Assembly (NCBI GenBank): GCA_963281255.1
Contig: OY725493.1
Location: forward strand, 2,511,857-2,575,856
Length of the DNA stretch: 64,000 nucleotides
Direction: 5' to 3'
Origin: Aphrocallistes beatrix
Lineage: Eukaryota; Porifera; Hexactinellida; Sceptrulophora; Aphrocallistidae
The first letter of the stretch is position 1; every line of letters starts with the position of its first letter. Position numbers and translations under genes: made by a program. Below the pieces are notes generated by a model. It saw nothing but the letters and a program-made list of their open reading frames with translations. It did no database searches and had not been told where the DNA came from. This document shows positions 1 through 64,000 of this stretch, one piece after another.

Positions 1-1065
1 TCATCTTATCTTGCCATAGATATTATATCTCCAATTGCTAATGACCCTGTCTCACAACCGGCAAGCTTTACTATACTCGAACAGTTACCTTCTTAAAATT
101 TTCTGAAAGTGAACTTGTATCAAGATCGAAGCGGATTAACCCTCGAGGCCCGATCCCATCTCATTGAGCCACTGCCTTCTTTAATGAGTTGTCCTGCCCG
201 TTCCAACTGCTTTTCTTCATATTATCAGGGTCATCAAGTTGATACTTGCAAAATATCAAATCTCGTTTGACTACTGGAAAAACAGGTTCACCATTTTACA
301 CGATTTGATAGTTAACTCGACATCCGGAAACATAACAGTGGATATCGTGCGTGATATAGATAGTAGAGCAGCTAATGATATTTCAAAAGATATACTTCAA
401 GTCAAAAACGTGTAGAGAACTGCTTTTGTAGTGGGGGCTAAAGGGTAAAATAAAATAGTAGTTATGAAATAAATAAGTAAATATTAATCAAAGGGCCTGT
501 TTGAAAGTTTTTAGAGCTAAATTCATACCACATAGTGTGGTTTACTAATAATTCCTATACACACAACTTCATGCCTAGGCCAGAATTTCAAAGTTCTTAA
601 CAGGCCTTATACGGGAGTAGGCCAGGCCTGCATAATAGACGGCCCGCGGGGAAAGTTTTTTTACACTCCTTTCTAGTGTTTAATGTTTAATACGGAATAT
701 TTACACCTTCTCTAATCTACAGAATATCAATACAGCATATATCTTCAGTTTCATCATTATCTATATAACGATGTTAGTTAATTACATTTATTTGACTGAA
801 TTACCTCTGTATTTTAAATAACAAGATGACAAGGTAAAATATGGTATAAAATATAAATTCGGCCCGATACTCATCACTATGCGTTCAATTTTACTCATGA
901 CCGAAATGAGTTGGGCAGCTCTGGAGTAGGGGTACAATTAGAATCTTGCATCCCTAACTTTTTTTAAGCTACCATATCATCCATTTGTGCGTTAAATAGA
1001 ACTCGATGAAAAAAGCAAAATGAGCCCATACCATAATAGCCAAAATCGGACCAAATTTGACCAAG
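1..1065. other. Non-coding stretch, nothing recognised
   Basis: I see no long open frame, RNA gene or clear repeat boundary here. The DNA is AT-rich intergenic sequence that ends at the left end of the inverted-repeat element starting at 1066. Confidence 0.5.
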
Positions 1066-1328
1066 CATAGCATTCTATATACTAAGGCAATGGCACTCAC
1101 CCAAAAATTAGCACCATGGATTGGTTAAATACTTCAAACCAATAATTTTGATATTGTAGATAATTCAATTTTCCATCAATTTAGGCATTCACCCACCCTG
1201 ACAAACTAACTATTGTATCAGAACAATTGAAATGAGATATATTATTTGGTTTTTAATGCACATAATCGAATTATTTAATACTTAACACATACAAAATATC
1301 AAAAGAATAGTTAATCACAATATTGAGA

Positions 1329-1505
1329 CTTGATGGACAGACTTGACTTAGCTTGAGAGAGAGAGACTTGAATTAGCTTGAGGGACAGACTTGACTTAGC
1401 TTGAGAGAGAGAGAGACTTGAATTAGCTTGAGGGACAGACTTGACTTAGCTTGAGGGACAGACTTGACTTAGCTTGAGGGACAGACTTGACTTGACTTGA
1501 CCGAC
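1329..1505. repeat. Minisatellite
   Basis: Tandem units of about 22-25 bp built on GACTTGACTTAGCTTGAG, some followed by GGACA and others by a GA run. It lies inside the 1066-2639 element. Confidence 0.85.
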
Positions 1506-1849
1506 CTGAGACTTGAGGCATCATAAGGGAACGATAGACTTCTACAAGGTATCAAGGAACAATCGCACTCCGGACTTTCAATAGAATATAGTCACACATT
1601 CCGGACTTCTACAGTCTGTGAAATTGACTAAATAAACAAAGAATATACTAAATTAGTTCTTGAATTTAGCCAGTTTACTATTCTCTTGTTTCAATACTAG
1701 TGCATTATATATAGGTCTTAACTTTATTAGAAGTGTACAATGTTCTAGTTCCATAGTAGCACATGCCAAATGAATAATATTAGTACATGTACGGGAAGAG
1801 CCAGAATAAATCTTTTAAATTTCTGCTGAGGGTGCAGATACATCGTTGT

Positions 1850-2004
1850 CATAGGCGTAACTCCAGGGGTGGCAGGGGTTGCGTGCCACCCAGACCTAAA
1901 TGTTATGTTGACTAGGGGTGGCATGCCACATTAGTCTGATATATGTTTACAAATCTCGCCACCCCAGCTAACCGTGAAAAAACAACAAAATAGTTACGCC
2001 TATG
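1850..2004. mobile_element. hAT-type MITE (155 bp)
   Basis: Terminal repeat CATAGGCGTAACT at 1850 and its complement ending at 2004. The flanks are ATCGTTGT (1842-1849) and ATCGTCGT (2005-2012), an 8-bp duplication with one mismatch. There is no coding capacity. It is nested in the 1066-2639 element. Confidence 0.75.
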
Positions 2005-2887
2005 ATCGTCGTTAAACGACTATTCTTCCCTACCCAATTCACATTGAACATTTTCTAAACTTGGGGAAGACAACACTTTTTCTTAGTCTTTTAAATTCAG
2101 TAAATTGTTTCTACCCAACTAGAGTATGTATATGCATGATTTTAGAATAATTAACTACATTACTTAAGAAATCACTCACCCGGGATTTTGTTGTTCTGGT
2201 AGTATTTACACGTCTTGGAATGGCTCGATACCTTTTTCACGAAGAGCACCATCTTTGGGAAATTGAAAAACTTCATGAAGTGTTCTATTCCTCTGTAATT
2301 GGAAGGAAAGTCAGGCGCGAGACAAGACATCTCGTCCAAATAATGATTTATGCAATTAGTGTTGTCAAGTGAGGTATAATAAATGAGTAATAGAAATAAT
2401 ATGCAGCAAAATAATACATTATTGTAATACACTAGTGTTGTATGTGAAGTAAATATAAATATTGTGGCTACATAATATTTTTAAAATGAATATTTAAACA
2501 ACCATGATCTCACAATATGAGATAATTATATAGTTGATAATAAGTTATTTAATCAACGGTTTTAGGATTGAAGTATTTAACCAATCCATGGTACCAATTT
2601 TTTGGTGAGTGCCATTGCCTTAGTATATAGAATGTTATGGACCAAGTTATAACCTAATTTCACTCATAAGCAAAACTCTATGGAGAAATGATGTTATACA
2701 ATATAAGCCATCTACACTCGAGTAAAATGTACTGTACAATACTTTACGTTATGCATACTTGATCTTGCAAGTCTTCACATTAAATGACAAAACAGATACT
2801 TTGACAAGTTGCTATTTCTGAGTTAACTTTTAACAATTCATTATTTAATTATAAACTATGGTATATCCACATATAGGTCACAGTGTC

Positions 2888-2934
2888 ATTTTTTTACCGA
2901 GGTTGAATTATTTTCAACCTCGGTAAAAAAATGA
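2888..2934. repeat. Perfect short hairpin
   Basis: TACCGAGGTTGAA is followed after a few bases by its exact complement TTCAACCTCGGTA, with the stem extended by T and A runs. The arms pair over about 20 bp. No transcription unit is evident around it. Confidence 0.8.
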
Positions 2935-3539
2935 CTGTTGATTATTTGACTAGATAAATATGTTTTTCGTAATTTGCATGCAGCTCTTGTATTCAATAAA
3001 GTCAGCGATTTTCAACCTTTTTTGCACCTAGACCCGATGTAATATTCCTATATTATGTGAACCCCCTTATATCTTCCGTGGAGGGTCCATGATCCCAGAT
3101 TCCCAGGCCTGATTTACACTTAAGGTTCAGATGGGTGTCCGGCATTCGGGGAAATCAATGCAGATTTAATTGAGTAATTCAAAACTCGAACAAATAAGCT
3201 AACATTTCTTCTAGGCATCACTTATACATGTTAATTAAAGTTATACACAATGCAGCATATTGCATGCACCATTTCAACCACATGATTCTGTTATGAGAAT
3301 ACAGATAGTCAGGATAATTATTAATAAGCTGGAAGCGTATTGTATAAATTGGAATGACTATAATCGTAGAGAAATACGTATTGAGACCTGTCTGCTACAA
3401 AAGTGGGCCTAACGATAAATATAGAAGTAAGAGCTCGTGCCTATTATAGAGTCGAGCTTATTGTGAGGTAACACCTAATGTGTTAGCTTGTACCTACACT
3501 ACATACTACTGTTTCTATATCACTCACTCTCCCCTACGA

Positions 3540-6430
3540 TCAGTTGGAAGGATCGTCTTCCTGTGTCATTTGATCTTCCGGAATTTGAGACCACGGGATA
3601 AAGTTCGAATACTTTTTTAGCTTGTGCCTCCTCCCATAACGGGAGTAAGTAATCTCTGTATCTGCTTCAGGTGGAGTTGGATCTTGATCTTCACCGCTCT
3701 TCTCGTCTAGCTCCTCTCCGGAATTATCTTCGATAGGCTCCGGTTCCTCGTTTACCTTCCCATCTGTCGTAACTGGGTTTCTAGTTTGCGCAAGCCAACT
3801 CTCATTCCTTTCCAATCTCTTACAACGAATCGTGTGGTATCACTTTCTTCCTCCCGGCCTGTCTAACTGGACGTTTGCTCCTCGTTGTCCTGTTACGCGG
3901 TAGGGTCCCTCAAACTTCGTTGCCAATTAGTCGTAGTTGCTTCTTCACCCTTTCGAGTAGCACCATATCTCCTAGGGCGACCCTTGTATCTCTCTTGCCT
4001 CTATAAAGTTAAAAAGTTCAAGTTTATAGATTTATATACCCCCCGAATCCATGCTAATATGTTCTCAGGGAAATTTAAGTAGTATCTAGTACGTATGTGC
4101 CTAGAATAAGTTAGTGAATAGTAACTTGGTTTTGTCCTATCAAAACTGATTTCTAAACCAGGCAAAACTGGTCAATTCTAACTACGGGCATGCTTGAATA
4201 TTAAGAAAACGTAGAAAACTTGTTAAGATACGCTATTATGTTTTTCGATTTAAATCAGCTCGTAATATTTGGGTAAAAGGGTGAGATAACACGCTACTTC
4301 ATGGAGGGGCAGGTGGGATTTTAGTAATGGCCGCCCTCCCATGGCCAAGGCATGGAGGGGCGATGGCCCCTGTCCACCCTATTCTACGCCTATGGCGGTA
4401 ATAATTGATGCTCTCAAGGAACCTCTGTATCTCCCGTACTGAATGAGGCCGCGGAAACCGACGCAATTTTTCTTTACTTGTCTCTAGGGGCCTTCTTCCC
4501 TCCTCGCTAATTCGATGTCCCAGAAAGTTTACCTCTTTGTAGGCAAAGTGGCACTTGTCTGCTCTGAGCTGAATGTTTGCTTGTCTCAGCCTCTCCAGGT
4601 CTGCCTCAAGATCCCTCACGCGGCCTTCAAAAGTTATAGTTATAGAATAAATAAGACAGTCATCCACGAATGACTGTACGTGCTCGAGCCCTTGGAGGGT
4701 TTTGTCCATGAGCCTTTGAAATGTTGCCTGCGAGTTACATAATCCAAAAGGCATTACAGTCATTTCAAACTACCCTCTAGGTATATGGAATGCCGTTTTA
4801 TCCACGTCTTCCTCGTGCATAGGTACGCACCAGTATGCGCTCGCTAGTCGCTACGTCCAGTGATGTAAAGTATCTTGAGCCCTTCAATTTGTCCAGGATA
4901 GTTTGGATGTCGGGGAGCGAGTAGGCGTCCTTTTTCGTAACATCATTTAGCTTCCTGAAGTCAATTGCGAAGCGGAGTGCCGTCCCGCTTCCATACCAAG
5001 ACAACGTTGCTAGCCCAAGGCGATTTCGAGGGCCTGCAGATTCCATTCGCTAGTATCTCTTGAACTTGGACTTCGATTTCTCTCTCACATCCAGGAGGGG
5101 GAATTTTCGAGGTCGTACCTTGATGGGTGCCGCCTTGCCTGTGTCAATGCATGGCCTACTTAATATAGCCGTATATTAAGTAGGCCATGGTCAATGTAAT
5201 GCTTTTCAGTATTGCTGCGCTCCGGTTTCTTAGGATTGGTTGCGAATCTATCCGATAATTCCTTACATATTTCCTCCATTTCCGTGTATTTCTCTCTACT
5301 CAGACCAGTGCCAATGTCGAATCCAAATGAAATCTGTGCTACTGATTCCAATTTCTTCTCTTTCACAGCGGTCTGAGTTCGAAATAGTGGGTCGCCTCCC
5401 GCTGCGGTTGAGTATATCTCAATCCAATTTTCTCCCAGCCTGATTCTACCTCGATCCCAGTCAAATAGGACGCTGTCGAAATTGCAACCTAGCGACTTGA
5501 GGCTTTTCATCTCCTACTTGTATGGGGATCTCGATGCTGCCTTCACCTGTACTGGTGATTTGCAGAGCCCATAAACTCGGCCAGATTCCTTTCTGATCTC
5601 TTCTTCAAGACCAGTGGCGGCGCCAGGGGGGGCACCAATTTCCGACAGGAATACATGCGTCATTCATTTGTCCATGCCTTCGCACTATTTTACTAGGCTT
5701 CTATTATATCGATAAACAGGTTTCTCTAATTCAATAGTGTACACCAATATTTAAGTGTAATAAAAGAACAGTAAGTGTAAGAAAATAACATAATATGTGT
5801 ATATATATATATGTACTATATACCTATTAGTTCTCATTGGCGGGTAATCTGTACCCAAAAAATGTTGGTGCCCCACTGGAAATGATTTGTGCCCCCAAGG
5901 TGTCCCCCCAGTGGCGGCGTCCTGGCGCTGCCTCTGTTCCAGACCCTACCTCTTCACGGTGCCAAGATCAATCACTGAGGGTTTGGCCCCGCTATCCAAA
6001 AGGGCGGTCAACTCCTGTCCTGCGATTCTTAGTTGTAGCGTCATGCAATCTTCGCTTGTCCTATGCATTCCGTTCCTGCTTTTTTGATCTGCTACCGAGA
6101 ATATTCTGTTACCTTCATTTGCCTTGCGATTCCTTGGGTCCGGATTAGTTTTAAACCTCCGCTGCGAACACATCTCAGGGTCATGTCCCTGACCTTTATA
6201 TACAAGGCACACGCGCTATGGGCATGACCGATAGCTATGTCCCCATCTCTTACAATGGTAGCACTCAAACTTCCTCTCTCGACCCCTAAACGGACCGCGG
6301 TTACTGTTTCCTCTTCCTGACCAGCGGTACGTAAATACCGGCTGTACTCTGTCCTGTGCCTCTACGTGTTCGTTTTCCTCAGCTTCCTTAAGGGCTTGGT
6401 CGTCGGTGCTCTTCTCAACCAGGGCCATTT
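3540..6430 (-). mobile_element. Decayed Ty3/gypsy-like LTR retroelement, internal remnant
   Basis: Read on the minus strand, the fragments fall in gag-pol order. A CCHC zinc knuckle of the nucleocapsid is at about 6216-6290. An aspartic-protease motif (LLDSGA) is at about 5970-6000. Reverse-transcriptase blocks follow, with an FRKLNDVTKKDAY-type motif at 4880-4970 and a FVDD catalytic box near 4665. An integrase C-terminal, GDMVLL-like segment is at about 3885-3990, followed by an acidic tail (3540-3815). Frames are broken by several shifts. RNase H and the integrase core are missing between about 3990 and 4299, and I could not find LTRs. A MITE sits at 5612-5936. The copy is defective; the family call rests on motif order. 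Confidence 0.75.
5612..5936. mobile_element. hAT-type MITE inside the gypsy remnant
   Basis: The left end CAGTGGCGGCGCCAGG matches the complement of the right end (CAGAGGCAGCGCCAGG) at 13 of 16 bases. The flanks are TTCAAGAC (5604-5611) and TTCCAGAC (5937-5944), an 8-bp duplication with one mismatch. A second end of this family (GCCGCCACTG) lies at about 6581-6590. Confidence 0.6.
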
Positions 6431-6840
6431 TTTTTTTATTTTAGTTATGTGACTTTAGTAATATATTGTTCCTGTTTCTTTCACAAAATTTCACTTAATC
6501 TCATATAACATAGTACTAAAATCACAAATTTCGTAAATATAAACCTATAAATCCTGGGCCCCCTGCGCCTCCTCTAACGCCGCCACTGGGTGTAAGATTC
6601 TATCATTGTACCCAAGAGGGCTCTAGCTACAGTGTAGCCTGCTTATAATCCGATATTCCCTGCTACGTTAATATAGTTCCGGATTGCTAACTTGTTTGAT
6701 TATATGAAGTCACAATTAAACATTAGCCAATGGGTAATTGTAAAAAAACGAAACATGTAAGAATAATTATAGCCTTCCATACAGAATATAGTGCCGTCGG
6801 ATTTGGTCAATTCTACTCTACTTCGAGGTATTAAAAAGTG

Positions 6841-6875
6841 CTATGCGCATGCGCATAAAGCTTGTGCGCATGCGC
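6841..6875. promoter_or_regulatory. Paired GCGCATGCGC palindromes in transposon terminus
   Basis: Two copies of TGCGCATGCGCA occur in tandem, separated by a short AAGCTTG-containing spacer, about 245 bp upstream of the transposase ATG. This matches the known NRF-1 binding consensus. A single copy lies at the other terminus (about 12180-12193), about 130 bp upstream of the second gene's ATG. A promoter or transposase-binding role is inferred. Confidence 0.5.
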
Positions 6876-7118
6876 ATATGGGATTATGATTATGACATAA
6901 AATCGATTAGTAATGTAACTTGTTTTGCGGTTTAAATGTGGTTTGTACATAGTAAATTAATAAATCCCATGTTGAATTCCTTTAACATAAGACAGTTGTT
7001 AGTATCTACTTTAGTAGTAAATAAATAAGACATTTGTATAGTATTTAGAAGTAAAGATCAATTGAATATCTAATAAAACCCCGTGAATACATTTAATCTT
7101 AAAACTTATTGATTTGTA

Positions 7119-10111
7119 ATGGCTGAAGACAGTGAATTATCGCATGTAGGAGTGTCTTATAAGGCAAAAAAGAGAAAACTTTTCGAAGATGAAGTAATTT
7201 CTACTAGTATTCATCTTGATGATATGCATTTCTCTGATTGCTGTCTAGATAACGATAAAGTTAATACATATGATATCCCTATATGTGTTATTTCAGATGC
7301 AGGTTGGTTCTGTGTATTTTGAACAATTAATTTTGTTAATATATAATTTAAATTACCATTCGTTTTCAATTATTCAATAAATACTCTTTAAGTTATTGAA
7401 TCGTAATACCATATTGTGAACAATACTCTGTTGGTAATTTTTGTGACATTTTTTTCAGAAACTACATCTGCAGATTTGAACGAAGCTCATGACAACGAAT
7501 TAGAAACTATTCAAATGCCAATCATTGATCAGTATTTAATCATTCTAATTCAAGAGAGAAAAGTTTGGCGTCTTGAGGATAGCAGCCTTGGTTTAATCAC
7601 TGACTATCATATAGAAAGAGGTAACCATATTTAATTTATTTTTAACATTTGACGCAAGTCGAAAGTATTTCATCTTCCTTTTAACGATTTATAGGAAAAA
7701 TTGTGCTGAAGAGGAAGCTAATCGTTATTGATTGTCTAAATCGAATTTGCTTAAATTGTGATGATCGGGATTGCATGCACAATCAAGCTTATGTTCAATG
7801 TTTGGACCTGGGTCTGGAAGCATGCACTTCATGTAGACTGCAAGACACCACCTATTTCATTATAAATAAGAAAATTATTTTTCTTACCAATAAAGACAGT
7901 TACCATTGTTACCTTAATCAAGGACAAAGCTGGATTTGCGAAACTTGTACTTTTAAATGCATTCATAAATATAAGATCACTGATATCATAGGAGAGAATG
8001 AACTATTAATCGATTCGCCTTCAACCAAGTTTAAAAGTTCCGATTTTTCAACAATATCTACACAGTCTATTCCCCTCAATCTTGATAAACCCCTTGCTTC
8101 TATCTATAATAAGCAGCTCTCTCACGGTATATCCCTTCCAAATCATTTATTGCCAGAATGCGAAATCTGTGAAAATGGCTATACATTCAATTTATACGAC
8201 CAGCATTTAAAACTAGAAAAAACAGGAATCGTAGTTTATACAGAAAACGATATAATTGAATTGAATGAACATAAAGGTAATTAGTTAATATAATTAATCT
8301 AAGCAACATTGGTTATTATTTATCATATACGTATATGTGTAGTGTTCTCTTCAAAGTGTAACGGATCGTGCAACTGTAAAGCTGTATTCGAAGGGAAGAA
8401 GTATTTACTATTAAATATAAATAATCATTATTTTATTCACTATGACCTGTTATTCGAATACAGTGAACTGATGTGTCAATCTAGAAACCCTCTACATAGC
8501 TTTTTAAGGTACGCATGAGGTTTTTCATAAGTATTTTTAATACAATTTAATATATCAAATCTATAAATCTAGGGCAAAGAATCGGAAAATGCAAAGGTTG
8601 GGAAGAAGCGCAGAGTATCGCTATCACATATTAAGACACGGCTGGAACGCCTATCTTAGATTGGTTGGTATAGATTATCATTCTAACTTCACTTGTCCCT
8701 CCTGTAAAGACACGCCAGATGTAATTATTCTAGATGGAGTAGCAATGGGAACATCTAGGGATATTCCTGAAACCTTATTCAAAGTAGATAAGACTCAACA
8801 TTATCCTCTAGTAAAATTTTCTGAACGTACATTCATCTCAGATTCTGCATTGAGAAAAGAACTTTTCGAATATTGTAAAGTGGGCCTAAGTGAGAGTAAA
8901 TATAATAAGATGGTAAAATCCATATCGATTCCAGAGTTTTCAGAATATATTCAATCTAGCTCTGTTAAAAATGACAATAAAGTATCAATAAATCCAGATT
9001 ATCCAAATGCTCGAAAAATTATAGAATATCTGAATCATGCGGAACCGATTACAGGAATTCTCCAATTTTCGATTCTCAACAAAGATGAATTGCAATTGGT
9101 AGTTCAACTAACCAATGGAAAAGCAGTTAAAAAAAGTAACTTGCAACCAATATATAAAAAAATGTATATTTTAGAATTACTGTTTACGTCTCTGGATGTT
9201 AACAGTAATTCTAAAATAAACCCGGATTTTTTTACTTTGAACCCTCTCATATCATGTTTATTGAAGTTTATTATTCAAAAAATAAATTCACTATACAAGA
9301 GACCAAGTCGTAAACCTGTCGAAATTGTGCCTAATAATGAAGATTACTTCAACTATTTTCCAGCCTTCAGAAAGAACTATATGTGAGTTGATACATTAGT
9401 TAGCAATTATTTAATGATAGAAGTGATACAGTACCCAAAATTTCACCTGGTTACCCGGTGGCTCTATTAAGCGAAGTTAAATTATTATGAATATAATGCT
9501 AATAGAGAAATCATCTTCCTTTATATAGGCTACCTCACTACGACAATTGCGAGTTGGATTCTCAAGCAAGATGTACTAAACTATATCCAAAGCACCATAA
9601 CCTGTCACCGGGACTCTTAGTTATATCGTGCAAACACAGAATTTGCTATGGTTTTCAGATAATGAGACAAAGAGAATCTACAATTTTAGTTTACAAAACA
9701 CTAATAACATTATTTCAACATCAACCTCGATTCATAGTATATGACAACGCCTGTAATCTCCATAATACATGTATGATCAGGTATAATTTACTTTAAAAAA
9801 ATAACTTGTACTATTAAAAATACTGCACTAATTTGTGTGTGTTTGTTTCTAGAGATCCCAAGTTGTTTCGAGATACTTGTTTTCTTATCGATCGTTTCCA
9901 TTCAACTAACCACACCTGTAATCCATCATACAAGATGAAGTTCATTAAGACTGAAGAGATACTGAAAATAAATTCGCAAATATGTGAACAACTTTTTTCA
10001 ATTCTAAGGAGACTATCAACCCAGATTACTTTTATGAGCGTAGAGAATGTATATTATAATACAAGATATTTCCTTGCTTGTTGTAATGAAAGAGTGAGAT
10101 TACAGTTATAA
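7119..10111 (+). CDS. KDZ (Kyakuja-Dileera-Zisupton) superfamily transposase, seven exons, apparently intact
   Basis: Exons 7119-7302, 7459-7620, 7695-8276, 8343-8508, 8573-9382, 9529-9780 and 9853-10111 all have GT-AG borders. They join in phase to an uninterrupted frame of about 804 codons. The N-terminus is basic (KKRK). Exons 3-4 carry several CxxC pairs, probably zinc-binding. Exon 5 opens the catalytic core with CPSC and a D in ILDGVAMG. Exon 6 has PGLLVISCKH and VYDNACNLH (second D). Exon 7 has FLIDRFHSTNHTC and INSQICEQ (candidate E). These match the KDZ RNase H-fold signature as I recall it. The transposase would cut and move this element, and the intact frame suggests recent activity. 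The weakest points are exon 1 and exon 4, which rest on splice phase alone. Confidence 0.85.
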
Positions 10112-10177
10112 AAATTAGTCTAAAGATACATTTTCATATATTTATTTATTCTATTTATTAACTGACAATACATAATG

Positions 10178-12053
10178 CTAAACTTTAGTTGACTTACAGA
10201 GCGAACAAATAAATATTGATACACTTTCGTTTGTATCTGCTAAACCAACACATGGTTTGTGAAACCATGATAGGCATCGGTGGCATTCAACCATATAATT
10301 AAATGTAAATGATGGTAATTTACATATGCAAGACAAAGGTATTTTTAATTCAGTTTCGAGATTTGTGCTGATCTTCAAACGTGTTTGTTTCTTTTCTACC
10401 GTAGGAAAAGGGGTAATCCATTCCAATTGGAAGCATCTGGTCAAATGGTCACGCATGCTTTGCTGCCGCCACCTTAATGTAGTAGGGTCTTGGCCTACAG
10501 CCAATGCCGTGCATACGGCAGCTGCAAAAAGACCGCAGTCGCTGACACCCCTTTGTTTCTGTATAGACATTACAGATACTTTGAGAGTTAGAATCTCCGG
10601 AATTATAGAGTAAAGCCAGTTGTACATCTATCTCTTGATTTGTACCACGAACAAAAAGTGAGTCATATAAGTAGACTTTTCCATCATGATCAATTCTGGA
10701 GGCTAACCAGTGAAGACTCCCATCGTGATGTATCTGAAAGCTGTCTAGTTTAGCCCTCACGAAATGTCGCCCCTAAATGATGTACAATTTGTCTCATTTT
10801 TGATAATTTTTAAATCACAATGAAAAAAGTTCGTCTAAGGCACACATTTTCAACTTGGCTCAAGAACCGGCCCTGAAATGAGATAGTTCAACAAAATTTC
10901 GAGTCCTAATATATAAAATTGTACCTTTGATAGAATGGTATCCTGCAAGCCTTGAACTTGTGGGTAATTGTTTTTGAGTAGATCCTATATCAAAATAAAG
11001 GATTTGTGAAAGTAAAGAAAAGTTACATTGCCTTTGATATAATTAATACTTACGCAAAATGCATTGATGGTTATATCTGAAAGAAGTGTATGTGGGTTTG
11101 ATAGCTCAAGTAGACATTTCTCTCTTAGGCCTTCATTTAGAATTGTGATAGGAAGAGGAAATATAGGTTTAGCATTTGATAATACTGCCAATGACTTTGA
11201 TTTATTCGAGTTTGATTGTTGACAAGAATTCGCAACGATCGAATTGTTTTGCGGGTGCATGAAATCAACCGCAGGTTCAATTCCGTGAAAAAATGAATCG
11301 CTAGAGGTATCTACATCTTTATTAGGTTTCGAGGCCGAGGATTCATCAAAGAAAAGGTTTGAAAAATTATTTGCATCGGGTTTTAATAAACCAATTACAT
11401 CATTATTAGGATCAATAGAGCATTCATTCAAAGGAACTATTTCTGTGGTTTTATTCTCACCTAAAGAATGATGCGGGGATCTATCTCGAAATGAGGTTTC
11501 TGATTCTTTGAAATTTGGATAACTTGGATCATTTCTGTAAGCATTAAGAATCTTTTCTAATATACATTTTTTAAAATTCTTTTTGGTTACGTTCCGAAAT
11601 GGTACTTCCTCAGGCCACCAAACAGGCTTGATTTTATCATTTGACCAAAAATTTCGACCTACTCCTAAAAAAACAACTATCCTAACAAGGTGTGCAACAT
11701 ATCATTAGAATCAATCAAAGTAATAATAACCAACCTGTAGTTTTTTGAGTTATCCATGAGATAATTCTTCTCAGGGTCGAGACGTTGTAACTTGCCCTAT
11801 GATCTTCTATCATCGAGATAATTTCCTGTTCGTGTGCAGGTTTGGAAGTATTATTTGAATCAGGATAGGCAATATTCCTCCACATCTCGTCCTTATTTTC
11901 CATAACAAAATTTTTGAATTTTGAGGTACCCATAATTGAAAGCCCCCCTTCCCATGTGAAAACCACCCCGTAAGATTGTCCTGTGACAGATTTAAAACGT
12001 TCCAAGGTTCGAGATAAGTGTGCCTTTGCATTCGCCTTAGTCATTGCAGACAT
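10178..12053 (-). CDS. Transposon-borne Ulp1/SENP-type cysteine protease with PHD finger, one frameshift
   Basis: Minus-strand exons: 12053-11735, 11664-11054, 10984-10925 and 10772-10178. The first three joins are in phase. Exon 1 (ATG at 12053) holds a small domain (VVFTWEGGLSIMG) that recurs in the copy at 59.4-60.5 kb. Exon 2 has KPVWWPEEVPFRNV then a low-complexity Ser/Asn region. Exon 4 has the C48 protease core: His in LHWLAS, Asp in YLYDSL, and Gln then Cys in QKQRGVSDCGLF. A PHD finger follows (CIC...CHRCLSWFHKPC...CSLC). A frame change near 10615, between the Asp and Cys boxes, breaks the reading frame unless a small intron or base error is involved. Ulp1-like genes are known passengers of several DNA transposon families. 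Confidence 0.75.
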
Positions 12054-12433
12054 CTTGAGAGAGGACAAGTATATTAGAATATATAAATAAATTAAACGAA
12101 ATCTGAAGCTTTTCAGGTATAAATAATGAATGCTCATTCAAATTTTGTATGTTCATTCACACCTCCGTGAAAACATCAATATGCGCATGCGCATAGCACT
12201 TTTTAATTCATGGTACTTCACTTTCCTTTTAAATCCATCCCACCGTAGCTGCGCATCCTTAGCAAATAATTATATTCAACACATTTAGTAGTTACACGAC
12301 AACATCCAACCTGAAACAAACAACTAGACTTTGTGACTGGAATACGACTGGAAATATTGCTAAACCTATCATGAATTCCAAATTTGAAATCTACATCCAA
12401 CCAGGTAAAATCACCATAAAAGCCTAGAAAGGA

Positions 12434-12850
12434 CTCTTATCTCTGTAACGAATTGGTTGAAAAAACTGCCAGACACAGAAAGTTCATTTTGTCTTTTGGC
12501 TATTGCTCAAATAAGTTCTGACCTCAGACGAAATTAACGAATCATCATGGAATTATGGCGTCACTGTCACCTTTTTATCATCAGAAATTTCAGTTTTTCG
12601 ACTATAACTCTGCTGAAATTTTAATAGACTGTGCATATTAATATTTTGCACATATGATACAACAATCATCAAAAGATGATGACTTGTCACTCATTATGAC
12701 GAAATTGTTATGCATCAAAAGTGAAAAATTACAAATTTGGTGATTTTTCGAGTAATATCGATTATAACTAGGCTTCCAAAGGACGCCTCTGGCGGAAAAA
12801 GTGTCCGCCAGCCGCACAGTGCAAGCAATGAAGCGCGCTTGTATATATGT
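12434..12850 (-). repeat. Dispersed microsatellite-flanked repeat (family R1), reverse orientation
   Basis: This is the reverse complement of the units at 23320, 25415, 25668 and 29935. It runs from the conserved CTGTAACGAATTGGTTGA end to a GCGGCTGGCGGACA-like end next to a TATATA tract. It is diverged and non-coding. Confidence 0.75.
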
Positions 12851-12916
12851 ATAAAAATATGATTAAATATTATTTGAGTTTTAATAGCAAGGATTATGGT
12901 CAGGTTCGCATATTAT

Positions 12917-13211
12917 TAGGGTTGCCAACCCTCCCGGATTGGCCGGGAGTCTCCCGGAATCTCAACCAATCTCCCGGAAATTAGCAAATCCAATCCGGGA
13001 GGTTTTATCGTAAATGTCAGCAGAAGTATACATTCAAGCAGCAGAAATAGAAAAGGAGCACTAGACCTTTTTTAGTTAGTTTGCTTTATTACTGGATTAT
13101 TAAACTTAGGCCTATAAATCGTTGTTCTCTGTTTCTAAGAAGCTCCCACGATTGCCCCCCCCCGAAAATAAATATCTCCCGGAATCAAAATGATTCGAGT
13201 TGGCAACCCTA
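12917..13211. mobile_element. hAT-type MITE (295 bp)
   Basis: Terminal repeat TAGGGTTGCCAAC with its complement at the other end. The 8-bp duplication CATATTAT is perfect (12909-12916 and 13212-13219). Confidence 0.9.
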
Positions 13212-13471
13212 CATATTATGAACCTTCCAATATGAACATTCATTTATTATGAGCTAACCATCTTGTTACAAATTCATCATTTATCTACGATTTTATGGAA
13301 TAAAGTCTGCTCAAACCCACTGAAAATTCTCAAAATACTTATAGCATTACAGTTTTGAGCTATAACTTCATTTTAATTTTTACACACCCATTATTTAATC
13401 TTTTACTAAATCTTTTGCTAAATCTAATCTTTTGCTAAATATATTATTATTTTGCACATAAAGGTATAGAT

Positions 13472-15836
13472 CAGTGGTTCCCAAACTGGGGGGAATTCCC
13501 CCCTGGGGGGGGAATTTGATCATTTTGAGGGGGGGAATGATATGATTAAGAAATCTCAAAACTAAATTTCTAAATATTATATTGTATGATCATCCACTCA
13601 CTCGAAAATAGTACAATGCGACCAATGCAGACTTAGAGTCGTGATTTATTTCCTATTAAGATTTCAAATCGTAGTTTCAGAAATAAGATCACAAATTATT
13701 CATTTCACAGCTATGATTAAAGTTAAATATCAATTTCACAATCAACGACAACTACAGAACTAACCAGAAACCTATTATGTTATTGTGATTAAGATCATGC
13801 CATTTCAAGGATTCGCCAAACCAAAAACAATATACATTGAAGGCACTATATATACAATGCTTACCCACAGGATGAAATTATAACAAAATTATTTAACTAT
13901 GGCTATGGCAGCAAAGAAACGAAAGTATAATGACAACTACCTGGTACTGGGATTTACAAGCATCACAATTGGAGGAATACAAAAGCCACAATGCGTGATT
14001 TGCCATAAAGTGCTGACAGCTGATAGCATGAGGCCTAATAAACTTAAGGCGCATTTGGAGAGTGTTCATCCAACATATGTACACAAAGATCCCAGGTCCC
14101 TTCAGCACTTAGAACGCTCTCTTAAAGCTGCACGTTTTGATTCAACAGGAAGATTTCAACAGCAAAATGAGGCTGCGTTGGCAGCATCCTATGAAATTTC
14201 CCAAACGATTGCCAAGGCAAAGAAACCTCACACCATTGGTGAAACTCTCATAGCCCCGTGTGTGGAAATTATTGTCAAAAGGATGCTAGGAGAAGATCAT
14301 TCAAAGAAAGTAGCTCAGGTGTCATTATCAAATACTACAATCCAACGGCGTATATTGCATCTTGACGAGGATATCGAAGATCAAGTTGTTGCAGCCATTA
14401 ATAAAAGCCCAGTATTCGCGATCCAACTCGATGAATCTACAGATGTTGAATCCCTTTCCCAGCTTATCTCATATGTTCGATATATTGATCATGACAATAT
14501 GAAGACGGAATTCCTATTCTGCAAACCACTGAAAACTACTGCAAGAGCTGACGACATTTTCGACATCATTAATATCTACTTTCAATCTCATAATATTGAT
14601 TGGAAGAAATTAGTTTTCTGCACTACAGATGGAGCCCCAGCTATGATGGGGAAGAAGACAGGAGTCATTACCCGTGCTAAAAATATGTCACCAGACATGA
14701 TTGGAAATCATTGCTGGCTTCACAGACAAGTTTTATCATCGAAAGCAATGCCGGAAGAACTGTCAGCAGTCTTCAATAAAGTCACTGAAACGATTAACGC
14801 CATAAAATCAAGTGCAACTAACTCTCGTCTTTTTACCCAACTGTGTCAAGATAATGAAGCTGAGTATGAAAGGCTTTTATATTTTACTGCAGTCAGATGG
14901 TTGTCACGAGGTAAAGCAGTTCTGCGTGTGTTCGAGTTTAGATCCGAAATAGCAGATTTCCTTGACTACAAGGGTCATCGTCTGGGCTATTGCTTCAAAG
15001 ATAGTGATTTCGTCGCCAAAGTTGCATATCTTACAGACATTTTCTCAGCTTTAAATACTATTAACAAGTCACTTCAAGGGAGAAACATTACAATGTTTGA
15101 GGTCAGTGATAAGCTGATTGCATTCTTTGAAAAATTGAAACTATGGCAAAGAAGAGTGGATCGTGGACAGCTAGAACATTTTCAACATCTTCAACACTAT
15201 CTTGAATCAGAAAAACTGGAGTGTACCTTTAGATATCTGATCTCAGAGCACATTGAAATACTAAAAACACACTTAATTATTTTGAATTATTTTGATGATG
15301 ACTTCGAGATGTTCAAAATTAAGCAGTGGGTTCAATTTCCGTTTGTTCAATCCACAGCAGACCACATCGATGATGATCAGTTCAGTTTGAAAGAAGAATA
15401 TATTTCACTGCGAGCTGATTCCTCTCTAAAGATAGAATTTGATCAAGTCCCACTAGCAGAGTTTTGGATCGCACGTTTAGGTGAATATCCTCTCCTTGCG
15501 AAAGAAGCAGTAAAACTACTGGTGGGTTTTCCAACGTCTTGGGAGTGTGAGGTTGCCAAATGAGTGTCATCAAAACTAAGAATAGGAACAGGTTAAATGT
15601 GGAGCCAGATATTCGAGTTGCGCTTAGTTCAACTTCACCAAGAATTGACTACATAGTGAAGAACAAAATCAAACAAGCACATCCATCTCATTAGCAATAT
15701 TATTAATTAACATACAAACAACTAATTTAATATTATATTTATTCAGTCAATTTACAATGTCTTTTGAGATGGGGGGGATACTCTATTAAACATTGCAAAA
15801 GGGGGGGAATCATTCTAAAAAGTTTGGGAACCACTG
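13472..15836 (+). mobile_element. hAT DNA transposon with 8-bp target duplication
   Basis: The ends are CAGTGGTTCCCAAACT on both sides (16-bp terminal inverted repeat). They are flanked by GTATAGAT at 13464-13471 and 15837-15844, a perfect 8-bp duplication. The only gene is the ZBED-type transposase at 13899. The total length is 2365 bp. Confidence 0.97.
13899..15693 (+). pseudogene. hAT transposase (ZBED5/FAM200-like), C-terminal frameshift
   Basis: A single open frame of 554 codons (13899-15563) starts at MAMAAKKRK. A BED zinc finger covers residues ~33-58 (CVICH...HLESVHP). The hAT catalytic core follows, with the first D in IQLDESTD (~177), the second D in TTDGAP (~240), the HCWLHR motif (~272) and VRWLSRG (~330). 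The frame stops just after ECEV. The next frame, from MSVIKTK at 15559, continues the expected dimerisation tail (NRLNVEPDIRVAL) and stops near 15693. A small indel therefore removes the last ~45 residues from the frame. This tail is needed for hAT dimers, so the copy is probably inactive, although it is otherwise intact and young. Confidence 0.93.
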
Positions 15837-15844
15837 GTATAGAT

Positions 15845-16010
15845 TATCAATTGACTCAGCTTAATCGGGACACTGGTCTCGGATATTTTGTCCTGATTAA
15901 CCTAGTTCCTATTAACCGATGAAATTTAGTATTAGGTTCTATGTAGGGGAACCATTCCGCTCCTGGAGACTTGTCCCAATTAAGCGGTTGTCCCGATTAA
16001 GCGGTATCTC
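15845..16010. repeat. Pogo-like MITE fragment
   Basis: AAGCGG and GATTAACC-type words (ATTAAGCGGTTGTCCCGATT) resemble the intact MITE at 26175-26362. Clean ends are not visible. Confidence 0.4.
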
Positions 16011-16019
16011 GATTAATAA

Positions 16020-16285
16020 CATTTAGAAGTAGGCTTAAAACAGCTTAGAAAATTGTCAAAATCGTGCTTAAAATGACCTGTTGCGCAATGATATGATGAC
16101 CAATCGAAATTTTTCCTACGGATATATGTACTTTGATACCATGTTTATATATGCTGGTAATACATTCTTAATGCCTATTCTGCATGGTTAACGATTTTAG
16201 GCTAATCGTGTATTAATTCATTCGGCTATTACCGCATCCTTGGTTATTTTACTGTGAGGCATTATTAGAGTAGGCTATGGGTCAA
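16020..16285 (+). repeat. Foldback family R2, outer arm
   Basis: The segment from AAAACAGCTTAGAAAATTG to ATTATTAGAGTAGGCTATG recurs at 21140-21412, at 61330-61586 and, inverted, at 60521-60800. Confidence 0.8.
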
Positions 16286-17523
16286 TATATATATCAAATT
16301 GCTGGAAATTTAGTGCTGAGCACGAATTCAGTATTAAAATAACGACCTGGCATAGTCAAATAAAGTTATAAATATGGGATTTCGGCGGATACTATCGGAC
16401 ATAGTCATTTTTGTGTCCCCAGTCATAACTGACAACTTTTTCACACTTTTGAAGGTGTCATGATGTGAAAATATTTGATTAAAGAGATAAAAAAATTTCT
16501 AAAAAATTTTTGTCATTTTACAAGTAAGAAATCGGAAACAATATGCTTACAATCCATTAGAAACTTTTCAAATTCATTCATAAATCGATGATCTAACTAA
16601 TGAACAGACAGATTTTTGAAATTTTGAAAATTGTTAAAAATTCACACCAAAACACCCGAGGAATTTTATTTTTAGTAATTTTGACACTATTTTTTTCTTA
16701 ATTCTCTTTTTATTTGTATTATCAAATTTCTGTCTATTCATTATGTTCTACTCTTCGAGATCTATCAGAAACTGTTAAGTTTTCGTCCCTATGTTGAATT
16801 TACATAAAGTTATCACCTTTATAATTGCTGAAAAAAAAGTCTCAGAAAATAGGATTTAGAAAATATTTATATATGTCACTCAATTTCCATTAGTTTTAAC
16901 TGTTTTGGAATATTAAATAACATGCAAATATCCTTATTCGACAACTTATAGCACTACTTAACTCAAAAGTGGGAAAAAATGGTCATTGCTGACTGGCCAC
17001 CCAAAAATAACCACATTCGATAGTGTCCACCGGAATTCGAGATCAATAACTTCTTCGAACCATGTCAGATCATCATTTTAATACTAAATTCGTGCTCATC
17101 ACTAAATTTCCAGCAATTTGATATATATATTGACCATATTTGGAGAAGTTTTTGGATGTCCGTGCATAGCAACGGCCAGAAATTTTTCACATTCCTGGCC
17201 GTTGTTAGGAACCCGCAGCCAAATAATTTCTCCAAATATGTCCAATATATATATCAAATTGCTGGAAATTTAGTGCTGAGCACGAATTTAAAATTAAAAT
17301 GATGATCTGACATGGTTCAAAGAAGTTATGGATATGAGACAAAATGTGTCCTTTTTTAGGCGACACCAGGTGGTACAAGTGGCTCTAAGTGGCGAAATAT
17401 TAGCATTGAAATTCTAAAAATCAAAATTATTGTTTAGAACCCCTTTAGTTATCCTAAAATGGTTAAAAAGGACTTTTGGCAAATTTTTGATAAAAAACAA
17501 AATGCCCATAGGAAAGGCCAACC

Positions 17524-18052
17524 TTAAGTGCTACTATAAGTTGTTGATTTAGGAAGTTTGGAAGTTATTTAATACTAGGATCCCGTAAAAACTAATGGGA
17601 ATCAAGCCTTTCCGAATAAAATTGCTTTGTAGCCTGTTTTTAGCACTTAAAAAAAACAATTTTACAAAGGAGGAATCTTTAGTTACAAAGGTCGTAGAGT
17701 AAAAAACTCGATGGTTTTGGAAAGATCTCGTCACGTACCACAAAATGGAAGAGACAGATTTTCGATATTCTACTTTAGAAAAACGTTAAAATATTTTTCT
17801 AAAGTAGAATATCGAAAATCTCTCTATCATTTTGTTCTACGTGACGAGATCTTTCCAAAACCGTCGAGTTTTATACTCTACGACCTTTGTAACTAAAGAT
17901 TCCTCCTCTGTAAAATTGATTTTTTTGAGTGCTAAAAACAGGCTACAAAGCAATTTTATTCGGAAAGGCTTGATTTCCATTAGTTTTGACTGCATCCTAG
18001 TATTAAATAGCATCCAAACTTCCTAAATCAATAACTTATAGTAGTACTTAAC
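17524..18052. repeat. Long palindrome, ~255-bp arms
   Basis: The left arm 17524-17783 pairs with 17798-18052 around a 14-bp centre. For example, TTCTACTTTAGAAAA pairs with TTTTCTAAAGTAGAA. The arms differ at a few sites. It would form a long hairpin in RNA or single-stranded DNA. Confidence 0.9.
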
Positions 18053-18104
18053 TTCGAAATATGGGCATATCAAATATTTTCACATCATGACACCTTCAAA
18101 AAAA

Positions 18105-18868
18105 AAAAAAGATTTAAGTTCTGTGACAAGCTTCGTTAGGTATAAAATTTCTTATACTCAAACAATCTTAGCTATTATGGTCTTTAGAGGTTGTTATTCG
18201 AATATTCTCAATGATTTTAAAAGATTTTTCCAGTCAAAGACCTGGAACTGTGTTTACTATGGTGATTTTTATGGGGAACAATGTGTCCTAGCACGCAGCG
18301 AAAATCGAGAATCAAGGTCACTGCTTCTGTAAAAAATATCTTCATAATCGATGTTCTATGACGATTTAGCACCAGATACCTTTCATTCACCATGGAAATA
18401 TTTCATAAATCCATTGAATTCATTTTCAGAAATGAGAGGAAGTTATTATTTCACGATATCAAATTAGGTACATTTTGCAAAATCACCCAAAATTTAACTT
18501 TTTTCACATCCTCAAAAGTCTGGTCTAAATGGTTCTCAATATGTACTGATATAAACATCTTATACTTCTACAAATTTACAGTGTTCGAGGGAAATATAAG
18601 AACCAATTATTCCTAGAATTCGAAGACTCTAGAAAGATCATTTGAAAAGCAGTGGGCCCTGACACTCGATTTTCGCTGCGTGCTAGGACACATTTTTCCC
18701 CATAAAAATCACCATACAAAACACAGTTCCAGGTCTTAGACTGGAAAATCTTTTATAATCATTGAGAATATTCTAATAACAACCTCTAAAGACCATAATA
18801 GCTAAGATTGTTTTAGTATAAGAAATTTTATGCCTAAAGAGGCTTGTCACAGAACTTATGAGCCACCC
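18105..18868. repeat. Inverted repeat with ~220-bp arms and 320-bp spacer
   Basis: 18105-18325 pairs with 18645-18868. The inner ends are GTGTCCTAGCACGCAGCG and its complement. The spacer has no recognisable content. Confidence 0.85.
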
Positions 18869-20629
18869 TGTATGACTGGGGACCCAAAAATGACCATGTC
18901 AGATAATATCCACCGAAATCCCATATCTATAACTTTATTTGATTATGCCAGGTCGTTATTTTAATACTGAATTCGTGCTCAGCACTAAATTTCCAGCAAT
19001 TTGATATATATATTGACCATATTTGGAGAATAATTTGGTTGCCTTTTCCTAGCAACGGTCAGGAATGTGAAAAAAATCCTGGTCGTTGCTAGGCACGGTC
19101 AAACAAAAATGTTTCCAAATATGGTCGATATATATATCAAATTGCTGGAAATCTAGTGCTGAGCATGAATTCAGCATTAAAAAGATGATCTGGCACTGTT
19201 AAAAGAAGTTATAGCTGTGGAACATTTCGCATTTAAAATGTGTCGTTTTTAGAGCGACACCAGGTGATACAAGTGGCTCAAAGTGGCGAAATATTGGGGC
19301 TGGAGTTATAAAAATCGGAAATATTGTTTAGAACCCCTATAAAGATTTAAAAATGATAAAAAAGCAATTTGGGCACATTTTAGTAAAAAACAAGTGTCCC
19401 ATGGGAAACACCAACCTTAAGGTTGGCCTTTCCTATAATAGCTAACTTTTTACTTTTTTAACCGATTCATTTAATTTTTTCAGTGCAGATTTGAATCGCA
19501 GAGTTATCTGCAAAACTGCATTAATATTTGGAATAATTAAAGAGATAAAAATTTTTTTAAAAAAATATGGTCATTTTACAAGTAAGAAATCGGAAACAAT
19601 ATGCTTACAATCCATTAGAAACTTTTCAAATTCATTCATAAATCGATGATCTAACTAATGAACAGACAGATTTTTGAAATTTTGAAAATTGTTAAAAATT
19701 CACACCAAAACACCCGAGGAATTTTATTTTTAGTAATTTTGACACTATTTTTTTCTTAATTCTCTTTTTATTTGTATTATCAAAATTCTGTCTATTCATT
19801 ATGTTCTACTCTTCGAGATCTATCAGAAACTGTTAAGTTTTCGTCCCAATGTTGAATTTACAAAAAGTTATCACCTTAATAATTGCTGAAAAAAAAGTAT
19901 CAGAAAATAGGATTTAGAAAATATTTATATATGTCCCTCAATTTCCATTAGTTTTAAGTGCTTTGGAATATTAAATAACATGCAAATATCCTTATTCGAC
20001 AACTTATAGCACTACTTAACTTCAAAATGTGGTATATAAAATTTTTCTCCATCAAAGTGGGAGAATGGTCATTGCTGACTGGACACCCAAAAATAACCAC
20101 ATTCGATAGTGTTCACCGGAATTCGAGATCAATAACTTCTTCAAACCATGTCAGATCATCATTTTAATACTAAATTCGGGCTCAGCACTAAATTTCCAGC
20201 AATATGATATATATATTGATCATATTTGGAGAAGTTTTTGGATGTCCGTGCATAGCAACAGCCAGAAATTCTTTCACATTCCTGGCCGTTGCTAGGAACC
20301 CGCAGCCAAAGAATTTCTCCAAAAATGTCCAATATATATATCAAATTGCTGGAAATTTAGTGCTGAGCACGAATTTAGCATTAAAATGATGATCTGACAT
20401 GGTTCAAAGAAGTTATGGACATGAGACAAAATGTGTCCTTTTTTAGGCGACACCAGGTGGTACAAGTGGCTCTAAGTGGCGAAATATTAGCATTGAAATT
20501 CTAAAAATCAAAATTATTGTTTAGAACCCCTTTAGTTATCCTAAAATGGTTAAAAAGGACTTTTGGCAAATTTTTGATAAAAAACAAAATGCCCATAGGA
20601 AAGGCCTACCTTTAGGTAGAATTTTTGTG

Positions 20630-21412
20630 TAGAACTAAGATTAGTACGAGTTGATTTGAAAAATTCAGAATTTTTCAATGGAATGTTGTTACATTCCTAC
20701 GTTGCTATGGTAAAGCATTTTGATCAGTTTGGGCCATATCCTGCAAACTGTAAGAACTAGGTCTTCATTTTTGATCATATTTGATAGGCAATTGGCTACT
20801 TCCTATTAGGTAATAATACAACTTATACTTCTAAATTCACAGACTATAGAGTTATGCAACAATTTAGTGTTTCGGTCACATTCTTAAAATCAACCCATAA
20901 CTCAAAACTCGTTGAATTTAGAAGTCAAGTTGTATTATCACCTAATAGGAAGTAGTCCATTGCCTATCAAACACGATCAAATTTGAAGATCTAGTTACTA
21001 CAGTTCGCACGAAATGGCCCAAACTGACCAAAATGCTTTACCATAGCAACGCAGGAATGTAGCAACATTCCATTGAAAAGTTCTAAAATTTTCAAATCAA
21101 CTCGTACTAATCTTGGTTTTCCACAAAAATCACACCTTAATACAATTTAGAAATAGGGTTAAAACAGCTTAGAAAATCGCTAAAATTGTCCTTAGAATGA
21201 CCTGTTGCGCAATGATATGATGACTAATCGAAATTTTTCCAACGGATATATGTACTTTGATACCATGTTTATATATACTGGTAATACATTCTTAATGCCT
21301 ATTCTGCATGGTTAACGATTTGAGGCTAATCGTGTATTAATCCATTCCGCTACTACTTCATCCCTAGTCCATGATTTTCAGTCCACTGTGAGGCATTATT
21401 AGAGTAGGCTAT
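20630..21412. repeat. Foldback family R2 copy, palindromic core plus right arm
   Basis: The core 20630-21125 is itself a palindrome (CTTCCTATTAGGTAATAATAC against GTATTATCACCTAATAGGAAG). It is followed by the outer arm seen at 16020. The full two-armed version is at 60521-61586. Confidence 0.8.
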
Positions 21413-21639
21413 GATTGACCATATTTGGAGAATCTTTTGGTTGCCTTTCCTAGCAACGGTCAGGAATGTGAAAAAAATCCTGGCCGTTGCTAGGCACGGT
21501 CAAACAAAAATGTTTCCAAATACACAAAAATTCTACCTTAATGGACGAATGTGCAGAACTGAAGATCTAATTTCAAAACTCAAAAAAGGATGGTACAGTA
21601 TCGATCCGAAACTTCTGACAATTTAGTTGAATGAATGCC

Positions 21640-22690
21640 TAAGCATATTGCGTAATTTATAGAGAGTAATGGTGGTTATATTCATAAATAATACAGTAAA
21701 TTGGGTTGTTACTAAAATCCGGGATGGGACGGGACAGCGGCGGGATATTCCAGGTTTTTACTAAAATATGGGACTGTAGAGTAGACTATGTGTGTTCCTA
21801 TAACAGTAATTGCAAATTATTAACGTATTACTGAGCCCTGACGATGGCAGTGTTGATTGAGTATATGGTCGATTTTGATTAAGAAATTTTCTTCTTCAAA
21901 GCTAAATCAAGGTATAATACGTATATATAATACCAGTGATGTGATGTTTTTAGAAACCGTGTTAGCAATGTATTTTCCAATCCATAAATATTTTTTCAAA
22001 TTTCAAAAAGGGCATATAGCTGAACCCAGGGGGGTTGGGGATGGCTCCAGTCCACCCTGATCACTTTTTTTATTACAAAACTGCTTCCGTTTAATGTTAT
22101 TACAAAACTGCTTCCGTTTAATGTGTTCGATGTCCTTTAATGAAAAAAATTGATCTGGGAACCATTTCTAACTCGACCAAAAGTGGTCCCACAAGCTAAA
22201 CTAAAGTTCACGCATCACAAACAATTGTTGGTACAGTTTATGTCACTAAAATGAAGTATGCGATTTGATGACGTTACAATGACTAGGAGGTTAATATCAT
22301 TTCGTATCACTAGCGTCCCGCTTTCAGATAATAGGGGTTGTTGTGAGCTATAGTATTGTATGAGCATGCCTCTCTACTCTCACGATCTCGTCGTGTGTCT
22401 CACGATTTTGGTTGTTATATTTGCATGAGACCGAAATTTTTTGTATATATGTTGTTCTAGTAACTATTTATTTCATCAGTTTAATTAACCAATTAAAAAT
22501 AGGACAGTCGGACCAAAATTGGCAAACAAAACTGGTTCCCCGGATCAAAGTTGGCAAGCAAAGTTGGCCCCTGGACTAAGTTTGGACCCAGTTTTGGGAG
22601 CCAAAACTGGTCCCTGGTTTTATCCCGGACCAATTTTGGCGTGTGACAGCATCTCGAGCTTCCTCTACGCGAGTTGACTGTATTTCTAAT
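21640..22690. other. Intergenic, low-copy fragments only
   Basis: This stretch holds short G-rich and GGACCA/TTGGC-rich fragments (22500-22640), which look like worn repeat ends. No gene is supported. The ASB-type gene's promoter may lie at its right end. Confidence 0.4.
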
Positions 22691-22870
22691 TAGTCATATT
22701 GTTCTTTGCGTTGGAAACTAGAACTGGAAAATGTTGTGCGACACAACAGTTTCTAGTTTATGATTATTTTTCAATCGTGATGCAGACACTTGATTCTGCG
22801 TCAGGATTGAAAAAGAATCGAAACATTTTACACCATTTTGCATATCAAATAGATTCTGCTTTGGATCCTG

Positions 22871-24455
22871 ATGAACCATAAAATTACAGTTGAAGTTGAT
22901 GAAAACGGCATTCCCCTTAAGTATTGCCCTGGAGTTTCATATCCATTACACAGATTTTCATATGATTGTCAACTATCGATAATCGCTCAGTATATTCCGC
23001 TCGGAGTAGACATTAACTGCAGAGACAAGCAAGGGAGGACTCCACTCCATGAGGCATGCTGTATCAGTCATAATACACTGACAACTTTTCAGGATGAATT
23101 GCTTATTGTTAAATTTCTTGTCGAAAACGGAGCTGACGTAATGGCTATAGACCATCTGGGAGAAACGCCGCTCCATTGCGTAGCAAGGCATAGAATCTGC
23201 AGATCGGTTGCTTCATACCTCGTTATTGAAGTGAGTTTTACTTATTTCGATATAAATCACCTTATGCAATTGTATATACTGCTAGTACATATTTTGATAA
23301 TAATTCAAATACACAAGGGAGTTTCGCTTGCTTGCGCTGCGCGACTGACGGACACAAAGTGTCCGCAATCGGCGTCCTTTGGGCGCCTAGGCTCACAATG
23401 ATAAATGATGAGGTAGATAACACCGCTAAATACATCTATCTTACTGTTATAATCGATATCACTCGAAAAATCACAGAATTTGTCAATTTTTTAATGAGTA
23501 AGAGTCATCATTTTGTTATGTCATATCTGAGATATATTAATACACACATTATATTAAAATTTCAGCCTTCTATCACCTAAAACGGCTGAGGTATAGTCGA
23601 AAAACTGAAATTTTTAATTAAAAAATGACGTCATAATTCCATGATGAGTCAACATTTTTGTCTGAAGTCAGAATTTAGTGGAGCCATAGCCAAAAGATTC
23701 CCACATGCCAAAAATCAGCTTTCTGTGCCTGGCAGTTTCTTCAATCAAATATTTTCCAGATGAAAAAAGTTCCTAACAAACCGATGTAAAATGTGTTTGA
23801 CTAAAACGAAAGATTTGTATTAGGATACGGACAGTTCGTTTCAACTTAGCTAATGCGATGATTCTTAAATAGTCGGATTATGGATTAATAAATTTCAATA
23901 TTCTATGATAGCACATATAATAGCCGGGTTATGTTGTAAAACAGAAATTCTTTAATATTAAAAAGGTATTATGACTCATAATTCCTCGATAAGTGAAGCA
24001 AATAATATTCTGCATAAGGAATCTAATTTTTTTAGTGTAAAGTGCCCCTCACTTGTCTTAACGAGTTTGGACAGACTCCTCTAGACGTTGCTAAAGAGTC
24101 AAGCGATTCTATCTTCAGAAGTTTGAGGATAAAACCAGAAGCACTCACTGCGAAAAGCGATTGTTTCGGTTTTTTCCCTGAAGTGTTGCAGTTCTTGCTC
24201 CTCCATACCAACCCATCTCACAAGTCTCTCAGAGAGCTAGCCAAAGAGTGTATCTTGTTTCGATTAAAAGAATATAACAACGAGAAGTTGAACCAACTTA
24301 TTCTTCCAAAACACCTCAAATGCTACCTGGGGGGTAAATCTTTCATTGAGTGGATCAAGCAGCGTGAGTTGGGAGGTCAGACAAAGACCGATCAAACAAG
24401 GTTCGAAGCAGTAGGACAAGAACAAGCAAGATCGAACAAATGTAATTTTATATAA
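22871..24455 (+). CDS. Ankyrin-repeat and SOCS-box protein (ASB family-like), two exons
   Basis: Exon 1 (22871-23230) starts at the first ATG after an in-frame stop and ends at the donor GTGAGT. Exon 2 (24036-24455) follows TTTTTTAG. The join is phase 0 and gives about 259 residues. Exon 1 has two to three ankyrin repeats (GRTPLHEACC, ENGADV, GETPLHCVA). Exon 2 has another (FGQTPLDVA) and a C-terminal SOCS box (SLRELAKECILFRL...LPKHLKCYL). ASB proteins are substrate receptors of Cullin5-Elongin B/C ubiquitin ligases: the ankyrins bind substrate and the SOCS box binds Elongin. AATAAA overlaps the stop (24454-24459). Additional 5' exons cannot be excluded. A frame ending at 22879 overlaps the start and could be a uORF. 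Confidence 0.8.
23320..23765 (+). repeat. R1 dispersed repeat in the ASB intron
   Basis: A copy of the family also found at 12434, 25415, 25668 and 29935. It runs from the GCGCTGCGC...GGCGGACA-like left end to the CTGGCAGTTTCTTCAATCAA right end. It includes one TGACGTCA motif at about 23626. Confidence 0.85.
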
Positions 24456-24459
24456 TAAA

Positions 24460-25410
24460 ATTTCGAACCAGTTATTTGTGAATATTTATTTTGTGAAATA
24501 TTTTTACCTTTAAATATTGATGAGTGACTAATTAACTTAGAATGAACATAATTTAGTTATATATGGATTATATGTGTGTCGATTTTGAGGTTTTTAGTGC
24601 TGTAATATTTTTCCAATAATAGAGATACTAGTTATTATATTTAAACCAGGGATCTTCAACCATATTGATCGAGAGGCAAATTCAGACATGCCCTCATCGA
24701 GAATTCATGAGTCTCACGGATTTTCTGTGAGTTGGCATGTCTGTTGTATGAGATTTGGAATCTCTGCAAAAAAGCATATATAAACCATTGAAACATAATC
24801 TTTACTGGGTTTAATTCAAGTATTTGTTGTTAAAAGAGAAAAAGGACCGCGGTCAATCGTTGGAGGACGAAGGAAACATTTTGTCATTCTTTCGGATTAA
24901 AGTTGGTTGACATTTCGTATATTGAGCCGCATTTGGAAGTTCAGGATATATATACGTGCTGTACCATAATTACAATATTTTTTGCTTTTTAGTGAATGTT
25001 TAAATTAATAAATACGGTTATCATTCATTGAGGACATTTTTTTTAAAACTGTGGTAACCGTTTTACATAAGAAAAATTAGATCAAAATTATTGTTCCATA
25101 GATGGTTAGAATAGCTGTAGATCGATATTTCAGCGTCTTTTGAAATTTTTATGGGGGCAAGCCCCCCAGACCCATTATTTGCTCGCTTCGCTCGCGCAGG
25201 ACCACTGGCTACGTCCTGCATTAACGCTGGTCTTCTCATTCTAGGACGGTTGAATTTAAGTTGGCCCCCTAAATTAAAATCCCATGAGCCGCCACTGCCT
25301 CTCCTGCTTGTAGATTATATGTGATGGGAATAACATTTGTGTCTTCTAGTCAGGCTAGGTGTATAACGAGAACGAGCACACTTGGAAGATTTTGGTCTAG
25401 TTGTAATCAA
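24460..25410. other. Intergenic with worn MITE ends
   Basis: No gene is seen. GAGCCGCCACTG near 25297 looks like a hAT MITE right end, and CTCGCTTCGCTCGCGC near 25182 is a phrase common in degraded repeats. Confidence 0.4.
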
Positions 25411-25414
25411 ACTG

Positions 25415-25665
25415 CCTTCATATGTGAGGTATATTAATATACACATTCTATTAAAATTTCAGCCTTCTATCACCTAAAATGGCTGAGTTATGGTCGAATA
25501 ACTGAAATTTCTAATTATAAAAAAGGTGACAATGACGTCATAATTCCATGATGAGTCGACATTTTCGTCTGAGCTCAGAACTTACTGGAGCCATAGCCAA
25601 AAGACTCCCACATGCAAAAATCAGCTTTCTGCGCCTGGCAGTTTCTTCAATCAATTCATTACAGA
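25415..25665 (+). repeat. R1 repeat, right-half copy
   Basis: Contains TGACGTCA and the conserved CTGGCAGTTTCTTCAATCAA end. The left half is missing. Confidence 0.8.
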
Positions 25666-25667
25666 TA

Positions 25668-26170
25668 TAGATAGATATATAGATATATACAAGCGCGCTT
25701 CGCTTGTTTGCGCTGCGCGGCTGGCGGACACTTTGTGGCCGCCTGGGATCACTTTGCTTAATAATAAGGGGGATAACATCTCTAAATACGTCTGTCTTAC
25801 TGTTAAAATCGATATCACTCGAAAAATGTCGATTTTTAAAATTTTGATGCTTAATGATGACGTCATAACAGGGTGATGAGTCATCATTTTCTGATGATAG
25901 TTTTGCCATATATGAGATATATTAATATACATAATCTATTAAAATTTCAGCCTTCTATCTCCTATAATGGCTGAGTTATGCTCGAATAACTGTATTGCTT
26001 AACTTTTAAAAATGTGCCAATGACGTCATGATTCCATGATGAGTCGACATTTTCGTCTGAGCTCAGAACTTAGTGGAGCCATAGCCAAAAGACTCCCACA
26101 TGCCAAAAATCAGCTTTCTACGCCTGGCAGTTTCTTCAATCAATTCGTTACAGATAGATATATATATATA
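25668..26170 (+). repeat. R1 repeat, full copy between AT microsatellites
   Basis: Flanked by GATATATA-type tracts on both sides. It begins ACAAGCGCGCTTCGCTTG and ends TTCTTCAATCAATTCGTTAC. It holds two CRE-like sites, one exact TGACGTCA at about 25859 and a TGACGTCAT at about 26021. Confidence 0.85.
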
Positions 26171-26174
26171 TATA

Positions 26175-26362
26175 CAGTCGACTCCGCTTAATAGGGCCAC
26201 ATCGGTCAGAGAACATTTTGCCCCGATTAAGCGGAGGACCCTATTAACCGAAAATATTTTGTATTAGCTTCTATGTGTGAGAGCTATTCCGGTCCTGCTA
26301 AAAGTGGCCTGATTAAGCGGCTGACCCGATTAAACAGTGGCCCTATTAAGCGGAGTAGACTG
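26175..26362. mobile_element. Pogo/Tigger-type MITE (188 bp)
   Basis: Terminal repeat CAGTCGACTCCGCTTAATAG against CAGTCTACTCCGCTTAATAG, flanked by TA on both sides. Non-coding. Confidence 0.85.
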
Positions 26363-26372
26363 TATATATATA

Positions 26373-28050
26373 CAGTCGAACCTGCTATAACGGCCACTCT
26401 ATATAACGGTCACCTGTCTATAGCGGTCACCAATGAACAGTCCCGTCCGAAATTCCATAATATTGAACCTGTGTATAGCGGTCACCTGCTCAACGCGGCC
26501 AGCGGCCACCCGTTTGTAGTCCCTTATGGCCCCTAAAACTGTGTATAACGGCCATCACCTGTCTATAACGGCCACTACCTGTCTATAACGGCCACTACCT
26601 GTCTATAACGGCCATCACCTTTTTATGTGTTTATTACAGGACCTGTTACGAACGACAAACAAGTTTCATGTATTTACTTCAAGTAATGGATTTCTAAAAA
26701 CTTATATTTATAGCACTACGTTGATACCTTTTGGGGATTAAGACAATAACCTGTAAAAGCACACTCCCATCCCGTCTGTGAAGGGGCTTTTGGATTGTCT
26801 TTTTTCCTCTTAGCAACACCTACATTACCCATCAATTTACAATTTAGTCCATCGTCTCTCTCATTCAGTATCAATCCGATTGACGGAGAGTTAGGGGACC
26901 ATTCCCCAGATTTGCATGCTTAAAACCGGTTTCCAATTCCCTTTTAAAATAAAAATGGATAAAACCGTACAGAGGATAATTTTCTGATTGTTACAGCATA
27001 ATCTAAATGGCTCTAGTTAGTCTTCTATTAATACGTTCTCACTACAGAGAATATAATCAGGGGCCTTATTCACTAAACTTCTTAAACTTACTTAATTTTT
27101 ATACTTAATTTTTTATAGAGAAAATAATCATAAACTAAGTATTTAATTAAGTATTTGAAAGAGTTGTAATACTTAGTGAAAACTAAATATTAAGTATAAG
27201 TTTAAGTTTAAGAAGTTTAGTGAATAAGGCCCCAGTACTAGTGATTAAATGTCCTAGTGAATTGTTTGATATAAACAAATACAGTGGAACCTGTATATAA
27301 CGGCCACCCAAGGGACTGAACAAAATTGGCCGTTATACACAGGTGGCCGTTATACACAGGTGGTGGCCGTTATAGACAGGTAGTGGCCGTTATATACAGG
27401 TGGTGGCCGTTATATACAGGTAGTGGCCGTTATAGAGAGGTAATGGCCGTTATAGAGAGGTAGTGGCCGCTATAGACAGGTAGCTGCCATGAGATACAAT
27501 GTACTGATAATGAATGAAATAGATTGGAAGAAGCATATAGCTTTCATATACGTATCTGGGTCAAAAACAAACAAATATGCCAGTCATTTCAATATTTGGC
27601 TCTAATCTAAAGTTTAGTCGGCCAATTAATATTTTTTGTAATGAGATACGTACTACAGGCGCTTTAAACCCTGTCTAGAATGAAACATAGTTACTACTTG
27701 TAGTTCCATTACTTGAAGTAATCACATGAAACTTGTTTATCGTTCGTAACAGGTTCTGTAATAAACACACAAAAAGGTGAAAAAGGTGATGGCCGTTATA
27801 GACAGGTGGTGGCCGTTATAGACAGGTAGTTGCCGTTATAGACAGGTGATGGCCGTTATAGACAGGAGTGGCCGTTATACACAGTTTTAGGGTCAGTAAG
27901 GGACTACAAACGGGTGGCCGCTGGCCGCGTTGAGCAGGTGACCGCTATACACAGGTTCAATATTATGGAATTTCGGACGGGACTGTTCATTGGTGACCGC
28001 TATAGACAGGTGACCGTTATATAGAGTGGCCGTTATAGCAGGTTCGACTG
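26373..28050. mobile_element. Palindromic pogo-like element with tandem arrays
   Basis: The ends CAGTCGAACCTGCTATAACG and its complement are flanked by TA. The arms extend about 330 bp (26373-26705 and 27715-28050). Both arms carry tandem ~20-bp units (TAACGGCCACTACCTGTCTA). The interior contains a perfect-ended MITE at 27060-27233 and a further one-sided array starting at 27284 (CAGTGGAACCTGTATATAAC). No transposase is encoded. Confidence 0.85.
27060..27233. mobile_element. Small MITE with GGGGCCTTATTCACTAAAC ends
   Basis: Terminal inverted repeats of about 30 bp read GGGGCCTTATTCACTAAACT on one end and the complement on the other. The target duplication is unclear. The G-rich start is PIF/Harbinger-like. 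Confidence 0.8.
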
Positions 28051-28317
28051 TATATGTATATAGATTTCCTAGAAAGTTGATATATTTCCCAACAAATTGT
28101 TAAATGCGCACAAAAATAAGTCGTTGACATTATAAACAAAGCTTAAAAAATTATAATTTGGAGAAGATCAAATAAATAAGAAAATAATTAAGAAATACTG
28201 GTTGATTAAGTTAATTAAACAAAGCCTAGGAATGCATCAAGGATAGTCTAACTTCAGCATGAATGTACTATTTAATGGCTAACAGAAATAAGTGATAAAT
28301 CCAATTCAGGGTCTGGG

Positions 28318-29052
28318 TTAAATTTCATTAATACCGTCCATAAATTCACTAACTATAGTTTCCTGCTTCTTGATTTCATTTTCCAAATTTTGCAGTTTTT
28401 TAGACATCTCATTAACCTCGTGCTCGAGAGAGGAGCGATTTCGAGCTAGATGGTCATACTCATTGTCTACATCCAGATACTCTTTGTTGATCTCTCTCAG
28501 CTCATCTCTCAGGCTACCTTCGTGCTCACTTAACTCACTTTCGTCCCTCTCCAATTCTCTGATCTCATCCTGATAATCTTCTAACTGAGCACGAGTTCGG
28601 TCAATCCTTCCTTGGTTTTGATCGCATTCAATTTCGCACTTTTCCACCAGTGCAGTTAACACGGACAACCTCCGTTCATGTTCCTCTAAGATTATCTCTG
28701 ACTGAGAAACACTTTCGGTTAACAATTTGGATTTTTCTTCTAGGGTAAGCTTTTGAGTCTCAAGTTCATCCTGGTCTCCTTCCAACTGTTGGATATCATG
28801 ATCCTTTTCTTCCAAACTATTTCTCTTATCAAACATTTCTTGTTTGATAGTTTCTTGCTCAAGTTTCACAGCATTTAACTGTTTTTCAAGCATTGACAAC
28901 TTCGATGAATCAGATGCAACCTCCGATTCGAGCTGGATTATTTGAGTTTCCATTGATTTCTTTTTTTCATCCAATTCAATCAACAGTTCTTTGTTGTGAT
29001 CTAGCTCATCCTTCATAGTGGACAAACGATTCTTAACCTGTAATGATGCCAT
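28318..29052 (-). CDS. Single-exon coiled-coil protein (244 aa), function unknown
   Basis: An uninterrupted frame runs from MASLQVKNRL at 29052 to the stop at 28318. Almost the whole protein is charged heptad sequence rich in E, K, L and Q with no Pro, as in tropomyosin-like or golgin-like rods. I recognise no family signature. Tropomyosin is usually 284 residues and its conserved N-terminus is absent, so I do not call it that. A variant polyadenylation signal ATTAAA lies at 28271-28276 on this strand. The gene follows the GRIP-like gene on the same strand. It could be a complete small protein or the main exon of a larger one. Confidence 0.65.
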   Translation of the reverse strand: MASLQVKNRLSTMKDELDHNKELLIELDEKKKSMETQIIQLESEVASDSSKLSMLEKQLNAVKLEQETIKQEMFDKRNSLEEKDHDIQQLEGDQDELETQKLTLEEKSKLLTESVSQSEIILEEHERRLSVLTALVEKCEIECDQNQGRIDRTRAQLEDYQDEIRELERDESELSEHEGSLRDELREINKEYLDVDNEYDHLARNRSSLEHEVNEMSKKLQNLENEIKKQETIVSEFMDGINEI

Positions 29053-29392
29053 CCTGCTAATTCAGTGAATTATCTAACTCTAAGGTTTGCAAGATTGATT
29101 ATGCGGACTTTTATGTAATTTTATAGTATCCCCCCCTACGAGTGTTGAATATGATTTCAGATATGAATTTTTGTATGGGGAATGTTAAATATTCTGTTAT
29201 GGACCGCGTTATCACTTTACAATTCTCGAAAATTCGGTGAGGTGATCCCAGAGCTACTCTCCTTCCTCCCTACATGAAACCCTGTAATGCAAGCGACCAG
29301 CTACTTATTTTAAATAGTCCTCCTTTTCCCTTAGTGGTTATTCTAAAAAAAGATGGATCTGAATTTTTGAAATTAGAGCCAAAGAAGTGATA

Positions 29393-29648
29393 CAGTACAC
29401 CCTCGCTAATCCGAACACTTCGTTCTTAGAGTCCGAACGCCAAAAAATATAAGATTATTCCCTTCTACTTTTTGACTTGACGTTTATAACCTTCCAACTT
29501 TCAATAAGATTATCAAGTCTCGTTAAAAAGTAATCATAGCGAAATAATAAACTTATCTTCGCGGCATTTCATCATGTTAGAAAACAATTCTAACATGATG
29601 AAATGCCGCGAAAATAAATATCAATTGCATCTCTATATCATGAGTGTA
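29393..29648. mobile_element. Pogo-like MITE with perfect internal hairpin
   Basis: Starts TA-CAGTACACCCTCGCTAAT and ends near GAGTGTAC-TA. At 29561-29612 a 24-bp stem (CGGCATTTCATCATGTTAGA and complement) closes over a 5-base loop with no mismatch. The right terminus is imperfect. Confidence 0.6.
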
Positions 29649-29934
29649 CTACGTACTTTCAAATTTTGAGAAAAATCGGACTGTTACAAGTATCTTACAG
29701 GCATAGGTGCCAAACCTAGGGGGCTCGCCTGATTTGGAAGATGACCCATAGACCACAATGATGAAACACCAAGCGAGTTGGCATCAAACATGCCGTTTTA
29801 AATTTAACGAAATCAAATTTCAACGAGTACAAAACAAATCCACCAGATGAAGGGAAGACTGGTGCTTCTTCAGTTATGTTCACACGATCAAGCCTGGGTA
29901 AGGTTGACCTCAAAGATGCATTGTGTTTTCTATA

Positions 29935-30430
29935 TGACAAGCGCGATTCGCTTGCTTGCGCTGCGCGGCTGGCGGACACTTTGTGTCCGCCAGAGACGCC
30001 CTTCGGGATCCTAGGCTCACATTGATTAATCATAAGGTAGATAACATCTCTAAATAACTTCTGTTTTACTGTTATAATGGATATCACTAGAAAAATCATA
30101 AAACTAGTCAATTTTTGATGCGTAATGATGACGTCATAACAGTGATTAGTCATCATTTTTTGATGAAAGTTTCAGAATTTTTGAGATAAATTAATATACA
30201 CATTCAATTAAAATTTCAGCTTCCTATAATCTAAAATGGCTGAGTTATAGTAAAAAAACTGAAATTCTTAATTATAAAAAGGTGACAATGACGTCATAAT
30301 TCCATGATGAGTCGACATTTTCGTCTGAGGTCAGAACTTAGTGGAGCCATAACCAAAAGACTTCCACATGCCAAAAATCGGCTTTCTGTAACCTGCAGTT
30401 TCTTCAATCAATTCGTTACAGATATAGATA
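29935..30430 (+). repeat. R1 dispersed repeat, full copy
   Basis: Same order of blocks as 25668-26170, with TGACGTCA at about 30128 and 30290. It ends at GATATAGATATAGCTATATA. Confidence 0.85.
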
Positions 30431-30599
30431 TAGCTATATATCATAACGTGGGGGTGGGCAAGAGCGAGCGAAGGTAAAAGGGGCTCGGGGGGCTTGACCC
30501 CAGAAAACTTTTTAAATCTTAGATGCTCAAATATAGATATACAGCTATTGTTGTTACCTAGTGAAAATAAAATCTAGGACTATAGTGGAAGAAAATACA

Positions 30600-31860
30600 T
30601 AATAGAACAACAAACGCCCCTATTGTCAGCGCCAAAATCTTGGATGGTGTTTCTGTTGTCCAGATACTCAAACAAGGTAGCAAAGACTTTTCAAGGATAT
30701 GCAGACTCAGTATTTAAGCCAGAGGTTCTTAACCTGGGGGGCGTGGCATTTGATTTCGAATTTAGCAATTTGATTTTTCAAGTATATAAATCATTAAATT
30801 TTTGACATGGTTAGTACTTACATTTGAAGTTGGTGCCTCGAATATCATCCATAATCTGAATTTAGAATCTGATTTTTAAAAGGACAAATAACCACCTCGT
30901 TATAACCCACTTGGTTATAATGGGACTTCAGTGTGTATGTATATATCCTATAGACAATTTATATCTCCCTAACCGGTATTACAACCCTCCACTAATTCAA
31001 TAATACTTTACTCAATCAGTTAATCAGTTACTCGATTAATCAAAGTAATTAAAATGTGTACTTTTAACAAATATATTTCAAAGTCAAGGGGGCATAATGA
31101 TTTAATGGTTATAAAAGGGGGGACGTAAGGACAAAAAGGTTAAGAACCCTTGATTTAAGCAAGTGTGTATTAGCTCCACTCGAAAATGCTGAAAGAGCAG
31201 ATCTTGTTTGGGATGTATACATACATTCATGATAGCTTGAAAAGCACAACCTGGCAGAAGAGAGGCAAGTCCGAATACAAGTTGCTCCCAACGCATTAAT
31301 TCCCTCAAACTGGAAAGACTCTTACTTGTGGATGAGAACAAAACTGAACTGTTTGAGTTCCAGTCGCAACAAATGATAAGCCTACCAATTGAAGATAAAA
31401 CCATTTATTAACTCATGGAAGTGGTGTTTGTGCAATTTATCTGATGCGAATGTGAGCAACCTGGTCCCATGCTCCCATGAGGAAACAGACACCTGCATCT
31501 TGCTACATGTTGCAGATGCTGTCCAGAAAGGATACAGAAATAATATGTGCGGACTGTTGATGCCGATGCTGTTGTGTTTGCAATTGCCACATTCACTCAG
31601 ATTAAGCCTGATGAGATGTGTGTGGATAGCAGCACTTGGTACATGTCAATTTTAGGTATTTACCTAGCCATGAACTAATCGCTTCGATGGATTCGAGAAT
31701 TTGTGTCACTCTCCCTGTCTTCCATGCATTAACAGGCTGTGATACCTTTACTTCATTTGGGGGGAAGAGGTAAGAAGACGCTACTCGACGAGCTACTCAG
31801 ACTTCACATAACATCGTTAATCAAACGTAACTTCTGTGAGATGCAATTAGACAAAATTAT
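30600..31860 (+). pseudogene. Broken copy of a repetitive animal gene family (CSHEETDT...ILLHVADAV type)
   Basis: Fragments in several plus-strand frames match a protein family I know from many invertebrate genomes as uncharacterised multi-copy proteins. The order is LLSRYSNKVAKTF, then a WKDSLLVDENKTELFEF-like block, PCSHEETDTCILLHVADAV, and a GGRGKKTLLDEL end. Frames shift repeatedly and a hAT MITE (30720-31152) interrupts it. I cannot name the function; the copy number suggests a mobile origin. Confidence 0.55.
30720..31152. mobile_element. hAT-type MITE (433 bp)
   Basis: The ends CAGAGGTTCTTAACC and CAAGGGTTCTTAACC (complement of right end) are flanked by ATTTAAGC at 30712-30719 and 31153-31160, a perfect 8-bp duplication. 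Confidence 0.92.
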
Positions 31861-31869
31861 GACGATTTT

Positions 31870-32990
31870 CTTTGATTTATCATAGAGAAATAAGTAATAA
31901 ACTCTCACTTTATAAATAATGATCTATCATTATGCTAAGAAGTAAATCTAAGATTTTCAGGTTATGATATTATCAGTGAGTTATTGCATTATATACTTGT
32001 GATAAAAATTTCATAAAAAATTCAAAATTTCATCCTTCTATCCCAATAATGGCAAAGTTATGCTGAAAAACTGGAATTTATGATGCTAAAATTTTTATTA
32101 TGATGTCATAATTAATAACCCTAATTTGCATCTGGGATTTTTCTATTTATAGTAACTACCCCAAAATTGTATGGCTTCCCTACTGAAAATAGCTAAAACC
32201 GGAAATGACGCAGCAAAATTCCTTGGCAACGAAGGGTTTTAATCCATGGTGTAATGGTCCTCAGAGGTCATTTCCAAAATGGCTCCTCATCTAAAACATA
32301 CTATATGGTGTGTAGATGTTGTATAAAAATTTTAATGCTTTCATCAAAAATGCACACTACTTTTGTTTAATTAAGGTCATACTAAATCAAAAATCTGTTC
32401 CTACGAACAAAAGGCCCCGAAATTCGGATTCTACGAAAAATGTCACCTTAGGATCTTTTATTTAAGGTTTGCAGAGAGGGGGGCACTTTTCTGTCCACTT
32501 TCAAGAACTCCCATATAGCTTAGTTGGTGCGTCTAGATGTATACTTCAGTATAAAATTAAAAGTAATCACTGCTGCACATACAACATCTTGCACAATTGA
32601 CCCAGAAGGGTAAAAAGTGACCTCCATTGGCAAAGTATTGGCGGTCCGCCAGTCATCGGACTACATTTTGTCCAAATTTTTATACTTTAGAATAAAAATT
32701 TGCAATCAGGGGTAATTCTATACGTAGAATTCGAAAATAAGGGCTAAAACAACGCTTTTTTTAAAGTTATGCCACTTTTTGAATGAGTATGACCCTAACA
32801 GCTATACTAAAATTAAATCTATTAAAACGATTTAATTTCATCATAAAATCAGGAAAGAAATTGTGTGGAATAGTGATTGGAATAGTATTATTTCAATAAA
32901 TAAAGGTGTATCATATGAGACTGGAAGTATAAATAAAACTTATGAATAAAATTGTTCCTTTTACTTAATCAAACTGTACATCATATCTGT
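31870..32990. other. Region 3' of the GRIP-like gene, diverged repeats
   Basis: Sequence around 31980-32110 (TTTCATCCTTCTATCCCAATA, ATGATGTCATAATTAATAAC) is a distant relative of the R1 family. No gene was recognised. Confidence 0.4.
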
Positions 32991-32996
32991 TGACCA

Positions 32997-34572
32997 TTAG
33001 CTGTGGCTGAAGGAGGAGAATGGAGTTCTGGAAACGAGTAGGCTAAGGGAATCTCGCGAGGACTGTAGCAGAGCGAGAGTACCTTCGCAATTGAGATCTT
33101 TCAACGAAACTCCATTTATCTAAAGGGTGTTAAAATATTGTATCAAGTATTCCAAAAATGTTTCTAACATCTCATTTAGAGATGGGGGTGTCCTGGGTGT
33201 CGTCTCGCGCTCCTAGATAATCCCTTGAATTGTACATACATACTACTAGTATGTAGCAATTGGCAAAGTATGTCAAACAAATTGAAGCGTCATCACTATA
33301 ACCTCATTTTGAAATGTTTAACTTTCTCAGCAGTATTCGCGTATGTTTTTAAATAAAATTTAGCATATCTTATATTTTTACAAAAATACCCCAAATTGCA
33401 TAGGATAGTATTAATCCCAGTTCAATCCTGGAATCCCGGAATCCCAGGACTGTAATCGCTACTTGCATGCTGATGCATTTAACAACTCACCGCAATGAGT
33501 TTATCTAGCGGCTTCAGGTCTCCTCTCTCTGCCACACTCCCCGAATCCACATTCTTGACGAACACACCCAGGTTGACTGGGTCGTCCGAGATGGAGAACC
33601 CGTAGCTCTGCTTGGCCAGCTTGTGGAGCTGAATCCGCTTCACTTCCTGGTTCGCGTTCTTCTCAGAGACGCTGGAGTCCGGGGTGAGGTAGTTCCCGCC
33701 GGATATTACGCGGGGAAGTGGCGGAGGCTCCAAACTTTGGTTATTCAACCAGCCGGAGGAAGAGGTCGGCCTTAGAGGATGTGACTGCTGCCGGGTCAGC
33801 TGATCGGTCGGCTGACTGGCCTGCTTCCGGTGGGCGGGGGAGATGGGATTGGCGTTCCTACGAGGTAAGGTGGGAGCAGGATCCTGACCTGGCGACTGCT
33901 CCAGAGGGAGCGAATAAGTCCCCGACTCTTCTGCTTCGTGCACGGGCGGGAACTGACATTCTCTCAGCCCTCCGCCTCTCTCTATGGTGCGAGCCTTGGA
34001 TAGAGCAGTCTTCTTGCCTGCTTCTGAAAGTCCCATAATCTCAAACGAGTCCGGAAGAACCTCCACACTCCTGTGCATCCGGACGGGTTCGCTCGTGCCT
34101 CCCAAGAAGCGCGTGAGGTTGGAGGGCTCGCGTTGGAATCGCTGGTAGCTGCGTACGGAGGGGGCGGGAGATGAGTTATACATGGAGGAGCAGTCACTGT
34201 CAATCGAGCTCCCAGCGTCCATGTGTGTAATGTTCGTGAGGGAGGTGCTCTGCATCTCAATCGATTTCCTGTTGAGGTTGGTGATCGGGGCGACTGAGGT
34301 GTTTGGGAAGTTGGCCAGATTCATTTGTGGGGCTTGGTTAACCGGATAGAGCCTGCTGCGGCCTTTGAGAGCGGCCTCTTGAGCGAGTCGGTACGGGTCC
34401 GAAGGAAGGCTGGAAGCTGAATTCAGAATCGGCTTAGAGAGAGTGGGGGGCGGCCCTGCGGTGTGTCTGGTAGGCTGAGAAGGGAGGTTGCAGTGTTTGA
34501 GTGCCTCCCTTGAGTATTGGAGAGGTGGAGGCAACAAACTATGAGCTTGGCACTCAGGGTTGGGTTGATGAC
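32997..34572 (-). other. GRIP: GRIP linker exon and PDZ7
   Basis: The 1082-bp exon 34572-33491 encodes a Pro/Ser-rich, probably disordered linker of about 310 residues. It then starts PDZ7 (YGFSISDDPVNLGVFVKNV) and ends at LKPLDKLIA before GTGAGT. The last exon (33119-32997) continues INGVSLKDLNCEGTLALL and stops after SFSHS. PDZ7 is cut at a site different from the other domains. Confidence 0.87.
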
Positions 34573-37500
34573 CTGGAGATAAGCATAACACCTGTTTGTT
34601 CCTCGTTTGGAAATTTAGACAATAAAAAACATCTAACTCAAGCGAAACAATTATTGAGTTACTCATCCGTAATTCTAAAAATATAACCATTACTGGTACA
34701 GCACAAACAAACCATTCATAAAGTCCTTAGAGTTGACATCAGATTTCCTTATCTGCAGCGCCACAACGATTTCGGCTTCTTCTAGCATCCGCGCACACTC
34801 TTGCAAGCTCTTCTTGTCTTTAAGACTGACTCCGTTAATACTCAGGATTTCATCTCCCACGTGAATTGCCTCAGTCCTGCACACTTAGATATAAAATAAC
34901 TAAACGCATTCGCGTTGTTATGCACCAAAGATTTGTACTGACCTGGAAGCTACGCCTCCCTCCATCAAGTGGGAGATGATGACAGAGGAGCCAGCGCTGC
35001 TCGTTCCTAGAGAAGAGGACATGTCATGCTGCATAGAATAAATTCATAGAAATGATACATAGGCTGTGCATTAGGGTTGACTGAATAAGGCCAAATGATA
35101 TGCAACTGTAAATAAGAATGATTGAGTAGAACCTGAATAAGATACAGACCATTTCCATCCTTAACCTGACTTAAAATGACCAGGATCATAAAAACCTACT
35201 CATGCGGGATTAGACAGGGATATGTACTTAAAAACAATTCATTGATTTTGACATATACCACCCTTCAAATAGCAAGGATTCACCCAATATGTCGGCCTAA
35301 ATAACCAGAAGCAATCCTTTGCAGATTATTAACAGGCATAGTTAACCAGATACCTTGCGGGTTATGTCGAGGCAGGTATAGGTAGTGCTATATTTCAGCT
35401 TTATTCTAGTCGTGGATAAAGCTGTAGTCTAATTTGGAATATCGGCAATATTAGTTTCCCCGCACAACATACCACGCAGAGAAATTCCTAGATCTCCTTT
35501 GTCTTTGGGCAGCTCTACTGTATATGTGATGCTGTTGAAGTCGCAGAGCTTAGGTCCTGGTGGGATTGTTCAAGTTAAAGAAAAGGGATGGAATACACAA
35601 ATGCTTTCAATGCTTGTACGCAGGATGCTCTCTTACCTAACAGCTGCGTTTCTTTCGTGACTTTCAGCGTTACGACATCTTCAGGATCCTGTAACAGCTG
35701 GACAGCATCGTTGAGTGTGCAGTTAGACAGAGACTGGCCGTTGATAGCTAACAGGACATCTCCTATCTGAAGGCTCCCAGATCTAACCAGAATGTAAGAA
35801 TAATTCCAAGATTCTAATCCAGCACAGTAAACTTCATGATCTAGCAAGGATTATTTAGAAGCAATGGCTCCTATTTCCTAAATCTCTCCCACAAATCAAA
35901 GCTATTCAACTTTGCCACATACACCAATGCAACCTCGTACATACCTCCATAAATGTGTAAAAACGTACAATGATATCTATTATAGCTAGTGTTGTCTTAT
36001 AATGATTCGTCATAACCGGGGGGGGGGGCATCCAGGGCATTTGCCCCGAGTTTGATTCTGCGGTCCCGGATTTATTCAACCACCTAAGCCAAAATCATAG
36101 GAAGGCCCCCGGATTTGTTTTCTTTGGCCCCGCCTCGCCCCCCGGTTTGGAAAATTCCTGTGCCCGCCTCTGGCCATAACACACACTCCATAACTGTCAT
36201 CTTAATTAAATCCTCAAATTCACAAAATTTTCAGGGGGGTAGCTACTCTCTCTGGTCATATGAAAAAAATATTCTCAGGTATGTCTTGCAATTTTCAGAT
36301 TTTGAACTCTTTAGCATAATTTAACCTCAATAATCGTAGATCGGATGTAATATCTGTATTTTGATAGTTTATACTACATTAATTTATGTCTGTATGGCAT
36401 GGATGGTGTACTTTATGTCCATCGGTCGATCTTGTATATAGTATAGAGAAAGACCGCACTTCGGATTTCTGGGACAAGGAGTCCTCTTCTTTTTAGTTTA
36501 TCAACATTACATACACTGAATACGAGTAAGGCTCTTAATTATAAAATTAAAATTAATTTTCAATGATACGTATTATAACCAAGACTTTGAGAATCGTTAG
36601 GTTTTCGATGTCACAATTCGGTGAGTGAAGATATTGCAATGCTCGCCCCCACGGCTGCATTTGCATCATTTCCGAACAGACGGAGAGGGAGTCCGTACTC
36701 CGCCTTGAGGTGCTCTTGTATCAGCTTATTAAGCTCCAATACTGATCCACACCCGACCACTCTCTGTATCCCTCTGCTTCTCACGATTGAGAGGGGCAGC
36801 ATGTCCACAAGGTTAGAGACCACACCTCTACACACCGCAGAGCTGACAGAGCCTAACGACAGGTTCTCCATCCTCACACCAGAGACACTGCCCCTCCTCT
36901 CCGGCGCGTGCCTCTCTCCCAACAGAAGAGGAGATATGCTCAGATCAGTGTCCAGACACTGCATCCCCAACTCTATCAGTTTGTCGTAGGCCGCCTCCCT
37001 CCTTATTTCCACTCCGCCCAACTCCAGACACCAGCTCTGCAGGATGTCTACAAACTTAGCTATCATATTCCCTCCCGTCAGTGCGGCTGCTACCAAGAGG
37101 TCTTCGTTTTTAAAGTACGGTACCTTCGTGAGAGCTCCGCCCTCCTCTACGGCGTCTCCTCCCGCCGCACTGAGGATCACCGCTTGAGCAGAGGTCCCGA
37201 TGTTAACCACGAGGTCTGTGGCTGTGGGGAACACGGAGAGTACGGAGCACTGGAGATCTCCCAGGCCCACCGATACCCGCGTTCCCGCCTTCACACCTCC
37301 CACTTCACTAGCGAGCTCTCCAGCCACCAGGTCACCCGGTCCAGACACTCGAGGCAGCATTTCTAGATCCACGCCTACAGTCCGTAGCTGCTCTTGGTCC
37401 CAGCCCCCTCCCCCCGAACGGTAGTACCCCCAGCTAAAAGCACACTGCTCTGACATGACGGGGGCAGAGAGTCTGCACAGGACGTAGGTCACAAGGTCCA

Positions 37501-40500
37501 TGATGGTGCCTGCTAGCTGGTACTGAGACAGGAAGGTCGGCTTGTGTCGAGCTAGCCAGGCCAGTGTGCAGCTCCCGAACCCAGACTTCAGCTGGTAGCG
37601 GCCGCTGGGGGGAGGGAGGGAGGACAGGAAGGCTTCGTCGCAGCGTCCGTCCTCCCAAGTGATGAGATTACTGACTTTGCTGTCAAACTCGGCTCTGTTG
37701 TGGACATCTTCTAGAAGGAGATTTCTCTTCCAGAGTACCACTCCGTGCATCTGTCCGCACACCCCCACACCCGCTATGCCGCTTGACACCTCCCCCACTC
37801 CCTGCAAGCACTGGACCAGTGTCGAGAATATGAGAAAGCTGGATTGTTCTCTCGAGGCGGCCGGACACGGGACTGAGAGACTTGCTCCCGTCTCTCTGCT
37901 CTCGGACTTAATCACGCGCACTCCCCCCGCTTCCCTCCTCGCCACACACACCTTCACTGAGGTGGTGCCAATGTCTACTCCGAGGTAGTCGCGCTCTGGG
38001 CCTGCGGTAGCCATCACAGGATGCTATGAAGCGGTGCTAGTATTGTGCTGCTTATCCTGATCAGTTAAGCTTGGGTTTAAAATAAAGTACAGAACTATTC
38101 AGTTCATAACAAAGGAACCGTACGAACAATGACTAATCGAGAATTAATACAGCTTAATGAAAACAATATCTTATCTGCTCGTAATAAAAGTTATTTGAAA
38201 AAAATTAGAAGTGAATGCAATATTATGATTTAGAGCCATTGTAGACAGTGGCATATCAAAGGTGGGAATGTCATCACTACGTGTAGTCAATAAGGCATTT
38301 GTATTGCTATACGCATACAGTGTGTCGCACCACTACAAGTCAAATACTGGCTACACCTCTATATAATGTCTCATTATCACAAAAAGATTCAAGTCATTAG
38401 CTTTTAAACTGTTGTTAGGGAAGGCAAGACTAAATACAAAGAATATGACAATAGTAAAGCGAACTAATGAGCACCTCCACAGGCCAGAAATGGCGTTAGT
38501 TAGTTGTTTTGGAAATAAAATCAGGGGCGAAAGGGAGAATACTCATCACATTATCAGGGAAGGTACAGTAGAATTCCTTTATTAGCAACTCTAGTTTTGC
38601 TCACAAAATGGTTTCTCATACGCGAAGTTGCTAGTAAAGGAACAGAATTAATACAAAATCTACACTTGGGACCTGAAAATTTGTTGCTAATAAGCGAACT
38701 CCACTGTAGTTAGCAGCAGCAAAGCTATCCATGGTAGAGGGCCTCAAACGACGTACTACACGTCGTCAGAGGAAATAACAGATAATGTACCTGTAAGCGA
38801 TTCCTCCCTTTTTGATGTTGGCTATCCAGATGGCCCCTCTCTCTCCTTGCACAGGGCCGTTGAGCGTAATGCCGAGGCTAGAGAGTCCGGACCGCATGAG
38901 CTTAATGCTGAATGTGCCGGATGAAGGGGTGACCGCCTCATTCACATCCACCTCCACCAGGAGGTCTAGCATTCTGTTCTGCATCAAGCTGTCCTGCAGC
39001 AGCTGCTGGCACTGGACCACTGAGTGGATCGGGCGGTCATTCAGTGTGAGGATCCTATCTCCCTCCATCAACACTCCACATCTAATTAATAAAATAATTA
39101 ACACATGCAGGAGAACCTTACTTCCAACTCTCGTAGCAATGATAAGTAGTTGAGTTTACCTTAGTATATAATGAATGGCGAAACTCCAATCCCACAGAAT
39201 TTTGTCTCCGGGATTTTCGTCCCCTGAACTGCCCCTTTCGCTATTAACTATTTCTCAATCAAAAGTCCCATTTTTACCCTTTTTCAAATTAGTTCCCGTT
39301 TATTATAATCTCTAATGAAACGAAATTCGCATGGAATGAAATTTCCAGAGAAGAAACTTCTGTGGACAAAAGTTCCGCTACTCAACCCGTATAAGATAGA
39401 GACTACTGTATTCACATGTAAGCAGGAGTGTTGTAGTCCACTTCGGCTATGACAACAGGTCCAGATCCTGACTCATTGAGGGTGTCGATAGAGATCCCGT
39501 ATCCGTCAAGCGTGGGGGACAGCTGCACGATGAGTGACTCTTGTCTGGCGGGAAGGCGCTGTGTGTTCATGATACTCCGAGCTGTAGAGTCAGAAATAAA
39601 TTCTATTCGAATCCTACCTTAAGACTAAACACGAACTGACAGGAGAGAGCGGAGCCACATCTGGGTCCCATCAGGTCGGCGGGTCCATTGAGATGAGAGA
39701 TTGAATCGCAATTTACTACAAAAACGCATTCGTAAAATACCGTAGAACCTAATTAAAATACGAACAGATATTTTATCTCCTAAGAGGAATGTACATGTAA
39801 ATCACTCAGGTTAATACGAATCGCGGATAATACGAACATATTTCTACAGTCCCTGGTGTTCGTATTAACGAGGTTCTACTGTAGTGTATTCAGCACAGGG
39901 AGGACGTGATAACAGATTAAGTATCACGTAAGCTACATAAATAGATAAGGTTAGTTTATACGGCACTAACTGATCCGGGCAGTAGGGAAGTCGCCGTTGC
40001 CGCTGAGGTAGGGACTCCTGGAGAAGGGATTAGCGTCGGGAAGAAGTTCGAGAGAGACTCTGAGAGCTGGGTGCTGCAGCAGCCTGGAGGAGTCAAGAAT
40101 ACTCAGTCCATGGATGTTCTGTCCGTTGATGGAGATTATCTGGTCCCCGACGTTGACAGCTCCACTCCTAAAATAATACATCAAATTGTGATGATGTGTT
40201 TAAAATAATTCAGGACGAAATAAACATTTGAAATAATAAATTGAATTCAAGATGTGATAACTTAGATATTATTCTACCTGTCAGCAATGCTGCCTGCCTT
40301 AATGCTTGAAATAATTGTTGGGCCTCCAGGAATTGGACTGCCTAGAAAATATAGAAATGTCAAAATCAAAGTAATAACTTCAACCACTCTGAAGGACAAT
40401 TCACTACTGTAGGATGCTAAATGGGAGATTTACAAAAGTTGGAGGGAGTAGGATGGTAGTGATTAATTCGTAATCAATAAGAGATTCTAATATCAATCAG

Positions 40501-43500
40501 CCCAACAGATCAATGGGCTTTAGATTACAATTGTTCAATGAATACAATAAAATATAATGGAATCTATTTATTATTGCGATAGCTAATAGCACCACTCAAT
40601 CGTTCTACAAAACTAGTTCTAGTATGAAGGACGGGACTAGAGAATGTTGAGGAGAGCCAGTGCCTGATGGAACAGCTCTGACACCGCCTCGTCGATATCC
40701 TTCACCTCCAGGAGAGACTCGATACGGTCGTCGAACTGTTTGAGATATTTCGCGTTATCGATTATCAGGAATTGGAGCCGCTGAGTGAGAGTGGAGAACC
40801 AGAAGGTACGGAACTCCTTCTTCTCCAGTTTGCACTGAACGACGAACTCGCTGAGACAGGAGATGCACCTGGTGAAGAAGACGAAGAAGAACTCCTCGAG
40901 TGCGTGCTCCACCTCCTGGAGCTGCTTGCACAGGTCGCGGATCTTCTCATTGGTCGGCGGTTCTCCTGGAATGGCGCCCTCCTCGCTCTCAACCAGAGCG
41001 GCCCGCTCCTTTAGCTCCCGCAGTTCCTTCGTCTCGCCTCCCAGACGCACCAACTCTCGCTTGTAGAGACACAGCATGGAGTCCAGGACGGACCAGATGT
41101 ACGAGTTGGAGACGACGAGCACGCGGATCTCCGGCCGGAAGACCCAGAGCAAGATAGCGTTGCAGTCCAGGATTCCCATCTCCAGAAGGTGTGTCAGGCA
41201 GAAGACCAACTTCTGAGGCACTCTGGACCAGATGTCCACCACCGCCAGGATGCAAGCCACCTTCTCCTGCTCCCGAGAGAACACCTCTCTGAACACGGGG
41301 AAGAAGCGGTCCATGGAGATACGCGTGAAGCGCAGTGTCTCCCTCCCTATCTGCAGGATGCACTGAGTCAGGATGACGGATAACGATTCTTGGTCGCTGC
41401 CAATCTCGAGCACTTCCTTCCGCAGCTGCTCGCTCACGGACTCGCGGGTGCTCGGGTTCTTCCACTCGCGGTTAGCCCCCTCCAGCTTCCCGAGAATGAG
41501 CTTAGCGTTCGCGGCGGTAGTGTCCGAGTCAGGCAGCGCCTCGTAGCTGAAGAGGCTGGCGGGGGCGGGGGGGAGAGTGGACTTGAACTCCTGAGGGAGG
41601 ATCTTGTGGATCTTGTCGTAGTAGGAGAGAGCGATGCACCTGTCGAGCACGTCTTTGAGGAAACACCTCTGCGGGTGGTCCCGCTCCTTCTCCAGGGCGG
41701 GAAGCCAGTCCTCCCATCGCCACTGGAACTGGTAGTTGTTGAGGATCAGCACGAACCAGCGCAGGAACCTGTTCCTGCAGACGCAGTGCATCATCTCCAG
41801 TCGCTCGAACAGCATCTGCGAGGCCTGCGCGAGGATGGCCGGGAACTTCCCGGGCTTGAGCGAGTTGATCTCCAGCATGACGGAGGCGTAGAAGGGGAGG
41901 GGGTATGGCGGCTGGGGGAGAGTCATCATGTGAGAGAAAAGGATCTCTCCGATCAGGTGGTACACGGCCAGCGAGCTCTCCCTTTGAGCCAGCCCCACCA
42001 GTGTGGCGGCGCACCCCTTCCTGTCCTTGTAGTAGGTCTGCAAGATCCCCGAGATGGTCTGCTCCACCAAGAATCGCTCGATCGAGTCCGCGTCGGGGAG
42101 GTGCGGCCCCTTGAACACGTCCGTGCTGTCGAACAGGTGGAAGCAAGCTCTCGGCAGCTGGTAATTCATGTCAACGCCGTGCTCGGCGATATCCAGCGTG
42201 TCGATCTTGTGCTGGAACGCGTCGCTCAGCACTCGGCGCAGTCCCACGTATATCTTGGGCAGGTAGTGCTCCTTCCAGCCCATCTGCCGCATGGTCTGCA
42301 CCTGCAGCCACAGCTGCGAGAGCTGGTCGCGGGAGGCGTGCTGGTGCGGGTAGGTGTGGTCCCAGACCAGGAGGGCCGGGAAGAAGCTGGCCTTGCGCTT
42401 CGAGACGATGTACTCCTCGATTATGGTGAGGATCTCCTCCAGACCTTTCGGTTTGTCCTGGTCTATCTGAGCGGCGGCCCAGGGGAGAGCCGAGAGGACT
42501 GCCCAAATGTGCCAGTCCGCGCGGCTCTGGGGGATGTCCTTCTCGTAGGTGACGGTGATGAAGACGTTGTAGATGTAGAGGAGGGAGGACGTGGAGAGGA
42601 CGTTGCAGTTCACGAGCTCGCTCATGAAGCGCAGGATCTGAGCGGCCGTGTTGAAGCGAGATCTCGCCAGGCCCTTCTCCAACTCCTCCTTCAAGGAGTG
42701 GACGAAGTCCTCCACGAAATCGTAGTTCTGATGATTGAGCACACCGACCAGCGCAGCGAAGGAGGCCGTCCTCTCGGGGAGGATGAGCGCGCAGTAGATC
42801 AGCCTCTTCTTGATGAAGTCGTGCATCCGCTGCTGGATATTCCCGACCAGCTTGCTATTCAGAATCTTAGCGAGATCGCGACTTTTCTCAACCATTGATT
42901 CAGGAGATGAATTGTACTCTTCTTGAACTTTCCCGAACTTGATTATCAAGTCTTCTAGTTTGGCTTCCATCGCTTCTTCCGACTCGACCGCGCGGTTGTA
43001 GTAGCGAGATCGCTTTTCCCCGCCGGAATGAGACCCCCCACGGCGTTTGAACCCTCGCTGAGGACCCCGGTCATTACGCAGTCTAGAACTAGCATGTGAA
43101 TGCTGGTATTCGGCCATAGGATAAATTTGTAAGTAAAATGAGAAAATAAAAGAAAAGGGAAGGAAGAGCAAACAGGCAAATCTAAAATTCAATAAGAGAT
43201 GAGGCAGCTAGCATTGTGTAATGCAGTGTTGCGATGGAGAAATATAAGAGTGGATTGAAGCATCGACTTATAAGGATAGTATGGTTAGGTAATAAGTTGA
43301 GAGACTGTGGATCCTTGGTCAGCGCTTTACAATCTAAACTCATTTATATATTTTGAATGGTCCCATATACAGGGTACTATTGGACCACTTTAACAATCAG
43401 CATCAATCAACACTGCCTCAATGGAAAGTGGGTAATTTTGTCAAAGATGGATATACTACTTACTTTCCAATGGTTATCAAGCTGGGATTTTGAGAAGTAT

Positions 43501-45819
43501 TTTCCATGTCATGCCAAAAGTAAGAAGTTCTTGCCATATTCATGCTACAAGTCAAAAGTTCATGAAAATGGTCAAATCTATTAACTTTGTTCATGATATG
43601 ACAACCTTGGCAGGCCACTAAATAATTCCTTATTGATGATACATATGGTGAATATCCACTAATTCTACTAAAGTCAAATGATAAAGTATTTGTTTAACAA
43701 ATCAAATAAGGTATGAACAAGAATAGTATGTGGCGAAGAAAATCGTTTCCGCGGGCCGCCAAGTATCTAAAGCAGGGGTCGGCAAACAGTCTATCAAGGT
43801 GTTGTGGTATCAGTATCTTCTCAGTCTTATATACTTACAAATGCCAGGCATCAACATTGGTTGGGTTAGGTATGTAAACAGGCGAGTTAGAATTGAATAA
43901 AAACGAATTAATACAAGCTATTATGAAAACTCACCAACGAGAGAGAGGCCGAGAGAAGACCCCGGAACTCTTAGAAGCTCTAACGTGTAAGGCCCTTTGG
44001 CCGACTTGAGATTATCTGAGAATATATTCATCGTCAAAACTAGGGAAATAGAGCTAGTGTACATAATAGCGGGAACCTACCATGTATAGCGACTGGATAC
44101 TCTACATCGAAGCTAGCTAATTCTCTCCCTTGAGTCATCAAGTTGAGGGCTTCTCTCAGTGAGGCTCCTTTGAGAGAAACTCCGTTTATGGACAACAACT
44201 TGTCTCCAGGCTTCAACAAACCAAGTCTAGGTACAGGCATAGTATAATCGTTTGCACGAATTAAGGCAAGTATTTCTTGCAGATATTTTTAGCTTTATAT
44301 GGTATGCGTATAAAGAATTCGAACAGTTAAAATTTCATCAGTGATAGTCTGCATTTCCTATATTCAGAATTCCTAATGATAGTAGCAACTAACTGGAAGG
44401 GACTGCTGCCTGAATGGACGTGGGATACTCGAATTTCATAATCTTCATTCATAGGAACTCCTTCTACACAAATTAAAATTGTCCTAAGGTTGTGTGTTTG
44501 AATAGGAAGTACGTATAACTTTTAATAATTGGCTGTGTCATCAACCCAAACAGTAGAAGCACACACGCCAATCCAAAGTACGTATAGAGTAATTGCATCT
44601 CAGCTACCTGGGCCTTCTATTGAGAATCCATAATCGTTCATTTCTCTCGGGAATGTAAGGCTAGTAATCTTACTCTTCTCAAATCCACAAATTGCTAATA
44701 GAGAATGATAACGGTTAAAAGCAACATACTACGTCGTACTTCTCAACAAAATCATGTATTGAACACAGCCATGTCGGTTTGTACTCACGTTCTTGGGTGG
44801 AATCAAACTCCAGCTGAAGACTGACAACAGGCCCAGCATTGAGCAGAGTATCTGCTACCTCGGCATGTGTCAGGTTGTTGGTCTTAATTCCGTTTATTCC
44901 TATGATCACGTCTCCCACCTGCAACGCTTCACTCCTGCATACACAGATACTATTCATATGCTAGGTAAGACAGATATTAAATGCGGATTTAGAAAATAAT
45001 GATTGTGTTCACAAGTTCAAAGCTTGCATGGTTTTCAATATAAAGCAGTTGAATGATACATCATCATATTGCAACTGGAACAGTAAATGCGTAGAGATAA
45101 CAAAATGTTAATCATAACATATTGTTCTGAAGTCTGGTAAAACACGCTATAAGCAATTTTGAATTGGAATTCAATTGGACAAAAGGAATGAAATGACACA
45201 TTTGTTGTGTAGACTCTGACAAGAATTGCTGAACAAACGATTCAAAGTCATTTGTCTACCAAAAAATAATTATAAAAGGAATTGAATGAAATTCTCGTAA
45301 ATTCTACATAAACATGTCGTAGTGTACTAATCATGATATGAGTATACTTATTGTACGAATAAGCGGTTTTCCGATTAAGGAAAATCAACTGTCTTCGATA
45401 TTTCCCTCAGGACTAGCAAAGTTAGAAGTTTATATCGTATGTAGCTTATAAAACTTGCTCTAATCTTGAGATGTTTTTTATATTCAAAAATTGAATATTG
45501 CAATTCAGTATTCTTCACCATTTTTGACGAATTAATCAGCCTAGAAATAAAGGAGAATAACAAATTACTTTCATTCGTACTTAGCAGCGATACTGTCCGG
45601 ACTAATCTCCTGAATAGTGACACTGCTGGCTCGATCTACTCCACCTACACAAAGAGAAGAGAGGCTGAGATGACCTTAGCTGTCTCAGGTCCAGAAGCCA
45701 CCAACACCTCTGCAATGTATTAGAATAGAACTGACCTGAAAATATAATTCCAAGAGACTGATTACTTTCTCTGATTAATTCGATGTAGCTGACTTCTCTA
45801 TGGACATTCAACATCTCAT
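32997..45819 (-). CDS. GRIP: GRIP-like seven-PDZ scaffold protein
   Basis: Minus-strand exons, all GT-AG and phase-compatible: 45819-45736, 45644-45581, 44934-44789, 44694-44608, 44463-44394, 44226-44081, 44015-43935, 40341-40278, 40167-39971, 39581-39416, 39081-38791, 35782-35637, 35556-35473, 35006-34943, 34876-34713, 34572-33491 and 33119-32997. They total about 1018 codons. Seven PDZ domains are arranged 3+3+1 as in vertebrate GRIP1/2 (glutamate-receptor-interacting protein). The match includes the diagnostic PDZ4-PDZ5 bridge (VNEAVTPSSGTFSIKLM, then ANIKKGGIAYR) and the PDZ3 start GPYTLELLRVPGSSLG. GRIP clusters membrane receptors and links cargo to kinesin. The first exon lacks a clear start codon, so a 5' exon is missing (candidate 49182). 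NCBP1 and SHPK lie in two of its introns. Confidence 0.9.
34713..35556 (-). other. GRIP: GRIP PDZ6 (three exons, 84+64+164 bp)
   Basis: ITYTVELPKDKGDLGISLRG, VIISHLMEGGVASR and IHVGDEILSINGVSL. The exon sizes repeat the PDZ1-3 pattern. Confidence 0.87.
36611..38014 (-). CDS. SHPK: Sedoheptulokinase, intronless, nested in a GRIP intron
   Basis: A single frame of 467 residues starts at the ATG at 38014 (GTGATGG context). It is an FGGY-family sugar kinase. The N-terminal ATP/phosphate loop is DYLGVDIGTTSVK, followed by GVCGQMHGVVLWK, LITWEDGRC and GFGSCTLAWLARH. The C-terminal half has LGERHAPERRGSVSG and FGNDANAAVGAS. The order and wording match animal SHPK (CARKL), which phosphorylates sedoheptulose to sedoheptulose-7-phosphate at the edge of the pentose phosphate pathway in the cytosol. 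The length agrees with the ~478 of the human protein. It lies wholly within a GRIP intron, on the same strand, and is GC-rich compared with the intron. Xylulokinase is the nearest alternative but fits less well. Confidence 0.93.
   Translation of the reverse strand: MATAGPERDYLGVDIGTTSVKVCVARREAGGVRVIKSESRETGASLSVPCPAASREQSSFLIFSTLVQCLQGVGEVSSGIAGVGVCGQMHGVVLWKRNLLLEDVHNRAEFDSKVSNLITWEDGRCDEAFLSSLPPPSGRYQLKSGFGSCTLAWLARHKPTFLSQYQLAGTIMDLVTYVLCRLSAPVMSEQCAFSWGYYRSGGGGWDQEQLRTVGVDLEMLPRVSGPGDLVAGELASEVGGVKAGTRVSVGLGDLQCSVLSVFPTATDLVVNIGTSAQAVILSAAGGDAVEEGGALTKVPYFKNEDLLVAAALTGGNMIAKFVDILQSWCLELGGVEIRREAAYDKLIELGMQCLDTDLSISPLLLGERHAPERRGSVSGVRMENLSLGSVSSAVCRGVVSNLVDMLPLSIVRSRGIQRVVGCGSVLELNKLIQEHLKAEYGLPLRLFGNDANAAVGASIAISSLTEL
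38566..38706. mobile_element. Pogo-type MITE in a GRIP intron
   Basis: Ends CAGTAGAATTCCTTTATTAG and CAGTGGAGTTCGCTTATTAG (complement), flanked by TA. Confidence 0.8.
39740..39881. mobile_element. Pogo-type MITE in a GRIP intron
   Basis: Ends CCGTAGAACCTAATTAAAAT and CAGTAGAACCTCGTTAATAC (complement), flanked by TA. Confidence 0.8.
40567..40572 (-). promoter_or_regulatory. NCBP1: Candidate polyadenylation signal of NCBP1
   Basis: AATAAA on the minus strand, about 65 bp beyond the NCBP1 stop codon. It lies inside the GRIP intron, so the GRIP transcript must read through it. Confidence 0.5.
40637..43117 (-). CDS. NCBP1: Nuclear cap-binding protein subunit 1 (CBP80), intronless, nested in a GRIP intron
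   Basis: A single open frame gives 826 residues from MAEYQHSH at 43117. Upstream in-frame sequence lacks an ATG and looks like 5' UTR. The N-terminus is basic (GFKRRGG, EKRSRYY), consistent with a nuclear localisation signal. A MIF4G domain follows (LVGVLNHQNYDF, RFMSELVNCNVL), then the two further helical-repeat domains (FLRWFVLILNNYQFQWRWEDW). A late coiled coil (KIRDLCKQLQEVEHALEEFF) precedes the C-terminal helices. Human NCBP1 is 790 residues and aligns by eye along its length. With NCBP2 it binds the 5' cap of nuclear RNA and supports splicing, export and nonsense-mediated decay. Vertebrate NCBP1 has many introns, so the intronless form suggests retroposition. Confidence 0.96.
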   Translation of the reverse strand: MAEYQHSHASSRLRNDRGPQRGFKRRGGSHSGGEKRSRYYNRAVESEEAMEAKLEDLIIKFGKVQEEYNSSPESMVEKSRDLAKILNSKLVGNIQQRMHDFIKKRLIYCALILPERTASFAALVGVLNHQNYDFVEDFVHSLKEELEKGLARSRFNTAAQILRFMSELVNCNVLSTSSLLYIYNVFITVTYEKDIPQSRADWHIWAVLSALPWAAAQIDQDKPKGLEEILTIIEEYIVSKRKASFFPALLVWDHTYPHQHASRDQLSQLWLQVQTMRQMGWKEHYLPKIYVGLRRVLSDAFQHKIDTLDIAEHGVDMNYQLPRACFHLFDSTDVFKGPHLPDADSIERFLVEQTISGILQTYYKDRKGCAATLVGLAQRESSLAVYHLIGEILFSHMMTLPQPPYPLPFYASVMLEINSLKPGKFPAILAQASQMLFERLEMMHCVCRNRFLRWFVLILNNYQFQWRWEDWLPALEKERDHPQRCFLKDVLDRCIALSYYDKIHKILPQEFKSTLPPAPASLFSYEALPDSDTTAANAKLILGKLEGANREWKNPSTRESVSEQLRKEVLEIGSDQESLSVILTQCILQIGRETLRFTRISMDRFFPVFREVFSREQEKVACILAVVDIWSRVPQKLVFCLTHLLEMGILDCNAILLWVFRPEIRVLVVSNSYIWSVLDSMLCLYKRELVRLGGETKELRELKERAALVESEEGAIPGEPPTNEKIRDLCKQLQEVEHALEEFFFVFFTRCISCLSEFVVQCKLEKKEFRTFWFSTLTQRLQFLIIDNAKYLKQFDDRIESLLEVKDIDEAVSELFHQALALLNIL
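43118..43934. other. GRIP intron upstream of NCBP1, no gene seen
   Basis: AT-rich. A hAT-like end (CAGGGGTCGGCAAAC) occurs near 43772. This stretch must hold the NCBP1 promoter if that gene is expressed on its own. Confidence 0.4.
44081..44694 (-). other. GRIP: GRIP PDZ2 (three exons, 87+70+146 bp)
   Basis: DYGFSIEG loop, then IRVSHVHSGSS and LLKPGDKLLSINGVSL. The linker EYPVAIHG leads to PDZ3. Confidence 0.88.
44789..45819 (-). other. GRIP: GRIP PDZ1 (three exons, 84+64+146 bp)
   Basis: The carboxylate-binding loop region is SLGIIFSG, followed by VTIQEISPDSIAAK and LQVGDVIIGING. It is split at the two sites also used in PDZ2, PDZ3 and PDZ6. Confidence 0.88.
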
Positions 45820-46811
45820 CTGTATGGAAGCAATAATGGCTGAGTTTTGAATAACAATAGCTAGGCAGACATTCATGGACATTCTCAAAATAGCTGCTGC
45901 AGCCAGTAACGAACTTACATTCGCAACCGACTAGTTCATTGCCGATGCCCTATGTTCGCATAGGATTATCGTTAATTCATAATGTATAGCTTTAATTATA
46001 ACATTCTTATATATTTTTAGATTCCTTCGTTACACCATCACCATGATAATCTCAGAAATAAATCCGGAAATATTTTACCAAAATTATAATTCCGTTTGAA
46101 CATTGCTCAGAAATAAGCTAACTGGTTGCGCAACTAAGTATCTGACTGCATCCAAGCATTTCAAATGTAATCATAGGATCGGTAATCATGAGATCAAATT
46201 GCAACATTTTAAAATTACAGTATTTAGTCAGCCTCAAATGACCTATGCTAGAATAAATCCCCAAAAGTGAATTGGCATATTTTAAAATATTGGGATAGTT
46301 TATAAAAATAATAAAAACAACCAAAATACTCGTCCCGAGTAGGCAGGGCCCTAGCGTACCGGTACGGTCGGACTGGTTTCAACCAGACCAATTCAAAACT
46401 TGTACCTACGGCCTTGGTAGGTGAGGTGAGGGGTAAGCCAAAGTGAGACAGATCAATAATAAGAGAGGGAGAGATAGCGTTCACCGGGGACGGGAACAGG
46501 GAGGGGGACAGTGGCGGAGCTAAGGATGAAAATGCCACGGTGCAAGATTTATATTGAGTCGTTAAAGTTGATTTAATCGTATGAAAACCGCACTCCAGTT
46601 TTTCATGAACTGCTAGGCAGAGGGAAAGCAGAATTTTATCAGTGGAGTGGCAGACACCGAATTCAGTTTTTTGGAAAGGCAGAAACAATTTGCGACGAGC
46701 ATAGGGAGCGATTAAAACATCTGATTTGCAGTTTTCTGCTTTAATCACAAGATACACACACCAATACAGTATTACTTAACGTAGATGGTCAACTAAAGAG
46801 ATTATGTTTTT

Positions 46812-48157
46812 AGTGCAGCTCCTATAGGGAGATGCCCTTATGGCATGGACGGAGTATCTCGTCCGTCCGTATGTATGTATGTATGTATGTATGTATGTAT
46901 GTCCGTACGCGCGTACTGCGAAATCTAACAGTCCGAATATTATCAAATTTCGCATGTAGGATCTCTTTATGGTGTAGATGTGCACCGTCGACTTTTTTTC
47001 GCAAAATCTCATCACTTCCGGTTTTTATGAGGATATATTCATATTTTTACACCTCCCACCGTAAAGCTTTGCTTAAAGATATAAGTAAGATCTCAACGAC
47101 TAATGTAGGGTATTTCACCACGTAGGATCCGATTTTCGCACTTTGAAAGTAATAATATGAATATTTTACGAGTTTTTAACATATGTATATACACTCGAAC
47201 CTCTCTTATCCGGACCTCCGATATCCGGGCACCTCTCTCAACCGGGCAGCCCTTTCGACATTTAGTCAATATGCATTGTCCTATTTTCAAGTCAATTATT
47301 AACCACAATTCCAGCAATCATTATCATGTAATATTATTTAATGAACTTTGATTATGAATTTGGAAGATAATTGCGACATTTAATATATTCAAGGGTAAAT
47401 ACTGCTTAAAATGTATTAATCAATCGCAATGGAATATTTCTTTTCTTTTATAGAATATCTATTTTACAATCACCTCTCTTATCCTCTCTTATCAAATTTT
47501 GATAACCTCTAAGTTCCGGGCACTAGATATTGTTCTCACCCATTAAACAAATTGACAGTTTTAACACTACAAACTGCTATTCAAGTTGATTTCTGAGTTA
47601 CGGGCACCTCTCTTATCCGGACCTCCGATATTCGGGCACCTCCGATATCCGGGCACCCTCCGGTCCGGCACTGCCCGGTTAAGAGAGGTTCGAGTGTATA
47701 CATATTTTCACACCTTTTAAAAAAAGTTTTATTTTGAGCTAAAAGCGAGTTCTTAACGGCTAATATAGGATATTTTTAGATGTAGATTCCAATTTTCGTA
47801 CTTAGAAAATGGTAATCTAAGTATTTTATGAGTTTCTAACATATGTATATATACATATTTTCACACCTTTTGGAAAAAATCTTATTTTGAGCTAGAAGCG
47901 AGTTCTCAACGGCTAATATAGGATATTTGAATATGTAGATTCCAATTTTCGTACATAGAAAGTGGTAACCTAAGTATTTTATGAGTTCCTAACATATGTA
48001 TATATACATATTTTCACACCTTTTGGAAAAAATCTTATTTTGAGCTAAAAGGGAGCTCTCAACGGCTAATATAGGATATTTGAATATGTAGATTCCAAAT
48101 TTCACACTTAGAATGCCCTAAAATGAGTATTTCCCGACGTATTCCTGGAGCTGCACT
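46812..48157. mobile_element. Inverted-end element with ~154-bp tandem repeats
   Basis: It begins AGTGCAGCTCCTATAGGGAG and ends with the complement of AGTGCAGCTCC. Inside are an ATGT microsatellite (46871-46902) and three to four tandem ~154-bp units each containing AACATATGTATATATACATA (47178, 47838, 47991). One unit is split by the MITE at 47192-47696. A related start occurs at 59933. I found no coding sequence and no target duplication. Confidence 0.65.
47192..47696. mobile_element. Pogo-type MITE (505 bp)
   Basis: Terminal repeat CACTCGAACCTCTCTTA and its complement, flanked by TA. The interior repeats CCGGACCTCCGATATCCGGG-type words. It is inserted in a tandem unit of the 46812-48157 element. 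Confidence 0.88.
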
Positions 48158-48159
48158 AT

Positions 48160-49180
48160 CGATCTGTCGACCGACATTTTTTTGTCTTGTCTTGAATTCT
48201 AAATATTTTCCTTCGCAGGAGCCCAAGGAGGGGACCGATGGGGAAATCTGCGACTCTTAGTCTCGGAAACTCTAATTTCCTAATACAACTTACTTTGAAA
48301 AAACTAACTAACTAACTATGTAACTAGTTCATCTACCAGAAAGATTAGGTAGTTACCATATTCAGAAACTCAAAGGGATCTATAACTGGATCCAGAGGAG
48401 GCCCATATGGATCGGAATACTGAATACATTGCAAATACACTGATTATAAAAATATCACTCATCAACGGCGCCATTCATTCAAGTAGGCTGTCAGTGAGGC
48501 TATATAAAACTTCCGTTAGAAACTAAATTACTGCAAACATAAACTCTAGGATTTAATCGGAATATTAATTCACAAATAATGGACCAATTGGAAGACAAAT
48601 GCAGAGTGTTCAATAAGTTCGAGTAAAAGGATATTTCCTGAATTAGAACCAAAGTCAAATTAAGTATATATGATAAACTACCCTATCAAGATGTTTTGTG
48701 GATTTTTATTTAAAGGTGTAAGCTTCAATTGATTCGTAGCATAATATATATCCGGTATATCCAAGACATTTTAACATTAGCTTCTATGGCAACACAACCA
48801 CAATAATTAGAAATGAACGATATTTTGTATATTTTGCATTTTTATATCGTCTTTTTTGACTTTGATTCTAATTCAGGAAATATCCTTTTACTCGAACTTA
48901 TTGAACACTCGGTAGTGCGCATAGATGCTTTAATAACTTCTGATTTAAAAGTCGTGGGGAGTGAGGCTGTTTTGTATACTAAATTTAAAATTTTCAGACA
49001 GCCTTCAATCCTGCTTTAAACCTATTGTGCATATTATTGTGTAATTCCGACCATACGATAGATGGAATACATTTATGAATGTATTCTCTCAATTTACAAA
49101 ATAATATTGGAGGATGAACCTATAAGATCTGAAATACAAAATCAAATAAAGATTTCTAGATATATCGCCTTATCTACTTA
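48160..49180. other. Presumed GRIP 5' intron, no features recognised
   Basis: AT-rich, with only short frames without domains. Confidence 0.35.
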
Positions 49181-49181
49181 C

Positions 49182-49250
49182 CTGATGGAGTTATCATCTC
49201 TGAATTCTTTCTGGAATCGGATTTTCTTTTGAATTTTCTGATTGGATAAA
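49182..49250 (-). CDS. GRIP: Candidate 5' exon of the GRIP-like gene
   Basis: On the minus strand the segment ends at a strong donor (GTAAGTAG) immediately beyond 49182. In the phase needed by the exon at 45819 it reads SDSRKNSEMITPSD, with an ATG available. No family similarity supports it and the upstream limit is not visible. It could be coding or 5' UTR. Confidence 0.35.
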
Positions 49251-49259
49251 ATCGAGAGA

Positions 49260-52200
49260 AGATAAATACGTGGCTGATTCAAGGAATATTGCACTAACTC
49301 ATATAAGCCTTTCGAGGTCAGAATGGTATGGTGGAAATAATTCGAATATCTAAAATCGGAAATAGTTCGACTGAGGACGATTTGGGAAATTTTTCGACAT
49401 AATACGTTTGTGGAAATGGATCCGACAAAAAAGATGGTTTTAGTGAGGAAATAGTTCGACTAAATACAGGAGATGAAATATCTAATCATGTATATTCATA
49501 ATTGGTTTTAAGCTAAGTTGACTAATTCATAAAAAAATGGCAAAGAATTATGAATTATTCCAAAAATCCAGAATCCTGAATTATGAATTATTCGAAAAAT
49601 TCATTGATATAATTCATGATATTTTCTTGTAAAAATAAGTCAACTTAGGTTTTAAGTAATAATATCTAGGCAATATCGGACACCTGGATGCACATGCACA
49701 AACCGTATATAACTAAATAGTGTCCTCCTACCACATCCCTCGCCCTCAAAGAGGGTTCAAAAAAAATATTTTGGACACCTGTGCTTTAATTCTTCGTTGA
49801 TATGCACTAGTTACAATATAATCTTGACACTAGCAAAGATTGCGGAAGAGGAGATACTTACTTAGACCATCTCTTTGAAGATTTTCTCTCAAATTCTAGA
49901 AGAGTATAGTTAATATTATTATTAATAGACACAGGTCATTGGTTATACTATATCTATCATATGTATATCCCTATTATGAAAATTGCATTCCATTCAATTC
50001 ATCATAGTTCAAATTAAAGAATATCTAATTATGTGGTGAAAGAAAATTAGAAATAAATATGCAAGCTGAGAACAGACTGTCAAACTAAGTCTTACCCATC
50101 TCGATAATAGGTGCTTTCTCAAAACAGAGTTTATAATCAATAAAGAACAAAACGGGAAAAGGAATTGTTCGAGAGAGGCGGCATGTGAAGTTATATAGTA
50201 GAAGAGAATGCATAAAGTGCATTGGATGCAGAATAGCAATTAAAAGGTCAGAGAGAGAAATGGCTTCAGAGAAGGTAAGTGGGAATTGAATGAGGAATAG
50301 GTCATATGGAACTGCAGCAGTATACCTACAAACTATAGGCAGCTGCAAGACGGACGGACTCTCCAAGTTATTAGAAACGTACGTAAGAGAATAGCCATTC
50401 TTGATAGGATACTTGTTCATAGAAACTATTCGGTTATTGTCCTAAATGAGAGTTCATTGTTTGTATTGGTTTCGCAGATAAAACATAAAAGAAAGTCGAC
50501 TCTTCTCAGACATCTCAACAAGCTGACAGTTGGAGAAACCGTGTAGAACCCACGCAGCTATTATATAAACCACGATTAACAAGCTAATTCCCATACTCGC
50601 GTAAACAGTGAACAGGATAGCCAACCAAGACAGGCTAGCTGTCCTCAATCCTCGTCCTCATATTTGGAAACTGGAAAGATGAGTTATATTAAATGAATGG
50701 ATCGTGGCATAGGAAATGAACTAGTGGGATGCTGTGTGTGACCATGGCTGTATCTGTCACGCCGTAGATGTTGCCACAATTGACCCCGCCGGACCATGAA
50801 CCATGCAGTAGTGTAGTGCTCAAAATTAAAGTGGGGGAGCGCTGTAAAATAGTATTTAACGGAAAAATGTTGGTAGGACATGAAGAGATCTATAAATGTT
50901 GTCACAAAAGGTTTTACGGTCGCCGCAACACAACTCAAGAAAATAGAGATAATTTACAATAATTAAAAAGATAGTGTACCAACTCGTCAAGGAAATGTTA
51001 AACGCGGTATCCCTTTGAAAATTAGTGGGGAACGCCGCTCCCCCTGCACTACGCCCCTAACCACGCATGGTCTCACCTCCCCTTAAATTATTATTGGGAG
51101 TATTTCCAAAGTATTCAGACTACGTATGATGATAAGCCAAATTTGATACTTCAATTCACAAAAATATAATTATACGAGAACTGCGGAACATCCACAGTGC
51201 CGTAGATTGTCCTTCCAGGGCATCCACAGGTCCGTGGTCCAGCCGGGTCAAGCTTAAGGGTATCATTTACGAGGTAAGGGAACACTCAACTCATTGTCTA
51301 TCACAATGCATGATGCATAGGAATCGCTTTCATCCGAACTCTTGAATATCTCATATAATTATTTATCAACGAAGTTTAACGCAGTTGAACTCTTTCAAAA
51401 ATAAGTCCATTAAGGTTATCACTCAATTTAAAAATTGAGTTGATTTTATTTTTTTTATCAATAATTTATAAGTCAGTACAAACTTCAACTCATCAACTCA
51501 TCAACTTATCCATTTAGGCATTACCAATACATTCAACGAAGAGAATGGCATTAGATTAATTAGATCAATCAAATACTATAACAAAAGTCGATTACCTGAG
51601 TTGGTGTCTCTGCGTGGATAAAAACAAGAACCTTTGAGCTTGAACATTTTGAAAACTGAATAAAACTGCTGTAAATATGTATGTTTGTGTGCTGTGATGA
51701 AAGAGACTGAGAGCTGCTATTTCTCCATAAATTCTGAATAAATAGACGATTAGACATTTATATAATGCCGACCATCTCAAACCAGAAATAGACAAACTCA
51801 CTTGAAGGAATACCAGTCAGGACCATTGATAATACACTCTACCATTTCAACAGACAGAAATATCAAATTATGCAAACGAGTTCAAATTTTAGGATGATTT
51901 TCTATAATGATGTATAACTATTACAAGCTCAGATGACAATGATTATGTGCCATATACTATAAGAGAGGTAGGTACGTATTTAACCTCATGTCTACTTGAA
52001 ACACACCACCTGAAAGAAAACTAAAAAAACAGGCGCCACTTTTAATTGGGACTGGGGTACAAAATAAACTATCCTATAACTAACTTGGAAAGAATTTATA
52101 GGATTGGTGGGGGGAGCAAAGCGTGCGGAGGCACAGGACCGCTTTAGTTGAGAAAGACTATCCCCTTTCTAGAGATATGAGCTCTCCTCTAGGGGGCATT

Positions 52201-52560
52201 GGTCAATCTGTTGCCGCAGGTTCATTCTATGCTAAACTAGAATCCGGCATAAAAGAAATTCTTCGGTCAGGGTAAAGTACTAAGTCAACTCGTATAAGTG
52301 CTACGACCAGAGATAAATAAGTATTGGGAAATTGTGCGGGCATACTATTAGTGATTTTGGTATCAAGTTAATTCTCGGAACATTATTCCTGCCCCTCTAC
52401 ATCTGTAACTGATTTTTTTAAATTTCGTGTGTAGAAGTTGTGAAACAAGAAGAACAATGCCAAGAATTATTTATTTCGTTAATAATATTTTGATGGTATG
52501 AATCTTGAGAAAGACCAGCATAACAAACTGCATATACTGTAACTTCACATTGCACATGCT
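49260..52560. other. No convincing gene
   Basis: The best minus-strand frame (50454-50648) has one hydrophobic stretch (ILFTVYASMGISLLIVVYII) but no ATG in frame and no recognisable family. Other frames are short and domain-free. Confidence 0.4.
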
Positions 52561-53829
52561 CAATTGACGAGCTATTAAAATCGACGAGGCGCATGCGCTT
52601 CACCGACGAGGCGCATGCGCCTGAGATTTTAATGCTATTCGAGAATTAATAGGCTTTTCTTTTTTCTTATTCTAACATTAATTCTTATTCTAACATTTAC
52701 TATTATAATTTATAGAATTGTATTATTAATGGCAGAAGGTGCTTCTCCTGCTTCTTCATTCTTTGAAGTGGAAACGTAAAATTGATTATCCCGAGGCTAA
52801 ATTATCAACACAGATACAGCCTATAAATTTTCCAATCAATACTGCTACGTCTTTAAACAAGAAAAGTGTAATACAAGTTAATAATTCATTTGATGAAGTC
52901 AACTCGGTCAAAGGTAATTAGTACTGATCGAGCAATGACATATCATTCACAGATGATCTAACAGAGATATTAGAATTGGCCACCAACAGGGTTGGTCACC
53001 AACAGGGCACCCCTGGGTAAAATTAAGGTTTAAACCGGGTTGGGTAAAACCCCATTTTTGTGGGTTAAACCTCATTATTATAAGCGAATCAACTTTATCA
53101 GGTCATATCCATTTCAGCATAACCAAGAGAATCAATATTCTGTCAATATCTAATTAACAATGTTGTTACTACCATAATAATTGGAATTCTTAAAAATCTT
53201 AGAATAAATAGGAATTCATAGAATTTATCATTATTTCAGATGTTTCTACGAAAAATAACTATAATGCCTGACTATTTAATGAGGGCTTTTCTATACAGCA
53301 ACCTAGGTTGTTACCAGTGTATCTTTTAAGGATTTTTTAAAAAATTTTTGTTCTTTTTTAGGATTAAAAAAATATATTATATTGGGATTTTTATTAATAT
53401 ACGTAAATTCAAAAATTTGAAACGTTATTGTACTCAAAGCCATCTGAAACTCCCAATATTGGTTAGGAATGTAAAATTTATCATACTTCGAACACAATCA
53501 TGTAATAATACGCTAATATGAAATATCCAACCATTTCTTAGTCATATATAAAAAATCTATATTATAATCTAAATTCCAGAAAAAAAAAATCAGAAATAAA
53601 AAACTTTTAGAAGTAAGAAAAAAAATGCTTAAAAGATAGCCTGGTTGCTACATTGAACACCTCGAGCAACCTAGATTGCTAGAAATGTGCTAGCAACCTA
53701 GGTTACTCGGTGCTTAGTATGTAGCAGCCTATGAGAAATAGTATTACCGCTTTTATTCATAGATTAATATTATTATTAATAGGCAATGCCGTTATTTTAT
53801 TTCATTAAATTTTCTTCTTACTTTAAGGT

Positions 53830-54330
53830 TAATAATAATAATACGTCATAATTTACAATTATTCCATTCTGACATGATTCCTTGATGATTTGTTCAAGTG
53901 TGCTGTACAATGAATTAAGAAGTGCATGTGTGCAGCATGTATATTATATATACAGTATATGTGTAAGTCTGTGTGCGCGTATATATGTATAAATTCATGT
54001 ACAGTATTATTAAATTCGTTTCATGGGCTAATCGGAAAAGATGAGTTTTCAAGATACGTACTTCTAAAGATAGTAATGGATTGAGCATTCCGATGTAGGC
54101 AGGCAAGTTATTCCATTCAACAGGAGCAGCAAAATAAAAAGAGCGATCAAGTTTTTTGAAGAATTAATGTATGGATGTTCGAGGAGGATAGCATTCGAAG
54201 ATCTTAGATTACGGTTGGACTTTTACTTGATAAACTGGGTGATGTAGTATAGAGGAGCAAGAGGATGAACAGCTTTATAAATGATGAGGATTCTAAATGT
54301 GATGCGATGTTTTCATATACTATCAGCGCC
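53830..54330 (-). mobile_element. LINE (CR1/L2-like) 3' fragment
   Basis: Reads the RT C-terminal tail on the minus strand (FRILIIYKAVHPL, then AAPVEWNNLPAYIG-like sequence across frames). It ends in a TATTATTATTATTAACC tail at about 53830. Confidence 0.65.
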
Positions 54331-54599
54331 TCGTCGATTTTAATATATGTAAACATCATTTTATGCGCATGCGCGTAATTGTTGCACCTCAACAATTACG
54401 CACATAGACATAAAACAATAGGAACATATACACTACAAATGTCATTTTTTGCGAAATTAAATAAAATTTATTATATTCAACATTAGAGAAAATAGCAATA
54501 GCATATTTTCTAGCATTGATGAGTTCAAGGTCTCAATTACGTTAAATAATATAGCTATCACTGTCAGTGTTATAATCAAGGTTGAAACCGCTTCAACCA

Positions 54600-55040
54600 A
54601 ATACCAATTTAACCGAATAATGGTCAGACCAAATTATTTGGTTAACCGAATAATGGTCAAACCAAATAATTTGGTTAACCGAATATTTGGTTTACCGAAT
54701 AATTTGGTCAACCGAATAATTTGGTCAACCGAATATTTGGTCAACCAAATAATTTGCATTCTTTCCCAACACAATCACATGTTCTTACATGAGGTGGTCC
54801 GAACACAAATAAATCGAATAGGGCAACTTATATTTGATTATATTTTTGTATACATGTTTATATATTGAATATATAAACATTTATGCAAAAATATACTTTG
54901 TGATTGACCAAATATTCGGTTGACCAAATTATTTGGTTCTCAACCGAATACCAAATAATGATATTTGGTTACAAACCAAATATCAACTATTTGCAAATAT
55001 TATTTGGTTAAACCGAATAATCAACTATTCGGTTGCAACC
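54600..55040. repeat. AACCGAATAATTTGGT repeat cluster
   Basis: Many short direct and inverted copies of CCAAATAATTTGGTTAACCG lie at 54600-54760 and 54905-55030, around an AT-rich centre. Confidence 0.8.
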
Positions 55041-55229
55041 CTGGTTATAATACATTTCTTAAAACTGTCAACTCTTCATATAATTAATGATAGTCACGCA
55101 CTCAAGGACAGACATAGTACACAGTCCACGCTATAGGGACATGTGGGAGCTATAATCTCCCTGCACGCAGTTACCAAAGTCTAAATGTACTGCGCTCCTG
55201 AAGGTAGCTAATGACATCCTCTTCTACAT

Positions 55230-56215
55230 GAACCAAAACACGTAACATTTCTCGTCCTTTTGGATCTCAGCTATGCATTTGACACCGTTGACCATTCTAC
55301 CTTACACATTTCGGGATTTGTGACACTTCTCCCTCTTGGTTCAAATCATATCTCTCCGGCTGAAACCAATCCATTTCTATCCGTGGTTCAAATTCACTCG
55401 ACACTCCCGTTAAATACAGCATTCCCGTTCTCCTAAGGTTCCTGCCTTGGTACCCTTCTCTTCACTCTTTATACCAGCTCGATATCATTAAGTCTCATTT
55501 CCTCGCGACATGAACTGCTATGCCGATGATATTAAAATTTATCATTATTTTAAACCCAATTCTTTACTCTGAGAAATCTGCTCTCACTGTCATCCAATCC
55601 TGTGTCTCTAATCTCCGTTCTACTTGTAGGTTTCTTAACAACAAGCTGCTCATCAATTTCACCAAAACTGAGTTCCTCGTCATCGGTACCCGTCAACAAA
55701 TCTCAAATTTCCACATTGATAGCATTTCTGTTGGCAATTCTCTAATTTCGCCATCCAAAGAAGTAAAATTGGGTACCAGGTTCGACAACAACCTATTGAT
55801 GTCTTCCTAGATCCGTAAAGCTGTTTCTTCATGCTTCTATTTCATCTAGAATATCCATCGAATCAGGGAGTATCTCTCCAGCAAATGCATGCTAAACTAT
55901 CGTCAATCCCCTTGTACTAGTAACCTCTCTCTTTACAATAGTAACAGTCTTTTATATGGTTCTCCCTGGTTGCTCCTGTCTCGACTCCAACGTGTTGCAG
56001 CCAGGCTTATTCGCAACTCAAGAACTACTTCATCGTCTCTTCTTCTTATTAAATCTCTCTATGGCTGCCTGTAAAACATCGCACCACATTCAAAATCCTC
56101 ATCATTTATAAATATGTTCATTCTCTTAAAAAGTTTATAGAAGTTTCATTGTACAGCGCACTTGAACATATCAGCATGGAATAATTGTATATTATGACGT
56201 ATTATTATTATTAAC
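55230..56215 (+). mobile_element. LINE (CR1/L2-like) reverse-transcriptase fragment
   Basis: Plus-strand fragments include LLDLSYAFDTVDH, a YADD-like box near 55520, and LSRLQRVAARLIRN, in conserved RT order but with frameshifts. The copy ends in a TTATTATTATTAACC tail at 56215, the same tail as the minus-strand fragment at 53830. Confidence 0.75.
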
Positions 56216-57074
56216 CTTAAAGTAATACTATTTCTCATAGGCTGCTACATACTAAGCACCGAGTAACCTAGGTTACTAGCACATTTCTAGCAATCTAGTT
56301 TCTCGAGGTGTTCTGTGTAGCAACCTAGGTTGCTGTATAGAAAAGCCCTCATTAAATAGTCAGGCATTATAGTTATTTTTCGTAGAAACATCTGAAATAA
56401 TGATAAATTCTATGAATTCCTATTTATTCTAAGATTTTTAAGAATTCCAATTATTATGGTAGTAACAACATTGTTAATTAGATATTGACAGAATATTGAT
56501 TCTCTAGGTTATGTTGAAATGGATATGACCTGATAAAGTTGATTCGCTTATAATAATGAGGTTTAACCCACAAAAATGGGATTTTACCCAATCCGGTTTA
56601 AACCTTAATTTTACCCAGGGGTGCCCTGTTGGTGACCAACCCTGTTGGTGGCCAATTCTAATATCTCTGTTAGATCATCTGTGAATGATATGTCATTGCT
56701 CGATCAGTACTAATTACCTTTGACCGAGTTGACTTCATCAAATGAATTATTAACTTGTATTACACTTTTCTTGTTTAAAGACGTAGCAGTATTGATTGGA
56801 AAATGTATAGGCTGTATCTGTGTTGATAATTTAGCCTCGGGATAATCAATTTTACGTTTCCACTTCAAAGAATGAAGAAGCAGGAGAAGCACCTTCTGCC
56901 ATTAATAATACAATTCTATAAATTATAATAGTAAATGTTAGAATAAGAATTAAAGTTGTAGTATTTACAAAGAAAAGCCTATTAATTCTCGAATAGCATT
57001 AAAATCTCAGGCGCATGCGCCTCGTCGGTGAAGTGCATGCGCCTCGTCGATTTTAATATATGCAATTGACACAT

Positions 57075-57830
57075 TGCGCATGATCTATGACTATCATCAC
57101 TTTGCTATGATTGGGTTTATATAAAAACTTGCATCATTTCCATATAAGGTCCCAAGTTGGAGTGAGCCCAATGCGGGCCTTAGTCACTAGGTACCATAGC
57201 CACCAATTTATGATTTTGGGATCCGGGCCTGCCCTGCACCAGTTTAGTATATTGGTATTTTCCAAACCATGGCTTCTAAAAAAGAATTATTTGCATTGGA
57301 GATGTGTTACTAGAGGATCCTGGCCATGTCCCAAGCAAATTTTTAAACATTATTCTCACTGAAAAGCTATTTCTTGAATTCAAGGCAAATTGAATGGTTC
57401 CTGTTTACAAGTGACATTCCATTATTATATAATAGCAGATTGTTCGAGCTGATTATAATGAAAAAAATTAACTTCCCAGTAATATATGTAATGAGATATT
57501 CAATACGGTACATTGACATTACTAAAGGATTCAAATAACAATAAAATTGTAGACAATACTAAATGAATACGTAGTGGATACCATAACTACAGGTACATTA
57601 AAATAATATTACATCTTCATGATGACGAATTTGATTAGACTTGAAGTTGATTTTGAACGGAATTATGGATCAGAATTAGGTATTGATAAGAAGCTTCCAT
57701 TTTATAGCACATTCTTATTGATTTCTTCATCTTTACCAATAGCTGGAGTCGGAGAATTGATCATTGAAATAACCGGTTCGTAATGTTCATGGAGGTTCTT
57801 TATGTAGAGTTGAGAATTTGTCTCTTTAGT
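57075..57830. other. No gene recognised
   Basis: AT-rich stretch between two palindromic elements, with only short unrecognised frames. Confidence 0.4.
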
Positions 57831-58438
57831 AGCTCTGTTGCGTGGTATTCTGAGGTAACACCAATCCTGTGATCATGATGCGATAATTTAAATAGTTCTA
57901 ATTTAGACAATGACTTTCCATTTGAGTAGTGATACTTGTATGTTTTCCCTGCTCTAAATAGTGTATTGTGCTTCATGACCTGGAATGCTCATTTAATAAT
58001 ATGTTTATTCGTCTCATTATTCAGGACATACAATACAAATAGAAAAAAATTTGTGAGTACTGTTGCGTGGTATTTTGAGATATATCGTAGTATTCTGAGA
58101 TTTTGTTTCGCTTGCTCAAATGGCCTTGTGGTTCAATCGGTTTCATCGTAACCTGATAACCACCGCCACCAAATTGTGGAACATGACACAATTTGATGGC
58201 ACGCGACACAATGTACTATGGTAGAACCCCATATGGACCATGAATGAAACATATACTTTATCCAAATAATGAGACGAATAAACATATTATTAAATAAGCA
58301 TTCCAGGTCATGAAGCACAATACACTATTTAGAGCAGGGAAAACATACAAGTATCACTACTCAAATGGAAAGTCATTGTCTAAATTAGAACTATTTAAAT
58401 TATCGCATCATGATCACAGGATTGGTGTTACCTCAGAA

Positions 58439-59113
58439 GGGCGCAGGTCAAAACGTCTACAAACCAAAACGTCTACAACCAAAACGTCTACAAACCGAAA
58501 CGTCTACAAACCGAAACGTCTACAAATCTAATCTAATAACTATTTGAATTGACCTCTTTATCATTTATACTATTTCTTATTTTGACCTCTTTATCATTTA
58601 TACTATTTCTTATATTTACCTCTATCATTTATACTATTTCTTATATTTACCTCCATCATTTATACTATTTCTTATATTTACCTCCATCATTTATACTATT
58701 TCTTATATTTACCTCCATCATTTATACTATTTCTTATATTTACCTCCATCATTTATACTATTTCTTATATTTACCTCCATCATTTATACTATTTCTTATA
58801 TTTACCTCCATCATTTATACTATTTCTTATATTTACCTCTATCATTTATACTATTTCTTATATTTACCTCTATCATTTATACAATTTCTTATATTGATCT
58901 CTTAATCTTCAATAAATAATTTTCTCCTTGTTACAACGTTGCTTTTGCAATTGATAAGGGATAAACATGGCGAAACTATTGGTTTTATAGAAAATTGCAC
59001 AAATCGAACGAAAAATTGTGGATCATATCTTGGTGATTGAATCGCAGCCGTTTCGGTATGTAGACGTTTCGGTTTGTAGACATTTTGGTTTGTAGACGTT
59101 TTGACTAGAAATC
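58439..59113. mobile_element. Inserted element with AAAACGTCTACA repeat ends and 8-bp duplication
   Basis: Flanked by CCTCAGAA at 58431-58438 and 59114-59121. The left end has five tandem ~15-bp AAACGTCTACAAACC-type units and the right end has their complement. Between them is a 31-bp minisatellite (58555-58895). Confidence 0.75.
58555..58895. repeat. 31-bp minisatellite, about ten copies
   Basis: The unit is ATCATTTATACTATTTCTTA followed by TATTTACCTCC. Because 31 is not a multiple of three, the 118-codon open frame through it is a by-product and not a gene. Confidence 0.95.
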
Positions 59114-59449
59114 CCTCAGAATACCACGCAAGATGAATATCCATGGTTAATTTGACTAGTGCCTCAAAATACCACGGTGCCTCAGAATACCACGCAACAG
59201 TACTAAACCTAAATTGTAGATACGTATAAGGTTATGGACTTATGGTAACCCATAAACTACTGAAGAGAACAACGAAAACCGCGAATAGTCGACGGAACGA
59301 GTCGCGAATAGCAAAACAAGACTCAAAAATTTTTCCGCGAATAGTCGAAACCGCGAATGGCAAACCCGCGAACGGCGAGGGTTACCTGTACTTGGAATAT
59401 ACGAGTAGTTAAAGGATTAGCTAATTACCCTGTTTGATGGGGTATTAAA

Positions 59450-60478
59450 AAGTCCATTGCACATGCGCAATCGTCACATTCCGCATGATCAATTGACATT
59501 ACGCATAGTCAGTTGGACACATATGCTATCGTCATTTTGGTCATGTACAGTTTTGACAGTGTATTTTCAATCGATATATATAGTCATTAAAAACTTCTGA
59601 CCTATAATACTTCAGATTTATTTTGCTTCTTTTGAATGGCAGAAGTTTTCAAACATTTCATTTTCTCCAAAGAAACGAAAAGCGTCTGATATTGATATCA
59701 ACTTTCTTCGCTTCACGTTGACCAATTTATAACCGAAGACTTTAACCTTGTTCCAGCAAACAAGGCTGGATTCGGTTAACCGGCTAGCCGGTTAACCGCC
59801 ACTAGAGCATTAGTCGATCCAAAAAAAGGATCTAGATCCAGATCCCGATCCTAACTTATAAAAGGATCTTCGATCCGATCACGATCCCCAAAAGATCCTT
59901 TCAATAATAGTCAGAGGACTATCATTTTTAGTACAGCTCCTGGAAGGAGATGCCTTATGGCATGGACGGCGTGCAATGTCCGTCCGTCTGCAGCAGCCTA
60001 GGGCGTACCTAGTACTTAAGTTAGTATTCAAACCATAAACACATTAAAAAATATATATATTGCTTTTCGACGGAGATTCATGAATTTTACTTCTAAAAAT
60101 TTGATAATATATTATAATTTCGTTTGATATTGGAGATACAGTTGGGGATGATATTGCTAGTGAGTTCCATATCTCCTCTTTTTTTTGAGTCACGTAATCT
60201 TTTATGTTGTTGTGCCCTAAAACCGAAAGTGTTCCATGCCAAAAAAACAGTACCGCCACCTTTTGGCCGGTGATTTGAGAGAATTTTTCCGTATTACTTC
60301 ACGGGGCATTGCCTTTTGTCATTTTTTACATTCTAGAATAAAATGGAAGGTTTTAGAGTATAATAGAAACAAAAAAATTGCCTCTGTTTCTAGGAATTAT
60401 AGCAAGAAGAATGCCTATTTCAGTATTTAAAATTGGTCATGCGCGCAATGTGACGATTGCGCATGGGGAAAGGACTTT
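59450..60478. mobile_element. Deleted KDZ relative (copy C)
   Basis: The ends GTATTAAAAAGTCC and complement carry TGCACATGCGCAATCGTCAC-like palindromic motifs. Near the left end ATGGCAGAAG begins a transposase-like N-terminus with PKKRK after a frameshift. Near the right end, on the minus strand, the small domain of the second KDZ gene is recognisable (FFWHGTLSVLG against FTWEGGLSIMG in copy A). The middle is lost. No clear target duplication. Confidence 0.7.
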
Positions 60479-60520
60479 TTAATACATGCGAACATTATCT
60501 TGCATATGATAAAATGCCAA

Positions 60521-61586
60521 CCCATAGCCTACTCTAATAATGCCACACAGTAGACTGAAAATTATGGACTAGGGATGAAGTAGTAGCCGAATGGATTAAT
60601 ACACGATTAGCCTAAAATCGTTAATCATGCAGAATAGGCATTAAGAATGTATTACCAGCATATATAAACATGGTATCAAAGTACATATATCCGTTGGAAA
60701 AATTTCGATTAGTCATCATATCATTGCGCAACAGGTCATTCTAAGGACAATTTTAGCGATTTTCTAAGTTGTTTTAACCCTATTTCTAAATGGTATTAAG
60801 GTGTGACTTTGTGTAGAACCAAGATTGGTACGAGTTGATTTGGAAAATTTAGAATTTTTGAATGGAATGTTATTACATTCCTGCGTTGCTATGGTAAAGC
60901 ATTTTGGTCAGTTTGGGCCATTTCGTGCAAACTGTAGTAACTAGATCTTCAAATTTGATCGTGTTTGATAGGCAATGGACTACTTCCTATTAGGTGATAA
61001 TACAACTTGACTTCTAAATTCAACGAGTTTTGAGTTATGGGTTGATTTTAAGAATGTGACCGAAACACTAAATTGTCTCATAGCTCTATAGTCTGAATTT
61101 AGTTTAACTTGTATTATTACCTAATAGGAAGTAGTCAATTGCCTATCAAATACGATCAAATTTGAAGACCTAGTTCACAGTTTGCAGGATATGGCTCAAA
61201 CTGATCAAAATGCTTTACCATAGCAACATAGGAATGTAACAACATTCCATTGAAAAATTTTAATTTTTCAAATCAACTCGTACTAATCTTAGTTACACAA
61301 AAAAATTATACCCTAATTAATTAATTAATACCATTTAGAAATAGGCTTAAAACAGCTTAGAAAATTGCCAAAATTGTCCTTAGAATGACCTGTTGCGCAA
61401 TGATATGATGACTAATCGAAATTTTGACAACGGATATATGTACTTTGATGCCATGTTTATATATGCTGGTAATACATTCTTAATGCCTATCCTACATGGT
61501 GAACGATTTTAGGCTAATCGTGTATTAATCCATTAAGCTATTACCGCATCCTTGGTTATTTACTGTGAGGAATTATTAGAGTAGGC
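60521..61586. repeat. Foldback family R2, full two-armed copy
   Basis: The arm 60521-60800 is the complement of 61330-61586, around a palindromic core (60800-61310). Outer end AGAGTAGGCTATGG. Its right end is split by the hAT MITE at 61587; the last TATGG is at 62053-62057. Confidence 0.85.
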
Positions 61587-62044
61587 CAGTGGTTCTCAAC
61601 CGGGGTGCCGCGGCACCCAGGAGTGCCATTTGCTTCCTCTAGGGGTGCCGCAGGCCTTACGACACTTACATACTGCTTTATTTTTTTTCTATTGATACCA
61701 TTGTCAATGTTGAATTTGATGATTGTCCTCTGACAATCCTCTGGAATAATTTATTACACAATATTCACAATAATTTCCTAGTTTATTAATTAGTTATTCT
61801 ATAATAAAGTCGTAATAATTCAAATCAATCTCCATTTTTACTATCATTTGTTCATTGGCCTGCCCCTAAGTTGAAGTTGAACTAATTTAAGTCGAACTAA
61901 GGTGAAGTCGAACCCTAAGTTGAAATTGAAAAATTGAAGTTGAATTGAAAGAAGTTGAACGAAGTTGAAACTAAGTTGAACCCTAAGCTGAAAGGTTTAA
62001 GTTTAGAAAGGGTGCCGCGAGAAGAAAAAGGTTGAGAAACACTG
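61587..62044. mobile_element. hAT-type MITE (458 bp) in the R2 end
   Basis: Ends CAGTGGTTCTCAACC and CAGTGTTTCTCAACC (complement). GAGTAGGC is duplicated at 61579-61586 and 62045-62052 (8 bp, perfect). The interior has AAGTTGAA-rich repeats. Confidence 0.95.
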
Positions 62045-62106
62045 GAGTAGGCTATGGCCAACCCAACTCTGATCTTCAAAAAGATTTTTTCAAATTACAT
62101 AAAAAG

Positions 62107-62179
62107 CACCTCCGACGGGATTCGAACCCGCAACCCCCGGCTTAGGAGGCCGATGCCATATCCATTAGGCTACGGAGGC
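62107..62179 (-). tRNA. tRNA-Arg (anticodon CCT)
   Basis: A minus-strand cloverleaf of 73 nt: acceptor GCCTCCG pairing with CGGAGGT, D arm AGCCTAATGGATATGGC, anticodon loop CTCCTAA, T arm GCGGGTTCGAATCCCGT. No intron. A five-T pol III terminator follows. B box GGTTCGAAT is present. Confidence 0.95.
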
Positions 62180-62249
62180 TTAAATTTTATGTTGAGTATT
62201 TGCTGTTTATATATAACATTAATTTAGGGAGCAGAAGAACAAAAAGTAA

Positions 62250-62266
62250 CGGACCTGGGTGGGCTC

Positions 62267-62306
<40 letters not shown>

Positions 62307-62323
62307 AATTGCGCCACAAATCC
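62250..62323 (-). tRNA. tRNA-Asn (anticodon GTT)
   Basis: A minus-strand cloverleaf of 74 nt: acceptor GGATTTG with CAGGTCC, D arm GGCGCAATTGGTTAGCGC, anticodon loop CTGTTAA within GTTCGG...CCGAA, T arm GGTGGTTCGAGCCCACC. A T-run follows. It lies 70 bp upstream of the tRNA-Arg on the same strand. Confidence 0.96.
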
Positions 62324-62466
62324 TTAAAATTTTAATCGTCTATAAACAATTTATAAAAAGGCTTCGTGTATTTGCGTAGAATGGCTAATGAATATATTTG
62401 GTGTCTTTAGTTGCAGTAGATTTTCTGATGGGGACACAACATCTAGTTGCATATACTGAAAAATAG

Positions 62467-63577
62467 AGTGAGCATGCTTCGCAATTTTCCCCTGATGATG
62501 TGTACAATGGAGACGAGACCGGTTTATTCTACAAGTGCCTCCCAGACAAGATGTTTTTAATGAAAGGAGAAACTTGCAACGGAGGAAAGCAAAGCAAGGA
62601 ACGATTAACCGTTCTTGTTGCAGTTAACATGTCAGGGAAGGAGAAGCTTCCGCTCCTAGTTATTGGAAAATATTTGAAACCTAGGTGTTTCAAAGGTGTC
62701 CAGACTATTCCAGTACAGTACGAAGCTAACAAAAAAGCTTGGATGCTGTCACATATCTTCACTTCGTGGCTTACCAAGTTGGACAAGAAATTTATGCAGG
62801 AAGGAAGAAAAGTAGCGATGATAGTTGATAACTGTCCATCCCATCCTAATATTCAATCACAACTCAACGCTACGAAATTAGTATTTTTGCCTCCTAATAC
62901 GACATCTACACTCCAACCATGTGAGCAGGGCATTATTCAAAATTTGAAGGTTCACTACAGGCATATGCTGCTGCAAAAAATGGTCTTCGCAGTCGATAAC
63001 AAGGAAAAATTTTCAGTTAATGTCCTAGAAGCCTTACGAATCTTGAAATCCGCATGGTGCAAAGTAACACCCCAAATGATTGCTAATTGCTTCCGGCATA
63101 CAGGCTTCTTAGTGCCTAATGTTGATGAGGAATTTGAGATTGAAGTCCGTGAAGGAGGTTCAGACAGTGGAATCCAGGAAGATGAAATTCTTAGAATACT
63201 ACCACAAGGGGTTACGTTCGCAGATTACCTCTCTGTGGATGATGGAATAATCCCTACAGGTGTTATGACAGATCATAGTATTCTATATACTAGTATATAG
63301 AATGCTATGGACAGATGATGACATAGTCGAAGCCTTCACCAATGCTGGTGGAGAGCCAACCTTAGATGAATTTGAAGAGGATGACACACCATTTCCACTT
63401 GAGGTACCAACCTCTTGTGAAGCTCTAAAAGCATTGAAATTAGTTCAGCGTTACTTCGAATCACAAAAGCATTCTGAGGATAGTCTTGACCTTGTTCGCC
63501 AATTAGAAGATAATTTAACTAGTCTTCTCATTGAGTCTAAAAGGCAGAGTAGTATTACCGACTTCTTTCCAGACTAG
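62467..63577 (+). pseudogene. Pogo/Tigger-type transposase remnant (DDE_1), N-terminus missing, interrupted
   Basis: The frame opens after a TAG at 62464 with SPDDVYNGDETGLFYK, the first catalytic D. KERLTVLVAVNMSGKEKLPLLV and the second acidic site (VDNCPSHP) follow, then STLQPCEQGIIQNLK, where pogo-type enzymes usually have D instead of E. The usual N-terminal helix-turn-helix and CENP-B domains (~170 residues) are absent. The frame stops at 63300 because of an insertion (63274-63309). The C-terminal part resumes at 63302-63577 (EALKALKLVQRYF) in the next frame. Without that insertion the frame would be open to the end. No terminal repeats were identified around it. Confidence 0.85.
63274..63309. 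mobile_element. 36-bp palindromic insertion with 7-bp target duplication
   Basis: CATAGTATTCTATATACTAG and its near-perfect complement lie head to head, flanked by GACAGAT at 63267-63273 and 63310-63316. Both the termini and the duplication length match the element at 1066-2639. Confidence 0.85.
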
Positions 63578-63698
63578 TGTTCTTCGAGTATTTCCTTACT
63601 AAATATTGTATGACTTGGTGTGTGCCTACGAGCACTTTGAATATGGTACGTAGTATGTACGTAGATAGATACTAGACAGATATTTCTCAATGAAAATA

Positions 63699-63903
63699 CA
63701 GTCGAATCTCGTTAATACAACATAGATAATGAGTTCTCTATTTAACAAGTACAATTTCATACTCTCACGTAGTTATCACTATGTATATTAAGTATTTTGG
63801 ACAAATGTGGCTATGTACGTACGTACTTCGGTTAATACGTACTCCGGATAAGGAGTACAAATCTCCACGGTCCCTTGGTGTACGTGTTAACGAGAGTCGA
63901 CTG
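63699..63903. mobile_element. Pogo/Tigger-type MITE (205 bp)
   Basis: Ends CAGTCGAATCTCGTTAATAC and CAGTCGACTCTCGTTAACAC (complement), flanked by TA. Confidence 0.85.
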
Positions 63904-64000
63904 TATTTACAATTTCATTTATGCATTCATGTCCATGATAACGGATTCCAGTCAATTCGTACATATAACAACTCCTTATAATAAAATGTACTGAGAGCAT

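Follow-up and report, generated by a model that had tools for sequence, protein, structure and literature searches.

NRF1-like accessory genes and putative NRF1-type sites in KDZ transposons of the glass sponge Aphrocallistes beatrix

The closest described relatives of the locus studied here are the Zisupton/KDZ transposons, for which target duplications of 8 bp are described (PMC12730594); for nematode Zisupton, no detectable target duplication is reported (PMC9297572). The terms ULP1, SUMO and PHD are absent from the main text of the former work, as are NRF1 and ULP1 from that of the latter. In En/Spm elements, TNPA reads the subterminal repeats and TNPD is the transposase, and between families the repeats and, probably, their readers diverge (PMC2613891). 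The PIF/Harbinger element Nuwa is a two-protein element with a Myb/SANT accessory protein (PMC12730594).

The other relevant system is the transcription factor NRF1. Human NRF1 binds GCGCATGCGC, its known consensus, as a dimer and has been crystallised on ATGCGCATGCGCAT; R206 recognises TpG within the half-site, N242 the G at its outer end and R244 the base pairs that follow, and binding is lowered about 4-fold by C4 to A and about 4-fold by G3 to A (PMC10810270). This mode of DNA binding was called novel, with no apparent evolutionary relation to the closest structural match, SRF (PMC10810270). The domain family, PF10491, appears in a survey of tunicate transcription factors with 0 to 3 such genes per species (PMC8122590). 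Among open-licence full texts, we have found no match for KDZ transposons together with NRF1, for Zisupton together with ULP1, for NRF1 together with a transposase and terminal inverted repeats or with a domesticated transposon, or for TGCGCATGCGCA together with transposition.

Here we have analysed a stretch of 64,000 nucleotides of Aphrocallistes beatrix, called the window below, together with the genome searched (100.5 Mb, 28 contigs). The window contains a KDZ element with two convergent genes. The original prediction for this DNA had overlooked both an NRF1-type domain in the second gene and the putative NRF1 sites in the terminal repeats.

Bounds, copies and neighbours of the element

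The element and its flanks lie at the following window positions.

6825..12212, no strand assigned: whole KDZ element, 5388 bp, left tip GAGGTATT, right tip AATTCATG
6818..6824, plus strand: left flank CTACTTC, possible target duplication, 6 of 7 bases
12213..12219, plus strand: right flank GTACTTC

The perfect terminal inverted repeats of 28 bases that had been predicted are indeed present, identical over ATTAAAAAGTGCTATGCGCATGCGCATA. The element predicted at 6830-12207 is thus real, but its ends had to be moved outward to 6825 and 12212, since the conserved tips of other copies extend beyond the 28-bp repeat. Among same-family copies, the window included, the left tip is identical in all five left ends and the right tip in all four right ends. 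A 27-mer of the tip, with up to three mismatches, occurs 9 times in the 100.5 Mb and never as the reversed control, so this recurrence is not chance. We had also considered TTAA (piggyBac-like) and TA target sites, prompted by a TTAA that borders the 28-bp repeat; they were dropped because the copies show conserved tips reaching farther out.

A DNA search of the whole genome has revealed one other full copy, L040 on contig C2, which is 99% identical, a partial copy, L041, which is 97% identical, and two internally deleted copies, L042 and L043, of 736 and 915 bp. Inside the element, the window copy and L040 differ by 21 substitutions and 7 indels, and therefore the two copies diverged recently. 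The original prediction had argued for recent mobility and proposed a search for near-identical copies; these copies, the full one as well as the two deleted ones, support its argument.

The target duplication of the window copy is imperfect (6 of 7 bases), that of L040 is an exact 7 bp (CAAATTG on both sides), and none is present at the deleted copy L043. At L042 (contig C18), the flanking direct repeat is 16 bp rather than 7-8 bp. Exact 8-bp duplications are found at the relatives L071, L072 and L073 and at a fold-back element of the window. A search for an empty site of the window insertion returned no such site, the sole matches being the element's own two flanks.

The fold-back element just mentioned occupies window positions 52569-57062. 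Its arms of 742 bp are 98% complementary, its tips are GAGCTATT and AATATATG, it carries GCGCATGCGC sites, and its exact 8-bp duplication is CAATTGAC. These features make it an apparent relative within this lineage, of the non-autonomous kind. All seven GCGCATGCGC sites of the window fall either in it or in the KDZ element. The relative L073 (C4:5306900-5313700) likewise has inverted arms, with a longest ungapped stretch of 257 nt at 94%, the tip GAGCTATT, three GCGCATGCGC sites per end and the exact 8-bp duplication CCTATTTG. No KDZ frame was seen inside L073, where the internal frames resemble remains of other transposons. Elsewhere in the window, translations inspected by eye show frames resembling transposon genes of hAT type (13884-15563), Gypsy type (4299-4769) and pogo/Tigger type (62467-63300). 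By such inspection, the neighbouring frames have an animal-like appearance.

The transposase and the accessory gene

The transposase gene is made up of seven exons.

7119..7302, plus strand: transposase exon 1
7459..7620, plus strand: transposase exon 2
7695..8276, plus strand: transposase exon 3, part of the CxC4 match
8343..8508, plus strand: transposase exon 4, part of the CxC4 match
8573..9382, plus strand: transposase exon 5, with an LDG motif
9529..9780, plus strand: transposase exon 6, part of the PF18758 match, with the motif YDNACNLH
9853..10111, plus strand: transposase exon 7, part of the PF18758 match, with the motif INSQICEQLF and the stop codon

The intact seven-exon structure of the original prediction agrees with our analysis: all six junctions are GT-AG, and the joined exons are open in the window copy over 804 codons plus stop. 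Its assignment to KDZ has also been borne out, as the joined transposase matches PF18758 (KDZ) at 28.8 bits (cut-off 26.6, E 1.2e-6, profile positions 76-202 of 217) and PF18717 (CxC4) at 29.7 bits (cut-off 26.9, E 6.3e-7). The motifs DG, YDNACNL and SQxCEQ, which would form the catalytic acidic triad of the KDZ transposase, are present in the frames of relatives, too. The transposase of L040 shows two single-base length differences from the window copy.

On the opposite strand, an accessory gene of four exons with GT-AG introns converges on the transposase gene.

11735..12053, minus strand: accessory exon 1, NRF1 dimerisation-like part and first DNA-binding helix (STLRR)
11054..11664, minus strand: accessory exon 2, remainder of the NRF1 DNA-binding domain (KPVWWPEEVPFRNV) and linker
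10925..10984, minus strand: accessory exon 3
10178..10772, minus strand: accessory exon 4, C48/Ulp1-like protease (frame broken in the window copy) and PHD finger

From N to C terminus, the protein comprises an NRF1-type part, a C48/Ulp1-like protease and a PHD finger. In the window protein, the first of these parts matches PF10491 at 29.5 bits (cut-off 23.5), and the only PDB chains that it matches at E up to 10 are those of human NRF1, 8K4L (3.2e-7) and 8K3D (2.2e-6). We have also spliced the accessory gene from five more KDZ families (L071, L072, L074, L075 and L076). In all six, the first intron has the same phase-1 position, with a GC-AG border in L075, and all six match PF10491 at E up to 0.1 (best 6.7e-9). 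A joint profile of the six proteins aligns to residues 63-193 of 8K4L with an E of 1.1e-10, covering the dimerisation and DNA-binding regions. Judging from these matches, the N-terminal domain is homologous to NRF1.

For the C-terminal part, the Ulp1-PHD gene of the original prediction has stood as far as the domain calls are concerned, but not as an intact protease in this copy. The PHD finger of the window copy matches PF00628 at 26.4 bits (cut-off 24), and an open exon of L076 matches both Peptidase_C48 (PF02902, 24.1 bits, cut-off 20.7) and PHD (32.4 bits, cut-off 24). Allowing E up to 1, C48 is matched by four of the six aligned members and PHD by four; the rows of two members did not include the PHD part. 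In the PDB, the C-terminal profile matches PHD fingers (PHF2, BPTF and others) and, weakly, the Ulp1-like SUMO protease 6DG4 (4.9e-4). Protease and PHD share one frame in L071 and L076, not in L072 and L075, and no PHD was found in the accessory frame of L074. The protease exon of the window copy changes frame between its HW..D and Q..DCG halves. Because of this frame break, the window copy lends no support to the suggestion that the element encodes a deSUMOylase of its own. L040 is two bases longer at the break and open through it; its accessory gene has a stop codon where exon 2 ends, and Asn replaces Asp in the protease motif. Each of the two full copies thus carries different damage, and the accessory gene is interrupted in several relatives as well.

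The comparison between families covered exon 5 of the transposase and three segments of the accessory gene; pS is 0.66-0.96 there, which is near saturation, pN is 0.17-0.52, and the protease is the most conserved of the parts compared. A pN below a near-saturated pS fits selection for function.

Palindromic sites and their linkage to KDZ genes

The terminal repeats of the window element contain ATGCGCATGCGCAT, i.e., the duplex of the NRF1-DNA crystal. The putative sites are as follows.

6845..6854, no strand assigned: putative NRF1-type site GCGCATGCGC, first at the left end
6866..6875, no strand assigned: putative NRF1-type site GCGCATGCGC, second at the left end, 21 bp on
12183..12192, no strand assigned: putative NRF1-type site GCGCATGCGC, the single site at the right end

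Across the genome, TGCGCATGCGCA occurs 125 times and its reversed pattern twice, and there are 144 pairs of GCGCATGCGC at 19-23 bp and none of the reversed pattern. The CATG core is constant across the KDZ families, and its flanks differ by family: beside the GCGC type of the window element there are arrays spaced at 22-24 bp with GAGC, GATC or ACAC flanks, and AAGC flanks occur in two elements without a KDZ match. Tandem pairs genome-wide amount to 1521 for GAGCATGCTC (GAGC flanks, L049 family), 129 for GATCATGATC (GATC flanks, L074 family) and 10 for AAGCATGCTT (AAGC flanks, L059 and L066), with 0 for the reversed pattern in each case. The CATG-core array of L076 is ACACATGTGT, with ACAC flanks. 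We have also observed inverted GAGCATGCTC arrays in very many small regions, such as C1:165350-165999 and C1:728356-728924, which are probably miniature derivatives.

In the 22 non-host loci with an NRF1-type domain, palindromic 10-mers centred on CATG form 54 pairs at 20-25 bp spacing, and the other 15 self-complementary cores form no tandem palindrome pair in the same loci. An array lies within about 1.5 kb, to one side or the other, in 14 of these loci; in the other eight none was found within that distance, and in two of them, the window and L058 (the same as L076), it is farther away. The anatomy of the tips is constant, with an 8-bp tip starting with GAG or CAT, a run such as AAAAAGT, and then the first palindrome. 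A scan that reports solely tips followed by a palindrome gave 22 tips at 16 of 19 loci (none at L055, L068 and L073 under the pattern used), and the first palindromic 8-mer has an offset of 21 in 21 tips and 22 in one; the tips are not independent, as 9 come from the window's own family and 5 from the GAGC family. For L074, L075 and L076, the visible tip is that on the NRF1-gene side only.

The convergent pair of KDZ and accessory genes is common to the six KDZ families that were read. Of the non-host PF10491 matches with E up to 1, 17 of 22 lie less than 5 kb from a KDZ match, and such 5-kb neighbourhoods cover no more than 0.57% of the genome. Seven of the 22 reach the family cut-off and 15 stay below it singly, because single exons alone are matched. 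With at least 52 KDZ clusters, grouped by eye from at least 123 matches (96 of 167 candidates scored), an array was found within 6.5 kb of at least 18 of the 52, and this is a lower bound, as most clusters, including most of the 34 with no array found within 6.5 kb, are only partly readable. The genome also has a host-like NRF1 gene (C1:8494049-8494699), which matches PF10491 at 167.7 bits (E 1.3e-47) and lies 2.26 Mb from the nearest KDZ cluster on the same contig. At L059 (C12:3693233) and L066 (C16:3101724), AAGCATGCTT arrays stand on both sides of an NRF1 gene with no KDZ match, and nine of the ten AAGCATGCTT pairs of the genome are located there. The absence of KDZ at these two loci is unproved, since the KDZ search scored 96 of 167 candidates; possibly, they are elements with the accessory gene alone. 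For viral contigs, 27 pattern matches to NRF1-type relatives were obtained, of which none was confirmed.

With regard to the reading residues, the equivalents of R206 and N242 are invariant in all six aligned families, in parallel with the invariant CATG core. From position 242 on, the residues are NVT in the window copy and L072 (both GCGC), where the R244 equivalent is T; NIK in L071 (GCGC) and in the host gene, where R206 and N242 likewise have their equivalents and position 244 is K; NVR in L074 (GATC) and L075 (GAGC); and NIY in L076 (ACAC), where N242 is kept though the outer base is A. In L059 and L066 (AAGC), they are DIS, i.e., N is replaced. Overall, the comparison suggests that reader residues and operator flanks change jointly. 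A simple residue-to-base code for the flanks is unsupported, since similar residues occur with different flanks; the window family would read a GCGC site identical to that of human NRF1 with T in place of R244.

Proposed mechanism and relation to known systems

We consider it probable that these elements are two-component KDZ transposons, whose ends are marked for the KDZ transposase by a dimer of NRF1 type, with reader and operator diverging in step. The KDZ transposase would cut and join. The dimer would sit on CATG palindromes about 21 bp from the tips, recurring at about 22 bp where they are in tandem, and the NRF1-type protein may mark and pair the ends for the transposase. With a fixed tip offset and a spacing of about two helical turns, dimers could stack along the same side of the helix and offer the tip to the transposase. 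The C48 protease and the PHD finger probably act on SUMO and chromatin at the element. Of all this, we observe the homologies, the paired genes, the site arrays with their constant distance from the tips and the flanks that change from family to family, and we infer that the accessory protein would bind the arrays and be required for transposition, and what its protease and PHD finger would do. CpG methylation blocks binding by NRF1. If this holds here, ends of the GCGC type would be sensitive to methylation, unlike GAGC or GATC sites.

The sites could alternatively serve to draw the host's NRF1, which would drive transcription of the element, the element's own protein being a competitor or secondary. 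The clear NRF1-like host gene with the equivalents of R206 and N242 and K at 244, and the identity of GCGCATGCGC with the known NRF1 consensus, are in accord with such recruitment. But in the GAGC, GATC, AAGC and ACAC families, the tip distance is kept, and the spacing nearly so, while bases whose change weakens human NRF1 binding have changed. Kept geometry with changed bases is easier to reconcile with an evolving reader encoded by the element than with a single host protein, and we regard host recruitment as unlikely. Less probable still is that the KDZ transposase itself binds the arrays as ordinary subterminal repeats, the NRF1-like domain being a by-stander with another target. Transposases of many superfamilies do bind their own ends, but the GCGC site equals the solved NRF1 operator, and AAGCATGCTT arrays flank the NRF1 gene at the two loci where no KDZ match was obtained among the 96 of 167 candidates scored. 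The array of L076, seen alone, could even pass for a minisatellite, and one may ask whether the palindromes with a CATG centre are just simple repeats that have nothing to do with the protein. Such an effect of chance or composition is highly improbable and already contradicted: the reversed controls are 0 for the four array patterns tested, other self-complementary cores give 0 in the NRF1-domain loci, and the first palindrome stands at a fixed offset from the tip.

If the two-component reading of the elements is true, KDZ joins the transposons with a separate end-binding protein, and it shows a transposon spreading operators for a transcription-factor fold across a genome. The reader/operator pairs of the families would be natural material for deciphering the recognition code of the NRF1 fold. 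A transposon lineage with an NRF1 domain beside matching site arrays is also a place to seek the origin of NRF1. More tentatively, and with considerable doubt on our side, NRF1 and its operator GCGCATGCGC may descend from, or still exchange with, an end-binding subunit of KDZ elements; reader and operator would jointly have given rise to at least five operator types, and the elements and their small derivatives would have scattered well over a thousand paired operators of this fold through the genome. The alternative is that such elements captured NRF1.

Compared with known systems, the elements resemble Zisupton/KDZ in the KDZ transposase with a cysteine cluster, the multi-exon gene and the terminal inverted repeats. 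Duplications of exactly 8 bp, as in Zisupton, are seen at L071, L072, L073 and the fold-back element of the window, and not at the window copy, L040, L042 or L043. The elements differ from Zisupton/KDZ by a second gene, which encodes an NRF1-type domain together with C48 and PHD, and by tip palindromes centred on CATG. The likeness to NRF1 lies in the dimerisation-like and DNA-binding regions, which align to 8K4L, and in the operator GCGCATGCGC, present in three families with an NRF1-type gene; here, however, the domain is transposon-encoded and fused to protease and PHD, R244 is replaced in the window copy, and the operator flanks vary in other families. With PIF/Harbinger (Nuwa) they share the two-protein organisation, whereas the accessory protein there is of Myb/SANT type instead of NRF1 type and the transposase is different. 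En/Spm (CACTA) elements likewise have a transposase and a separate DNA-binding protein for subterminal repeats, the binding being a prediction in our case. Unlike in En/Spm, the predicted reader here is of NRF1 type and directed to palindromes, and its sites are phased at about 22 bp from a fixed start.
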